Program-made: the position numbers and the translations under genes
The notes under the pieces: model-generated
Databases searched by the model: none
What the model was told of the DNA's origin: nothing
Seen by the model: the letters and a program-made list of their open reading frames with translations, nothing else
Shown here: positions 1 to 64,000 of the stretch, piece after piece
How positions within the stretch are numbered: position 1 is the first letter of the stretch
Layout: every line of letters starts with the position of its first letter
Assembly: GCA_946188165.1 (NCBI GenBank)
Contig: CAMHTW010000006.1
Coordinates: 33,658 to 97,657, forward strand
DNA length: 64,000 nucleotides
From: an uncultured Prevotella sp.
GTDB taxonomy: Bacteria > Bacteroidota > Bacteroidia > Bacteroidales > Bacteroidaceae
Reading direction: 5' to 3'

Positions 1-262
1 GCTCCAACATATCAGGACGCCCGCCCTAATTTATTCGGGCAGCCGCCCAAATCTGCCAAGATGCCGTCTCGCTCCCTGCTACATCCCATGTTAATCCCTG
101 CAACTACGGAACTCTTCCCCTTTCTCCTCCTAATATTAAATTACTGAACTTTCAAAAAGAAAGCAACTGCTCGCGTCCACTTACCACCAAGGTAATGAGG
201 TAGGTGCCGCGACCATGGTAGTCATGTCCTGGATTACGTGGCCGATATGCTGATGTCATCAT
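1..262 (-). pseudogene. Degraded N-terminal part of a REP-associated/IS200-like (Y1_Tnp) transposase-type protein; runs off the left edge
   Basis: Minus-strand ATG at 262 gives MMTSAYRPRNPGHDYHGRGTYLITLVVSGREQLLSF then stop at 152; later fragments are broken by stops. The 'YRPRNPGHDY..GTYLITLVVSGRE' start resembles Bacteroidales Y1_Tnp-like proteins from memory. Confidence 0.45.
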
Positions 263-310
263 TCTGCACACAAAGTTAGCAATTATAAATCAAGATACTC
301 TGACGTGGCG

Positions 311-1315
311 TTAATGTCTGAGTTTCAGAATGACGTAAATGATGACGGGAGCACCTAACAGGGGGGTGACGGCATTCAGGGGGATGACGCCATTCTCGCC
401 TGGCAACACGCACAACAGATTGCAGACGAGGGCTGTTACCGAACCCATCAGAATGGTGGCGGGCAACAGGGTTCTGTGGTTATCGGTGGTCAGCAACAGA
501 CGGGCCACATGAGGTACGGCCAGTCCGATAAAGGAAATGGGACCGCAGAAAGCCGTAACGACAGCAGTCAGCAAGCCTGTAACAACCAGCAACCAGTTGC
601 GTACACGAACCACATTAACGCCTAAGTTTTCTGCATAGCGTTCGCCTAACATCAGGGCATTGAGGGGTTTTATCAGCAGAAGGGCACAGAACAGCGCCAA
701 CAGCGTGATACTGGCGAAGGCTGGCATCATGCGCATGGAGACACCGCCAAACGAGCCCATGCCCCATACGACATAGGACTTGACGCCCTCGTCGGTGGCA
801 AAGAAGTTGAGCAGGGTGACGGCTGACGACGAGACATAGCCGATCATGATGCCGACAATGAGCAGCATGACAGACGAACGGACCAGTCCGGAGAAGAAAA
901 AGATGACCAGCATGACGGCCATAGCACCCAGGAAGGCTGCAACAAGGATGGCAACGAAACCAGAAACCGTCACTGTACCAGCCGTGATGCTACCGCCTAA
1001 GAACAGCATGACCAATGCCACACCCAGTCCGGCACCACTGCTGATACCAAAAATACCCGGGTCGGCCAACGGATTGCGGAATGCCGTCTGAAGCATCAAA
1101 CCACTTGCAGCCAAGGCGCCACCAGCCAATACGGCGGTGATGGCCTGTGGCAGACGCGACTGTAGCACGATATACTGCCACGAGGGACGTATGCCTTCTG
1201 TAGAGCCTGTCAGGATGCTCAACACATCGGAGGCAGGGATATGGATAGACCCTACCAGAATATTGACAAACACGAGCACTATGGCCAGTACTGCAAGGAA
1301 GAGACACTTTTTCAT
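311..1315 (-). CDS. btuC: FecCD/BtuC-family ABC transporter permease, probable cobalamin importer
   Basis: Multi-TM permease with motifs such as ALAASGLMLQTAFRNPLADPGIFGISSGAGLG and FIGLAVPHVARLL; in a riboswitch-led B12 locus. Confidence 0.85.
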   Translation of the reverse strand: MKKCLFLAVLAIVLVFVNILVGSIHIPASDVLSILTGSTEGIRPSWQYIVLQSRLPQAITAVLAGGALAASGLMLQTAFRNPLADPGIFGISSGAGLGVALVMLFLGGSITAGTVTVSGFVAILVAAFLGAMAVMLVIFFFSGLVRSSVMLLIVGIMIGYVSSSAVTLLNFFATDEGVKSYVVWGMGSFGGVSMRMMPAFASITLLALFCALLLIKPLNALMLGERYAENLGVNVVRVRNWLLVVTGLLTAVVTAFCGPISFIGLAVPHVARLLLTTDNHRTLLPATILMGSVTALVCNLLCVLPGENGVIPLNAVTPLLGAPVIIYVILKLRH

Positions 1316-2430
1316 TTTACCAAGTGATAATAACGCAACGTATGATGTGGCAAGACGTCTGGGTGCAAGATACGGATAAAGTCGGACAACAACAGGTCAG
1401 GACGGAAAGGCGACTCCTCGTAGAACAACGACTGTTCGACATTGCAGCCATAGACCCTACCCTCACGGAACGAACGGAACTGACTGTAGCCACGGTGTTC
1501 GCTTAGCAACTGCTGACGGGTCAACTTCTGTTGGCCACTATAGCGCAAGAGCCACACATCGCTCTCGCCGGCACGTTCAAGGACTGTCTCGAAAGGCAAT
1601 GCTACTGAACCGCTATGCTCGTCAGCAGCCCACGGATAATCGGCGCCAGCATCGGCCAGCATACAGCCAATGGTGCTACGTCCGCCAGGCACATACCAAA
1701 CGGAACCTGTAATCTTATCCAATAGGGATGAAGTCCGCTGTTTGATGCCTGACATCTGTTGTTTCAGGGCATTGTAGCTGCTGTCGACGAGGGCAAACAA
1801 ACTGTCGGCCTCGTGTTCACAGCCATACAGCATACCGTAGAAACGCACCCACTCTGCCCTGCCCAATGGCGATGCTTCCATATATTCAGCACACTCGACG
1901 ATGGGGATGTCTATTTCCTCCAACGGTCCATAGCCGCCACTGTTCTCGAAGGGCGACAACAACATGGCATCAGGATGCAGGTCGATAATATTCTCGATGA
2001 CAGGACTCATACCGTCGCCACAGTCCATAATACGTCCGCTATCGACACCGGACTGGACAAACGGAGCCTTGATATACTTCAAATCAGCAACGCCCGCAAC
2101 ACTGTTTTCGCGATGAAGCATGCTGAGCAGCGAACAATGGACGGTCGTAAACACCACACTGCGACGCAAAGGAGTGCGAATCACGGTACCCTCAGGCACC
2201 ACCTCAGGCAAGGCACTGTCGGCAGGTATCAACACATAGCGATGGAGCACGGCATCCTGACGCCAGGGATGGCTAATCGTAGCAACCGTATAACCTTGGT
2301 AGCGAACCAGGCTGAGCAGTCGGGCATATTGTAAATGGACAGTGTCGCCACCGTCTGCGGAGGAACGCATTCGTCCCCCGCAAGACGATAGCAATACTGC
2401 CAATATGAATAAATAAATCAGCCTGTACAT
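1312..2430 (-). CDS. ABC transporter substrate-binding lipoprotein (BtuF-like)
   Basis: Lipobox LLSSC; periplasmic binding protein-like sequence; overlaps the permease by 4 bp. Confidence 0.8.
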   Translation of the reverse strand: MYRLIYLFILAVLLSSCGGRMRSSADGGDTVHLQYARLLSLVRYQGYTVATISHPWRQDAVLHRYVLIPADSALPEVVPEGTVIRTPLRRSVVFTTVHCSLLSMLHRENSVAGVADLKYIKAPFVQSGVDSGRIMDCGDGMSPVIENIIDLHPDAMLLSPFENSGGYGPLEEIDIPIVECAEYMEASPLGRAEWVRFYGMLYGCEHEADSLFALVDSSYNALKQQMSGIKQRTSSLLDKITGSVWYVPGGRSTIGCMLADAGADYPWAADEHSGSVALPFETVLERAGESDVWLLRYSGQQKLTRQQLLSEHRGYSQFRSFREGRVYGCNVEQSLFYEESPFRPDLLLSDFIRILHPDVLPHHTLRYYHLVK

Positions 2431-3297
2431 TTAGAACTGAACAGCGACATCGTCGTAGGCAAAGTACGCAGGCGTGTTAAGACCCCAATCGCCCTTGTCC
2501 GTACCGTCCATGTCGAAGACAACCATGACAACCTTGCCAAGAGCAGAGAGGTCGAACTTGGTCCAGTCAGAGACATATACGCCGTCCTTGCACAAATCGA
2601 ACTGGACGGAGCCAGTCTCGTTGCCATCAGCATCGTAACCTGTAGCAGTAATCCACAGACTGCCTTTTTGCGAAACCAGCGACTTGGTATATCCATCGCC
2701 ATTGATAATGCTGTTCAGCGTATAAGTGGTAGGAATGACATACATGTGGTCAATGACACGGGCAACATCATCAGAGAAATACAAGTAAGGAGCAATGCCC
2801 ATCATGGTGCTTGAACCGAAATGAACACAGAAGTTCTTGGAACCATTGTGACCTGTGGCAACAGGAATAGCCAATTGGTTCTCATAAGTGCCCTTCGACA
2901 GGTCTAACTCAGAATAATTAGAAACGGCATGGCCACCATAATAGTACTGATTGTCGTCGAACAAACCTCCAATGATGATATGAGCCAGGAAGGTATTGCC
3001 GTCATCACTCCAGTTATATGCTGGCGTTGTAGCCTCTGTAGGAGCGAGCATCTTACCACCATACTGAGGATAGTCAATCAGCGTGCTCCAGTACTGCTGG
3101 CCAAGATAGTTGGTACCAGCCTTCCAGTCGGCATCCTCAAAGGTCAGGACACGGATGGTCTGACCAGGCACATCATCACTACCAGTGCCAGTGCCAGTGC
3201 CACTATCGCCACTGGGATTGTCGATTTTAGAACACGATGTGAAAGCAGCCATTGCGCATACGAATGCTGCAGACATAAATAACACTTGTTTTTTCAT
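2431..3297 (-). CDS. DUF4465-like surface lipoprotein in the B12 uptake locus
   Basis: Lipobox FTSC, Gly/Thr linker SGDSGTGTGTGSDD, then beta-rich domain with DGVYVSDWTKFDLSALG and AYFAYDDVAV. Confidence 0.65.
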   Translation of the reverse strand: MKKQVLFMSAAFVCAMAAFTSCSKIDNPSGDSGTGTGTGSDDVPGQTIRVLTFEDADWKAGTNYLGQQYWSTLIDYPQYGGKMLAPTEATTPAYNWSDDGNTFLAHIIIGGLFDDNQYYYGGHAVSNYSELDLSKGTYENQLAIPVATGHNGSKNFCVHFGSSTMMGIAPYLYFSDDVARVIDHMYVIPTTYTLNSIINGDGYTKSLVSQKGSLWITATGYDADGNETGSVQFDLCKDGVYVSDWTKFDLSALGKVVMVVFDMDGTDKGDWGLNTPAYFAYDDVAVQF

Positions 3298-3328
3298 AAC
3301 TGTTTGTTTTTAAAAAAAGAGTAAATGT

Positions 3329-4450
3329 TTATTGAATGATAAAAATTCTTCCGTTTCGGACGTAGAGTCCCTTGCGTGGGTGTGCCGTCTTTTGCCCAAG
3401 CAGATTGTAATACGAAGCATTGGGTGACGACAACGTCTTCATGTCACGTACGCCGGTCGTGCTGTCCTTGACACGCTGGACGGAAGTGTCAAGATGCAGG
3501 TCCTCGGCACCTAACAGCTCCGTTGATGTCTCGCCAATCCATCCACACTGCTGATTCACAGCGGTATAGACACGAACGAAATCAACAAAATCAATCGTCA
3601 CTGGCTGACGGCTCACTACCTCGACGGCATTGTCGAAGTCGAAGCTGCCATTCTCAGCCACAGTATTAGGCTTGTTATCGACATAACCCCATGCCAATGG
3701 TTGTAATATCCAGTTCTCTTTAGGATACACCAGCGTATTGTATCCATTCCGAGGCAGTAACGTCTGCGGTCCGAACGTCATCGTATCGTCATTGACCCAC
3801 ATCGGATAATACGTCTGGGCATGGTATCGGTTTTTGCTGACATAGCCACTCTGGCCCTGATTATCAGTCCAAGGGACATACTGCTCTATTGTAATATCCT
3901 TGGAAATCGCACTGGTTTTGCCGTCAGCCTGCTCGGTGGTGGGGCGTTGATAAGTGATGGTATAGCCATAGACGACCTTACCCACGCTGTCAGCATCGGC
4001 ACTGCCTTTCAGCTCATACCACGTATCGTCAGGAAGTCCGTTTCCATTCTCGTCTTTCGACACCATAACGATACCTGGTTCGCTATTGCCTTCGAAGTTA
4101 GAATTTCCCAGTATCAAGACGTCAGCCTGACCCTGCACGTTAGCAATGGAATGGTCGAAATGAAAGGTAATATACCCGCCATATCCGCCCAGGCACACCA
4201 TATCGCGCTGATTATTGGCCAGCGACTCAGTACATTTCTGTGCCATACGTGCAGCATCGTCGCCCTGTTCGTATTTCGGCATCATGTTGACAAACTGTCC
4301 GGGGGCTGGGCGATACTCATCGACAGCCACAATATATGGCGTATGCTGCGTGACGTTATCCAACCGCTGAGCTTGCAGACCGATTGACAGCCAGAAGCCC
4401 CAACCTATCAAATAGATTTTCTTCATCATATCATATCTTTTATCTTTCAT
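3329..4450 (-). CDS. Secreted cell-surface protein with C-terminal tail, B12 locus accessory
   Basis: Signal peptide; repeated features of a secreted protein; C-terminal SYYNLLGQKTAHPRKGLYVRNGRIFIIQ typical of Prevotella secreted proteins. Confidence 0.6.
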   Translation of the reverse strand: MKDKRYDMMKKIYLIGWGFWLSIGLQAQRLDNVTQHTPYIVAVDEYRPAPGQFVNMMPKYEQGDDAARMAQKCTESLANNQRDMVCLGGYGGYITFHFDHSIANVQGQADVLILGNSNFEGNSEPGIVMVSKDENGNGLPDDTWYELKGSADADSVGKVVYGYTITYQRPTTEQADGKTSAISKDITIEQYVPWTDNQGQSGYVSKNRYHAQTYYPMWVNDDTMTFGPQTLLPRNGYNTLVYPKENWILQPLAWGYVDNKPNTVAENGSFDFDNAVEVVSRQPVTIDFVDFVRVYTAVNQQCGWIGETSTELLGAEDLHLDTSVQRVKDSTTGVRDMKTLSSPNASYYNLLGQKTAHPRKGLYVRNGRIFIIQ

Positions 4451-5613
4451 TTCTCATCTTTCATCAAGAACACCGCATGTCCAGGAATATCACCCGTACG
4501 CACCATATAATCGAACGAACCGTCTGCATTGAAATGGAGCAGACTGCCACTCGACACAAAGTTTTTGGCATCCATCAGATAGAAATCATGATTCGTAGGA
4601 TGCACGATGATGCCGTAGGGTTGCTCCATAAACCAATACGCGTCAGGAATCGCCAGATGAGTCGTTACAATCTCATGTGTACGGACATTGATAATACCTA
4701 ACGATTGCTCGTAATTTGCCGTAGCGTAATTGAACTCTGCACCCAGATAATAGAGAGAGTCGCCAACGATACACATGTCCGAAACAGGCATATCCATTCT
4801 TCCTTTCAACTGCATCTGTCCGTTGTTATCGCTCTGCAACCAGCACAGGCCAGACGGGTTGTCATAATAATCCCCTCTGGTAGTTACCCATAACTGTCCG
4901 TACTTGTCAGCACGGCAACGATGCAGATTGACGGCTACGTCTATCTGGCGCTCTTCGGTGAACGATTCGAGATTGACGACACTCACAGTCTGGTCATAAT
5001 CAGGCACGCGGTAGCCACCACTATTAGCTACATACAACTTGCCTCCGACGACAGCCATCTCCTCTGGCTGATAGCCGACAACCACAGAGTCGACCTTCTG
5101 TAACGTCAGCGTATCTACCTTATACACCCTACCACGAGGTGCATTACCATCTATGGCTACTGGACCTACATACGAACTGACGTATGCATAACCGCCATCG
5201 AACGTCACATAACGGCAGTTGGGAATGTCCACCTTGCCTATCTTGACGGCATCTGCAGCACGGCACACCTCTACTTTGTTCGAACAATTGATGACAAGCC
5301 ACAGGCGCGAACCGTATATTTTGATGTCGTTGCCCACATCGCCCAACTCCTTGACTTCATTGGGATTACGCTCAGCGTAGATATTACGGTTATAATGGAT
5401 GGTGCTGTCGTTACCTGACAGATCCAGGTAGTCAAGTGTGCACTTGTTTGAGCCCATATTACCCTCATTCAGAATATACATACCTATTACCTCACTGGTC
5501 ACAGCCTTCACGCCCGTATCCTCATCTTCTGCATAGATGATGGTATCGTCCGTACGACAGGCCGTCAGTAGCATCGACAGAGCTGTTATAATATATAATA
5601 GGTATAATCTCAT
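4447..5613 (-). CDS. YncE/DUF5074-type beta-propeller surface lipoprotein, BtuG-like
   Basis: Lipobox LLTAC; beta-propeller repeats (GKLYVANSGGYRVPDYDQTVSVVNL); immediately downstream of the TonB receptor. Confidence 0.75.
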   Translation of the reverse strand: MRLYLLYIITALSMLLTACRTDDTIIYAEDEDTGVKAVTSEVIGMYILNEGNMGSNKCTLDYLDLSGNDSTIHYNRNIYAERNPNEVKELGDVGNDIKIYGSRLWLVINCSNKVEVCRAADAVKIGKVDIPNCRYVTFDGGYAYVSSYVGPVAIDGNAPRGRVYKVDTLTLQKVDSVVVGYQPEEMAVVGGKLYVANSGGYRVPDYDQTVSVVNLESFTEERQIDVAVNLHRCRADKYGQLWVTTRGDYYDNPSGLCWLQSDNNGQMQLKGRMDMPVSDMCIVGDSLYYLGAEFNYATANYEQSLGIINVRTHEIVTTHLAIPDAYWFMEQPYGIIVHPTNHDFYLMDAKNFVSSGSLLHFNADGSFDYMVRTGDIPGHAVFLMKDEK

Positions 5614-7646
5614 ATCTTCACATCAAAGGTTAAACCGTAGTTACGCTTAGGCATCGGATAGTTTAATATGACGTCATAGTCCTGCGAGAACACGTTGTTC
5701 ACCTCCAGCATCACCCTCATCTCTAAACGCCTGACTCCAAACTGATATGACAACGACACGTCGCTGGTGTACCAGGGTTGCATGTAGTTGTACTTGATGT
5801 TCTCCTGCTGGTTATAACGCTCGCCGGCATAGATAAAACTGTAGTTCAAATCCCAGCCTTGATATTGTATATTCAGAATGGCTGAACCAGAATGCCAGGG
5901 AATGTAGGGAATCTGGTGGCGATAATACGAGTCAGCAGGATCAGTCACATCACGCGCCTGTTGCCACGTATATTGCACACGTCCTGTCACTAACAGTTTA
6001 CGGACAGGAACGATAGTGGTCTCGGCCTCTACATCAATACCCTTGATATGCACACGCCCAAGGTTAAGCATGGTCCAACGGAACTGCTGTCCCTTAGGAT
6101 AAGCTACTATCTTGTTGTGTACCGTATTGTAGTAGGCATCCGCCTGCACGTGAACATAGCGCAACAAACCATTTGAGAAATGCTTGTCGTAACTCAGTCC
6201 GACATTATACTGCAGGGCACTCTCTGGCTTCAGCAACGCATTGCCGATTTCTGTATAATAAAGGTCGTTGAACGTAGGCATGCGGAAACTTTTCTTGGCA
6301 TAGGCACGGATGGAGAGATGGCGTGAAGCCAGCGGATAGACGTTGAAGAACACGGCAGGCGTCCACTCCGTCATGGCATCCTTGCTCTGACCACTGGTGC
6401 GGTCTTTTACCGACGTCATCAGCAACGAAGCTTGAAGCTTGAAGCGTTCGAAGTTTACAGCCGATGCAAATGCCAGATAATGACTCCAACGTTGCGGATT
6501 CACGAACTGACGCATGTCGGCATCCAACTTATTCCAGCGCAGGTCATAGCTCAGCGAAGCACTCCACCAAGGCAACAGCTCGTAGACGTTCGACGTCGAG
6601 AATAGCAACTCCTGCTGACGATAGGTATTATCCACCATCAACTGCGTGGTGTCACGATTCACGTAACGGGTTTGATAGTAGGCGTATTTGGCCACAGCCT
6701 GTGTTGTAAACTTCGGTGTCAGCTGTTGTTGCCAGCGTCCCTGCACAAAAGTGTTATGGTCCCATTGGCGTTCGCCTCGGCGCCACACATTATTGACGAT
6801 AGCGCCAGGGATGCCACGTTCAGAATGATAGGTGTAAACCTTCAGTTTCCAGAAGCCGTCGTCCAACATACCATGCAGGTTCCCCTCGGCACGAAATGCC
6901 CAGATGTCGCCATTCTGACGGGTAGCCGTCGTATCATAAGCCACCGTACCATCCTGACGTTTGCGAAGATAGCGGAACTCATATTTGCCCGATGACGACA
7001 AGCCTTCTGCCGACAGCGAAGAACTGACCTTCGAGGACAGTTTCTGTTCCCATAGGGCAGACAACTTAAAGAGGTCGCTGGAACCATACTTACCCTTAAT
7101 CCGCAAGTTATATGAACGACCATCGCTAAAACGAGGTGCACGTGTGCGGATATACACCGCACCAGCATGACCAAAATCACTGGCAGGTTGTAGCAGCGCA
7201 CTCTTCTGACCATTAAACAGGGTTATCTCCTCAACATTGTCCAATGAGAACTGGGCAAGGTCTATCTGACCATTCTGCGCATTTCCGAGTTCAACACCAT
7301 CGTACGAAATACCCAGATGGTTGGTACCCATGGAACGGATATTCACCGTCTTGATGCCTCCAACACCGCCATAGTCCTTCAGCTGAAGCCCGGAGAAATA
7401 ACGCAGCGCATCAGCCACAGAGTGAGCACTCAACTTCTCCAGTTGCTGGCCGCCAAGCGTTTGCGACGGTATCACCTCTTTGTGATTATAGCGTGCCGTA
7501 ACAATGACCTCGTCCACATACTGGATGCTGTCGAAACGACTGTGCTGTGCATAAGATGTAAGAAGTGAAAAATGAAAAGATAAAAATAGCAGCATCCGCT
7601 TGTTCAGAGGATGTGTCAGCCATTGATATAATATCTCATCTTTCAT
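5610..7646 (-). CDS. TonB-dependent outer-membrane receptor, BtuB-like
   Basis: Plug domain (VDEVIVTARYNHKEVIPSQTLGGQQLEKLSAHSVADALRYFSGLQLKDYGGVGGIKTVNIRSMGTNHLGISYDGVELGNAQNGQIDLAQ) and barrel; downstream of a cobalamin riboswitch. Confidence 0.9.
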   Translation of the reverse strand: MKDEILYQWLTHPLNKRMLLFLSFHFSLLTSYAQHSRFDSIQYVDEVIVTARYNHKEVIPSQTLGGQQLEKLSAHSVADALRYFSGLQLKDYGGVGGIKTVNIRSMGTNHLGISYDGVELGNAQNGQIDLAQFSLDNVEEITLFNGQKSALLQPASDFGHAGAVYIRTRAPRFSDGRSYNLRIKGKYGSSDLFKLSALWEQKLSSKVSSSLSAEGLSSSGKYEFRYLRKRQDGTVAYDTTATRQNGDIWAFRAEGNLHGMLDDGFWKLKVYTYHSERGIPGAIVNNVWRRGERQWDHNTFVQGRWQQQLTPKFTTQAVAKYAYYQTRYVNRDTTQLMVDNTYRQQELLFSTSNVYELLPWWSASLSYDLRWNKLDADMRQFVNPQRWSHYLAFASAVNFERFKLQASLLMTSVKDRTSGQSKDAMTEWTPAVFFNVYPLASRHLSIRAYAKKSFRMPTFNDLYYTEIGNALLKPESALQYNVGLSYDKHFSNGLLRYVHVQADAYYNTVHNKIVAYPKGQQFRWTMLNLGRVHIKGIDVEAETTIVPVRKLLVTGRVQYTWQQARDVTDPADSYYRHQIPYIPWHSGSAILNIQYQGWDLNYSFIYAGERYNQQENIKYNYMQPWYTSDVSLSYQFGVRRLEMRVMLEVNNVFSQDYDVILNYPMPKRNYGLTFDVKI
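7552..7588. repeat. Heptamer-phased repeat inside the TonB receptor signal peptide region
   Basis: gtgaaaa atgaaaa gataaaa atagcag. Confidence 0.5.
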
Positions 7647-7789
7647 CTTATAATCATTACATTTTTAATAAGATTCTCTGAAAATGGGAGACCACATGTC
7701 TCACGACATAAGTCTCCCGACTTATATAATAATACACGTATTGCCGACTCCGGCCTAACCCCAGAGGCCTCGAAGTACGGACTTAGATA

Positions 7790-7930
7790 CAACAGGCAGG
7801 TCTTCTGACTTACAGCCAGGGTGAACGTCTTCCCAAGAATATCAGTGACTTACAGTGTTCACCCCACTTAATAACTGCTTACAGCTGCGGGACAGTTGAG
7901 GACTCACACCTCATTCCCTTTTCCTGTTGC
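7790..7930 (-). promoter_or_regulatory. Cobalamin riboswitch controlling the B12 uptake operon
   Basis: Minus strand reads aaaagggaatgaggtgtgagtcctcaactgtcccgcagctgtaagc ... ggctgtaagtcagaagacctgcc, matching the conserved core and B12 box. Confidence 0.95.
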
Positions 7931-7935
7931 GCTTG

Positions 7936-7943
7936 CAAAGGTA
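7936..7943 (-). promoter_or_regulatory. Bacteroidetes -7 element (TAnnTTTG) for the B12 operon
   Basis: Plus caaaggta, minus TACCTTTG, just 5' of the riboswitch. Confidence 0.6.
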
Positions 7944-8036
7944 ATGTAAATCGAGCGAAAAACCAAAAGAAAGACAAGAATTTCTTGGTATTTCCCACTT
8001 TTTTTATTACTTTTGCACGGCAAAAACTAAGTTACA

Positions 8037-11609
<3,573 letters not shown>

Positions 11610-11640
11610 TAACGACAAAACGAAATATCGATAAAAGAAC

Positions 11641-12597
11641 ATGAAAGTAATAGACATCCTGAATAGTTCTAAACAACCGTTTGCCAGTTTCGAGTTGGTA
11701 CCACCTCTGAAGGGCAGCGATGTTACCCGACTCTACGACAGCATTGAACCTTTGATGGAGTTTGCGCCACCGTTTATCAACGTTACATGCCATCGCGACG
11801 AAGTGGAATATGTGCCAAACAGTAATGGTACATACACGAAGATGACTTTGGCCAAACGTCCAAGCACCATTGCCATCGTGGCAGCCATTATGCGCCGTTA
11901 TCCGCAACTGGAGATTGTGCCACACGTCATTTGTGGCGGTGCGTCACGCAGTAAAGTTGAAAGTGAACTGCTTGACCTGCACTTTTTGGGTATTCAGAAC
12001 GTAGTCGCTCTCCGTGGTGATGCCCTACCGGGACAGCGTTTCTTCATTCCCGAGCCCGATGGTTTTAGTCACAGTTCAGAACTGGTGGGAATGATTCACA
12101 ACCTGAATCAGGGACAGTATCTTGACCCCACAGTAAAGAATGGTCTTTCAACAAATTTCTGCGTGGGTGTGGCAGCCTATCCCGAAAAACACTACGAAGC
12201 AGCCAACCTCGATACAGACATCAATAATCTGAAGCAGAAGGTGAAGGCTGGTGCCGACTACATCGTCACACAAATGTTCTTCGACAACGACCAGTATTAC
12301 CGTTTTGTCGATAAGGTACGCAATGCGGGTATCAGCGTACCCGTCATTCCTGGATTGAAGCCGATTTCCAGTCAGCGACAGATTGATTTGTTGCCACGTT
12401 CTTTCCATATTGACATTCCGCAGACGCTGGTAAGCGAACTCAACAAGGCCAAGACTGCTGACGCAGCCTATCAGATCGGTATTGAATGGGCTATTGAGCA
12501 AAGCCGTGACCTGTTGGCACACGGTGCTCCTGCCATTCATTATTATACAATGGCTAAGACGGACAATGTTCGGAAGATTGTAAAGGCCGTCTTTTAA
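11641..12597 (+). CDS. metF: Methylenetetrahydrofolate reductase
   Basis: FASFELVPPLKG start, ADYIVTQMFFDN motif; adjacent to metH. Confidence 0.95.
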   Translation: MKVIDILNSSKQPFASFELVPPLKGSDVTRLYDSIEPLMEFAPPFINVTCHRDEVEYVPNSNGTYTKMTLAKRPSTIAIVAAIMRRYPQLEIVPHVICGGASRSKVESELLDLHFLGIQNVVALRGDALPGQRFFIPEPDGFSHSSELVGMIHNLNQGQYLDPTVKNGLSTNFCVGVAAYPEKHYEAANLDTDINNLKQKVKAGADYIVTQMFFDNDQYYRFVDKVRNAGISVPVIPGLKPISSQRQIDLLPRSFHIDIPQTLVSELNKAKTADAAYQIGIEWAIEQSRDLLAHGAPAIHYYTMAKTDNVRKIVKAVF

Positions 12598-12659
12598 TTG
12601 ATTTATCTGCAAAGGCGCAAAAAAGAGTTTGAAAGTTTTGGTAGTTCAAATTTTATTTG

Positions 12660-12667
12660 TACCTTTG
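12660..12667 (+). promoter_or_regulatory. Promoter -7 element upstream of rho
   Basis: TACCTTTG with TTTG at 12637-12640 (19 bp spacing). Confidence 0.6.
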
Positions 12668-12680
12668 CAGACGAATTTCC

Positions 12681-12731
12681 GAAAACATGACTCCACAATG
12701 ATGGAGCATTCTTTCCAGAGTTTTCTTTTTT
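12681..12731 (+). promoter_or_regulatory. Terminator-like hairpin in the rho leader
   Basis: gaaaac(12681-12686)/gttttc(12720-12725) outer stem, ctcca/tggag inner stem, then TTTTTT. Confidence 0.4.
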
Positions 12732-12771
12732 AAATCAAAAAATATCATTCAAATCACTGTATATACTCACT

Positions 12772-14718
12772 ATGTACACAAAGGAAGAATTAGAAAAACT
12801 GCCTATCCCCGAATTAATGGAGATAGCAGCAGAATTAGGCATTAAAGTGTCGCAGAATGACGAGTTGGAAAATGTCATATACGCCATTCTCGACAAAGCT
12901 GCTGAGAACTCGGCTGCAGGTGTTTCCACGCCCAAGCGCAAGCGCACGCGTATTACAAAAGATAATAGTAAGGTTTATACCGTCAACGGAACAGACGCCG
13001 AAAACCTTGATACAAAAGCAACCAAAAAGGTTAAGAAGCCCTCACTCGACTCACTGTTTGCCGAGCAGGAAGCTGCTGAGCAGGCTGCTGCAGAGAGTGC
13101 AAAGGCAGAAGTAAAAGAGGAAGTAGAAAAGCCCGCACCCAAGAAACGTGGTCGCAAGTCTAAGAAAGAGTTGGAGGCTATTGCTGCTGAAGAGGCTGCA
13201 AAAGCTGCAAAAGCACAGGAACCACAGGCTACAGAAACCGCCCTCGAATTCAAGGAACAGGAGGCACCTGCAGAGCAAACCGACATCATTCCAGAGGCTG
13301 CACAGGTTGCTGACGATTCGCAAGTAAACGAAGAAATGCTAAACCAGCTTCAGGAAAAAATGGTTATGCGCAACCAGGTTGAAAGCGAAGAGTTGAGAGA
13401 TGATATTGGTGAGAGCGTTTGGGAAGGTGATCCTGGCGATGGTACCGATTTCATTGTAAAGGTTGACCTGCCTATTGAAGACGAAGCCGCCATCCCCACC
13501 CTCGACATGTTCGATCGTCCCATGACGCAACAGCCTGCCACTGAGCCCATCATGCCAGTGGACCGTACAATGGGCCGAAGCAATGAAATCTTTGACTTCG
13601 AGGACCTGATTACGGGTAATGGTGTCCTTGAGGTATTACAAGACGGTTACGGTTTCCTGCGTTCAAGCGACTATAACTATCTGTCATCGCCGGACGACAT
13701 CTACGTATCTCCTCAGCAAATTAAGAAGTATTCGCTGAAGACTGGTGACGTAGTAGAATGCACTGTTCGCCCACCGCACGACAACGAGAAGTATTTCGCC
13801 ATGTGCAATGTCAATGCCATCAACGGACGTCAGCCTAATGAAGTGCGTAACCGTGTGGCTTTCGAACATTTGACGCCACTGTTCCCAGAGGAGAAGTTCA
13901 AACTTTGTGGCGATAAGGCTACCACTAATCCTTCAGTACGTATTGTTGACCTTTTCGCTCCTATCGGTAAAGGTCAGCGTGCACTCATCGTAGCCCAGCC
14001 AAAGACTGGTAAGACCATCCTGATGAAGGATATTGCCAACGCCATTGCAGCCAACCATCCTGAGGCATACATCATGATGCTGCTCATAGACGAGCGTCCA
14101 GAAGAGGTAACGGATATGGCCCGCACGGTAAATGCCGAAGTGATTGCATCAACCTTTGACGAGCCTGCTGACCGTCACGTAAAGATTGCAGGTATTGTCT
14201 TGGAGAAGGCTAAGCGTATGGTGGAATGCGGACACGATGTTGTCATCTTCCTCGACTCTATCACACGTCTGGCCCGTGCCTATAATACCGTCAGTCCGGC
14301 ATCTGGTAAGGTGCTGACGGGTGGTGTCGACGCCAATGCACTACAGAAGCCCAAGCGTTTCTTTGGTGCAGCCCGTAACATTGAAGGAGGCGGTTCGCTG
14401 ACCATTATCGCTACAGCACTTGTGGATACTGGTTCAAAGATGGACGAGGTGATTTTCGAAGAGTTCAAGGGTACAGGTAACTCCGAAATACAGCTTGACC
14501 GCATGCTCTCTAACAAGCGTGTGTTCCCTGCCCTCAACCTGGTACAGTCTTCTACTCGTCGCGATGATCTGCTGCAGGATCAGACCACGCTGAACCGCAT
14601 GTGGATTATGCGCAAGTATATTGCAGAGATGAACCCCATCGAAGCAATGAATACTGTTCGCGACCGTTTGGTTCAGACCCACTCGAACGAAGAATTCCTC
14701 CTGTCCATGAACGGGTAA
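12772..14718 (+). CDS. rho: Transcription termination factor Rho with large disordered N-terminal insertion
   Basis: [26 protein letters not shown]-like core ([36 protein letters not shown]); long Ala/Glu/Lys-rich segment before the RNA-binding domain. Confidence 0.97.
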
Positions 14719-14769
14719 GGCAACCTACAAATAGTCCGGCATTATTATACTATACTTCCGGAATAAATG

Positions 14770-14813
14770 AAAATAGTCCAGCATTATCTCCTGATAATGA
14801 AGGACTATTTTTA
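14770..14813. terminator. Hairpin terminator after rho, probably bidirectional
   Basis: aaaatagtcc...cattatc..gataatg..ggactatttttat. Confidence 0.75.
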
Positions 14814-14816
14814 TAT

Positions 14817-15710
14817 TCAGTCGCTATAGGCATCCTCGCCTATCTGTTCGCGAGCTCCGATAGTCATTTTACGGAGATCGTACATTGAGCCATTGTAGAT
14901 GTTGAAGTCAACATTACCCTTGATGCCAGGCAAACGTCCAACATCTGTATGCTGCCAAAATTTCCATTTGCCCTGATACTCCACAGAGTCTACATAGTAA
15001 TGGGCTATCCAATAAGGATAGTCGTCAAAGACAGGATCACTCAAGTATTGCGTCTTAAATTTATAATAAGTATAGATGATGGGCTTTACACCATAGTGTT
15101 GTTCAACGATATCAAGCCATTGCAAGACGCTTTGCTTGAATTCCTCGTCGGTTTGGTTCTTAGGTTTATGCTCAACATCAAGCACAGGAGGCAGGTCGCC
15201 ATTCTCAAGTTTGACTTTGCGAATAAAGAAAGCGGCTTGCGGCTTGGCTGATGAATGAACGCTATAAAAATGGTAGGCACCACGTGTAAAACCGTATTCG
15301 CGAGCCTGATAGAAATTATCTTCGAATTTCGGGTCAACGCGCGTTGCACCTTCAGTAGCCTTAATCATGACAAAACGCACAGGAAACTTGTCAATCATTC
15401 CATGATCCTTAAGTTCCTGCCAGTTAATATTGCCTTGGTGGTGTGAGATGTCTATGCCATGTATTTCGTATCCTTCTGGATAGCTGATATCACCATAGAG
15501 GGCACGCCAACGGAAACCGAACGGACTGACAAAGATATAATAAAAGAAGAACACATAAGCGGCCACCACCAAACATCCGCCCAGCCACCAAGCCCACCCA
15601 GGCATGTGCTGCAACAGACGAATAAAGACATTCGGACGCCTATGTTGCACAATGCTTCTTCGGCGTCCGGATGTCGGTTTACTTTTATGTTGGTCCTTCT
15701 TCTGAGGCAT
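14817..15710 (-). CDS. GH25 family lysozyme with N-terminal TM segment
   Basis: EIHGIDISHHQGNINW, FVMIKATEGATRVDPKFEDNFYQAREYGFTRGAYHFY, PPVLDVEHKPKNQ. Confidence 0.93.
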   Translation of the reverse strand: MPQKKDQHKSKPTSGRRRSIVQHRRPNVFIRLLQHMPGWAWWLGGCLVVAAYVFFFYYIFVSPFGFRWRALYGDISYPEGYEIHGIDISHHQGNINWQELKDHGMIDKFPVRFVMIKATEGATRVDPKFEDNFYQAREYGFTRGAYHFYSVHSSAKPQAAFFIRKVKLENGDLPPVLDVEHKPKNQTDEEFKQSVLQWLDIVEQHYGVKPIIYTYYKFKTQYLSDPVFDDYPYWIAHYYVDSVEYQGKWKFWQHTDVGRLPGIKGNVDFNIYNGSMYDLRKMTIGAREQIGEDAYSD

Positions 15711-15713
15711 TAA

Positions 15714-17351
15714 TTATTTTGCCTTCTCAAGAGCCAAAGTCTTAGTGGGCTGGTCGCAAACCTCAGTGGGTCCCCAATACTGGATAGGACCAGGATATAC
15801 ATAAGCTGTCTCACGAGCCCAGCGATCACGTTCCTTGGCAAATGCCTTGAAGGGAGCACCATCAAGTTCAACGAGTGCCTTACGGATTACGGGTTTCATC
15901 TCACCGGCACGCTTCTCCATGTTCATCATCATCGTGATAGGCACACCACCGGCAATCCACTGGTCAGCAGGAGCTGTCGTATTCTTAACGATAGCCATAT
16001 AACCAGTCTTACCATTGGCAATCAGCTGAGCTGCTGAAGTACCAAGTGCATAGCAATAGTCTGCATCGAAGTTAGAAGGAGCAGCGCAACGTCCCTCATA
16101 ACCAAAGAAGTGGTGCTGAGTTCCGAACTTACCAACATACTTGCCTTCCTTCTTCATCTGCTCGAGCTTCTTGCCAACCATCTCTGACAGCAGTTTCTCG
16201 GTCTCAATAAGAGATACCTGTACGTTTCCGTGAGGATCACGGTCGAGAGCCAGCTGACGAGCCACACCTACGGGCAGGCTGTTGAAAACAGCAAGGTTCT
16301 CGGGAGTCAGATGACTCTTGGCGAAGTCAACCTGCTCGTCGCGACTAATTGTCTTAGCCTCTGGCAGAGCCAGCACGTCGTTCAACTGAGCAATCAGTTT
16401 CTTAATGGCGGGAATAAACTCGATGACACCCTCAGGAATAATAACCGTACCGAAGTTGTTGCCATCCTCCGCACGTGCAGCTACAACGTTAGCAATGTAG
16501 GTCACGATATCGTCGAGGCTCTGACCCTTAGCCTCTACTTCCTCAGAAACGAGACAGATATTAGGTTGTGTCTGCAGCGCGCACTCGAGAGCGATGTGGG
16601 AAGCTGAGCGACCCATGACCTTGATGAAGTGCCAGTACTTGCGTGCAGAATTACAGTCACGCTCGATGTTACCAATCAGTTCTGAATAAGTCTTACAAGC
16701 GGTATCGAAACCGAAAGAGGTCTCAATCTGCTCGTTCTTCAGGTCACCGTCGATAGTCTTGGGACAACCAATCACCTGTACACCATAATTCTTAGCGGCA
16801 TAATACTCAGCCAGCACACAAGCGTTGGTGTTAGAGTCGTCACCACCAATAATCACGATAGCCTTGATGTCGAGCTTGCGGATAATCTCGAGACCTTTCT
16901 CGAACTGGTCAACCTTCTCCAGCTTTGTACGACCAGAACCAATCATATCAAAACCACCAGTGTTACGATATTCATCGATAATTTCCGGAGTCAACTCCAT
17001 ATAATTGTGGTCAACCAAACCACCAGGACCCAGAATGAAACCATAGAGACGGTTCTCAGGGTTCAGCTTCTTAATCTGATCGAACAAACCTGTAATCACA
17101 TTGTGACCACCAGGAGCCTGACCACCAGACAGGATGATACCTACGTTCATCTTCTTGGTGTTAGCCTCAGTAGCAGGCTCAAACTCTACGATAGGCATAC
17201 CGTAGGTGTTTGGGAAAAGTTTTTTGATTTCCTCTTGATCGCCAACACTCTGGGTAGGCTGACCTTCTTTGATTTTCACTGCGCCCTGAAGAGCCTTAGG
17301 CAATTTGGGCTGATAAGCGGCTCTCGCCAACTGCAATGCACTTTTTTCCAT
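15714..17351 (-). CDS. pfp: Pyrophosphate-dependent 6-phosphofructokinase; start at MEKSALQ rather than the longer ORF start
   Basis: [73 protein letters not shown]. Confidence 0.94.
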
Positions 17352-17539
17352 TGTCTTTAATATTATATTTAGATGAATAATTGAAATTTCAGAATGCAAA
17401 AATACGCTTTTTTTGTGAGAAAACACAAAGAAATAATGCTTTTTAAGATTTTTTTTTGATGAAAGTCATTGTATATCGATTTTTTTTAGTATCTTTGACC
17501 TCAAAAGATATCATAATTTATTTTTTGGAGGAAAAAAAT

Positions 17540-17803
17540 ATGGCAAGTAAAAGACATTTGAAACAAAGTATTAACTTGATTTGCGAAGAGCTTTTCGCTG
17601 AATGTGTGGCCGGTTCACTCTATGGTCAGAATCGTGAAAGTGCAAAGGCACTTATCTTCAGCACCATTAAGATGCGTAACAACTTTGTCCGTCGCATCTC
17701 ACATCCAGAGCCAGGCATGTCGGCAAAAGTGTACTACAAGGATTTGAAGGAGAAATTTACTGCTCAAGCTGGAGAACTGATAGACCAGTTAAACAGTTTC
17801 TAA
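17540..17803 (+). CDS. Conserved small hypothetical protein (87 aa)
   Basis: ATG at 17540 with AGGAG-like upstream sequence; TATCTTTG promoter element upstream. Confidence 0.7.
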   Translation: MASKRHLKQSINLICEELFAECVAGSLYGQNRESAKALIFSTIKMRNNFVRRISHPEPGMSAKVYYKDLKEKFTAQAGELIDQLNSF

Positions 17804-17833
17804 CATAAGGATTCACGAACGACAACATAAACT

Positions 17834-18388
17834 ATGTGGAAATCATTCTGCCGATGGCTGCTATACAAACGTATGGGGTGGACAGCTGAGGTAACAGAAG
17901 CACACCCCGACAAATGTATTATCTGCCTGGCCCCTCACACCAGCAACTGGGATTTTCTTATTGGCCAGCTTTATAGTAAAAGTACAGGTTTGAAGAGCAA
18001 CTTCCTGATGAAGAAGGAGTGGTTCTTTTGGCCGCTTGGTCCTATTTTCCGTCGTATGGGCGGTATTCCTGTTTGGCGTTCCAAACACACCAGCATGACG
18101 GATAATCTGGCTGAGACAGCCCAGAGACTACCCGTCTTCCAATTGTGCATTACGCCCGAAGGTACACGCAAGCTGAATCCTGAGTGGAAACGCGGTTTCT
18201 ACTATATCGCCCAGAAAGCTGGAATACCTATCCTACTCTATGGTGTCGATTATGAAAAGAAATTGATTCGTTGCACCAAAACAATTGTACCTAATGGCGA
18301 CATCGACAGTCAGATGCGTGAAATCAAAGCATATTTCAAGAACTTCAAGGGGCGCTATCCTGAGAACTTTACTATAGGGGAGGAATAA
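17834..18388 (+). CDS. PlsC-like 1-acylglycerol-3-phosphate acyltransferase family protein
   Basis: APHTSNWDFLIG (HX4D-type), MGGIPVWR, ITPEGTRKLNPEWKRGFYYIA. Confidence 0.85.
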   Translation: MWKSFCRWLLYKRMGWTAEVTEAHPDKCIICLAPHTSNWDFLIGQLYSKSTGLKSNFLMKKEWFFWPLGPIFRRMGGIPVWRSKHTSMTDNLAETAQRLPVFQLCITPEGTRKLNPEWKRGFYYIAQKAGIPILLYGVDYEKKLIRCTKTIVPNGDIDSQMREIKAYFKNFKGRYPENFTIGEE

Positions 18389-18392
18389 TACC

Positions 18393-21281
18393 ATGTATAA
18401 AATTCTATTGTATCTGCTTTTATTATCAGCCCCAACTATCTGTTTCGGACAGTCAGCCAAAGACGAAGCAAAGATGGCCGACCGCCTGAAACAGTTTTTT
18501 TCTACCTATAAACCCAAAGACTTGCGACTGTCTCGACAGTACCGTATGCAGAGCTATCAGGTGGACGATAACGAGAAAACGCTTACTATCAATACCGACG
18601 AATGGTTCGCCATGCAAGCGTTAACGCCCGAGATTACTGAGAACATTTATAAAAAGATTAAGAGCGAACTGCCAAAGCCATATAATAAATATAAGGTAAG
18701 TATCGTCGTTAATGGTATGACCATTGAAGAACTGATTCCCAATCGTCTCACGAAGAATGCCGACAAGTCACGCCTTTGGGGAAACATCGAATACGACGGC
18801 GAACCTTGGGTAAAGAATATATCTACCCCATTCCATCCGACTCACGGACTGCAAAACCGTCATCTCTCCTTGTGGGCCAGTCATGGACGTTACTACGACC
18901 AGAAGACATCACAGTGGCGCTGGCAACGTCCGAAACTGTTTGCTACCACCGAAGACCTGTTTACACAAACTATTGTTGTTCCCTACCTCATTCCTATGCT
19001 AGAACGAGCCGGAGCCATCGTCTTCACACCACGTGAACGTGACTGGCAGACCGAAGAGGTTATTGTCGACAATGACGGTTCAAAGAGCAATTATATCGAG
19101 GTTACTGCTCATGGTAAGTGGCAGACAACACCACAGCCAGGCTTCATGATGCACGAAGGGCATTATCAGGATAACGAAAATCCCTTTGAGGCAGGTACAG
19201 CCCGTATGGCTAACACCACAAGCAGCAACAAGCGTTACTCCGTTGCTACCTATCAGCCCCGTTTCCAAAAAGCTGGTCGCTATGCTGTTTACGTCAGCTA
19301 CCAGTCACTTCCCAATAGTGTCAACGATGCTCTATATACCGTTTGGCATAAAGGTGAACGCACGCAGTTCCGCGTCAACCAACAGATGGGTGGTGGCACA
19401 TGGGTATATCTGGGCACCTTTGAGTTTGATGCCGGTTACAGTGAGTTTAACCGTGTCACGCTGACCAATCAAAGCAAGCACAATGGTGTAGTGACTACTG
19501 ATGCCGTCCGCTTCGGTGGCGGTATGGGTAATATCGAGCGCTTTGGCGAAATCAGCGGTATGCCACGAGCCATTGAGGGAGCACGCTACTATGCACAATG
19601 GGCTGGTATGCCCTACTCCGTCTATAGTGGACGACAGGGTACTGATGACTATGCCGATGATATCAATGTCCGTTCGTTTATGACCAACTACATAGGCGGT
19701 GGCTCATGCTATTTGCCGACACTTGAAGGTCTGAAGGTTCCCATCGAGCTCTCTTTAGGCATCCACAGCGACGCAGGCTATTTCAAAAATGGAAAGGATG
19801 TATGGGGCTCACTGTCCATCTGTACCACCAACCATCATGAAGGAAAATTGAATTCAGGTATCTCGCGTATGGCATCGCGCGACCTTGCCGATGCTTTGCT
19901 CAATAACGAGGTAGCCGACCTGAAATATAAATATGGCGATTGGGTACGTCGCGACCTGTACGACCGCAACTATTCGGAGTCGCGTGTTCCTGAGGTGCCC
20001 AGCGCTATCCTTGAGACTTTGTCACACCAGAGTTTCCCCGATTTACGCTATGGGCTGGATCCTAACTTCCGGTTCACGCTGGCCCGCTCTATCTACAAGA
20101 CGCTGCTTCGCTATGTCAACGACCAGCACGGGACATCGTATGTAGTGGCTCCGCTGGCACCCGACAATTTCCGCATTGAATTCAAGAACAAAAACGAGAT
20201 ACAGCTCAGTTGGAATGCCGTCAACGACCCTCAAGAACCAACATCGAAACCTACAGGTTATCTGCTTTATACTGCTGTGGGCGATGCAGATTTCGACAAC
20301 GGCACCCATGTCAAGAAGACTTCATACGAGTTGAAACTCGAACCTGGTCAGACCTATCATTTCCGTGTTGCTGCCGTCAATCGTGGCGGCGAGAGTTTCT
20401 GCACAGAGGTACTCTCTGCTTGTTACCAGCCTGGAGCCACCAAGACAGTAATGATTGTCAATGGTTTCAATCGCGTCTCGTCGCCAGCCATTCGCAACAA
20501 TGAGTTGGAGCAAGGTTTCGACCTCGACGAAGACCCTGGCATTACTTATGGTCCTACATTCGGATGGGTGGGTCGCCAGATTAATTTCGATATTTCGCAG
20601 ATAGGAAATGAAAACGGAGGCTTAGGCTATAGTGGCGAAGATCTGCAAGGGCAGTTGATTGCTGGTAATGACTTCAATTACGTTCGCACGCATGCTGATG
20701 CTATTGCCTCTGCCCAAAAGTATAATATTGTAAGCTGTTCCAACGAAGCTGTCGAGACGGGTAAGGTCAACCTCTCGCGCTATGATGCTGTCGACTTGCT
20801 GCTGGGACTCGAGCGCAACGACGGACACAGTCTGAACTACTATAAGAGCTTCACGTCTCTCCTACAAAATGCACTGCAGAAATACAGTCAGAATGGTGGT
20901 GCCCTCTTGGTAAGCGGTGCCTATGTGGGCAGCGACATGACGGCTGATACTGAACAGCAGTTCCTATCCAGTGTTTTGAAGTGTCGCTATGCTGGTCGTT
21001 CGCTGGCAGGTTCTAGCACAGTAAATGGTCTTGGGATTAAGCTCGACTATTGGAACACGCTTAACGCCACACACTATGCTGCCACTTCTGTCGATATTCT
21101 GCAACCTGTCAAGCCAGCCTTCACAGCTATGCAGTATGCCGACGGACAGGATGCTGCTATTGCTTATAAGCAAGGACGTGAAAGTGTGTTCGTGATGGGC
21201 TTCCCCTTTGAGTGCATCAAGGACCGCCAAAAGCGTATATCTATCATGCAAGGAATATTAAACTATTTGCTAAATAATTAA
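18393..21281 (+). CDS. Secreted N-acetylmuramoyl-L-alanine amidase / 'xanthan lyase'-annotated protein with golvesin-like and fibronectin III domains
   Basis: Signal peptide; VPIELSLGIHSDAGYF and ESRVPEVPSAILETLSHQSFPD; FnIII-like segment APDNFRIEFKNKNEIQLSWNAVNDPQ. Confidence 0.75.
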   Translation: MYKILLYLLLLSAPTICFGQSAKDEAKMADRLKQFFSTYKPKDLRLSRQYRMQSYQVDDNEKTLTINTDEWFAMQALTPEITENIYKKIKSELPKPYNKYKVSIVVNGMTIEELIPNRLTKNADKSRLWGNIEYDGEPWVKNISTPFHPTHGLQNRHLSLWASHGRYYDQKTSQWRWQRPKLFATTEDLFTQTIVVPYLIPMLERAGAIVFTPRERDWQTEEVIVDNDGSKSNYIEVTAHGKWQTTPQPGFMMHEGHYQDNENPFEAGTARMANTTSSNKRYSVATYQPRFQKAGRYAVYVSYQSLPNSVNDALYTVWHKGERTQFRVNQQMGGGTWVYLGTFEFDAGYSEFNRVTLTNQSKHNGVVTTDAVRFGGGMGNIERFGEISGMPRAIEGARYYAQWAGMPYSVYSGRQGTDDYADDINVRSFMTNYIGGGSCYLPTLEGLKVPIELSLGIHSDAGYFKNGKDVWGSLSICTTNHHEGKLNSGISRMASRDLADALLNNEVADLKYKYGDWVRRDLYDRNYSESRVPEVPSAILETLSHQSFPDLRYGLDPNFRFTLARSIYKTLLRYVNDQHGTSYVVAPLAPDNFRIEFKNKNEIQLSWNAVNDPQEPTSKPTGYLLYTAVGDADFDNGTHVKKTSYELKLEPGQTYHFRVAAVNRGGESFCTEVLSACYQPGATKTVMIVNGFNRVSSPAIRNNELEQGFDLDEDPGITYGPTFGWVGRQINFDISQIGNENGGLGYSGEDLQGQLIAGNDFNYVRTHADAIASAQKYNIVSCSNEAVETGKVNLSRYDAVDLLLGLERNDGHSLNYYKSFTSLLQNALQKYSQNGGALLVSGAYVGSDMTADTEQQFLSSVLKCRYAGRSLAGSSTVNGLGIKLDYWNTLNATHYAATSVDILQPVKPAFTAMQYADGQDAAIAYKQGRESVFVMGFPFECIKDRQKRISIMQGILNYLLNN

Positions 21282-21292
21282 ACCAACAAACT

Positions 21293-21640
21293 ATGTACAA
21301 AATTCAAACAAACTCATCAGGTACAAGAAGTATCGAAATCAGCGAAGAACATCTGCAGACGATTGAAGACTATCAGTTGTTCCGTGACCTTATTGACTCT
21401 AACGGCTATGTCGATGAACAAGTACTCGACAAGCTGAAGTTCAATATCCGTTCGATGCTCGAGTCCGATGCTGGAAAGGACAAGCGACTGCTCGACCTTT
21501 GTCTCGACGTGATATATCACAGCAACATGAAGGCTTTTGGTTTGCAACAGCTCGTACTGCTCTTTATCAATTGGAAGAATCAGGGCAACGGCGAATTGGG
21601 TATGACTAAACGTGCCATACAAGGAACTCCTTTTAATTAA
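21293..21640 (+). CDS. Hypothetical protein (115 aa)
   Basis: Intact ORF between two same-strand genes. Confidence 0.6.
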   Translation: MYKIQTNSSGTRSIEISEEHLQTIEDYQLFRDLIDSNGYVDEQVLDKLKFNIRSMLESDAGKDKRLLDLCLDVIYHSNMKAFGLQQLVLLFINWKNQGNGELGMTKRAIQGTPFN

Positions 21641-21676
21641 GAATTAAGAATTAATTGGTAAGAAATAAGAAGTAAG
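21634..21676. repeat. Heptamer-phased intergenic repeat
   Basis: aattaag aattaag aattaat tggtaag aaataag aagtaag. Confidence 0.7.
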
Positions 21677-21677
21677 A

Positions 21678-23498
21678 ATGGATTATAGGCTGACTGATTT
21701 TCTCCCCACGACAAAGAAAGAGATGGAACTACGCGGTTGGGACGAGGTGGATATCATCCTCTTCTCAGCCGATGCTTATGTTGACCATCCTTCCTTTGCC
21801 AATGCTGTCATCGGACGCACACTCGAGGCAGCAGGCTATCGTGTGGCTATTGTCCCTCAGCCTGACTGGCATGGCGACTTCCGCGACTTCAAGAAGTTGG
21901 GGCGTCCACGTTTGTATTTTGCCATCTCTCCAGGCAATATGGACTCGATGGTCAACAAGTACACCGCTAATCGTCGTTTGCGTTCAGAAGATGCTTATAG
22001 TCCTGATGGCCGTCACGGCCTTCGTCCTGACTATCCGTCAGTTGTCTATTCCCAGATTTTACGCCAACTCTATCCTGATGTGCCTATCGTCTTAGGTGGT
22101 ATCGAGGCTTCCTTGCGCCGACTTACCCATTACGACTATTGGCAGGATAAACTGCGGCCTTGTATCCTTTGCGATGCACCTGCCGACATCCTTGTTTATG
22201 GCATGGGCGAGAAGCCGATGGTCGAGCTGTCACGCCGTCTTGCAGACGGACTTCCCATCAGCGTCTGTCGCGACATACCCCAGACGGTTTATATTGCCAA
22301 TGATGTGACACCTCTGGAGAGTGATATTGTGCTGCATAGCCATGAGGAGTGTCTGCACGACAAGCGCTCACAGGCTGAAAATTTCCGCCATATCGAGGAA
22401 CAGTCGAACATGATGCATGCCCAACGTCTGTTACAAAAAGTGGGTAACAGTTATGTTGTGGTCAATCCTCCCTATCCTCCCATGACTACTGAGGAACTGG
22501 ATGCTTCGTTCGACCTTCCTTACACGCGCGTACCTCATATCAAATATAAAGACAAGCGCATTCCTGCTTACGATATGATCAAATTCTCCGTCAATATCCA
22601 TCGTGGCTGTTTTGGCGGTTGTGCCTTCTGCACCATCTCTGCCCATCAGGGCAAGTTTATTGCCTGTCGGTCCAAGGAGAGCATTCTGCGCGAGGTGAAA
22701 CAAGTCATTCAGATGGACGGCTTCAAGGGCTATCTCTCTGATTTAGGTGGTCCATCAGCTAACATGTACGGTATGCATGGACGCAACCTCAATGCCTGCG
22801 AAAAATGTAAGCGTCCCTCGTGCATCAATCCCCAGATTTGTCCTAACCTGAATACTGACCACTCGAAACTGCTTGAAATCTACCGTGCTGTCGATGCATT
22901 ACCAGGTATCAAGAAAAGTTTCATTGGCAGTGGTGTACGTTACGACTTGCTACTGTATCACAGTAAGGACGAGAAGTCGAATAAGGCTGCAATGGAATAT
23001 ACCCGCGAACTTATCAAGAACCATGTCAGCGGACGTCTGAAGGTAGCGCCCGAACATACTTCCGACCATGTGCTCAGACTCATGCGCAAGCCTTCGTTCA
23101 AACAATTCTACGAGTTCAAGCGCATCTTTGACCGCATCAATCGCGAGGAGGGACTGAACCAACAAATCATCCCCTACTTCATCTCCAGCCATCCTGGTTG
23201 TCGCGAGAGTGATATGGCTGAGTTAGCGCGACTGACACGCCAGATGGGTTACAAGCTCGAACAGGTGCAAGACTTCACGCCAACGCCCATGACGGTGTCC
23301 ACCGAAATGTTCTATACAGGCTATGACCCCTACACGCTCGAGCCTGTCTATGCTGCCCATACACAGGACGAGAAACTGGCTCAGCGTGAGTATTTCTTCT
23401 GGTATAAAAACAAACCCACTCATGGAGATTATCGAACAAAACCTCGTCGCGAAGAATCCAAAGATGAAAAGCGAGGACGGAATCGTCGTCACAAATGA
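21678..23498 (+). CDS. YgiQ family radical SAM protein
   Basis: FSVNIHRGCFGGCAFCTISAHQGKFIACRSKESI; DYRLTDFLPTTKKEMELRGWDEVDIILFSADAYVDHPSFANAVIGR. Confidence 0.95.
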   Translation: MDYRLTDFLPTTKKEMELRGWDEVDIILFSADAYVDHPSFANAVIGRTLEAAGYRVAIVPQPDWHGDFRDFKKLGRPRLYFAISPGNMDSMVNKYTANRRLRSEDAYSPDGRHGLRPDYPSVVYSQILRQLYPDVPIVLGGIEASLRRLTHYDYWQDKLRPCILCDAPADILVYGMGEKPMVELSRRLADGLPISVCRDIPQTVYIANDVTPLESDIVLHSHEECLHDKRSQAENFRHIEEQSNMMHAQRLLQKVGNSYVVVNPPYPPMTTEELDASFDLPYTRVPHIKYKDKRIPAYDMIKFSVNIHRGCFGGCAFCTISAHQGKFIACRSKESILREVKQVIQMDGFKGYLSDLGGPSANMYGMHGRNLNACEKCKRPSCINPQICPNLNTDHSKLLEIYRAVDALPGIKKSFIGSGVRYDLLLYHSKDEKSNKAAMEYTRELIKNHVSGRLKVAPEHTSDHVLRLMRKPSFKQFYEFKRIFDRINREEGLNQQIIPYFISSHPGCRESDMAELARLTRQMGYKLEQVQDFTPTPMTVSTEMFYTGYDPYTLEPVYAAHTQDEKLAQREYFFWYKNKPTHGDYRTKPRREESKDEKRGRNRRHK

Positions 23499-24264
23499 TT
23501 TCATTGCCGTCATCGATGGATCTACCTCCAAGTCTCAGTATCGTCACAGCCTCTTTCGCAGCAATGGTCGCTATGCCATGCAACTGGTCGGTCGCTATAT
23601 CCGTCGCATGCCTAAAAACACTACCTGTGAGGCTTTTCTTCGTGGTGTTACGGCATATATTCGCAAGCATTATAAAAAAGCGATGCTATCCCGTATGGCC
23701 GAACATCCTGAGGATCGCTTGACCTGTTCCGTAGTAGTATTCAGTCGTCTGTGTCGCGAAATATGGATGATTGGCGACTGCCATGCTATGGTTTTGCCCC
23801 TTACATCTGACCTCTTACCTCTTACTTCTCACCTCTACTACGACAATCCCAAACCTTACGAAGCAGAGCTGGCTGCCATGCGCGCCGAAGAAGCTAAGCG
23901 TCAGTTGTCAGACGGAAAAACCATCAATGACATTTGTCGCAACGACACGGCCCGTCCTGTCATTATTCCCCGCATGATTGAAACCATGCGCAATCAGAAT
24001 ATTACCTATAGCGTGGTCGATGGTTTTCCGATTCCTCGTCAACATGTTCTTGTTATCCCACTCGACTTCCGTCCTTATGAGATTGTCATGGCTTCCGATG
24101 GCTACCCTTTCCTCTATCCATCACTTGAAGAAAGCGAGGAGGCCCTGCAACACCAGCGTCAGAATGACCCGCTTAACATCGGACCGCATTTTCAAGCCAC
24201 TAAGGCTTTCCATCCAGACAACAATTCCTTCGATGACCGCACTTACATCCGCTTCCGCGTGTAA
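23422..24264 (+). CDS. PP2C-like fold protein (putative phosphatase), start overlapping ygiQ
   Basis: VIDGSTSK, IGDCHAMV, MASDGYP, DDRTYIRF in PP2C-like order; overlaps ygiQ by 77 bp in another frame. Confidence 0.6.
   Translation: MEIIEQNLVAKNPKMKSEDGIVVTNDFIAVIDGSTSKSQYRHSLFRSNGRYAMQLVGRYIRRMPKNTTCEAFLRGVTAYIRKHYKKAMLSRMAEHPEDRLTCSVVVFSRLCREIWMIGDCHAMVLPLTSDLLPLTSHLYYDNPKPYEAELAAMRAEEAKRQLSDGKTINDICRNDTARPVIIPRMIETMRNQNITYSVVDGFPIPRQHVLVIPLDFRPYEIVMASDGYPFLYPSLEESEEALQHQRQNDPLNIGPHFQATKAFHPDNNSFDDRTYIRFRV
23800..23838 (+). repeat. Heptamer-phased repeat inside a CDS
   Basis: cttacat ctgacct cttacct cttactt ctcacct, encoding LTSDLLPLTSHL. Confidence 0.65.
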
Positions 24265-24272
24265 CAATCAAC

Positions 24273-24335
24273 GGTTCGCGGTTCACGATTGATGGTTCAT
24301 TGTGAATGGCTCACGGTTCATGGTGAATGGTTCAA
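24273..24335. repeat. Nine-unit heptamer-phased intergenic array
   Basis: ggttcgc ggttcac gattgat ggttcat tgtgaat ggctcac ggttcat ggtgaat ggttcaa; 63 bp, no indels. Confidence 0.8.
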
Positions 24336-25639
24336 AGGTCTTGTAGCTTGATGTCCCTGGCACCTCGCAGATACTCACTGCGCAGTTCTATTGCTTTAGT
24401 CCATTCACCCTTGAACAACTCGCTCACATCAAGGTCAATCTTCCAGTGTCCTTTAGACTCCAGTCTGTCCACCAGAATGCCGTAAGTCAGATTGCTGATG
24501 TCTTCGGCAGGCATAAAGCGCGACGTCTCGCCCTTCTCGTCACCACTAATTTCTATCAGCAACTTGGCATCAATCAGTTCGTATAACAAATCGTTCACAA
24601 TACGGATAGGAATATTCGTCAGTCGACGCAGTTCATAGGCACTATATGCACGCTGTCCGTTGGAAAAGCGCTGGCATATCTTGCTCATCAGCAGCGCTGA
24701 CATCAGCAATTTGTAGCGATGACTAATCTCGCCCGTGTTTGCATCGTAGTCATAGTAGTCCAAGTTCTGATTCGTGTAGCACAACTCAGCACCAAACAGA
24801 CAGATAGTCCACGATATCTGCACCCACAGCATGAACAATGGCAAGGCGGCAAACGAACCGTAGATGGCGTTATAGCTTGACAGGAACATCTGCGAATGGA
24901 TGTAGAATATCTGCAGTCCCTGCATGGCAATACCTGCCAAAATGCCAGGCACCAGTGCACTCTTCAGTCTTACCCGCGTGTTAGGCATAAAGATGTATAG
25001 CGCAATAAACATGCCCGACATCAGCACGTAAGGCAACAGGTCTATCAACCATCTTACAAAGGGACCTAACAACAGGAAATTGGGTAGCGAGTTGGCCACT
25101 GTTGCCATAAAAATCGAGATACCTGACGTCAGCACGATGATGATGGGAAACAAGAAGAACATGGCCAAATAGTCGGTAAATGTGCGGAAAATGCTCCTTG
25201 GTTTCTTTACCTGCCATATCTCGTTGAAGGCATCCTCCACATTGCTTACCAGCATGAGCACCGTGTAAAGCATGAACACCAAGCCGACACCCAGGAACAC
25301 ACCACTCTGCGTGTGCACCAGATAACTGTTTACGAAGCCGATAATGATGTCGGCAGCCTGAGGTTGCGACTGGAAGGCATCCCTAAACCACACCTCGATA
25401 TACTTGTTGTAGCCAAAGCCGCGCGCAATGGCAAACACCACCGCCATAATTGGCACGATGGCCAGCAACATGCTATACGTCAACGCTGATGCTTTCTGCA
25501 TAACACGCTTCGCGGTAAAGAATCTGATAGCCAGCAGCAACTTCTTCAGCACCTCTAACAACAGATATTTTACTGGCGACACCTCGTCAGGACCTATACG
25601 CCAGATGTCCTTTTGCAAAAATTGAATCAGCTGTTTCAT
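24332..25639 (-). CDS. YihY/BrkB family inner-membrane protein
   Basis: ASALTYSMLLAIVPIMAVVFAIARGFGY and multi-TM pattern with C-terminal winged-helix-like region. Confidence 0.9.
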   Translation of the reverse strand: MKQLIQFLQKDIWRIGPDEVSPVKYLLLEVLKKLLLAIRFFTAKRVMQKASALTYSMLLAIVPIMAVVFAIARGFGYNKYIEVWFRDAFQSQPQAADIIIGFVNSYLVHTQSGVFLGVGLVFMLYTVLMLVSNVEDAFNEIWQVKKPRSIFRTFTDYLAMFFLFPIIIVLTSGISIFMATVANSLPNFLLLGPFVRWLIDLLPYVLMSGMFIALYIFMPNTRVRLKSALVPGILAGIAMQGLQIFYIHSQMFLSSYNAIYGSFAALPLFMLWVQISWTICLFGAELCYTNQNLDYYDYDANTGEISHRYKLLMSALLMSKICQRFSNGQRAYSAYELRRLTNIPIRIVNDLLYELIDAKLLIEISGDEKGETSRFMPAEDISNLTYGILVDRLESKGHWKIDLDVSELFKGEWTKAIELRSEYLRGARDIKLQDL

Positions 25640-25675
25640 GCACTATTTAATAACTCACTCTACACTAAAAAGAAA

Positions 25676-26038
25676 GCAGTGCCCCTGTAAGCCGGGTTCT
25701 GTACCCTTGCGGGCGTCTGTCATTTATCTACTACGCTGGTTACCCAGCGTCTCAAGCATCCTACCCTCCATCGTGTCCCGAAGAACTCGGACGGACAGCC
25801 CTCCGACGATGGTATACGCGAACTTGCAGCCTCCAGACGGAACAGCCCTACGATTACCCGCAGGCTGGTGGTCTCTTACACCACCTTCTCACCCTTACCC
25901 TTTCGGGCGGTTATTTTCTTCTCCCGTATCCTGCTGTCACCAACAGCTGGCACTTTCACCAGTGGAGCGTCCTATGCTGCCCGGACTTTCCTCTCGCACT
26001 CTAAAGAGTACCAGCGACAGACCGTTGCACTGCTTTCA
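25676..26038 (-). ncRNA. rnpB: RNase P RNA, class A
   Basis: Minus strand contains gagaggaaagtccgggc..., ggtaagggtgagaaggtggtgtaagagaccacca, and 3' acagaacccggcttacag. Confidence 0.95.
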
Positions 26039-26168
26039 GTTTGCAAATGTACATAAAAAGTTTGATACTGCAAAACTTTCGGGCAAAAAACACCTTCGGA
26101 CCGGCAAGAGCCAGCCCGAAGGAGAATGATGAAATTACACAAGAAGAGATATCCCTTCTGTGTCACAT

Positions 26169-26410
26169 TTATTTGCCTTTAAATACAACCGTGAAGGCGG
26201 CATTCACATTCTTGTTCCAGTCGTCTCCCTTCGGTATGGCGTTCCATTTCTTCTCGTTGGCAGACTTCAGACTGTCAGCACAGCCAAAGTATATCGTCTT
26301 CAGGCTGCTGCAGTCCATGAAGGCTCTGTTGCGGATTTCCTTCAGGCCGTAGGGCAGGGAGATTTCCTCAATGCTCATACCTTTGAAGCCCTCGGGGTCG
26401 ATTTCCTCGA
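26169..26410 (-). pseudogene. C-terminal remnant of a BspA-type leucine-rich repeat protein
   Basis: RIEEIDPEGFKGMSIEEISLPYGLKEIRNRAFMDCSSLKTIYFGC; frame closed by an upstream stop just before RIEE. Confidence 0.65.
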
Positions 26411-26507
26411 TGCGTTAGCTCGGCGTTCGTCGAAAACCCTTGTAGTTTTCTGGCAGAACATTTGATTATTTCATACAGGGGGAATGTTCCCTGTGAGTAC
26501 AGTAAGA

Positions 26508-27140
26508 TCAAAGAAGTGGTTTGGCCAATGGCTCATACTGGCCGACATAGACGGAATTGGAGGTGCGGCCCTTCTTGTCCTTCATAAAGGCATAGAGGTG
26601 CAGTGTATGCCCCTTCCATTCGTCAGGAATCGGTGCACTGACAAAACCGACAGAACGGGCTACCGGGGCAACAAACAGTCCTTCGCGCTGGTCGGGACAG
26701 AAGACGAACAGATAGAACTCGTCGTTCTTGTTCTCCGTGGTACAATTGCCGTCGAAAGCAACGCAAACCATACCTTCTTGATTCACGTCGGCAGAGGTGA
26801 TGCTGAAACCAGTCACCGAACCCCAGCTGATACGAACGCGGGGATAGTCGATGCCGTCGGCACCATAGCAGTCTTTGTTGAGTTTCTTGAAAACGCTATG
26901 GGTGTTCAGCTTTTCGCGCACGGCCTTACTATGAAGCCCCACCGAGTGAGCCACCTTCATGGCCGACGACAGCCGCGAAATCTCAGCAAAGGCATTGCGA
27001 TGTGCCTGCTGCGCCTCGGTCTGCGGATTAGCCACCGACTCAGGCATCTTCCGCTCATACGGTCTGCCGTGCCATGAACTGTAAATCACGCCACCCAGCT
27101 TTCCGCTCTTCTCTTCACCACGATATTTTGCCATAATCAT
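26508..27140 (-). CDS. DUF6266-like hypothetical protein
   Basis: MAKYRGEEKSGKLGGVIYSSWHGRPYERKMPESVANPQTEAQQAHR; recognised by pattern from memory. Confidence 0.55.
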   Translation of the reverse strand: MIMAKYRGEEKSGKLGGVIYSSWHGRPYERKMPESVANPQTEAQQAHRNAFAEISRLSSAMKVAHSVGLHSKAVREKLNTHSVFKKLNKDCYGADGIDYPRVRISWGSVTGFSITSADVNQEGMVCVAFDGNCTTENKNDEFYLFVFCPDQREGLFVAPVARSVGFVSAPIPDEWKGHTLHLYAFMKDKKGRTSNSVYVGQYEPLAKPLL

Positions 27141-27223
27141 TCACACTGTTAGTCCGACTTATTTCATCACGTTCTCCAGCTCTCCTCATATCCATCTCAT
27201 ACCTCTGCGGCTATCGAAAACAT

Positions 27224-27388
27224 AGAGCAAGTATAGAGAGGACTTAGAACTACCTTAGTGATACCCTTGAGATGCCTATGAGGAACCCCTGAGATACCCC
27301 TGAGATACCCCTGAGATACCCTTGAGCTACAATAGAGTTGGTATAGACTTGGTATAGAGTTGGTATAGACATGCTATGGAGTTGCATT
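27224..27388. repeat. Array of 15 degenerate 11-bp units with no indels
   Basis: agagcaagtat|agagaggactt|agaactacctt|agtgataccct|tgagatgccta|tgaggaacccc|tgagatacccc|tgagatacccc|tgagataccct|tgagctacaat|agagttggtat|agacttggtat|agagttggtat|agacatgctat|ggagttgcatt. Confidence 0.85.
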
Positions 27389-27523
27389 GGGAGAATTAGC
27401 TTATAAAAATCTTTGTGTGGCAGTGATTGTTATAAGCCACTATTTTCTGATGCAAAGATACATCATATTTTTCAATTTTCCAAATTTTTTGGCAATTTTT
27501 CCTCACAAGGGCCTTGTGAGCCA

Positions 27524-27548
27524 AACAAAAGGGAGCCCGAAGGCTCCC
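27524..27548 (-). terminator. Rho-independent terminator for the SH3-domain gene
   Basis: Minus strand gggagccttcgggctcccTTTTGTTT. Confidence 0.75.
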
Positions 27549-27576
27549 CTGAATTAATATTTCTCCTTTTCTGACA

Positions 27577-28086
27577 TTAGCAACAGTTGGTCAGGGCGTT
27601 GCCACAGAGCCATTCTTCTTCTATCCAGCCGGTGAACTTGCCGTCGACGGTCTTTACCTTGACCCAGTCGCCCTTAATGTCCAGCGGGCGGAGCAGTATT
27701 TCGTCAGTGAACTGATAGACAACGGCAGACTTCTCGTCAGGTGATTTGCGTAATGTAAGTTTCTGATTATCATAATTGCGGGTTCCCAGAGCCAGCACGG
27801 AATAGTGAATCCAACAACCCGTGTCTGAACTTTTGACTTTGACTTGACTGTCGCCTGTATCGTAATTGTCGCCAACTATTTTCCACCAGCCATCGGTCGG
27901 CTTCTCGACACCTATCATAGCCGCCTCGCTAGTAGGAATGCGGTCGATAATCTTACCATTTGGCGCATTGCGAACGTTAGTGAACTTACCTTTACTATCC
28001 CAAGTAAAAACACCTATTGACTGGGCGCTGACAGTTGCCGACAGGGCGATCAACAATACAAGAAGTAAGATTAGGGGATTCTTCAT
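27577..28086 (-). CDS. Secreted SH3-domain-containing protein
   Basis: Signal peptide; NVRNAPNGKIIDRIP and LTLRKSPDEKSAVVYQFTDEILLRPLDIKGDWVKVKT. Confidence 0.8.
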   Translation of the reverse strand: MKNPLILLLVLLIALSATVSAQSIGVFTWDSKGKFTNVRNAPNGKIIDRIPTSEAAMIGVEKPTDGWWKIVGDNYDTGDSQVKVKSSDTGCWIHYSVLALGTRNYDNQKLTLRKSPDEKSAVVYQFTDEILLRPLDIKGDWVKVKTVDGKFTGWIEEEWLCGNALTNCC

Positions 28087-28109
28087 AGTTGTTATGATTT
28101 TAAAATCAG

Positions 28110-29222
28110 TTACGACATGCCGAGCAGTGGCTTCAAGTCGTCTTCTTTATAGAGTATCCAACCTGTGGTGGCAAGGAAAGCCAAGAAGACGAAGATGAGA
28201 CACATCTGGGCGCGCTTGGGTCCAGCCTTCTGAGTTGGTACGGTTGCACTCTGAAGGGTAGTAAATGCAGGCGTTTCCTGCTGTACCTTGGCCTCGGCAG
28301 CCAACAGCTGTGCAGCCACTTGCTGGTAGGCATTATATTGAAGCTGCATTTCGTTCTCCAATTCTGTCTGACGCTGACGAACGGATTCAAGCAAAATATC
28401 CTGGTTGTGGTCTACAAAGTCGGCATACATGCGGCGAGCCTTGTCGTAGCGGGCCTTTGACTCTGTGTAGATTTTCTGGTTATACTCCAAATCGACGCGA
28501 GCCTTTGAGGTGCGGTAGTCGGTAATGAAGTTCTGCAGACGGTTCTTGACGGTATCAGCCATTGTAGCGCAAATAATAGCATTCTGGTCAGTGACGTTGA
28601 TGGTGATAACCATGGTCTTCTTGTCGACATCGCAAACTACTTTTTTGTTAAGCGCCTTGACAATAGCCGTCTGTTTATTGGTCAGACGGAAGGGGTTAAT
28701 AACCTCCTTTTTTTCTTCTTGTTCTTTCTTAGTACCGAACAAGCCTGAAATAGCCTTCATAGTAGCACCAATGGCTGCCGACCACCATGGCTTTTTCTGC
28801 TCCTTGCTCAGATAGTCGTAGTAGGTCATGGTGCGGTCCTTCTCACCCTTCTTCTTGTCACCCTCAATGGTGACAGGCACCTCAAACAACGACGTTTTGA
28901 AGTCGGTAGAGTTCATCAGTTCGGGATAGAGCGTGGGGAACAGTGCCTCAGAGCCCATACCGGCTGAACCAGAGCCGATATTGAAACCAAAACTACTGGC
29001 CAAAGAAGCCAAACCGCCTGAAGTACGCGAGCTGGACAACTCAGGACTCAACTTGACGGTACAGGAATAGACATTGGGCTGGCCAAGCGCATAGATGGCA
29101 GCCAACACAAATGCTACAGGAAGCACGATGTAGTAGAGACGCTTGTGCTTCAACAGGTCCTTAAATATTTTTCCGAAGTCGATTGAAGACTCCTCAACTT
29201 CTATTTGCTCAATATTCTCCAT
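28110..29222 (-). CDS. Wzz-type chain-length determinant / polysaccharide co-polymerase-like protein
   Basis: N-terminal TM after IDFGKIFKDLLKHKRLYYIVLP, coiled coil, C-terminal TM (MCLIFVFLAFLATTGWILY). Confidence 0.8.
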   Translation of the reverse strand: MENIEQIEVEESSIDFGKIFKDLLKHKRLYYIVLPVAFVLAAIYALGQPNVYSCTVKLSPELSSSRTSGGLASLASSFGFNIGSGSAGMGSEALFPTLYPELMNSTDFKTSLFEVPVTIEGDKKKGEKDRTMTYYDYLSKEQKKPWWSAAIGATMKAISGLFGTKKEQEEKKEVINPFRLTNKQTAIVKALNKKVVCDVDKKTMVITINVTDQNAIICATMADTVKNRLQNFITDYRTSKARVDLEYNQKIYTESKARYDKARRMYADFVDHNQDILLESVRQRQTELENEMQLQYNAYQQVAAQLLAAEAKVQQETPAFTTLQSATVPTQKAGPKRAQMCLIFVFLAFLATTGWILYKEDDLKPLLGMS

Positions 29223-29335
29223 AGTTTATATCTGAGTTTCTATGAAATATTACCTATATTCAGTTTGCAAAGTTACTAATTATATTTTAAATGACTGGCA
29301 TTTTACAACAAAAAAAATGCAAAAAGCCATCGGTA

Positions 29336-30535
29336 TCAGCGATTTTTATGCTTCAAAAACCAACGATGAGTCAGAAAATGATATATAAGCAGAGCCACTA
29401 CCGTGACCGCCAAGCAGGTGTAGAGTAGCATATCGCGAGCATCGTAGAACAAGCTATAGCCCAAACCAAGCCCTAAGGCCAGACCAGTTTCCCACCCAAG
29501 GAAATAGGTGCTCTGCGAGGTGCCTCGCTGGCAATGACGGCTCAGCTTGACAAAGAACAGCAGGAAGCGTGAGCTGATGACGCCGACGGCGGTACCTATC
29601 AGCAGCGGTGATACCAAACTGGCGGGATAGACTAACAGCACGAGCAGGGCTGCCAACAGAAGGATCAGTCCGGTAATTACCTCGCTCTTCAACTCGGCAT
29701 TGCGAAACACGAAACGCTGAGCCAGTAATGCCAAAAGGAAACCAAACATCATCAAAGCGTAGAACGCCAGCGACAAAGACAATGAGAGCGTCAGTCCGAT
29801 AACAATACTGATGAGCAGCAGATTGAAGAAAAGCACGAAACCGCTAGGTAGAAAGAATCTGTCTAGAGACACGATAGACACGCCCTCTTCCGGTGTACGG
29901 AACGGGAACGATACTCGACTGATGAGTAGTAAGCTTACAAGTGCAAGAATACCTGATACAAAGAGAATTGGCGTCATCTGCGAGAGACGACAGCCGAGTG
30001 GCAGCAGGTAACGATGAGCGGGAAGAAGGGCAACAGCCAATCCCACAACGGGACCTAACGACAAGGCAAAACGTGAGAACCAAGCTGCCCCAAAATTGGC
30101 CTCAGTGCGTTGGTGCGACTCGCAGGTATCAATGATGAGCGTGGACGTCAGCACCATCTGTGTCAGTCCGAAAGCAGCACCCAAGGCAACACGATGTATC
30201 AAAGCCCAGGGGAAGGATGTCAACGGACTGAAATAACCCATCGTCAATACGTTAACAGCCAGCGCTGCAATGCCCCAGATGCAGACCATATTACGACGGA
30301 AACGCTGCACCAGCCATGAACACTGGGAGCCAAACAGATACAGTCCGAAGGCGAAGGCCGCCATAGTCAGTCCAGTCTGCTCGGGCGTCAATTGCTGTTC
30401 AGCCATCAACCATTGCGGGAAGGTGGGTATCAGCATATATACCGACATCGTGAGCAGTAAATCGGCTATAACTAAAAGCCAGAACTCATGATGCCACAAA
30501 CGGATATGTACTGGTGTGTTTTGATTGTTCATCAA
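29336..30535 (-). CDS. MFS transporter
   Basis: About 12 hydrophobic helices with MFS-like loops. Confidence 0.85.
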
Positions 30536-31353
30536 TATGATTCAGATTCGTTAGGGAAATCGCCACTCTTGACATCGGTTACATAGTGGCCTACAGCATC
30601 GGTAATAACCTCGTTAAGGTTAGCATAGCGACGCAGGAAACGGGGCGAGAACCCCTGAGTCATACCCAGCATGTCGGCAATGACCAGCACCTGACCGTCA
30701 CAGCCATTGCCAGCACCAATACCGATTGTAGGAACGGAAATCTCGCTGGTCACGCGGGCTGCCAATTGGGCTGGCACCTTCTCTAACACGATACCAAAAC
30801 AACCTGTCTCGGCCAATAGCTTGGCATCAGAAATCAGTTTCTCGGCCTCGGCATCTTCCTTGGCACGAACGGCATAGGTGCCGAACTTGTTGATACTCTG
30901 AGGGGTCAGTCCCAGATGTCCCATGACGGGAATGCCTGCATCAAGAATGCGTTTCACGGTGTCAATAATCTCAACACCACCCTCAAGTTTCAGGGCATCG
31001 CAACCACTTTCCTTCATGATGCGAATGGCATTGGTAACACCATCGGCAGCATTTACCTGATACGAACCAAAAGGCATGTCGCACACCACCAAGGCACGAT
31101 TCACGGCACGTACTACAGCACTAGCGTGATAAATCATTTGGTCGACGGTAATGGGCAGCGTGGTCTGATTACCTGCCATCACGTTCGAGGCTGAATCACC
31201 TATCAATATTACATCAACTCCAGCCTTATCGACAATACCGGCCATGGTGAAGTCGTAGCTGGTAAGCATTGAAATCTTCTCGCCCTTCTGCTTCATCTCC
31301 ATGAAGCGATGGGTCGTAACCTTACGGTTGTCTGAAACTAAATATCCTGCCAT
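30532..31353 (-). CDS. panB: 3-methyl-2-oxobutanoate hydroxymethyltransferase
   Basis: [53 protein letters not shown]. Confidence 0.96.
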
Positions 31354-31365
31354 AATCTTTTATAA

Positions 31366-31980
31366 TTATAATAATGTATAATCACTAATAACTTGGTCGC
31401 AAAGCGGGGCAATCTTCTCAGCGCTGTTTGTCGTGGCCACCCCATAGACAAACATGCCTGCAGCCCTACCCGACTTTAAGCCATTGAATGAGTCCTCGAA
31501 AACCACACTCTCGTCGGGCGTCACACCTAAACGTTCAGCAGCCTTCAGATAGCAGTCGGGATCGGGTTTAGAACGATCGAAATCCTCTGATGTCAAAATA
31601 GCATCGAACAGATTGCAAAACTCTGGGTGCGACTGATAGACGGCCTGCATCTTAGGCTGATTAGAACTTGTCACAACAGCAGTCTTTATACCCTTTTGGC
31701 GCAACGACGTAATATAGTCAAGGAAGCCGGCAATATAGTCATAATGCATCTGCTGCTCGAACATGTTCAAGCGTTCGGTAATGACAGCCTGCTCAGGTTC
31801 CAACGGTCCGGAAAACCATGCGTCGTATATCTGCACTAACGTCTGACCTTTAATCTCTTGTTCTAGTCCAGGATGCTCAGGATGGTACTCACGACATTGC
31901 TGTCCCCAGAACACGGTGTACTGAGGTTCAGTATCGAATACCACACCATCTAAATCAAATAAAGCGGCCTTAAAATTCAT
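31366..31980 (-). CDS. HAD-family hydrolase, beta-phosphoglucomutase-like
   Basis: ALFDLDGVVFDTEP, VVTSSNQPK, KPDPDCYLKAAERLGV, FEDSFNGLKSGRAAGM. Confidence 0.9.
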   Translation of the reverse strand: MNFKAALFDLDGVVFDTEPQYTVFWGQQCREYHPEHPGLEQEIKGQTLVQIYDAWFSGPLEPEQAVITERLNMFEQQMHYDYIAGFLDYITSLRQKGIKTAVVTSSNQPKMQAVYQSHPEFCNLFDAILTSEDFDRSKPDPDCYLKAAERLGVTPDESVVFEDSFNGLKSGRAAGMFVYGVATTNSAEKIAPLCDQVISDYTLL

Positions 31981-32057
31981 CTCATTTCTCATTTGCGGCT
32001 GCAAAGGTACAAATAAGTAAGAGAAATTCCAAATTTATTTAAGAATTTCAAACGTTT

Positions 32058-33035
32058 TCAGACATTTATGGAACCACAATGAGGGCAGGCTCCCTTCTGT
32101 TGTAGTGCGGCTCCACAGTTACCACAACGCAGAGAAGTGCGGGCATGTAGGACCCATCGCCTAAGGGCAAAGAAAATGTAGGCAGGAAGAAGAAAATAGC
32201 CAATATAGTATAGTGTCAGGATGCTAAATATAACATATAACACAGCGCAAACGGCACCAAGTCCGAAGAGGTAAAGAAGTGCATCAAAGGCCTGAAGACG
32301 ATGTATAGTATCGTCGACAGCAGCCACACCAACGATGATGATTGCCCATACGGAACTGACGAAAAGGCCAAGGGTAAAGGGAAGGTTGAAGGGATTGAGC
32401 GAAGGATGGAAATAGTAGTGTCGCCACTGCTCAGCACCGAAAGTCTGGATGGTGGCATAGGCTGTGGCGGAGCAGGCCATGAGAATACACAGCAGCGTGG
32501 GATAGAAGGAATCAATGTCGTTTAAATGCACAATATAGGCATTGCGTCGTAATAGTTTACGCATGGCATAGGCGCCACCTACGATAACACAAAAAGCCAG
32601 GAATACCAGCAGGTGGGTGTCAGAGAATACGTCGATGAATTGTGAAATGGGGTCATCAGGCGACACCGCATTCAGTAGTTCGCTCTCACGAATCCAGCCC
32701 TGAGTAATCTGGTCTCGAGCTACCTTTACCCATACAGAATCGATAGTATCCGTCGGAATAGTCTCAATATCAGCTACCACTATACGCTGTCCTTTCGTGA
32801 CATACATTGTATCGAAAGCCATATCGCCCTTACTATCAGCCAACGGCAACAACTCGGAGCGAACCAAGAAATTATAGTTCTGCGTGTAATGATGCGTCGT
32901 TGAGAAGGATATGGAGTCTATCTGCTGCTTGCTCAGGTCCCAGGCATCAGGTGTCTTCTGGCCGTGATTGTAGCACGCGCAGCACAAAACAGAAATCAGC
33001 AACCCTATGACAATCCTAACGAGACGCATACACAT
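32058..33035 (-). CDS. Membrane lipoprotein-like protein with C-terminal zinc ribbon
   Basis: LCCAC lipobox-like, several TMs, C-terminal CGNCGAALQQKGACPHCGSINV. Confidence 0.65.
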   Translation of the reverse strand: MCMRLVRIVIGLLISVLCCACYNHGQKTPDAWDLSKQQIDSISFSTTHHYTQNYNFLVRSELLPLADSKGDMAFDTMYVTKGQRIVVADIETIPTDTIDSVWVKVARDQITQGWIRESELLNAVSPDDPISQFIDVFSDTHLLVFLAFCVIVGGAYAMRKLLRRNAYIVHLNDIDSFYPTLLCILMACSATAYATIQTFGAEQWRHYYFHPSLNPFNLPFTLGLFVSSVWAIIIVGVAAVDDTIHRLQAFDALLYLFGLGAVCAVLYVIFSILTLYYIGYFLLPAYIFFALRRWVLHARTSLRCGNCGAALQQKGACPHCGSINV

Positions 33036-34818
33036 TCATTTGACAATTCTTACAATCAAACTCCAGACGGAACTGACGTCCATCAGCTAAACGAAGACTT
33101 AACGGTTCCTTCCATGCAGGATGCTTCCCACCATGTTTGACACAATAGCCCAGGGCATAACGCAGACAATGACGACATTGCATCACGGGGCCGTCCTCAC
33201 TTTTTATCTCATAAGCTGAAATGGCATCAGTATGATAGAAATCGCGCGAAAGGCGATTGGCGATGTTGTAAAGATAGGAATAGGCATAACGAGGAACAGG
33301 CTCATTGGAAGAAACACTGAGAACTGTGTGCCCAGCAGTATCGCTGCAGGGATTGCTGGGATTATTCAATGCCTCCACCAATAAACGGCGCAGTTCACTC
33401 AGTAAGCTATTGGGAATAAAATAATTGAAACCATCATCAAACGTCACCTCGCAGCATTCGTAAATCGTTCCTCCCAACTTAGACAACTGGCGTTGGATGT
33501 TTTCGTGCTGTAACTTGTTGGCAACTTGGTGCTCACAAGGCACAGAAACGCTAACGCCATTAGCTGACAAACAGAAGCCATCATCGGTAACCGACAGATG
33601 CATCGATATGGGCAGTTTGCGTTCGGATGTAGGACGTGACAACAAGCGTTCAAACTCCTGATCATAATTGCGATAGAGTGCCATACCTGAACGTAGATTA
33701 TTAGGCATCTGATAGGGGAACAAACGATTGCCTTGCGCACGATTGACACGGAAGCCCTCTAACTCATGGTCAGCATTGATAAAACACAAACCGTCGCCAT
33801 TAGCAAACGAAGCAGTACCTGCCACATTGAAAGAATCGTGGCGCAACTCCTTGACCGTACCAACAAATTCTCCCATAGCCTTGGGTGTGTCAGGAGAGAA
33901 AATATCTGGCTGCCGACCATGCAGAAAATAAGTGGTAAAGCCACGATTGAACGTCTTCTTCAGATTCGGCGTAAACGAATAAGACACCCTACCCTTGGAG
34001 GCACGACAATAAGCATCGGGATGCTTGGCAATAACAGCATCAAGACGCTGACTATAGGCTGCAACAACATTCTTGACATAGCTGGCATCCTTCAAACGGC
34101 CCTCTATCTTAAACGAGCAGGCACCAGCATCTATCAACTCTTCAAGATGTTGTAGTTGGTTCATATCTTTCAGAGACAGCAAATAACGTTGGTGTTCCAG
34201 TTCACGACCATCAGCATCGAGCATGTCGAACTTCATGCGACAAAACTGGGCACACTCGCCACGATTGGCTGAACGCTGGAAACAATGTTGTGACACATAG
34301 CACAAACCACTATAACTAACACAAAGGGCACCATGAACAAACACCTCTAATTCAACATCGGACACCTGACGATGAATCTCAGCAATCTCGTCGACAGATA
34401 ATTCACGCGCCAGCACGACCCTACGGAATCCTAAAGAGCGTAACCATCGGACCTTGTCAGCAGTACGATTGTCAGTCTGCGTCGAAGCATGCAATGCTAT
34501 AGGCGGCAACGACATCTTCAAGATACCCATATCCTGCACAAGGATTGCGTCAACCCCAGCATCATACAGTTGTTGGATGAGCAGCTGGGTAGCCTGTAGT
34601 TCATCATCATAAAGGATGGTATTGACAGTGACATAGACCCGTGCAGCAAACTGATGAGCATGCAGACACAACGTGCGGATATCCTCGACACTATTGCCTG
34701 CTGCAGCACGTGCACCAAAACGTGGAGCACCAATATAGACAGCATCGGCACCATGGTCAATAGCAGCTATACCACACTCCAGATTCTTGGCAGGAGCCAG
34801 CAGTTCCAATTGCGTCAT
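33016..34818 (-). CDS. Peptidase U32 family protein (RlhA/TrhP-like RNA hydroxylation family)
   Basis: LELLAPAKNLECGIAAIDHGADAVYIG, ELEVFVHGALCVSYSGLCYVSQH, CAQFCRMKF, FKIEGRLKDASYV. Confidence 0.9.
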   Translation of the reverse strand: MTQLELLAPAKNLECGIAAIDHGADAVYIGAPRFGARAAAGNSVEDIRTLCLHAHQFAARVYVTVNTILYDDELQATQLLIQQLYDAGVDAILVQDMGILKMSLPPIALHASTQTDNRTADKVRWLRSLGFRRVVLARELSVDEIAEIHRQVSDVELEVFVHGALCVSYSGLCYVSQHCFQRSANRGECAQFCRMKFDMLDADGRELEHQRYLLSLKDMNQLQHLEELIDAGACSFKIEGRLKDASYVKNVVAAYSQRLDAVIAKHPDAYCRASKGRVSYSFTPNLKKTFNRGFTTYFLHGRQPDIFSPDTPKAMGEFVGTVKELRHDSFNVAGTASFANGDGLCFINADHELEGFRVNRAQGNRLFPYQMPNNLRSGMALYRNYDQEFERLLSRPTSERKLPISMHLSVTDDGFCLSANGVSVSVPCEHQVANKLQHENIQRQLSKLGGTIYECCEVTFDDGFNYFIPNSLLSELRRLLVEALNNPSNPCSDTAGHTVLSVSSNEPVPRYAYSYLYNIANRLSRDFYHTDAISAYEIKSEDGPVMQCRHCLRYALGYCVKHGGKHPAWKEPLSLRLADGRQFRLEFDCKNCQMNVYASR

Positions 34819-35732
34819 TTAATTTGATTAATATCGTAAGGTGTCTCCTGATAGACGTAATAATTTATCCAGTTGCTATACAGCAGGTTAGCATGAGCAC
34901 GCCACGTTACCAAAGGTGGCTGCGACGGGTCGTTGAAGCGATAATAGTTACGCGGAACATCAACATCCTTTCGTACATCCTTATCGCGGCGATACTCCTT
35001 ATCAAGGGTGTCAGGCGCATACTCCAAATGTCCGGTGATAAAAAACTCACGACCATTACGGGCCATTACAATGCTAACACCACTATCAGGTGACTCTGCT
35101 ATAAGCCGCAAATCAGTATTGGCTAGAATATCTTCGCGATGCAATTCTGTATGACGGCTGTGAGGCATCTGGAACACATCATCGAACCCACGGAAAATCG
35201 GCAGTAGCGGATCAAGTGTATGCTGCGGGAAAATACCGAACATCTTCTGGGGTAACGGGTACTTGGGTATACCATAGTGGTAGAAGAGACCAGCCTGAGC
35301 AGCCCAACATATATATAATGTACTCGTAACGTGCGTACGCGCCCACGCGAAGATTTCCTTCATTTCCTCCCAATAACCTACATCCTCGAACTCCAATTGC
35401 TCAACAGGCGCACCAGTAATAATCATGCCGTCATACTTCTCGGTACGCATCTCCTCGAAACTGCGGTAGAACATCATCATGTGCTCAATTGGTGTATTCT
35501 TGGGCGTATGGCTCTTCAACTTCATGAAACTGATTTCCAACTGCAAAGGCGTGTTCGACAAGAGACGTACCAAATCAGTCTCTGTTGTTATTTTCAGTGG
35601 CATCAAGTTGAGAATAACAATCTTCAAGGGACGGATATCCTGCATATGAGCACGAGTATAGTCCATCACAAAGATGTTCTCTTGCTTTAGCAACTCAATG
35701 GCAGGTAATCTGTCTGGTAATCTTAAAGGCAT
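34815..35732 (-). CDS. metA: Homoserine O-succinyl/acetyltransferase
   Basis: MPLRLPDRLPAIELLKQENIFVMDYTRA; TSTLYICWAAQAGLFYHYGIPKYPLPQKMFGIF. Confidence 0.96.
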   Translation of the reverse strand: MPLRLPDRLPAIELLKQENIFVMDYTRAHMQDIRPLKIVILNLMPLKITTETDLVRLLSNTPLQLEISFMKLKSHTPKNTPIEHMMMFYRSFEEMRTEKYDGMIITGAPVEQLEFEDVGYWEEMKEIFAWARTHVTSTLYICWAAQAGLFYHYGIPKYPLPQKMFGIFPQHTLDPLLPIFRGFDDVFQMPHSRHTELHREDILANTDLRLIAESPDSGVSIVMARNGREFFITGHLEYAPDTLDKEYRRDKDVRKDVDVPRNYYRFNDPSQPPLVTWRAHANLLYSNWINYYVYQETPYDINQIK

Positions 35733-35767
35733 CTAACTAATTACTATTTGACAATTAACAACATTCT

Positions 35768-36514
35768 TTATTCCACATGGAAGACACAAACAGAAACATT
35801 ATCAAAACCACCAGCCTCAATAGCAGCTTCGCACAAAGCATTGGCAGTAGCTCCTTCATTCATCAGTTTCTCAATATCTTCGTGATCTACCATATCATTC
35901 AGTCCGTCAGAACACAACATATAGGTGTCGCCTGATAAGAAATCGGCAGTAAACTCATATAAATCGAGATAGGAATTCTTGCAGCCCGCACCAATACAGT
36001 TCGTAATAATATTGGAATGCTTTTTCTCACCATTGGCATTGCTGAGCGAATGGTCGGTAGATAACTGCACCAACTTTCCATCACGCAAGCGATATAAACG
36101 ACTGTCGCCACAATTGAACCAAAAGTACTTGCCACCATAATAGATAACACCAACCAAGGTCGTACCCATTTCATGCAGCGAGGGGTCGGAATTACCTCGA
36201 CGATTAATGGTTGTATTGATATATTCAAGCCACTCTAACATGGTCTCGTCAAACTCACCAATAGACAAGCCACGGGGAATGTCGTTTATAAAGAACTTCA
36301 AACTATCAAGCGTCTGCTCACTGGCTACCTCGCCAGCACGATGACCACCCATGCCATCAGCAAGAGCAATGACAAAGCGCTCATTGTTTTCAGTCATAAA
36401 TTCTGTACGATAGGCGTCACTACGCACAAACTTGTCATAAGCCAACACCATGTCTTCGTTATTGCTTCTAATACATCCTACGCGACTGGCTGATGTTAAT
36501 ACGATTCTACTCAT
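35768..36514 (-). CDS. PP2C-family Ser/Thr protein phosphatase
   Basis: SRVGCIRSNNEDM, IALADGMGGHRAGEVAS, CGDSRLYRLRDGKLVQLSTDHS, LCSDGLNDMV, DNVSVCV. Confidence 0.95.
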   Translation of the reverse strand: MSRIVLTSASRVGCIRSNNEDMVLAYDKFVRSDAYRTEFMTENNERFVIALADGMGGHRAGEVASEQTLDSLKFFINDIPRGLSIGEFDETMLEWLEYINTTINRRGNSDPSLHEMGTTLVGVIYYGGKYFWFNCGDSRLYRLRDGKLVQLSTDHSLSNANGEKKHSNIITNCIGAGCKNSYLDLYEFTADFLSGDTYMLCSDGLNDMVDHEDIEKLMNEGATANALCEAAIEAGGFDNVSVCVFHVE

Positions 36515-36551
36515 AATTATTACTAATCCTAAAACATCTTATATATTATCA

Positions 36552-37148
36552 TTAATTCACGCTAACTTGCAAATTTATATTTGCAAGGGTTACGATGTCA
36601 CCCGACTTAATAGACATAGGTACATCTGGAAGAAGATCGCGTTGATTAAGCTTTGTTCCGTTAGACGAATGCTTATCGATGATGCACCATCCAGTATCAG
36701 GTTTGTATATGAGCTGGGCATGAACACCGGAAATGAACATGTTGCCTTCAAACAATTGCTGATATGGACCTTGCCGACGACCAATAACAGCTCCATTCAC
36801 ACCAACTATGCGGATATCAAGTGATGGGTTGTAGAGGGTCAGCGAAGGTATACCGCTCTTGGTTGCTACAGGTTGCTGGGGCACATCAGGCTCAGGTTCA
36901 CGCAAAGAAGCTTGTGTCACCTGATTGAACGAGAGATTGGCAGCATTTATAGAAGCAGACATGGAAACGGCACTGGCCTCCTTCTTTCCCAAATTATCAG
37001 GACTAACCATCAACCCACCGCAATGAGTACAACGGCGACCTTTACCAACACGTCCGCAGTTAGTACAATACGCCAACTCTTGGCCACACTGGTCACAAAA
37101 GTGCGATCTTTCTTCTATCTCTTCTTTACAATTCGGACAGATTATCAT
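36552..37148 (-). CDS. Zinc-ribbon plus FHA domain protein
   Basis: CPNCKEEIEERSHFCDQCGQELAYCTNCGRVGKGRRCTHCG; FHA segment AVIGRRQGPYQQLFEGNMFISGVHAQLIYKPDTGWCIIDKHSSNGTKLN. Confidence 0.92.
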   Translation of the reverse strand: MIICPNCKEEIEERSHFCDQCGQELAYCTNCGRVGKGRRCTHCGGLMVSPDNLGKKEASAVSMSASINAANLSFNQVTQASLREPEPDVPQQPVATKSGIPSLTLYNPSLDIRIVGVNGAVIGRRQGPYQQLFEGNMFISGVHAQLIYKPDTGWCIIDKHSSNGTKLNQRDLLPDVPMSIKSGDIVTLANINLQVSVN

Positions 37149-40100
37149 ATATTCTCATTAATATCTTCTGGCATAATCATTTGATAAGTCTCTGGCGTTA
37201 CCTCCGACTGATTCATCTGGCTAACACGCATAGAAAGTTGCTGGATGGTCTGATCGAGCATGTTGCGCATCTCACGGGCGTTGCCGAAGGATTCTGACTT
37301 GTTGACCACAATACGACAGATAACATCCATCAGTTTGAATTCTGCCTCAGGCGACAGCTTGTAGTTGTCCTTCTGAGCCATCTTCTTGTAGATAGCCAAC
37401 AACTCGTCTTCATTATAGTCATCGATATGCATTTTGTGAGAGAAGCGGCTGGCCAAACCTGGATTGACAGCCAAGAAGGTTTCCATCTCATCCTTATAGC
37501 CGGCAGCAATCACCACAAACTTGCCACGATCATCCTCCATACGTTTCATCAGCGTATCGATAGCTTCCTTACCATACTGGTCATTCTCAGATGAAAGTGT
37601 GTAGGCCTCATCGATAAACAGGATACCACCCATAGCCTTGTCGCAAATGTTGTTGACAATCTTCGGTGTCTCACCCATATATTTACCAACCAACGTAGCA
37701 CGACTGGCCTCAATCACACGGCTGGTGGGAAGAATCTCCATAGCTTGCAAAATTTCACCCATCTTACGAGCAACAGACGTCTTACCTGTACCAGGATTAC
37801 CTGTCAGGATGAAGTTCATAGACATCTGCTGAACCTTACCGGCACCCATAGCAGCACGTTGCTTCATGAACATACTCTGTACTGCCAGACGACGAATCAT
37901 GTTCTTCACTGAACGCATACCGATAAACTCGTCGAGTTCGTTGAGGACCTCGTCGAGTGGACGAGCCTTCTCACTCTGAGCAACCTCAAGGTCAGCACTG
38001 GTAATACGATACATATCATCGTCCTTAAAGTCAGGATTACCCATCATGCTTACAAGACGTTGGCTCTGTTTCTCGACAGCCTGATCAAAGATCCTGCGTG
38101 CCTCACGGGCATTACCAAAGTTCTTGTCACGACGCAAATAAAGCTGCTCGAACTGACGATGAATAGTACCCTGAGTTTCTTCGTCCACAGTAAAGTTCTT
38201 ATCCTTACAGAGGTTGAGGAATATCTGCGTGAGTTCGTCGGGTGTGTAGTCGTCGAAGTGGATAGTTTGTGTGAAACGGCTCTTCAATCCAGGGTTAGAA
38301 TCGATAAAGTCATGCATGTTGTCAGTATAACCAGCAACAATACAAATGAACTTGCCACGATCATCCTCCAAACGCTTGAGCAAGGTATCGATGGCTTCAG
38401 CGCCAAACGAATCTTGATCATTAGACTTCAGTGTATAGGCCTCATCGATGAACAGCACACCACCCATAGCAGAATCAATCAACTGGTTGGTCTTGATGGC
38501 AGTCTGACCAGCAAAACCTGCAACCAGCTTAGAACGGTCTGCCTCTATCAACTGTCCACGTGAAAGAATGCCTAAAGTACGGAAGACATCTGCCATGATA
38601 CGAGCCACGGTAGTCTTACCTGTACCAGGATTACCAGAGAATACATAGTGCTTGCCCTGGAATGTATTGGTTTCTCCACGACGAATCTGAAGATTGAGGA
38701 AGGCTGCTAAGTTCGAAATTTCCTTCTTGACAGCAGCCAAGCCAACCATACCGTTGAGTTTGGCCAGACATTCTGTATAATCGACAGCCTTTGGAGCATC
38801 GTAAGGAATGTCAGCAACATCAATTGTCATCAACTGCTCGTTGCTGAGTGTAGATATGTCAACCTTTTGCATGCGCTCTGCCTGCTTGGTGCAAATCTTC
38901 TCAAACAACTGACGCATAGTGCGACCATTGGCAAAGTCCTTATCACGCGAATTATACAACTCGGTAATCATCTTCAGCGTCAACTCACGAGCCTCAGGTG
39001 TAAACTGATATTTCTTGTCGCTGGCAAACACTTCCATAATCTGGAACAGCTGATCGGGATTGTAGTCCTCGATATTCAGGAAATAACTGAAACGGCTGCG
39101 TACACCTGGATTGATTCTGAACAGGTTTTCCATCTCTGTGCGATAGCCTGCTGCAATGACAATAAACTTGCCTCGGTCGTCCTCCATGCGCTTCATCAGC
39201 GTTTCCAAAGCCTGTGTACCCTGCTGGTCACGTTCGCCACCACTACTGAGGGGCACCAAAGTATAAGCCTCGTCGACAAAGAGAATACCACCCATGGCCT
39301 TGTCACACAAACGGTCAACTACCTTAGGTGTCTCGCCCTGATACGGACTAATCATCTTAGAACGGTCTACCTCAACAACATGACCACTGTCCAGATATCC
39401 GATAGCCTCCATGATTTCACCTAACTTACGGGCTATGGTCGTCTTACCAGTACCAGGATTACCTGTCAGTACGATATGAATACCTGCCTTCTCCTGTTCG
39501 CCTAGTCCACGTTGTGCACGTTGTACATTGTTGTGAACAGTGAAAGCTATCTCGCGAACAGCCTTCTTCACCTCGTCCATACCAATATAATGGTCGAGAT
39601 CGCTCAAGATGTCCTCCAGCGTTCTTTCTACTGGTACATAACCACGAATATCGGTTTCCTCTATCATGGTGGCTTGAGAGCCACGGCTGATAAACGACGT
39701 AAAGATATCTTCGGCAGTTTTCACAGCCAAATGGGCATAACCAAAAGTATCGTCCTTGATTTTCACCTGATATTGGAAGAAACGCAACAACTTACGTTCT
39801 GCCTCAGGAGAAAAAGCGGAGAGTCCATATTTTGATTGTAGCTCCTGTTTACAGATATCACACAATTCCGTATAGCCTGGTGTTGGCAGACGGAACATAT
39901 ATTTGAAGCGGTTCTGTGCAGCAGGATTGGCAGACAGGAAATCGTCAAGTCCCTTGGGCAAACCAGCAATCATCACAATAGGATTCTCATCCCATTTGTC
40001 CATCTCAACAAATAGTTTGTCAAGTGGGTTTACTTGATTCGAATAACGATCTGGGAGAAGTTTCTGGACATTATCAAAGAACAGGATACCTCCTCTGGCA

Positions 40101-40462
40101 TTCTTGACGTTTTCATCCCATTTCTCGACGAAACGCTGATAGTCAACAGCATCAACCATCGTCAACTTAGGATTCTCAATAATCTTGTGCTGATAGAAGT
40201 AGTCGCGTATCACCTCTGCCAATGCCGTCTTACCTGTACCCGTCTCACCAATAATAATGGTATTCACGCTAAGGCGCACATTCATCACGTCCCTGCGCGA
40301 ATGGAGATAAGTATAAGTGTCAACAACTGTTTTCAGCTGCTGCTTTACCTCATCAAGCCCCACCATACGGTCAAGCACATTGAGGGATACAAGCTGGTGT
40401 CCACACCACTTACAGAACTTCGCTATCGAGCGGTTTTCTTTATGACATTGCTCACAAATCAT
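37145..40462 (-). CDS. Zinc-ribbon protein with four CbxX/CfqX-type AAA modules
   Basis: CEQCHKENRSIAKFCKWCG; Walker A GETGTGKT then GNPGTGKT three times; Walker B FFDNVQ then DEAYTL three times. Confidence 0.93.
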   Translation of the reverse strand: MICEQCHKENRSIAKFCKWCGHQLVSLNVLDRMVGLDEVKQQLKTVVDTYTYLHSRRDVMNVRLSVNTIIIGETGTGKTALAEVIRDYFYQHKIIENPKLTMVDAVDYQRFVEKWDENVKNARGGILFFDNVQKLLPDRYSNQVNPLDKLFVEMDKWDENPIVMIAGLPKGLDDFLSANPAAQNRFKYMFRLPTPGYTELCDICKQELQSKYGLSAFSPEAERKLLRFFQYQVKIKDDTFGYAHLAVKTAEDIFTSFISRGSQATMIEETDIRGYVPVERTLEDILSDLDHYIGMDEVKKAVREIAFTVHNNVQRAQRGLGEQEKAGIHIVLTGNPGTGKTTIARKLGEIMEAIGYLDSGHVVEVDRSKMISPYQGETPKVVDRLCDKAMGGILFVDEAYTLVPLSSGGERDQQGTQALETLMKRMEDDRGKFIVIAAGYRTEMENLFRINPGVRSRFSYFLNIEDYNPDQLFQIMEVFASDKKYQFTPEARELTLKMITELYNSRDKDFANGRTMRQLFEKICTKQAERMQKVDISTLSNEQLMTIDVADIPYDAPKAVDYTECLAKLNGMVGLAAVKKEISNLAAFLNLQIRRGETNTFQGKHYVFSGNPGTGKTTVARIMADVFRTLGILSRGQLIEADRSKLVAGFAGQTAIKTNQLIDSAMGGVLFIDEAYTLKSNDQDSFGAEAIDTLLKRLEDDRGKFICIVAGYTDNMHDFIDSNPGLKSRFTQTIHFDDYTPDELTQIFLNLCKDKNFTVDEETQGTIHRQFEQLYLRRDKNFGNAREARRIFDQAVEKQSQRLVSMMGNPDFKDDDMYRITSADLEVAQSEKARPLDEVLNELDEFIGMRSVKNMIRRLAVQSMFMKQRAAMGAGKVQQMSMNFILTGNPGTGKTSVARKMGEILQAMEILPTSRVIEASRATLVGKYMGETPKIVNNICDKAMGGILFIDEAYTLSSENDQYGKEAIDTLMKRMEDDRGKFVVIAAGYKDEMETFLAVNPGLASRFSHKMHIDDYNEDELLAIYKKMAQKDNYKLSPEAEFKLMDVICRIVVNKSESFGNAREMRNMLDQTIQQLSMRVSQMNQSEVTPETYQMIMPEDINENI

Positions 40463-40465
40463 AAC

Positions 40466-43400
40466 TTATTCTGCATCATTATCATTTTGTATCTGGTCGA
40501 CAACTTCTGTAGTCTGAACCTTAATCTTTTTGCCGATGTCAGACTTATTAATATTCAACAAGTTTGGACTGAAGACTACCAACTCAGCCACCAACATGCC
40601 CATCATCAAACTCCATAGAATATAGTGAATCACAGACTCACCACTGATAGAGCGAACCTGATTAGCCACGTCGTCAAGCAGGCCAAACTTAGAGCCTTTG
40701 AAACGGAATGACCTCTGCTTGAAAGTGAAATAGAGTGGTTCCAACAGTGTAGACTTGATATCATGGTCATCCATTACCTCACTTACCAACTGGCTGTCAC
40801 TCTTAGTCACGCTACGATAGTCTGTAAAGTGACATATTATAATATATATTAAGGTAATGACAACAATTGCTGGTACAAACATGCTGGGGAAAGATCCATT
40901 CACATAGCGTAATACCGTTACTGGTATCCATGCAGAAAGGTAACCTATCAATCCCCAAAGGCTGGAAATGAGGAAGCCATAGCCTCGGAAATATGCTCTG
41001 GAGGCTAAAATCAATGCGGTAGCTCCTCCCACTGGAACACCTATCGTCAGCATGGGATGCTGTAGAACATACTCTTTAGACGGTACGCCAAAGATCATTA
41101 CCAACAGCAACCATACAGCAGCTAATCCAAAGAACATGCCACGCCATAATTGTTCCTTACGCTTGGCCTGGAAGTAGCTTTGACGAACTTCCTGATACTT
41201 GTTGGCAGTTTGCTTACGAGCATCACAGAAGCGTTTGTAGAATTTATGATGAGCGTCTATCTCGCCTATCTCATTAATCCACTCCTCCAACTTATGCTCG
41301 TAGCTATATGTTTCCAGGAATTCATTATGAGGGTCTTCATGATAGAACACAGACATCCATTGGCACAAAGAGCCACGCTTGATGGCCGCCAACAACTGTG
41401 GTCTGTAAGCCAACTTATCTACAGTTTGGGGCGATTTCAATATAGTACCATCCTCCAACTGATACGAAGGAATAGCACCTAGAATACGACAGAAACGATA
41501 GGCAGCTGTACGCAAATCGTATGCGCCTAAACGTTCGCGATTCTCTTCACTCTTCAGGTCAAAGCAGGCACGTGCCTGACTGATCTGATCTATCCAACCA
41601 TGTAACTGAGCGAAATAGAAGAAACGTCCATTGGGGTCATTATAATCTGACACCTTCTCAGCAAATGCAATATCATCGAGCGACTGCCAACCAATGAGTT
41701 GACGAGCCATCACTTCGCCCACTTTATATGGTGTATCAGCATCGCGCAAATCATAAGCAGCCTCTCGATCCAGATTATAAAGCACCTTATAGGCCAACGA
41801 ACGTGTAGGCTTTTGTCCTTGTGTCATAATGCGCAAAGCCTCACAGGCCATAGCATCCTCACGACAATACATCCATGAAAGCAAACGACCATCAGTCAAA
41901 CTGTTCCATTCGTCATCACTACAGTTCTCGTAACCAAACGAATGGGTTATCTCTTCAACAGTAGAAGATGGAAATTTAGCCAAGAAAGGAATATCCCTGT
42001 CTATCTCGTATACCAATCGGAGCACAGCCACGCGCCCGTCATAGTTGGCATCAGCAGTAAAATAACTACGCAAGCGACTGACATCAGCTTTGCTGTGAGA
42101 TTCCAAATACAGGAATAAACGGTCGTTTGGATTAACCAACGATAGCGCATATTCCTCTTGATAACTTAAGACTGAAATAGCCAGACTGTGGATATCGTCA
42201 CATTTATTACCCTTAATATCCTCATAAGGATAGGTCGGTTCCATCATATAGATAGCAGACATCAGACCTGCCATCTGGTCAGCCGGATATCTGTTAACCA
42301 CAATATCCTTGACAGCCGAACTCAGTTTTACATTACCACACTGTTCCAGCCAACCAGCTATTCGTCCGTTATAAAGATAGCTGCACGACAGGCGTTCATT
42401 ATCAAGCAACAGCGGAATAAGTTCATGGACATTATCAGCAACCAGGTTGCGCTCAGGATCGACAACAAAGCTACGATACTTAAGCAAGGGCGACGTGACA
42501 TCAACACTCACATCCTCGCCCAAGAACCAGCGTTCCACTTCGTCATAGCCCCAGCGGCTCTGCGGATTGACGGCTGTCAGACCCATGACAATCATCTTGA
42601 CACGCTCAGGCAGTTCGTTGATACGAGGCAGACGACCTTCGTTCTTCTTACGCATCATGACACGCTCATTCTGGCTCAACGGATTCTCTCCCAACCAGAG
42701 TGTCATCAAGGTAATACCCAAGGAATAGAAATCGACAGCTGGTGTGATTTCCACCTCGCCATCAATCACGTCATTGTACATTTCAGGGGCAGCATACACA
42801 GGTGTACGAGCCTGAGTAGTACGATGCACCTTCTCGTCATTTTCCATCACACTTGAGATACCGAAGTCGCCTAGTACTATCTCTTTATGCTTCGTGTCAC
42901 GGAAGAAATAGTTACCAGGTTTGATATCCTTGTGAATCACATTGTTCTGATGACAGTAAGCCAAGGCTGCAGCAGCCTGCAATGCAATACGACGGAATTG
43001 GTTGAAGTCGCCGTCCAAGTCATAATCACTCAACGTACCACCGCGAAGATACTCCATCAGTTCATAATCGCGATTCTTTCCGTCAACATAAGTCTTACCA
43101 TAGTCTATAATCTTGACTATCATCTCCATGTTGAAGTTCTGAATGATACGCATCAGTGTCTTCTTAATCGTGAAGTTCGGATAGTATATCTTCAATACCT
43201 TCTCGCCTTCATTATTCGCAACAAGGAACACCTGTGCCTCACCAGAATTATCACTGATGCACCTGATACTACGATATGCTCTCCCCTTCAGGATGAAGTC
43301 GGTACCACCATCAGTCTCCATGTAGACAGCAGCAGTTCCTGGTTTTACTGTGGTCTCATTGTTCGCTGAGGAACCAGAAGTACGCTGAGGACTAACAACA

Positions 43401-43483
43401 CGGATAGTCGCAGACATATCTTGAGGTACTGCTGTTTGCTGGGGATTTGTGGCCGGATCGGGCTTACGTATGGTCTCGTCCAT
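40466..43483 (-). CDS. Membrane-anchored Ser/Thr protein kinase
   Basis: VIHKDIKPGNYFF, LGDFGISS, PVYAAPEM; C-terminal TM cluster (LWRGMFFGLAAVWLLLVMIFGVP...). Confidence 0.93.
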   Translation of the reverse strand: MDETIRKPDPATNPQQTAVPQDMSATIRVVSPQRTSGSSANNETTVKPGTAAVYMETDGGTDFILKGRAYRSIRCISDNSGEAQVFLVANNEGEKVLKIYYPNFTIKKTLMRIIQNFNMEMIVKIIDYGKTYVDGKNRDYELMEYLRGGTLSDYDLDGDFNQFRRIALQAAAALAYCHQNNVIHKDIKPGNYFFRDTKHKEIVLGDFGISSVMENDEKVHRTTQARTPVYAAPEMYNDVIDGEVEITPAVDFYSLGITLMTLWLGENPLSQNERVMMRKKNEGRLPRINELPERVKMIVMGLTAVNPQSRWGYDEVERWFLGEDVSVDVTSPLLKYRSFVVDPERNLVADNVHELIPLLLDNERLSCSYLYNGRIAGWLEQCGNVKLSSAVKDIVVNRYPADQMAGLMSAIYMMEPTYPYEDIKGNKCDDIHSLAISVLSYQEEYALSLVNPNDRLFLYLESHSKADVSRLRSYFTADANYDGRVAVLRLVYEIDRDIPFLAKFPSSTVEEITHSFGYENCSDDEWNSLTDGRLLSWMYCREDAMACEALRIMTQGQKPTRSLAYKVLYNLDREAAYDLRDADTPYKVGEVMARQLIGWQSLDDIAFAEKVSDYNDPNGRFFYFAQLHGWIDQISQARACFDLKSEENRERLGAYDLRTAAYRFCRILGAIPSYQLEDGTILKSPQTVDKLAYRPQLLAAIKRGSLCQWMSVFYHEDPHNEFLETYSYEHKLEEWINEIGEIDAHHKFYKRFCDARKQTANKYQEVRQSYFQAKRKEQLWRGMFFGLAAVWLLLVMIFGVPSKEYVLQHPMLTIGVPVGGATALILASRAYFRGYGFLISSLWGLIGYLSAWIPVTVLRYVNGSFPSMFVPAIVVITLIYIIICHFTDYRSVTKSDSQLVSEVMDDHDIKSTLLEPLYFTFKQRSFRFKGSKFGLLDDVANQVRSISGESVIHYILWSLMMGMLVAELVVFSPNLLNINKSDIGKKIKVQTTEVVDQIQNDNDAE

Positions 43484-43485
43484 AT

Positions 43486-44433
43486 TTATTTATCATCTTT
43501 TATTTCCGCTGAACTATTCTTGCCTAACACAACCCATTTACCTCCAAGATGGGGCTTGGCACAACCACATGGGCTGCTGTGCATGGCATGCTTATAGTTG
43601 CACACCCATGCCAGCCTCACGCCTGTTGGCTTGCTGGCCATCGCATAATTGCGCGCCTTAACTGGAGATGATGAAGGGGGAACGGCCAATTTCTCAAGTA
43701 TGGCCGAAAGCATCTTGACTTTGACTGCTTTCTGGTCTTCCAACTCCTCCTTCGTCATTCTATTTGACTCTATCTTGGGAATAACAGGTATTTCAACACC
43801 TTCGTCTTGTTGCAACAAAGTGAGCACTCGCTCGCGTAATTTCTGACAATTCTGCTCACGAACGACATCACGTTCAGAAGTATACGGCAGAACGTTCTCC
43901 AGTTTCGAGTAGTCTTGCACGATTTCCATCAACTGCTGATAGTCCGGATTCTTCTCCAACTGCTTGACCATCTGTTTGGCCTCTTCCGTCAAGGCTGTAC
44001 CGCATTTCTTGCAGAAAGCAAAATCGTTGAGTGAGTGACAGGTGGGGCACACCAAACCGCCTCTGGGACTACCGCACTCAGGACAATAGGCTTCAATACC
44101 AGACAAATGAGAACCACAAAAAGAGCACACATCTTTGCGGATATAGTGGTGACAAACTTCACAGAAATCAGCATCAGCGTCAACTTCAGCACCACAATGA
44201 GGGCACGTCATCTTGCTGATAGGTTGTCCGCACTGTGCACAGAACAATGCCTCAAGTTCATTGATAGCTCCACAATAGGGGCATTCCTTGCCAGCAGCCT
44301 GCTGTTGCCTTTGCTGCTGCATCATTTGAGGAATCGGTTGCTCACTCATTTGCGGGCGTATTGTCCGCTGCAGCATTTCCTGCGGCCTTACCGTCCTCTC
44401 CATTGGTCCAAAATTAGAAATATTGTCGTTCAT
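43486..44433 (-). CDS. Multi-zinc-ribbon protein at the head of the kinase/phosphatase operon
   Basis: Series of CxxC pairs: CPYCGAINELEALFCAQCG, CPHCGAEVDADADFCEVCH, CSFCGSHLSGIEAYCPECG, CPTCHSLNDFAFCKKCG. Confidence 0.9.
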   Translation of the reverse strand: MNDNISNFGPMERTVRPQEMLQRTIRPQMSEQPIPQMMQQQRQQQAAGKECPYCGAINELEALFCAQCGQPISKMTCPHCGAEVDADADFCEVCHHYIRKDVCSFCGSHLSGIEAYCPECGSPRGGLVCPTCHSLNDFAFCKKCGTALTEEAKQMVKQLEKNPDYQQLMEIVQDYSKLENVLPYTSERDVVREQNCQKLRERVLTLLQQDEGVEIPVIPKIESNRMTKEELEDQKAVKVKMLSAILEKLAVPPSSSPVKARNYAMASKPTGVRLAWVCNYKHAMHSSPCGCAKPHLGGKWVVLGKNSSAEIKDDK

Positions 44434-44461
44434 TACGTAGACGATTAGTAATATATTGATG

Positions 44462-44490
44462 CAAAGTTACACATTTTTTTTTATTACAAA
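44462..44490 (-). promoter_or_regulatory. Promoter for the signalling operon
   Basis: Minus strand TTTG - 17 bp - TAACTTTG (44469..44462). Confidence 0.55.
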
Positions 44491-44492
44491 GA

Positions 44493-44525
44493 AAAAACCG
44501 CCGTAAATTTATATTTACGACGGCA
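44493..44525 (-). terminator. Hairpin terminator downstream of the M13 peptidase gene
   Basis: Minus strand gccgtcgtaaatataaatttacggcggTTTTTT. Confidence 0.75.
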
Positions 44526-44551
44526 TTTTTCATCGATTTTAACAAAAAATG

Positions 44552-46579
44552 TTACCAAAGAGGCAATCGTTCTGCTTTTGGAACGAATAATTTATCACTT
44601 TCTTTCACACCAAAGGCTTCATACCACATGTCAATATGAGGCAACGCACCATTGACACGGTAACGTCCCAATGAGTGGGGGTCACTCTTCGTGCGATTAC
44701 GGATTTCAGCCTCTGTGATGTTACCTGCCCATACACCAGCGTATGCAATAAAAAAGCGCTGGTCGGCAGTCAACCCATCAATAACAGGTAAGGGGTTACG
44801 CTTGGTAGCATTCTTATAGGCATACCACGAAACCTGTAGACCACCATGGTCAGCCAGGTTCTCGCCAAGCGTCAGACGGCCATTGGCATTCAGGTCAGGC
44901 AACACTTTGATATTCGAGAAGAAATCAGCGAACTTATCTGTACGAGAAGTAAAATTCTTTCCATCCTCTTCCTTCCACCAGTCGTGCATGTTTCCATCCT
45001 TATCATACTGACGTCCCTGATCATCAAAACCATGCGTCATCTCATGTCCAATCACGACACCAATAGCACCATAGTTAAAGGCATCATCAGCCGTTGGGTC
45101 AAAGAACGGAACTTGCAGAATACCAGCAGGAAAACAGATTTCGTTCGTGGTAGGGTTATAGTAAGCGTTAACCGTCTGCGGCGTCATGTGCCAGTCGTCA
45201 CGGTCAACGGGTTTACCAGCTGTATGGTCTATATGCCACGCTGTCCAAAAGCGGCGGCACTCCATCATATTATCATAGTATGATTTTTTCGCATCAATCT
45301 TCAAGCCAGAAAGGTCTGTCCACTTGTCAGGATAACCAATCTTCACATAGAAGGTATTGAGTTTCAGCAGCGCATTCACCTTCGTAGAATCGTCCATCCA
45401 GTCCTGGGCAGCAATGCGCTCGCCTAAGGCAACGCGCAGGTTCTCGACCAGCGTCTTCATGCGCTCCTTAGAGGAAGCAGGGAAATACTTCTTCACGTAG
45501 ATGCGTCCCAAAGCCTCACCCATCACGCCTTGCACCTGATTGGTTGAACGGCGCCACAAAGGATGGTCTTCCTTCCTGCCTGAGAATATTTTACCGTAAA
45601 AATCAAAGTTAGCCTCACGGACGGCATCGTTCAAGTAACCTGTACAACCATCGATAATGCCCCACTCCATCACGTCACGGAACTCGGCGGGAGTCATGGT
45701 CGAGAACAGCTTGTCGGCAGCCTCCATAAAGGCGGGCTGGCCAACGACCATCTCCTGAATATACTGGCTCTTGACACCTTTGGCATTCATCTGGCGCTCC
45801 AACATCAGGTGAGGATAATTCGCATCGAACTCCTTCAGGGTCATCTTGTTATAGTTGGCCTGCGGGTCACGCAGTTCCGTATTCGACTTCGATGCTTTAG
45901 CCAAGGCCACCTCCACCTTCATGATGTTCTTCATCTTCTTCTCGGCCACGCTCTTCTTGAAGCCAAACAGTTGAAACATACGGACAATATGCTTCTTGTA
46001 TGCCTCACGAATCTTGGTGGTAGCCTCGTCGGTCTCCACATAATAGTCTTTCTGCCCCAAGGTCAGTCCCCCCTGCGAGATGTTAAGGATATTGTTCGTG
46101 GCATTCTTCTCGTCAGCACCGATATACGTACCAAACAGCTGTGATTCGCCATAAGACATCAGCTCCAACTGGATGTCGAACAACTGGTCCTTGGTCTTGG
46201 CAGCCTCCATTTTCTTAATGAGAGGCATCACCGGTGCCAGACCATCCTGCTCACGACGGGCAGAATCCATTGCCAGTTTATAGAGGTCGCTCAGTTTCTG
46301 TTCGACGGTACCGGCAGGATAGGTATTTTCCTGCAGTTCCTTCAAGATGCTGTTAATGCGCTTGTTATTATCTTCGGCCAAGCGGTCGAAACTGCCAAAG
46401 CGTGAATAGGCAGCAGGCAGCGGATTGGCTTTCATCCATCCGCCACAGGCATACTCGTAGAAGTCGTCGCCAGGGCGCACACTCTTGTCGAGGTCGTTCA
46501 TGTTGATGCCCGACTTCAACTGTGCCGATGCAGTGACTACTGTCACTGCTAATGCCATCATAGTCAGTAATTTCTTCAT
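44552..46579 (-). CDS. M13 family metallopeptidase (PepO/neprilysin-like)
   Basis: AIGVVIGHEMTHGFDDQGRQYDKDGN, NGRLTLGENLADHGGLQ, C-terminal LW. Confidence 0.96.
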   Translation of the reverse strand: MKKLLTMMALAVTVVTASAQLKSGINMNDLDKSVRPGDDFYEYACGGWMKANPLPAAYSRFGSFDRLAEDNNKRINSILKELQENTYPAGTVEQKLSDLYKLAMDSARREQDGLAPVMPLIKKMEAAKTKDQLFDIQLELMSYGESQLFGTYIGADEKNATNNILNISQGGLTLGQKDYYVETDEATTKIREAYKKHIVRMFQLFGFKKSVAEKKMKNIMKVEVALAKASKSNTELRDPQANYNKMTLKEFDANYPHLMLERQMNAKGVKSQYIQEMVVGQPAFMEAADKLFSTMTPAEFRDVMEWGIIDGCTGYLNDAVREANFDFYGKIFSGRKEDHPLWRRSTNQVQGVMGEALGRIYVKKYFPASSKERMKTLVENLRVALGERIAAQDWMDDSTKVNALLKLNTFYVKIGYPDKWTDLSGLKIDAKKSYYDNMMECRRFWTAWHIDHTAGKPVDRDDWHMTPQTVNAYYNPTTNEICFPAGILQVPFFDPTADDAFNYGAIGVVIGHEMTHGFDDQGRQYDKDGNMHDWWKEEDGKNFTSRTDKFADFFSNIKVLPDLNANGRLTLGENLADHGGLQVSWYAYKNATKRNPLPVIDGLTADQRFFIAYAGVWAGNITEAEIRNRTKSDPHSLGRYRVNGALPHIDMWYEAFGVKESDKLFVPKAERLPLW

Positions 46580-46593
46580 ATTGTATTGTTTGT

Positions 46594-48564
46594 TTAAAAT
46601 AATAATTGTTCCAATTCTTCCGATAGTCGTTCCCAGCGTTCCACTTCTTCGTCAAGAGCTTTCTTCGTTGAGGTATATTCTGTCACAAACTCCATGTTCG
46701 ACGCATTCTCTGGCTTCATCAGCAATTCGTCCAGTTCCTTTAGTCTGCGTTCCATATCGCTGATTTTACGTTCCGACTGCTCGACAGCCTTTTCGGCCTT
46801 CCGCAACTGCTTCTGCTGTTCCTTGTGTTCGACATAACTGGTATTCTTCGTTGCCGAAGGTTTAGCGGTTATTATTCCGACGCCTGCGGACTTGTTGTCT
46901 GACGCCTGCGGACTCTCAGTCCGTGCCTGACGGACTGTCAGGCCCAGCTCGTCCAGTTCTGAAATCTTCTTAGACTGCAGGAAGTCGTAGATGCCTCCCA
47001 GATGCTCGCGGACCTTGCCACCTCCGAACTCATAGACCTTCGTAACAAGACCATCCAGGAATTCACGGTCGTGACTGACGATAATGGCCGTTCCGTCGAA
47101 AGCCTTGATGGCTTCTTTCAGCACATCCTTCGATGCCATATCCAGGTGGTTGGTAGGCTCGTCAAGTATCAGCATATTGACAGGCTCCAGCAACAAACGA
47201 ATCATAGCCAACCGACTGCGTTCACCGCCGCTGAGCACCTTGACCTTCTTATCCGACTCTTCGCCTCCAAACATGAAGGCGCCCAGTATATCGTTGATTT
47301 TCAATCGGACCTCGCCCTTTGCGACGTTATCAATCGTCTGGAACACCGTCAGGCTTTCGTCTAACAGCTGTGCCTGGTTCTGTGCGAAATAGCCTATCTG
47401 CACATTATGTCCCACCTTCAGATGACCCTCGAAAGGAATCTCGTTCATGATACATTTTACCAGCGTCGACTTACCCTCGCCATTCTTACCAACGAAGGCT
47501 ACTTTCTCGCCGCGCTTGATGGTCAGGTTTACGTGGTCGAACACCACATGCGCATACTCCTTCCTGACATCCTCGCAGATGACGGGATAGTCGCCACTGC
47601 GCAGACAGGGCGGGAACTTCAGGTGCATGGCCGAGTTATCGACCTCGTCCACTTCAATAGGCACAATTTTCTCCAGCTGCTTCACCTTCTGCTGCACCTG
47701 CACGGCCTTCGTAGCCTTGTAGCGGAAGCGCTCGATGAAGTCCTTCATCTCAGCCACTTCCTTCTGCTGGTTCTCGTAGGCTCGCAACTGCTGTTCACGA
47801 CGCTCTTTGCGCAGCACGACATATTCGTCGTACTTCACCTTGTAGTCGATAATCTGTCCGCACGATATTTCCAGCGTCCTGTTCGATACATTATTAATAA
47901 AGGCACGGTCGTGGCTCACCAGCACGACAGCTTTGGCCGATTGGGAAAGGAACTGTTCCAGCCACTGGATAGACTCGATATCCAAGTGGTTGGTAGGCTC
48001 GTCGAGCAGCAACACGTCAGGCTTCTGCAACAGAATCTTGGCCAATTCTATACGCATGCGCCAACCGCCCGAGAACTCCTTGGTCGGTCGTTCCAGATCG
48101 TCTCTGGTGAATCCCAATCCCGCCAATGTCCGTTCCAGTTCTGCCTCACGACTCTCAGCACCCATCATCATATAGCGTTCGTGTTCCGTCGTGTAGCGTT
48201 CCACCAGCGCCATATAGTCTTCACTCTCGTAGTCAGTCCGCTCGTTCATCTGACGTTCCAACTGTTCTACATGCGCTTTCAGGTCGGTAATATTCGCAAA
48301 AGCCTTCTGAGCCTCTTGTCTGACTGTCGTATCGTCCTGCAAGTTCATGACCTGAGGCAGATAGCCGATGGTCGTATCCTGCGGCACGCTGACCGTGCCA
48401 CTGGTGGGCTTCTGCAGTCCGCAAAGTATCTTGAGCAGTGTAGATTTTCCGGCTCCGTTCTTACCCACGAGGGCTATACGATCTTTGTCGTTGACCACGA
48501 AACTGGCGTTCGCAAACAACGGCTTCACGCTGAATTCTACACGCAATCCTTCTACTGAAATCAT
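46594..48564 (-). CDS. ABC-F family ATPase
   Basis: Two ABC cassettes: GKNGAGKSTLLK ... EFSGGWRMRIELAKILLQKPDVLLLDEPTNHLD and GKNGEGKSTLVK ... LSGGERSRLAMIRLLLEPVNMLILDEPTNHLD. Confidence 0.96.
   Translation of the reverse strand: MISVEGLRVEFSVKPLFANASFVVNDKDRIALVGKNGAGKSTLLKILCGLQKPTSGTVSVPQDTTIGYLPQVMNLQDDTTVRQEAQKAFANITDLKAHVEQLERQMNERTDYESEDYMALVERYTTEHERYMMMGAESREAELERTLAGLGFTRDDLERPTKEFSGGWRMRIELAKILLQKPDVLLLDEPTNHLDIESIQWLEQFLSQSAKAVVLVSHDRAFINNVSNRTLEISCGQIIDYKVKYDEYVVLRKERREQQLRAYENQQKEVAEMKDFIERFRYKATKAVQVQQKVKQLEKIVPIEVDEVDNSAMHLKFPPCLRSGDYPVICEDVRKEYAHVVFDHVNLTIKRGEKVAFVGKNGEGKSTLVKCIMNEIPFEGHLKVGHNVQIGYFAQNQAQLLDESLTVFQTIDNVAKGEVRLKINDILGAFMFGGEESDKKVKVLSGGERSRLAMIRLLLEPVNMLILDEPTNHLDMASKDVLKEAIKAFDGTAIIVSHDREFLDGLVTKVYEFGGGKVREHLGGIYDFLQSKKISELDELGLTVRQARTESPQASDNKSAGVGIITAKPSATKNTSYVEHKEQQKQLRKAEKAVEQSERKISDMERRLKELDELLMKPENASNMEFVTEYTSTKKALDEEVERWERLSEELEQLLF
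46879..46943. repeat. Direct and inverted repeats within the ABC-F CDS
   Basis: gacgcctgcggact at 46879-46892 and 46901-46914; gcctgac-ggact-gtcaggc perfect inverted repeat at 46925-46943. Confidence 0.75.
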
Positions 48565-48586
48565 ACCTTTATATTAATAAATAGGG

Positions 48587-48650
48587 TGCAAAGGTACAAA
48601 TAAATTAAGAATTAAGAATTAAGAATTAAGAATTATTTTGTACCTTTGCA
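48587..48650. promoter_or_regulatory. Divergent promoter pair forming a 14-bp inverted repeat around a heptamer array
   Basis: tgcaaaggtacaaa (48587-48600) / tttgtacctttgca (48637-48650), flanking aattaag repeats. Confidence 0.65.
48601..48636. repeat. AATTAAG heptamer tandem repeat
   Basis: taaattaagaattaagaattaagaattaagaattat. Confidence 0.85.
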
Positions 48651-48671
48651 CGAAAATTGAACAAAACTATC

Positions 48672-50675
48672 ATGACAGACGACAAAATAACGCGGATGCA
48701 GCAGCTGGTCAGCGAGCTGAACGAGGCTTCCGACGCCTATTACAATGGTCGTGCCGAACTGATGACCGACTACGAGTGGGACCAGCGGTTTGACGAACTG
48801 AAACGACTGGAGACTGAGACTGGCACTACCCTGCCCGACTCTCCTACACAGAAAGTTTCGGAAGACACCATTACCGGTCAGAAGGAAGCGCACGAATTTG
48901 CGGCGCTCTCGCTGGCCAAGACCAAGCAGACTGGCGAACTGGTGAAGTGGGCCGAGGAGCGTCCCATCTGGATTTCATGGAAGTTGGACGGTCTGACGCT
49001 GGTGGTCACCTACGACGACGGCCGACTGACCAAGGTGGTGACGCGTGGCAACGGACACATCGGCACCAACATCACGCACCTGTCGCGTTCCATCAGCGGC
49101 ATTCCCCAGGAGATTAGTGCCAAGGGGCATACCGTGATTCGCGGCGAGGCCGTCATCTCGTACGACGACTTCGAACGCTTCGTCATGGAGAGCGGTGAGG
49201 ACTATGCCAACCCGCGCAACCTGGCATCAGGGTCGCTGACGCTGAAGGATGCCGACGAGGTAAAGGCTCGTCATATCCAGTGGATTCCCTTTACATTAGT
49301 ATATACTGAAGAGGACATCACGAGTTGGGGCGAGCGCATGGATTGGCTGGACCGCCAGGGTTTCAACACCGTCGAGCGCCAACAGCTGGAACACCCAGAT
49401 CTCAGTGCCGTGGAAGCCTGTATAGCCGGCTTCACCGCAGAAGTCACGTCGAAGCAGAACCCCTATCCCGTCGATGGTCTTGTCGTCTGCTACGACGATA
49501 CGGCCTATGCCCAGACGGGTTCCGTGACGGGCCACCACGCCACCCGTGCCGGACTGGCATTCAAGTGGCAGGACGAGGCTGCCGATACGATATTAAAAGA
49601 GGTGGAGTGGTCGTGCGCCGCCAGCACTATCTCGCCCGTGGCCGTCTTCCAGCCAGTCGAGCTGGAGGGCACGACCGTCAAGCGTGCCTCGCTTTGCAAC
49701 ATCAGCGAGTGCGAGCGCTTGGGCATTGGCGACGCCGGCACGCAGATTAGCGTCATCAAGGCCAACAAGATCATCCCGAAAGTTATTGCCGTCACACAGA
49801 GCGTCGGCACGTTCAGCGTGCCTGGCGAGTGCCCCGTCTGCCATGCGCCGACGCAGGTAGTGGTCAGCGAGGCCAGCGGCACGAAGACGCTACGCTGTAC
49901 CAATCCCGACTGTGCTGCCAAGCAACTGAAGAAGTTGGCACGCTTCGTGTCGAAGGAGGGCATGAACATCGACGGCATCTCTGAGCAGACGCTGGCTAAG
50001 TTCATCAACTTAGGCTGGATTAGCGAGTATGCCGACATCTACGACCTGCGCAGCCACATTCTGGAACTCTCGCGTATGGAGGGCTTTGGCGAGAAGTCGG
50101 CATCGAACATCATGCGTAGCATCGACAAGAGCCGCGAGGTGGAGGCCCACCGCCTGCTCTTCGCGCTCAGCATTCCGCTGTGCGGTCTCGACGTCTGCAA
50201 GCGTCTGCTGTCGGCCTACTCGCTGGACGATTTGGTCAACGAAGCCATCAAGCAGAGCGACGACCTCTTTGCAACGCAGGCCGAACCGCAGGACGTCTTT
50301 GCACACATCAACAGCATCGGCCCCGAGAAGTCGGCACAGTTCGTACAATGGTTCCGCAATGCGCAGAACCTGGCCCGCTACCGCCGGCTGAAGGAGAAGC
50401 TGAACATCAAGGCGCTCGACTTGGCACCGACGGGCAATGCCTGCCAGGGGCTGACCTTCGTCATTACCGGCGACGTGCACCACTACAAGAACCGCAACGA
50501 GCTGAAAGCTTACATCGAGTCGCAGGGCGGCAAGGTGGCATCGGCGGTCAGCGGCTCGACGTCCTTCCTTATTAATAATGACGTCACATCGACATCGGGC
50601 AAGAACAAGAAGGCCCAACAGCTTGGCATTCCCATTATCAGTGAAGACGACTTCATATCAAAATATCAACAATGA
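48672..50675 (+). CDS. ligA: NAD-dependent DNA ligase
   Basis: ISWKLDGLTLVV (KxDG), CPVCHAPTQVVVSEASGTKTLRCTNPDCAAKQ zinc finger, C-terminal BRCT GLTFVITGDVHHYKNRNELKAYIESQGGKV. Confidence 0.93.
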   Translation: MTDDKITRMQQLVSELNEASDAYYNGRAELMTDYEWDQRFDELKRLETETGTTLPDSPTQKVSEDTITGQKEAHEFAALSLAKTKQTGELVKWAEERPIWISWKLDGLTLVVTYDDGRLTKVVTRGNGHIGTNITHLSRSISGIPQEISAKGHTVIRGEAVISYDDFERFVMESGEDYANPRNLASGSLTLKDADEVKARHIQWIPFTLVYTEEDITSWGERMDWLDRQGFNTVERQQLEHPDLSAVEACIAGFTAEVTSKQNPYPVDGLVVCYDDTAYAQTGSVTGHHATRAGLAFKWQDEAADTILKEVEWSCAASTISPVAVFQPVELEGTTVKRASLCNISECERLGIGDAGTQISVIKANKIIPKVIAVTQSVGTFSVPGECPVCHAPTQVVVSEASGTKTLRCTNPDCAAKQLKKLARFVSKEGMNIDGISEQTLAKFINLGWISEYADIYDLRSHILELSRMEGFGEKSASNIMRSIDKSREVEAHRLLFALSIPLCGLDVCKRLLSAYSLDDLVNEAIKQSDDLFATQAEPQDVFAHINSIGPEKSAQFVQWFRNAQNLARYRRLKEKLNIKALDLAPTGNACQGLTFVITGDVHHYKNRNELKAYIESQGGKVASAVSGSTSFLINNDVTSTSGKNKKAQQLGIPIISEDDFISKYQQ

Positions 50676-51997
50676 CACAGAAAATGAAACGCGCCACGCT
50701 CTGCGTACAGGCAGGCTGGCAACCCAAGAACGGCGAATCGCGCGTGCTCCCCATCATCCAGAGCACCACGTTCAAGTATGACAACACGGAAGAAATGGCC
50801 GACCTCTTCGACCTGAAGAAGGAGGGCTACTTCTACACTCGCCTGCAGAATCCCACCAACGACGCGGTGGCCTCGAAGATTGCCGCACTCGAAGGCGGTG
50901 TGGGCGCTGTGCTGACCTCGTCGGGTCAGGCAGCCAACTTCTATGCCATCTTCAACATCTGTGAGGCCGGCGACCACTTCGTCACTTCCAACGAAATCTA
51001 CGGTGGCACGTACAACCTCTTCGGCATCACGCTGAAGAAACTGGGCATCGAGTGCACCTTTGTATCGCAAGAGGCCAGCGAGGAGGAAATCTCGGCAGCC
51101 TTCCGTCCTAACACCAAGGCGCTGTTCGGCGAGACCATCTCGAACCCTGGCTGCCAGATTCTGGACATCGAGAAGTTTGCACGCATCGCCCACAAGCACG
51201 GCGTGCCCCTCATCGTCGATAACACATTCCCCACACCCATCAACTGCCGTCCCTTCGAGTGGGGCGCCGACATCGTCACCCACTCCACCACGAAGTATAT
51301 GGACGGACACGCCACACAGGTGGGCGGCGTCGTCGTCGATAGCGGCAACTTCGACTGGGACACCTGCACCCACGTGGGCGCCACTACTCCCGACGGGTCA
51401 CCCTCGGGCAAAGACAAGTTCCCCGGACTCACCACGCCCGACGAGTCGTACCACGGACTGACCTACACCAAGAAGTTCGGCAAGATGGCCTACACCACCA
51501 AACTCGTTGCCCAGCTGATGCGCGACCTCGGCTCCATTCCAGCCCCACAGAACGCGTTCCTGCTGAACCTCGGACTGGAGACGCTGCACCTGCGCGTGCC
51601 CCGTCACTGCGAGAACGCCCAACGCGTGGCCGAATTCCTGGCGCAGGACGAGCGCGTGGCCTGGGTGCACTATAGCGGACTGCCCGGCGACAAGAACCAT
51701 GCACTGGCCCGAAAGTACCTGCCCAACGGCTCGTGCGGCGTCATTGCCTTCGGACTCAAGGGCGACCGCCAGACCGCCGTCCAGTTCATGGACTCGCTCC
51801 GCATGATTGCCATCGTGACCCACGTGGCCGATGCCCGCACCTGCGTGCTGCATCCCGCCAGCCATACCCACCGCCAGCTCAGCGACGAACAGCTGCGCGA
51901 GGCAGGCGTGGCTCCCGACCTGATTCGTCTCAGCGTCGGCATCGAGGACTGCGACGACATCCTGGCCGACATCCGTCAGGCGCTGGACAAGATTTAA
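50672..51997 (+). CDS. metY: O-acetylhomoserine aminocarboxypropyltransferase / cysteine synthase
   Basis: ATLCVQAGWQPKNGESRVLPIIQSTTFKYD; DIVTHSTTKYMDGHATQVGGVVVD. Confidence 0.95.
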   Translation: MTQKMKRATLCVQAGWQPKNGESRVLPIIQSTTFKYDNTEEMADLFDLKKEGYFYTRLQNPTNDAVASKIAALEGGVGAVLTSSGQAANFYAIFNICEAGDHFVTSNEIYGGTYNLFGITLKKLGIECTFVSQEASEEEISAAFRPNTKALFGETISNPGCQILDIEKFARIAHKHGVPLIVDNTFPTPINCRPFEWGADIVTHSTTKYMDGHATQVGGVVVDSGNFDWDTCTHVGATTPDGSPSGKDKFPGLTTPDESYHGLTYTKKFGKMAYTTKLVAQLMRDLGSIPAPQNAFLLNLGLETLHLRVPRHCENAQRVAEFLAQDERVAWVHYSGLPGDKNHALARKYLPNGSCGVIAFGLKGDRQTAVQFMDSLRMIAIVTHVADARTCVLHPASHTHRQLSDEQLREAGVAPDLIRLSVGIEDCDDILADIRQALDKI

Positions 51998-52031
51998 TCT
52001 TTAAATTAGAAATGAGAAATGCAAAGCCCGT

Positions 52032-52066
52032 CATTTCTCATTCCTCATTCCTCATTTCTCATTTAC
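52032..52066. repeat. Heptamer-phased intergenic repeat
   Basis: catttct cattcct cattcct catttct cattta. Confidence 0.8.
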
Positions 52067-52067
52067 T

Positions 52068-52511
52068 ATGAACATTCTCCTGATGATGCTCCGCGCACCG
52101 CGCCCCAGTCGCCAGAACGACATGCGCGCCGTGGCCAAGCCCCACTGGATCCGCAAGGGATACGACGGGCTGACCTTCTTCGGACACATCATCACGCATA
52201 CCGACGAGGAGGCCGAGGTGTTTAACCAGCACTTCGGCTCCTTTAAGAACCACGAGATGATTCACCTCTATCAGGCCCGCGACTGCCACGACTCATGGCT
52301 GCTGTTCTACCTGCGCTACGGCTGGTACTGGCTGCTGGCCAACCGCTACCGCCACCGGCTGAAGAATGCGGGCTACAGGCTGAACCCGTTCGAGATGGAG
52401 GCCTACGCCAACATGTACGACCTGCACTATCTGGACGACAAACCCCACGGCGCTGCAGGCTGGCGCCGCTACGCACGGATGTCGCTCGACGAACGGATGA
52501 AGCATCTTTAA
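52068..52511 (+). CDS. Hypothetical protein with HExxH motif (NHEMIHLYQ ... FEMEAYAN)
   Basis: Intact 147-aa ORF; HEMIH followed by a Glu in PFEMEAYANMYD. Confidence 0.75.
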   Translation: MNILLMMLRAPRPSRQNDMRAVAKPHWIRKGYDGLTFFGHIITHTDEEAEVFNQHFGSFKNHEMIHLYQARDCHDSWLLFYLRYGWYWLLANRYRHRLKNAGYRLNPFEMEAYANMYDLHYLDDKPHGAAGWRRYARMSLDERMKHL

Positions 52512-52560
52512 GACTAGAGGATGCATGATACGGGGGACAGCCCCACTTGTAAGATAACGA

Positions 52561-52595
52561 CCTCCCTGCACGTCGCTGTGCGGGGAGGTTTTTTT
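52561..52595 (+). terminator. Rho-independent terminator
   Basis: cctccctgcacgtcgctgtgcggggaggTTTTTTT. Confidence 0.85.
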
Positions 52596-52679
52596 GGGGG
52601 GGGATACACGAAGGAAAAGATAGTTTATTCAAGTTTTATTTGGAAGTTTCAACAATAATTCTAATCTTTTACAACGGTA

Positions 52680-52723
52680 TATCTCCAATTCATCTCTAGT
52701 TCATCTCTAGTTCATCTCTAGTT
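52680..52723. repeat. Second 11-bp-phased array
   Basis: tatctccaatt|catctctagtt|catctctagtt|catctctagtt. Confidence 0.8.
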
Positions 52724-52808
52724 ATATTATTAGAGATATAGTAGAGTTAAAATAGGGAAGAACATGAAATAAATTGTAGTATAACATCAACTAAATAGAA
52801 TAGGGATT

Positions 52809-52934
52809 ATGGCAGAAATGACGAAAGACATGTATGGGGCTGCAGGAAGAGTTGGCAACAAGAGTTTGCCAGCGACCGTTTCAACTTCGTGCCGGATAGT
52901 GGCGGTGACGACGAGCCGAATGAGAACTGATTAA
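52809..52934 (+). pseudogene. Short, probably degraded ORF downstream of the second 11-bp array
   Basis: MAEMTKDMYGAAGRVGNKS... in one frame; a plausible C-terminus SWQQEFASDRFNFVPDSGGDDEPNEN* is in another frame (ends 52930). Confidence 0.35.
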
Positions 52935-52990
52935 TTAAGGGAGTTAAAAAAGTTAACTCCCTTAATTTGTAAAACTTGAATTATTCGTCT

Positions 52991-54079
52991 TTACTTCGCG
53001 CGAAAGCGTTCGGCCTGACTCTGAATCAGCTCTGCGTCGTCGAAGTAGTTGATGCGCATGGCGCGGCGCACCTCGTCCATGGTCTGGGCGGCAGTCTCGC
53101 GGGCGCGCTCGGTGCCCTTCCTTAATATATTATAGATTTCTGGAATGTCCTGTTCGAACTCGTGACGGCGCTGGCGCATGGGTTCGAGGAACTCGTTCAG
53201 TATCTGGTTCAGGAACTTCTTGCACTTCATGTCGCCCAGTCCGCCGCGACGGTAGTGGTCCTTCAGCTCGTCCAGCGACTGGTATTCGGGCCAGTAGTTG
53301 GCAAAATGCTCGGGACGCGAGAAGGCGTCGAGATAGGTGAACACGGCGTTGCCCTCGACGTGGCCTGGGTCGTTCAGGTTGATGTGCTGGGGGTCGGTGT
53401 ACATGGAGCGTACCTTCTGCCATACGGTGTCAGCATCGTCCGAGAGGTAGATGCAGTTGCCCAGCGACTTCGACATCTTCTCCTTGCCGTCCGTTCCGGG
53501 CAGTCGGCGGGCGGTGGCGTTCTCGGGCAGCATGATGTAGGGCTCGACCAGCACGGGGCCGTAGGTGTGGTTGAATCGGTTCACCAGTTCGCGCGTCACT
53601 TCGAGCATGGGTTCCTGGTCCTCGCCGGCGGGCACGGTGGTGGCCTTGAACAGGGTGATGTCGGCAGCCTGGCTGACGGGGTAGCAGAAGAAGCCCAGCG
53701 GGATGTTGGCCTCGAAGTTGCGCATCTTGATTTCGGTCTTCACGGTCGGGTTGCGCTGTACGCGGCTGACGGTGATAAGGTTCATCAGGTAGGTGGTCAG
53801 CTCGGCCAACTCAATGATCTGGCTCTGTATGAACAGCGTGCACTTCTTGGGGTCCAGTCCGGCCGATAGGTAGTCCAGCGCCACCTCGACAATGTTCTGG
53901 CGAATCTTCTCAGGATTGTCGGCATTGTCGGTCAGCGCCTGCACGTCGGCCATGAACACAAACATCTTGTCAAAGTCGCCAGCGTTCTGCAGTTCTACGC
54001 GGCGACGCAGCGAACCTACGTAGTGTCCCAGGTGCAGTTTGCCCGTAGGACGGTCGCCAGTCAGTATAATCTTTCCCAT
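52991..54079 (-). CDS. trpS: Tryptophan--tRNA ligase
   Basis: [34 protein letters not shown] (KMSKS). Confidence 0.97.
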
Positions 54080-54107
54080 TTTTTTAAGATAGTTTTTTTA
54101 AATTTTC

Positions 54108-54142
54108 GTGCAAAGGTACAAAATTATTTCGTATCTTTGCAC
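54108..54142. promoter_or_regulatory. Near-palindromic divergent promoter pair (trpS / NfeD-SPFH)
   Basis: gtgcaaaggtac - 11 bp - gtatctttgcac. Confidence 0.6.
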
Positions 54143-54168
54143 AAGATAACCAAAAAAATGTAACTGTT

Positions 54169-54636
54169 ATGATAGAGTATTTTCTTCAAAACATGTGGCA
54201 GGTATGGGCGGTCATCGCTGTCATCTGCCTGATTCTGGAGCTTTCGTCGGGCGACTTCTTCATCATCTGCTTCTCCATCGGCGCCGTGTTCGCCCTAATC
54301 TCGGCAGTCCTCGGGCTGAGCATCTACTGGCAGATACTCGTCTTTGCCGTCTTCTCGCTGCTCAGCGTCGTCTTCGTCCGTCCGGTAGCCCTGCGCTGGC
54401 TGCACAAGAACGAGCCCAACCGTGCGACGAATGCCGATGCACTGATAGGTCGCACGGGGCGCGTAACAGAGGCCATCGCCAAGGGCGGCAACGGCTATGT
54501 GCAGATAGACGGTGACCAGTGGAAGGCCGTCAGCACGGGCGACGACATAGCCGTAGGGACAACGGTCCGCGTCATCGACCGCCAGAGCACCATCGTCACG
54601 GTAGTGAAGAGTGAAGAATTAAGCATTAAACATTAA
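54169..54636 (+). CDS. NfeD family protein
   Basis: TM-rich N-terminus and OB-like C-terminus (ALIGRTGRVTEAIAKGGNGYVQIDGDQWKAVS). Confidence 0.9.
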   Translation: MIEYFLQNMWQVWAVIAVICLILELSSGDFFIICFSIGAVFALISAVLGLSIYWQILVFAVFSLLSVVFVRPVALRWLHKNEPNRATNADALIGRTGRVTEAIAKGGNGYVQIDGDQWKAVSTGDDIAVGTTVRVIDRQSTIVTVVKSEELSIKH

Positions 54637-54645
54637 ACATTATTA
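54604..54645. repeat. Heptamer-phased repeat overlapping the NfeD stop
   Basis: gtgaaga gtgaaga attaagc attaaac attaaac attatta. Confidence 0.8.
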
Positions 54646-54649
54646 TATT

Positions 54650-55603
54650 ATGGACATTATGACTTATGTACTGATTGCCATCGTCGTTCTGGTGGTCATC
54701 ATCGCCAAAAAGGCACTCGTGATTATCCCTCAGTCGGAAACCAAGATTGTTGAGCGTCTGGGCCGCTACTACGCCACGCTGAATCCCGGCATCAACCTCA
54801 TCATCCCCTTCATCGACCGCGCCAAGGACATCGTCGTGCTGTCTCGCGGCCGCTACGCCTACTCGAACAGCATCGACCTGCGCGAACAGGTCTATGACTT
54901 CCCGTCGCAGAACGTGATTACCAAGGACAACATCCAAATGGAAATCAACGCACTGCTGTACTTCCAGATTGTCGATCCGTTCAAGGCCGTCTACGAGATT
55001 TCGAACCTGCCCAACGCCATCGAGAAACTGACGCAGACCACGCTACGTAACATCATCGGCGAAATGGAACTGGACGAGACGCTGACCTCGCGCGACACCA
55101 TCAACACCAAGCTGCGCGCCGTGCTGGACGACGCTACCGACAAGTGGGGCGTCAAGGTGAACCGCGTAGAACTGCAGGACATCATTCCCCCCGCAACTGT
55201 GCTGAACGCCATGGAGAAGCAGATGCAGGCCGAGCGTAACAAGCGTGCACAGATTCTGACCTCAGAGGGTGAGAAGGCTGCCGAAATCCTGGCTTCAGAG
55301 GGTGAGAAGACGGCCATCATCAACCGTGCCGACGCCCAGAAGCAGCAGGCCATCCTGCACGCCGAAGGTGAGGCCCAGGCCCGCATCCGTAAGGCTGAAG
55401 CCGAAGCCAAGGCCATCGAACTGATTACCGAAGCCGTGGGCAAGAGCACCAACCCCGCCAACTATCTGCTGGCTCAGAAGTACATCCAGATGATGCAGGA
55501 ACTGGCCCAGGGCGACAAGACCAAGACCGTCTATCTGCCCTACGAAGCTACGAACCTGATGGGTAGCATCGGCGGCATCAAGGACTTGTTCAAGAGTGAA
55601 TAG
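54650..55603 (+). CDS. SPFH/Band 7 (stomatin/QmcA-like) protein
   Basis: IIPQSETKIVERLGRYYATLNPGINLIIPFIDRAK; heptad Ala/Glu/Lys C-terminal region. Confidence 0.95.
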   Translation: MDIMTYVLIAIVVLVVIIAKKALVIIPQSETKIVERLGRYYATLNPGINLIIPFIDRAKDIVVLSRGRYAYSNSIDLREQVYDFPSQNVITKDNIQMEINALLYFQIVDPFKAVYEISNLPNAIEKLTQTTLRNIIGEMELDETLTSRDTINTKLRAVLDDATDKWGVKVNRVELQDIIPPATVLNAMEKQMQAERNKRAQILTSEGEKAAEILASEGEKTAIINRADAQKQQAILHAEGEAQARIRKAEAEAKAIELITEAVGKSTNPANYLLAQKYIQMMQELAQGDKTKTVYLPYEATNLMGSIGGIKDLFKSE

Positions 55604-55643
55604 TAAGAGTTAAGAGTGAAGAATTAAGCATTAAGCATTCTTA
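55595..55643. repeat. Seven-unit heptamer-phased repeat at the SPFH 3' end
   Basis: agtgaat agtaaga gttaaga gtgaaga attaagc attaagc attctta. Confidence 0.8.
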
Positions 55644-57221
55644 AAGTCGAATCACATCATCGCACAATTCGGCAACCAGCGTGCGATGCGTAATCAACAG
55701 GAAAGTACGGTCTGGATACATAGTAAACAGACGCTCGAAAAGTTCGCGCTCGGTGGTCTCATCGAGCGCGCTACTTATTTCATCCAGTAGCAGAATAGTG
55801 CCCGGACGCAACAGTCCGCGGGCAATGGCGATACGCTGCGACTGACCCTCGCTCAGTCCGCTGCCGCGCTCGCCCAGCTCCGTGTCGAGACCGGCGGGCA
55901 ACTCGTTCACGAAGTCCGCACAGGCGGTATGCAGCACGTCCAATAGCTCCTGGTCGGTGGCTTCGGGTTTGGCCAGTTGCAGATTATAGCGGATGGTGCC
56001 ACTCATCAGCGTGTTGCCCTGTGGCACGAAACAGAACGCGGCATTCCGGTCCACACGTCCACTGGTAGGTTCAATAAAGCCCAGCAGCAGTCGGAACAGC
56101 GTCGTCTTGCCGATGCCCGTCTCGCCCATGATGGCCGTCTTCGACCCGGGCTTGAACTCGTGGGAGAAATGATCCAAGACCATGCGGTCGCCCTTGGCAT
56201 AGCGGAACGACACGTCGCTGAAGCGTATCGGCCCGGCGCCGGTTGTGGTCGCCGGTTCTGCCTGCGCCGATCCGTCGGTGGTCTCTAGTTCCTTCAGTCG
56301 GTCAATGCTGGCCGTACAGTGGATAACGCTCGGCACCATATTCAGCAATTGCAGAATAGGATGCTGAATCATGCCCACCAGTTGCAGGAACGACGTCATC
56401 ACACCAAACGAGATGGTGCCGTTGCGCAGTCCGATACCGCCCCACACAAAGGCCAGCAGGTAGCCCAGACTGAAGACGCAACCCATGATGATGCGCGTGA
56501 TGACCGTAAAGCGCAGGCGCCGCATGACGTTGCCGCGCAGACGCTGCTGCATGGAGTCGAGCCGGTCGGTGACCCACTGCTCGGAACCCAGCGAGCGCAG
56601 CACGGCATTATACTCCATGCCCTCCTGCACCTGCATCTGTATGCGGCTCTCGTCCTGACGGATGTCCAGCGTCATCTGGCGCAGCTTGCGGGCAATGAGC
56701 TTGCCGAACACCAAGGCCATCGGCGTCAGCAACAGCAGCGCCCAGGCCAGCCGCTCGTCAAACCAGCGCATCAGCAGGAACGCACCGCTCAGCTGAATCA
56801 TGGTGATGGCCATCTGGGGCAGCGTGTCGGTAGTGATAGTGCTGACCGTCTCGATATCCTTCGACATGCGCGACGTGACATCGCCCGAATGCAGTTCCTC
56901 TTCAGTATAAAGCTGGCGGCGGAACAGGCAACCGAAAATGCGCAAACGCATAGCATTGACCTGACGGATGTTGGCTGTCGTGGTCAGCCAGTAGCCCAGC
57001 TGGCGCAACAGCACCCCACTGGTCACCGTAATGACAAGCAGCACAATCATGTGGATGATATCGTCGGCAGTACCCGTGCGTATCGTCTCGTCGATGAAAC
57101 GGCGACTGAGCCATATCATCAGCAGACCGAGACCAACCTGCACAATACCTGCCACGATGCGCACCGCCGAATTCCAGCGAATGCCGCGCGACTGTTGCCA
57201 TAGCCACCAGACGTACTTCAT
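55641..57221 (-). CDS. ABC transporter with fused permease and ATPase (exporter type)
   Basis: Six-TM domain; GETGIGKTTLFRLLLG, GLSEGQSQRIAIARGLLRPGTILLLDEISSALD. Confidence 0.93.
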   Translation of the reverse strand: MKYVWWLWQQSRGIRWNSAVRIVAGIVQVGLGLLMIWLSRRFIDETIRTGTADDIIHMIVLLVITVTSGVLLRQLGYWLTTTANIRQVNAMRLRIFGCLFRRQLYTEEELHSGDVTSRMSKDIETVSTITTDTLPQMAITMIQLSGAFLLMRWFDERLAWALLLLTPMALVFGKLIARKLRQMTLDIRQDESRIQMQVQEGMEYNAVLRSLGSEQWVTDRLDSMQQRLRGNVMRRLRFTVITRIIMGCVFSLGYLLAFVWGGIGLRNGTISFGVMTSFLQLVGMIQHPILQLLNMVPSVIHCTASIDRLKELETTDGSAQAEPATTTGAGPIRFSDVSFRYAKGDRMVLDHFSHEFKPGSKTAIMGETGIGKTTLFRLLLGFIEPTSGRVDRNAAFCFVPQGNTLMSGTIRYNLQLAKPEATDQELLDVLHTACADFVNELPAGLDTELGERGSGLSEGQSQRIAIARGLLRPGTILLLDEISSALDETTERELFERLFTMYPDRTFLLITHRTLVAELCDDVIRL

Positions 57222-57487
57222 TCTATGACCTCAACTTTCAACCATTCATTGACAATATTCGTCACATCACGACGGGCAACGTCCTCTGTCACTTCGTATT
57301 CCTCACAAAGCTTTGCTACCAGACTGTCGATGGTGAAATCACCCATCTCGGCAGCCTTTTGCCACAGCCATGCAGCCGTCTCGTTCAGCGACAGTAACTT
57401 GCCGAAATTGATAGCTTCTAAACCTTCACCAGTAACTACATTCTCGCCGCAAACCTTACGCAGCACAAATCCTTTTTTTATCTTCAT
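57218..57487 (-). CDS. PqqD-family protein (RiPP recognition element-like)
   Basis: GENVVTGEGLEAINFGKLLSLNETAAWLWQ ... LVAKLCEEYEVTEDVARRDVTNIVNEW. Confidence 0.85.
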   Translation of the reverse strand: MKIKKGFVLRKVCGENVVTGEGLEAINFGKLLSLNETAAWLWQKAAEMGDFTIDSLVAKLCEEYEVTEDVARRDVTNIVNEWLKVEVIE

Positions 57488-57513
57488 AACCTTTTCGTTT
57501 TTTGTTTTTACTT

Positions 57514-57939
57514 TTATAGCCTTCTATAGACTCCTAATATATATCGTCTCAGCGGAAACAGCACGTTCCAGACATAAACGCCACGCATGCGCCACTTCGT
57601 ATACAAATCATGCTTACGACCCTTGGCATCAACCACATGCGTAGCCAACGCACGGACATCGCTCAGCTGACAGTGTTCCAATGCTCCCAGATTACCGTCG
57701 CCCGTCAACGTGACAGCCTCGCCGTCAATCGCCTTGATGCGATGTACCACATAGTGTGTACCGTCAACCCATGCCAATATGACATGTCCTACCTTTAGGT
57801 TTTCCGGCTTCTGCAGGATAACGCTCTCTTTGCCGCCGATGATGAAGGGCAGCATACTCTGTCCGTTGACTGGCAACGTAACACAAAGTCCCTCTTTGAC
57901 TAGTCGGCAGGCCTCTTCGATGATTACCTGGTCCTTCAT
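57514..57939 (-). CDS. S24/S26 signal-peptidase-like protein
   Basis: LPVNGQSMLPFIIGGKESVIL (catalytic Ser context), GHVILAWVDGTHYVVHRIKAIDG. Confidence 0.8.
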   Translation of the reverse strand: MKDQVIIEEACRLVKEGLCVTLPVNGQSMLPFIIGGKESVILQKPENLKVGHVILAWVDGTHYVVHRIKAIDGEAVTLTGDGNLGALEHCQLSDVRALATHVVDAKGRKHDLYTKWRMRGVYVWNVLFPLRRYILGVYRRL

Positions 57940-58799
57940 CTCACAATGTTTTTATGGCACAGCTGGGCAGCGGCTTCGTCAGGCAGACATTCCAGATGCC
58001 ACGTGGGAATATTCATGGCCAGAGCATTCTCTGTTTTATGCAATCCGTCGGCTATACGCTTGTCCCATCGTTTACCGCTGATGCTGGGCACTAAAGCCAC
58101 ATAAGCATGAATACCTTTCAGACGCTGAATCTTGTTATACGGAGCCTGACTTAACAGCACAATACCACCCAACGGATAACTTAAATTGCGATAACAAGGC
58201 GTCTTACCACTCCAAGGCGAACCGTATACGGTGGCATGGCCATCGTCAAAGACCCGCACCACGGGATTGTCGTCGTTCAGCAGTTCCGTACCCTCGATGT
58301 ATTTCAGCCACAGGCTGGAATGTGTGCTCTTACCCGTACCACTAACACCCAGGAACATGTAGGCCTTGTCGCCAAAAGACACGGTAGAAGAATGGAACAA
58401 CGCTACCCCTAACTCTGCTGTCGAGAGTGCATAGAGTATCATCAGTGCATTGTCGATGGCCAGCTTACGATATCGACCTGTCACCACTAGCGTAGCCTGC
58501 TTGTAGTCCTGTGAACCCAAAAGCCAGCCAGCCGTCTCGTTGGCCCATATAAACTCAAACACCGGTTTTCCATCGTTCGTTTTACCACAGACAATCACCT
58601 GCCCTTCGTCATCCTGACGCATTTCTTCCGTATAAGCTATAGCATCGCCTTCTTGGACGTTAATTTGAAAAACTGAAGATTCTTGTTTCCCGTCAGGAAT
58701 AACAAACGGCTCATAGTTCTTCATCAATTCAAAATCATTGTCAAAAGCCGTAACAGCAAATACGACATCCGCAACCTTATAAAATTTAGTCTTACACAT
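57936..58799 (-). CDS. HPr kinase/PEPCK-like P-loop protein; start at MCKTKFYK
   Basis: YMFLGVSGTGKSTHSSLWLKYIEGTELLNDDNPVV; HprK-like. Confidence 0.75.
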   Translation of the reverse strand: MCKTKFYKVADVVFAVTAFDNDFELMKNYEPFVIPDGKQESSVFQINVQEGDAIAYTEEMRQDDEGQVIVCGKTNDGKPVFEFIWANETAGWLLGSQDYKQATLVVTGRYRKLAIDNALMILYALSTAELGVALFHSSTVSFGDKAYMFLGVSGTGKSTHSSLWLKYIEGTELLNDDNPVVRVFDDGHATVYGSPWSGKTPCYRNLSYPLGGIVLLSQAPYNKIQRLKGIHAYVALVPSISGKRWDKRIADGLHKTENALAMNIPTWHLECLPDEAAAQLCHKNIVR

Positions 58800-58933
58800 T
58801 TCTTTTCTTTTTGGTCGGCAAAGGTACAAAAAAGTGAGTAAAATGCCAAATTTATTTGGATTTTTTGTTGTGGAAATGAAAATAAAGTCGTACCTTTGCA
58901 AACAATTATATTATTTAATAATTTAAAAAAGGT

Positions 58934-59344
58934 ATGAAGATTTCTCACATTGAACATCTGGGCATTGCCGTCCAGAGCATTGAAGAGAGCCTGCCGTTCT
59001 TCACAGACGTGTTGGGCTTGGAGTGTTATGCAACTGAGGTGGTAGAAGATCAGAAGGTAAAGACTGCCTTCCTGAAGTGTGGTGAGGTAAAGCTGGAACT
59101 GCTGGAGCCGACATCACCCGAGAGCACTATCCAGAAATGGCTCGATAAGGGCAACAAGGGCGTACACCACGTGGCATTCTGCATAGAGGATGGTGTTGCC
59201 AATGCACTGGCAGAGGTTAGCGAAAAGGGCGTTCGCCTGATTGACGAGAAGCCTCGCAAGGGTGCCGAGGGCCTGAACATTGCTTTCCTGCATCCAAAAT
59301 CTACATGTGGCGTTCTGACAGAATTGTGCGAGCACCCAGAGTAA
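58934..59344 (+). CDS. mce: Methylmalonyl-CoA epimerase
   Basis: ISHIEHLGIAVQSIEESLPFFTDVLGL, GNKGVHHVAFCIEDG. Confidence 0.94.
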   Translation: MKISHIEHLGIAVQSIEESLPFFTDVLGLECYATEVVEDQKVKTAFLKCGEVKLELLEPTSPESTIQKWLDKGNKGVHHVAFCIEDGVANALAEVSEKGVRLIDEKPRKGAEGLNIAFLHPKSTCGVLTELCEHPE

Positions 59345-59346
59345 AT

Positions 59347-59381
59347 AATTGATAATTGACAATTGATAATTGATAATTTAA
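59347..59381. repeat. AATTGAT heptamer repeat
   Basis: aattgat aattgac aattgat aattgat aatttaa. Confidence 0.85.
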
Positions 59382-59384
59382 ACA

Positions 59385-60950
59385 ATGAGTAAGCAATTAG
59401 AAAAGATTAAACAGCTCATCGAGAAGCGTGAACAAGCCCGTCTCGGTGGTGGCGAGAAAGCCATACAGAAACAGCACGACAAAGGTAAATACACGGCTCG
59501 AGAGCGTGTCGAGATGTTGCTCGACAAGGGTTCGTTCGAGGAGTACGATATGTTCAAGGAACACCGCTGCCATAACTTCGGAATGGAGAAGAAGCAGTTC
59601 CTGGGCGACGGTGTGGTTGCTGGTTCTGGTACCATCGACGGTCGTCTGGTATTCATCTTCGCACAGGACTTTACTGTTCATGCTGGTTCGCTGTCTGAGA
59701 CTATGAGTCAGAAGATTTGCAAGGTCATGGATATGGCCATGAAGATGGGTGCGCCCGTCATTGGCATCAACGACTCGGGTGGTGCACGTATCCAGGAAGG
59801 TATCAACGCGCTGGCCGGTTATGCTGAGATTTTCGAGCGTAACATTCTGGCATCAGGTGTGATTCCTCAGATCAGTGGTATCTTTGGTCCTTGCGCCGGT
59901 GGTGCCGTATACTCCCCTGCCCTTACCGACTTTACCCTGATGATGGAAGGCACATCGTACATGTTCCTGACGGGTCCGAAGGTGGTAAAGACCGTGACTG
60001 GCGAGGACATCGACCAGGAGCATCTGGGTGGTGCTTCGGTACACGCTTCGAAGTCTGGTGTGACCCACTTCACTGCTAAGACTGAAGAAGAGGCTGTCGA
60101 GATGCTGAAGACACTGCTGAGCTATATACCTTCTAATAATATGGAGTTGGCTCCCCGCAAGAAGTGCGACGACCCTATCGACCGTCTGGAGGACTCACTG
60201 AACGAGATTATTCCTGAGAACCCCAACGAGGCATACGACATGTACAAGGTCATCATGGCTATTACTGACGATCACGAGTTCTTCGAGGTACAGCCTAAAT
60301 TCGCCAAGAATATCATCGTAGGTTTCGCCCGCTTCAACGGTCAAAGTGTAGGTATCGTAGCCAACCAGCCTTCTTGCTATGCTGGTGTGCTTGACGTAAA
60401 TGCCAGCCGTAAGGGTGCTCGTTTCGTTCGTTTCTGCGACGCTTTCAACATTCCTATCGTATCACTCGTTGACGTTCCTGGATTCTTGCCCGGTACTGGT
60501 CAGGAGTATAACGCTGTCATCCTGCATGGTGCTCAGTTGCTGTACGCTTACGGCGAGGCTACTGTACCCAAGATTACCGTTACCCTGCGTAAGTCATACG
60601 GTGGTTCACACATCGTAATGGGTTCTAAGCAACTGCATACCGACCTGAACTATGCATGGCCTTCAGCTGAGATTGCCGTCATGGGTGCATCAGGTGCTGC
60701 CGCAGTGCTCTATGCTAAAGAAGCTAAGGCAAAGAAGGAAGCTGGTGAGGATGTGAAGGCATTCATCGCTGAGAAGGAAGAGGAATACAACGAACTCTTT
60801 GCTAATCCTTATCAGGCTGCCAAGTATGGCTACATCGACGATGTGATTGAACCTCGCAACACGCGTTTCCGCATCTGCCGTGCATTGGCCCAGCTCGCCA
60901 CCAAGCGCGATGCTCTGCCCGCTAAGAAGCATGGTAACATACCAATGTAA
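59385..60950 (+). CDS. Acyl-CoA carboxylase / methylmalonyl-CoA decarboxylase carboxyltransferase subunit
   Basis: RERVEMLLDKGSFEEYDMF, IGINDSGGARIQEGINALAGYAEIF, VDVPGFLPGTGQEY. Confidence 0.95.
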   Translation: MSKQLEKIKQLIEKREQARLGGGEKAIQKQHDKGKYTARERVEMLLDKGSFEEYDMFKEHRCHNFGMEKKQFLGDGVVAGSGTIDGRLVFIFAQDFTVHAGSLSETMSQKICKVMDMAMKMGAPVIGINDSGGARIQEGINALAGYAEIFERNILASGVIPQISGIFGPCAGGAVYSPALTDFTLMMEGTSYMFLTGPKVVKTVTGEDIDQEHLGGASVHASKSGVTHFTAKTEEEAVEMLKTLLSYIPSNNMELAPRKKCDDPIDRLEDSLNEIIPENPNEAYDMYKVIMAITDDHEFFEVQPKFAKNIIVGFARFNGQSVGIVANQPSCYAGVLDVNASRKGARFVRFCDAFNIPIVSLVDVPGFLPGTGQEYNAVILHGAQLLYAYGEATVPKITVTLRKSYGGSHIVMGSKQLHTDLNYAWPSAEIAVMGASGAAAVLYAKEAKAKKEAGEDVKAFIAEKEEEYNELFANPYQAAKYGYIDDVIEPRNTRFRICRALAQLATKRDALPAKKHGNIPM

Positions 60951-60984
60951 AATGAGATTCTCTCATTATCTATATTCAATATTT

Positions 60985-61134
60985 ATGAAGAACGAAGTTT
61001 ATGCAGCCATTGCGATGGCACTATACGAGTTCAAGGGCAATAACGTCCACGACAAGGAACCCGGCATCATCACGATTGCCGAGAAACAGACTCAGTGGAA
61101 CGGTTATGCTCTGACGATGACAGAACACCCCTGA
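60985..61134 (+). CDS. 49-aa protein resembling only the C-terminal tail of OadG/decarboxylase delta subunits
   Basis: MKNEVYAAIAMALYEFKGNNVHDKEPGIITIAEKQTQWNGYALTMTEHP, between carboxyltransferase and BCCP genes. Confidence 0.6.
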   Translation: MKNEVYAAIAMALYEFKGNNVHDKEPGIITIAEKQTQWNGYALTMTEHP

Positions 61135-61161
61135 TAAAGGAAAAGTGAAAAGTGAACAATT

Positions 61162-61593
61162 ATGAAGAAAGAATATAAATACACCATCAACGGTAATGAG
61201 TATGAAGTTGCCATTGGTGAGATTGTAGAGAATGAAGCCACAGTCACCGTGAATGGTGAGGAATATAAAGTGGCATGGGAACCAGAGGCTGAACCCGAGA
61301 AGAAAGTTGTAGTTCGTCCTGCAGCAGCTCAGGCTAACGAGTCAAGTGATTCCGGTGAGGCTAATGCAAATGTCAACACCAATAATGCCGTTAAGGCTCC
61401 TCTGCCCGGTGTCATTACCTCTATTGAGGTGGCTGTCGGCGACGAGGTAAAAGCAGGCGACACACTGCTGGTGCTGGAAGCCATGAAGATGGCCAACAAC
61501 ATTGAAGCTGAAAAGGATGGTAAGGTAATTGCCATTTGCGTAAAGCCCGGCCAGAGCGTTATGGAAGACGATGCACTGGTGGTTATAGAATAA
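61162..61593 (+). CDS. Biotin carboxyl carrier protein
   Basis: LVLEAMKMANNIEAEKDGKV biotinylation motif; Ala/Asn-rich linker. Confidence 0.95.
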   Translation: MKKEYKYTINGNEYEVAIGEIVENEATVTVNGEEYKVAWEPEAEPEKKVVVRPAAAQANESSDSGEANANVNTNNAVKAPLPGVITSIEVAVGDEVKAGDTLLVLEAMKMANNIEAEKDGKVIAICVKPGQSVMEDDALVVIE

Positions 61594-61609
61594 GCAAACG
61601 ACTTAAGAC

Positions 61610-61646
61610 AAAAAAGAGGTTCACTTCACAAATGAACCTCTTTTTT
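61610..61646. terminator. Bidirectional terminator between convergent genes
   Basis: aaaaaagaggttca - cttcacaaa - tgaacctctttttt, perfect stem. Confidence 0.92.
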
Positions 61647-61688
61647 ATGTTTCTATTTCTTGTTTATGTCTCTATTTCTATTTCATGT

Positions 61689-63011
61689 TTACTCCTGCGC
61701 TTCATGAACGACGACCTTGACCTTGGCTATGCGACGTTCCTCTATCTCGACGATTTCGAAGGTAAAATTCTTGAAGTCTATCTTCTCGTGCAACTTGGGG
61801 AAGTCGCCCTTCAACTCTAACATCAAACCTGCCAGTGTGTCTGCATCGCCCTCCACATCCTCAAAGATTGTATCATCGAGGTTTAGAATCTTATAAAAGT
61901 CACTCAGCAGTGTCTTTCCTTCAAAGATAAAGGTATTAGAATTGATACGGACATAACTCTTCTCATCCTCATCATATTCATCATTAATCTCGCCAACGAT
62001 TTCTTCAAGAATATCCTCAAGCGTCACGATACCACTAGTGCCTCCAAACTCGTCGACAACAATGGCAATATGGACTTTGTTCTCTTGGAATTCACGCAGC
62101 AGGTCGTCAATCTTTTTAGTCTCAGGAACAAAATATGGTGGGCGAATCAATGACTGCCAACGGAAGTTGTCCCCCTTGTTCAGGTGAGGCAACAAATCCT
62201 TGATATACAAGATGCCGCGAATGTTATCACTATTCTCCTGATAGACAGGAATACGCGAATAATTATTCTCTACAATACACTTGATGACCTCAGGGAAAGG
62301 AACCTTGAAGTCAAGATCTACAACATCCTGACGAGAGGTCATAATCTCCTTGGCTGTTTCGTCGCCAAAACGGACAATACCTTCGAGCATGCGCTGTTCT
62401 TCCTTGATATCTTCCTTATCCGTTAATTCCAAAGCCTGTTCAAGATCATCAACACTTAACACATGATTCTCTTTTTGAACCACCTTCTCAGCCAACATAC
62501 CCGTCCGCAACAGGATATTTGAAATAGGCCAGAACAGTCGACGGCAAAACATGATACCACCAACCGCCTTACGACAAAACTGAAGAGGAGCCTTTGCTGT
62601 ATATATTTTGGGCATAATCTCACCAAACAATAACAGCAGGAAGGTAAGCAATACTGTAATACAAAGGAACTGAAGCCAATAGGCACCACCAAAGTCAACA
62701 ACATGTGCTATGAAATAGTTACACAACATGATGATGGTAACATTGACAAGATTGTTGGTAATCAAGATGGTAGCCAACGTGCGTTCAGAATCCTCTCGCA
62801 ACATCTTTATCTGAACATCGGCCTCATGCTTCTCCTCATCGAGTTCACTTAAGTCAGATGGCGACAAAGAAAAAAAGGCTATTTCAGAACCTGAAGCATA
62901 ACCAGAGACAAACAACAAAAGACATGCCAACACACCAGCCAAAGTGGCACCAAGTGTTGGTGTCATTAGGGTTACCTCAGAAAATAACTGTTGAAAATAG
63001 TCTATGTCCAT
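61689..63011 (-). CDS. gldE: GldE-type hemolysin/CorC family protein (DUF21-CBS-CorC)
   Basis: DUF21 TM domain, CBS segment, VDEFGGTSGIVTLEDILEEIVGEINDEYDEDE; next to ssb. Confidence 0.9.
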   Translation of the reverse strand: MDIDYFQQLFSEVTLMTPTLGATLAGVLACLLLFVSGYASGSEIAFFSLSPSDLSELDEEKHEADVQIKMLREDSERTLATILITNNLVNVTIIMLCNYFIAHVVDFGGAYWLQFLCITVLLTFLLLLFGEIMPKIYTAKAPLQFCRKAVGGIMFCRRLFWPISNILLRTGMLAEKVVQKENHVLSVDDLEQALELTDKEDIKEEQRMLEGIVRFGDETAKEIMTSRQDVVDLDFKVPFPEVIKCIVENNYSRIPVYQENSDNIRGILYIKDLLPHLNKGDNFRWQSLIRPPYFVPETKKIDDLLREFQENKVHIAIVVDEFGGTSGIVTLEDILEEIVGEINDEYDEDEKSYVRINSNTFIFEGKTLLSDFYKILNLDDTIFEDVEGDADTLAGLMLELKGDFPKLHEKIDFKNFTFEIVEIEERRIAKVKVVVHEAQE

Positions 63012-63017
63012 AAGGCA

Positions 63018-63371
63018 TTATTCAGTAGGAATAGGCTCGGCAACTTTAGGAGTCAGCATTTCCATATTATCTGCCCATATCTCAGTGGCATAGCGCCGCT
63101 GCCCTTGCTTATCATCATATGTCGTATAGCGAATACGACCTTCGATATATAGTTTATCGCCCTTATGAACAAACTTCTCACAAATTTCAGCCAGTTTGCG
63201 CCACAATAGGACTGTATGCCAATCAGTACGATCAGGAACCTGAGTGCCATTCTGAAGCGTATAGCCACGTTCAGTTGTAGCCAATCGCAAACGAGCTACA
63301 GCAACATCCTTGTCAACATAACGTATCTCAGGATCAGCACCAACATTTCCTATCAACATAACCTTGTTCAT
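63018..63371 (-). CDS. ssb: Single-stranded DNA-binding protein
   Basis: MNKVMLIGNVGADPEIRYVDKDVAVARLRLATTE; WHTVLLWRKLAEICEKFVHKGDKLYIEGRI. Confidence 0.96.
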   Translation of the reverse strand: MNKVMLIGNVGADPEIRYVDKDVAVARLRLATTERGYTLQNGTQVPDRTDWHTVLLWRKLAEICEKFVHKGDKLYIEGRIRYTTYDDKQGQRRYATEIWADNMEMLTPKVAEPIPTE

Positions 63372-63374
63372 AGA

Positions 63375-63920
63375 CTACACCTCCAACTGTTTGCAATCAC
63401 CAAGATATATAAACTTGAAGTTTTTTCCTTTAGAAGAAGGGAACTGACTACGACTATCAACACGCTGACTCAGATGGTCAACAATACGGTTATAACAGTC
63501 TTGGCCTGAATAGGCTTTGCAACATGCCACAAAATGTGTATCGCGATATTGGAACTTACCTGTACCTGGCATCAACGTGACTCGCTTGAAATCCAAAGTA
63601 CCTTCATACCAACCATAGCGCTCTTCATTAAGACGAAGAACTGCTGGAGCTGCAGCTTTTGGAGCGACTTCAGAGCGTACAGCACGCTTTTCCTTAAAGT
63701 CCTGCATAGTAGCAGCTTCCGTTTTTATAATAATAAAGTATACGCGCGGACGTATTTTATATCTTTTAGGATATGCCACATCACTGGCCACATAGTCACG
63801 TATGTCTGCCTCAAGCATATGATTCATACCTATCTCGTCAATATCAGACAAGAATGCAATAGCTTCATCTACTGTGTTGACAAGTATTTCCCTGTCAAAA
63901 TAACGTAAGTATAAATTCAT
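63375..63920 (-). CDS. Hypothetical protein; start at MNLYLRY (ORF extends artificially into tRNA)
   Basis: Intact ORF from ATG at 63920, directly upstream of ssb. Confidence 0.65.
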   Translation of the reverse strand: MNLYLRYFDREILVNTVDEAIAFLSDIDEIGMNHMLEADIRDYVASDVAYPKRYKIRPRVYFIIIKTEAATMQDFKEKRAVRSEVAPKAAAPAVLRLNEERYGWYEGTLDFKRVTLMPGTGKFQYRDTHFVACCKAYSGQDCYNRIVDHLSQRVDSRSQFPSSKGKNFKFIYLGDCKQLEV

Positions 63921-63953
63921 CGAATTAGATTGTTTTCCTGTTGTATAAAAAAG

Positions 63954-64000
63954 AGCGGAAAACGGGACTCGGACCCGCGACCCCAACCTTGGCAAGGTTG
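63954..64000 (-). tRNA. tRNA-Gly (anticodon GCC), 3' part only, truncated by window edge
   Basis: Minus strand caaccttGCCaaggttggggtcgcgggtccgagtcccgttttccgct: anticodon arm, T arm gcgggTCCGAGTcccgt, acceptor tttccgc, U73. Confidence 0.9.

Follow-up and report, generated by a model that had tools for sequence, protein, structure and literature searches.

CbbX is the red-type Rubisco activase, and EccA is the AAA ATPase of the T7SS. In the T6SS, a membrane protein has in its N-terminal tail a threonine whose phosphorylation depends on a kinase, and Fha binds to the phosphorylated form (PMC3953482); this is a precedent for the reading favoured below. The nearest paper found describes kinase-PP2C-vWA sets with zinc-ribbon kinases for actinobacterial GAP1-N2 systems, and places kinase/PP2C/zinc-ribbon sets in GTPase systems (PMC7159879).

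The locus presented here lies in a window of 64,000 nucleotides (the whole stretch of DNA that was analysed) from an uncultured rumen Prevotella sp., and encodes five proteins, denoted ZNR, KIN, AAA, FHA and PP2C. The kinase/PP2C/FHA trio is common to this cassette and the T6SS pathway (PpkA, PppA, Fha); unlike that pathway, the cassette adds a tandem AAA machine and a zinc-ribbon scaffold, and what its FHA protein reads would appear to be an array in the tail of the kinase itself, in contrast to the membrane protein tail of the T6SS (PMC3953482). Modules 2-4 of the AAA protein are similar to CbbX and EccA in their Walker A and B motifs, AAA_lid_6 and fold. The protein differs from both in having three to five tandem modules per chain, an N-terminal zinc ribbon and a conserved first module that lacks the catalytic Glu, and no Rubisco or T7SS genes adjoin the cassette. 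In particular, Pfam finds none of the T7SS partners EccC, WXG100 and mycosin beside the window cassette; the neighbours of the distant cassettes are identified in part. The defence system MADS (MAD6 kinase, MAD8 ATPase) has kinase and AAA domain matches in common with the cassette, but no methyltransferase or specificity genes lie beside the latter. The GAP1-N2 sets also bring a kinase, PP2C, zinc ribbon and TM helices into one neighbourhood; no FHA-AAA pair is described in the available portion of that source, and the cassette, unlike the actinobacterial systems as presented there, is without GTPase, GAP1 or vWA (PMC7159879). No description of the five-gene set was found in the open-licence full-text literature, and no annotated system with the order of the cassette was found among the libraries searched, a check that had been proposed in an earlier note on this DNA.

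Organization and inheritance of the cassette

The five genes are on the minus strand and are transcribed in the order ZNR (43486-44433; 315 aa), KIN (40466-43483; 1005 aa), AAA (37145-40462; 1105 aa), FHA (36552-37148; 198 aa) and PP2C (35768-36514; 248 aa). ZNR and KIN are 2 bp apart and KIN and AAA 3 bp; AAA and FHA overlap by 4 bp, and 37 bp separate FHA from PP2C. The scaffold-like ZNR matches Pfam DZR (4.9e-17), KIN matches Pkinase (1.2e-31), the FHA protein matches FHA (8.5e-12) and a double zinc ribbon (2e-7), and PP2C matches PP2C_2 (1.8e-12) and a Stp1-like model (3e-46); the AAA protein consists of a zinc ribbon, AAA in four stretches and a CbbX-type lid. Strand, coordinates, gaps and overlap are all as the earlier note had given them, and its domain calls for the five proteins agree with Pfam and the other profile models. 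The five reading frames are not a product of chance: in the 21 relatives that have the cassette in full, protein identities are 52-98%.

A site at 44462-44490 (minus strand), 28 bp upstream of the ZNR start codon and previously described as promoter-like, has the Bacteroidota form TTTG-N17-TAACTTTG and is kept upstream of ZNR in other cassettes: of 36, 30 have the -7 element, which 13% of shuffled sequences also have, and 16 have -33 and -7 together, as against 0.5% of the shuffled ones. Further upstream, a hairpin at 44497-44524 (minus strand; 12 stem pairs, then TTTTTTC) is terminator-like, and it appears to end the M13 peptidase gene upstream and so to insulate the cassette; over the entire scan, hairpins are about as frequent as in shuffles (9 vs 8.4), and it is the strength of the 44524-44497 site itself that carries this call. 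By Pfam of the neighbours, the upstream flank carries the M13 peptidase and an ABC-F protein, and on the downstream side are metA, which codes for homoserine O-succinyltransferase, and the gene of a U32 peptidase. Since metA begins only 35 bp beyond PP2C on the same strand, the transcript may read through into housekeeping genes here.

A scan that took a single genome from each bacterial species found 23 kinase-encoding loci in rumen-type Prevotella, at 57-96% identity. The five genes are complete, in the same order and at the same place in 21 of the 23, the remaining two being short contigs that end within the cassette. KIN relatives at 26-59% identity occur in 13 further genomes of the family, so that 14 of its 201 genomes, the window's included, are carriers, spanning 6 of 30 genera; outside this class, they are found in 9 of 164 genomes from a second class within the phylum. 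There are 14 further complete cassettes of the same order in other genera, families and the second class, with kinase identity down to 25-34%, and several of them (L045, L063, L064, L066, L073, L074, L076, L082 and L086-L088) have unrelated surroundings. The earlier note had offered co-conservation beyond close relatives as its own test, and the order is indeed kept across families and in the second class.

When the ZNR profile is used as an independent query, it picks out the same 14 of the 201 family genomes and none of the other 187, so that KIN and ZNR are jointly present or jointly absent in all 201; in a sample of 396 genomes from across the phylum, 7 have ZNR. The conserved order and the all-or-none occurrence of kinase and scaffold bear out the view of a single unit with writer, eraser, reader and AAA machine. 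In congeners without the cassette (L105, L107, L109, L111) M13 and metA are directly adjacent, which indicates that the five genes are acquired or lost together. The kinase tree contains two deep cassette lineages inside the window's family; the Prevotella-type and divergent-Bacteroidales clades are recovered in all five gene trees, and the second-class clade in four of the five (not AAA). PP2C is apparently missing from cassettes L083, L085 and L089, and L089 is also without ZNR, a SAM-TPR protein standing in its place. No recurrent sixth gene was seen in the cassette neighbourhoods.

The patchy, all-or-none presence in 14 of 201 family genomes would also suit a system of phage defence or interbacterial conflict, in which the kinase would detect an infection and the AAA machine would carry out the response. 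PADLOC matches the kinase to mad6 and PD-T4-6 and the AAA protein to IetA and mad8, and immunity-type SUKH genes are present in cassettes L063 and L066; together with the SAM-TPR replacement in L089, these make a conflict role possible. We nevertheless consider defence an unlikely explanation of the cassette. The PADLOC matches span generic kinase and ATPase domains only, the Prevotella cassettes occupy one fixed housekeeping site and not a defence island, and Pfam shows no nuclease or toxin domain in the window cassette. Phage records gave no match to the cassette, and plasmids gave one weak match, to the kinase domain only. Identity with a listed defence system was rejected, the NCBIfam MAD6 model scoring 79 bits against a cut-off of 460 with the kinase domain alone aligned, and no partner genes of MADS or PD-T4-6 are in the immediate flanks of the window cassette. 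Of the AAA matches on plasmids, the three whose neighbourhoods were read (Calothrix, Peptoclostridium and Bacteroides finegoldii) are other CbbX-type proteins without the partners.

The kinase, its partners and the AAA protein

The catalytic motifs of KIN are intact (K98, HKDIKPGN, DFG, APE), and K98, D186, K188, N191, DFG 206-208 and PE 233-234 are invariant in a diverse KIN alignment (A3); on the catalytic Lys, HxDxKxxN, DFG and APE, the protein is assigned as a Hanks-type Ser/Thr kinase. Five C-terminal TM segments (782-800, 810-828, 837-855, 868-886 and 954-972), whose positions are kept in most homologues, agree with the membrane location that had been put forward for the kinase. The middle region (352-745) is helical and has no structural match in a fold search of the PDB. 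The AlphaFold model of KIN as a whole is of low confidence (57.6), likewise with no PDB fold match. The N-terminal tail, residues 1-61 (43301-43483, minus strand), has pLDDT < 50 and is predicted to be disordered; it carries T[IV][RK] sites at Thr4, Thr26 and Thr45 (see below). A PASTA kinase of the PknB/PrkC type was rejected, since Pfam shows no PASTA repeats in KIN and NF033483 scores 74 vs 450 bits.

The FHA protein combines a double zinc ribbon with an FHA domain, in which the residues of the phospho-threonine pocket are present as GRR, S-x-x-H and SSNG. The GR, S and H positions are kept across 16 homologues, of which only L076 departs from NG (it has WG); judged by these residues the pocket is intact, and the protein is a candidate reader. 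In PP2C the motifs ADGMGGH, GDSR, SDGLND and FDN are intact in the alignment and the metal sites are preserved, which identifies it by sequence as a Stp1-like metal-dependent Ser/Thr phosphatase.

ZNR is a series of CxxC zinc-ribbon half sites. Its C-terminus is invariant in a 15-member alignment, as W-x-C-N-x(5,6)-H-x2-P-x2-C-[AG]-x-P-x2-GG-x-W, and is likely to be the signature of a zinc-binding family. The N-tail, residues 12-29 (44347-44400, minus strand), contains Thr14 and Thr24 as candidate phospho-sites of the TIRP/TVRP type; the sequences there are ERTVRPQ and QRTIRPQ, present in most rumen Prevotella only. Three proteins of the five, FHA, AAA and ZNR, have zinc ribbons, and these are retained throughout the cassettes. 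These shared ribbons had been suggested to form a common docking code; their conservation stands, and a docking role is compatible with it but unproven, the threonine motif described below being the sharper candidate.

The AAA protein begins with the zinc ribbon, followed by one divergent module and three canonical CbbX/EccA-type modules. Module 1 has a Walker A motif, but its Walker B is FFDN (DN, not DE), a feature that is conserved in second-class homologues too; by analogy it is probably a regulatory, non-hydrolysing module. Modules 2-4 retain GNPGTGKT, DEAYTL, the pore-loop aromatic Y/F-x-G and the Arg finger SRF, and we infer that they could hydrolyse ATP and thread a client. The nearest solved sequences are EccA1 (9lur) and CbbX (3syk), and the top fold match is CbbX. 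Summed over the four modules, the scores against the cut-offs are 796/423 bits for TIGR02881, 712/467 for TIGR03922 and 638/459 for TIGR02880; the CbbX/SpoVK/EccA-type assignment thus made from sequence is one of domain family and not of equivalog function. The AlphaFold model is good within each module, but its overall pTM is 0.39, which limits its use to the single modules as opposed to their arrangement in a plane or a stack. The four modules counted in the earlier note are there in the window protein, the first of them divergent, but the number is not fixed in homologues, which have three (L073, L089), four (most) or five (L063, L066, L087, L088). A dynein-like fixed ring within one chain is disfavoured by this variation.

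The threonine motif and its possible roles

The N-terminal tails of KIN carry 2-7 copies of the motif [D/E]-x-T-[I/V]-[R/K]; in many copies P or V comes next. The relaxed form T[ILVM][RK] occurs 117 times in the tails of 45 homologues, against 7.9 expected from shuffled tails (the shuffles ignore kinship); the rest of the protein, fifteen times as long, has it 53 times. The motif thus stands at about 40 per 1000 aa in the tails and 1.2 in the bodies. With shuffles that again ignore kinship, the strict motif is found 89 times in KIN (8.3 expected), 7 times in FHA (1.1 expected), six of these exactly C-terminal, and 7 times in ZNR (2.0 expected). No excess is seen in AAA (14 vs 13.3 expected) or PP2C (2 vs 1.4), and the motif is therefore specific to certain members of the cassette. 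A search of the window's own genome for further clients by the P-ending motif gave 21 sites, compared with 25 in the reversed control, and hence no enrichment.

In the window, the KIN tail reads DETIRKP...ATIRV...TTVKP; elsewhere there are DKTLKP repeats (L045), the DDKTIR type (L063) and EKTIR/DKTIR five times (L066). Outside the motif repeats the tail varies in length and sequence. Despite this variability Thr26 and Thr45 are invariant in the 22 sequences of the Prevotella set, with Thr4, Asp2 and Arg6 nearly so; the start Met aside, threonines are the only invariant residues of the tail in this set. The motif recurs in three separated clades (the Prevotella, L045/L076 and second-class types) whose tails are otherwise unalignable. 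Its second position within the cassette differs between lineages, being the FHA C-terminus in the second-class lineage, where the FHA proteins of L063, L064, L066, L086, L087 and L088 end in the motif, its Thr being in every case the fourth residue counted back from the C-terminus, and the ZNR tail in Prevotella. Taken with the intact FHA pocket, the motif arrays are most economically read as a docking code internal to the cassette. The motif [DE]xT[IV][RK] is thus a strong candidate for a phospho-threonine code read by the FHA protein, and the cassette is apparently wired by this one short motif.

It is also conceivable, though we regard it as quite improbable, that the unit is real but the motif in the tail does something other than bind FHA, serving for example as an autoinhibitory segment of the kinase, for PP2C docking, or as a binding site for AAA or zinc-ribbon proteins. 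FHA-motif binding is a sequence-based candidate, no residue at +3 is as constant as the Arg at +2, and some cassettes keep FHA without the strict motif: it is absent, or present in relaxed forms only, in the KIN tails of L078, L079, L082 and L084, and the tails of L073 and L074 have a different tandem repeat, HATGKAVRG. Against this, the invariant tail threonines adjoin the kinase with the gene for the FHA protein next door, and six FHA proteins end in the identical motif.

Threonine-phosphorylation control of a T6SS encoded elsewhere, in the manner of PpkA/PppA/Fha, would account for the same writer/eraser/reader set (PMC3953482), and a T6SS-iii-type TssC gene is present elsewhere in the window's genome (at C50), but this is very improbable, as the sheath family PF05943 is found in none of 16 carrier genomes and PF17541 in one, no T6SS genes were recognised in the cassette neighbourhoods read, and the FHA protein scores 27.4 bits with the TagH model TIGR03354 (cut-off 120). 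The lack of both sheath families in 15 of the 16 carriers speaks strongly against such control as a general role, and upholds the earlier view of a self-contained system that is not tied to a T6SS; a strain-specific link in the window's genome is possible, given the TssC gene.

Proposed mechanism

The reading that we favour, and hold to be probable with some reserve, is that of a stand-alone, membrane-anchored, phospho-switched AAA remodelling module. It starts from what is seen in the sequences, namely the genes and their order, the all-or-none inheritance, the catalytic residues, the membrane segments and the motif array. The five-TM kinase would sense the state of the membrane or periplasm and autophosphorylate the threonines of its own disordered N-terminal [DE]xT[IV][RK] array, and might also phosphorylate the matching sites in ZNR (Prevotella) or at the FHA C-terminus (second-class lineage). 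The FHA domain would then bind the phospho-threonines and gather the zinc-ribbon proteins FHA, AAA and ZNR at the kinase. There the tandem AAA protein, as a CbbX/EccA-type remodeller with one regulatory and three threading modules, may pull a client encoded outside the cassette, and PP2C would strip the phosphates and reset the module. Motif phosphorylation, FHA binding, zinc-ribbon assembly and client remodelling are the parts of this model that we infer. Whether a membrane kinase with its own tandem phospho-threonine array serves as the platform for FHA and a three-to-five-module AAA motor, forming a previously undescribed, stand-alone protein-remodelling complex of Bacteroidota that is inherited as a block and has a defined linear docking code, we judge to be evenly balanced.

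The cassette, so understood, would be a closed signalling circuit of writer, eraser, reader and machine, contained in a small operon with an explicit docking motif, and its carriers include rumen bacteria as well as members of a distant class of their phylum. That the number of AAA modules varies is of interest for the way in which tandem AAA chains assemble. If the model is true, control by FHA and kinase is not confined to secretion systems but extends to an AAA machine that stands alone.

Number of AAA modules and related ATPases

The number of AAA modules in homologues of the cassette's tandem CbbX/EccA-type ATPase ranges from three to five. Five tandem modules are found in the homologues at L063, L066, L087 and L088, which are ~1390 aa in length. 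Proteins of ~790-940 aa with tandem CbbX-type AAA modules also occur in other Bacteroidales families (loci L007-L018 and L020); in the neighbourhoods read, no copy of any of the four partner genes turned up beside them, and these proteins form a separate, apparently stand-alone family. The window's own genome carries a single lone CbbX-type AAA gene (G000:C47:18887-19684), a 378-aa open frame that matches the third AAA module of the window's protein at 43%.

Other features of the window and its genome

A gene for a T6SS-iii-type TssC is present elsewhere in the same genome (G000:C50:10603-11874). Within the window, a membrane protein with a single zinc ribbon at its C-terminal end (32058-33035, - strand) adjoins the U32 peptidase gene, and is kept in that position in relatives with and without the cassette alike. 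Two RNA elements lie on the - strand: a class A RNase P RNA (25672-26033), overlapped by mechanical ORFs at 25638-26352, and a cobalamin riboswitch (7778-7982), preceding a 678-aa ORF on that strand which is back to back with metH (8037-11609, + strand).

Variant gene content of some cassettes

In two genomes of a second class of Bacteroidota, a SUKH (SMI1/KNR4) family gene (L063:9289-10083; L066:10445-10966) is located within the cassette or immediately after it. At L089, the position of the zinc-ribbon scaffold-like protein is occupied by a large TPR protein (356-5173) that adjoins the kinase and additionally carries a SAM domain, along with weak matches to NTPases; a large TPR protein likewise adjoins the kinase at L090 (2756-6433). 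In the cassette of L085 (G500 C2:2500-22400), from the same genus as the window, no PP2C gene is seen in the interval from FHA to metA, and the aligned kinase stretch is reported to contain a TGA; this cassette appears to be decaying.
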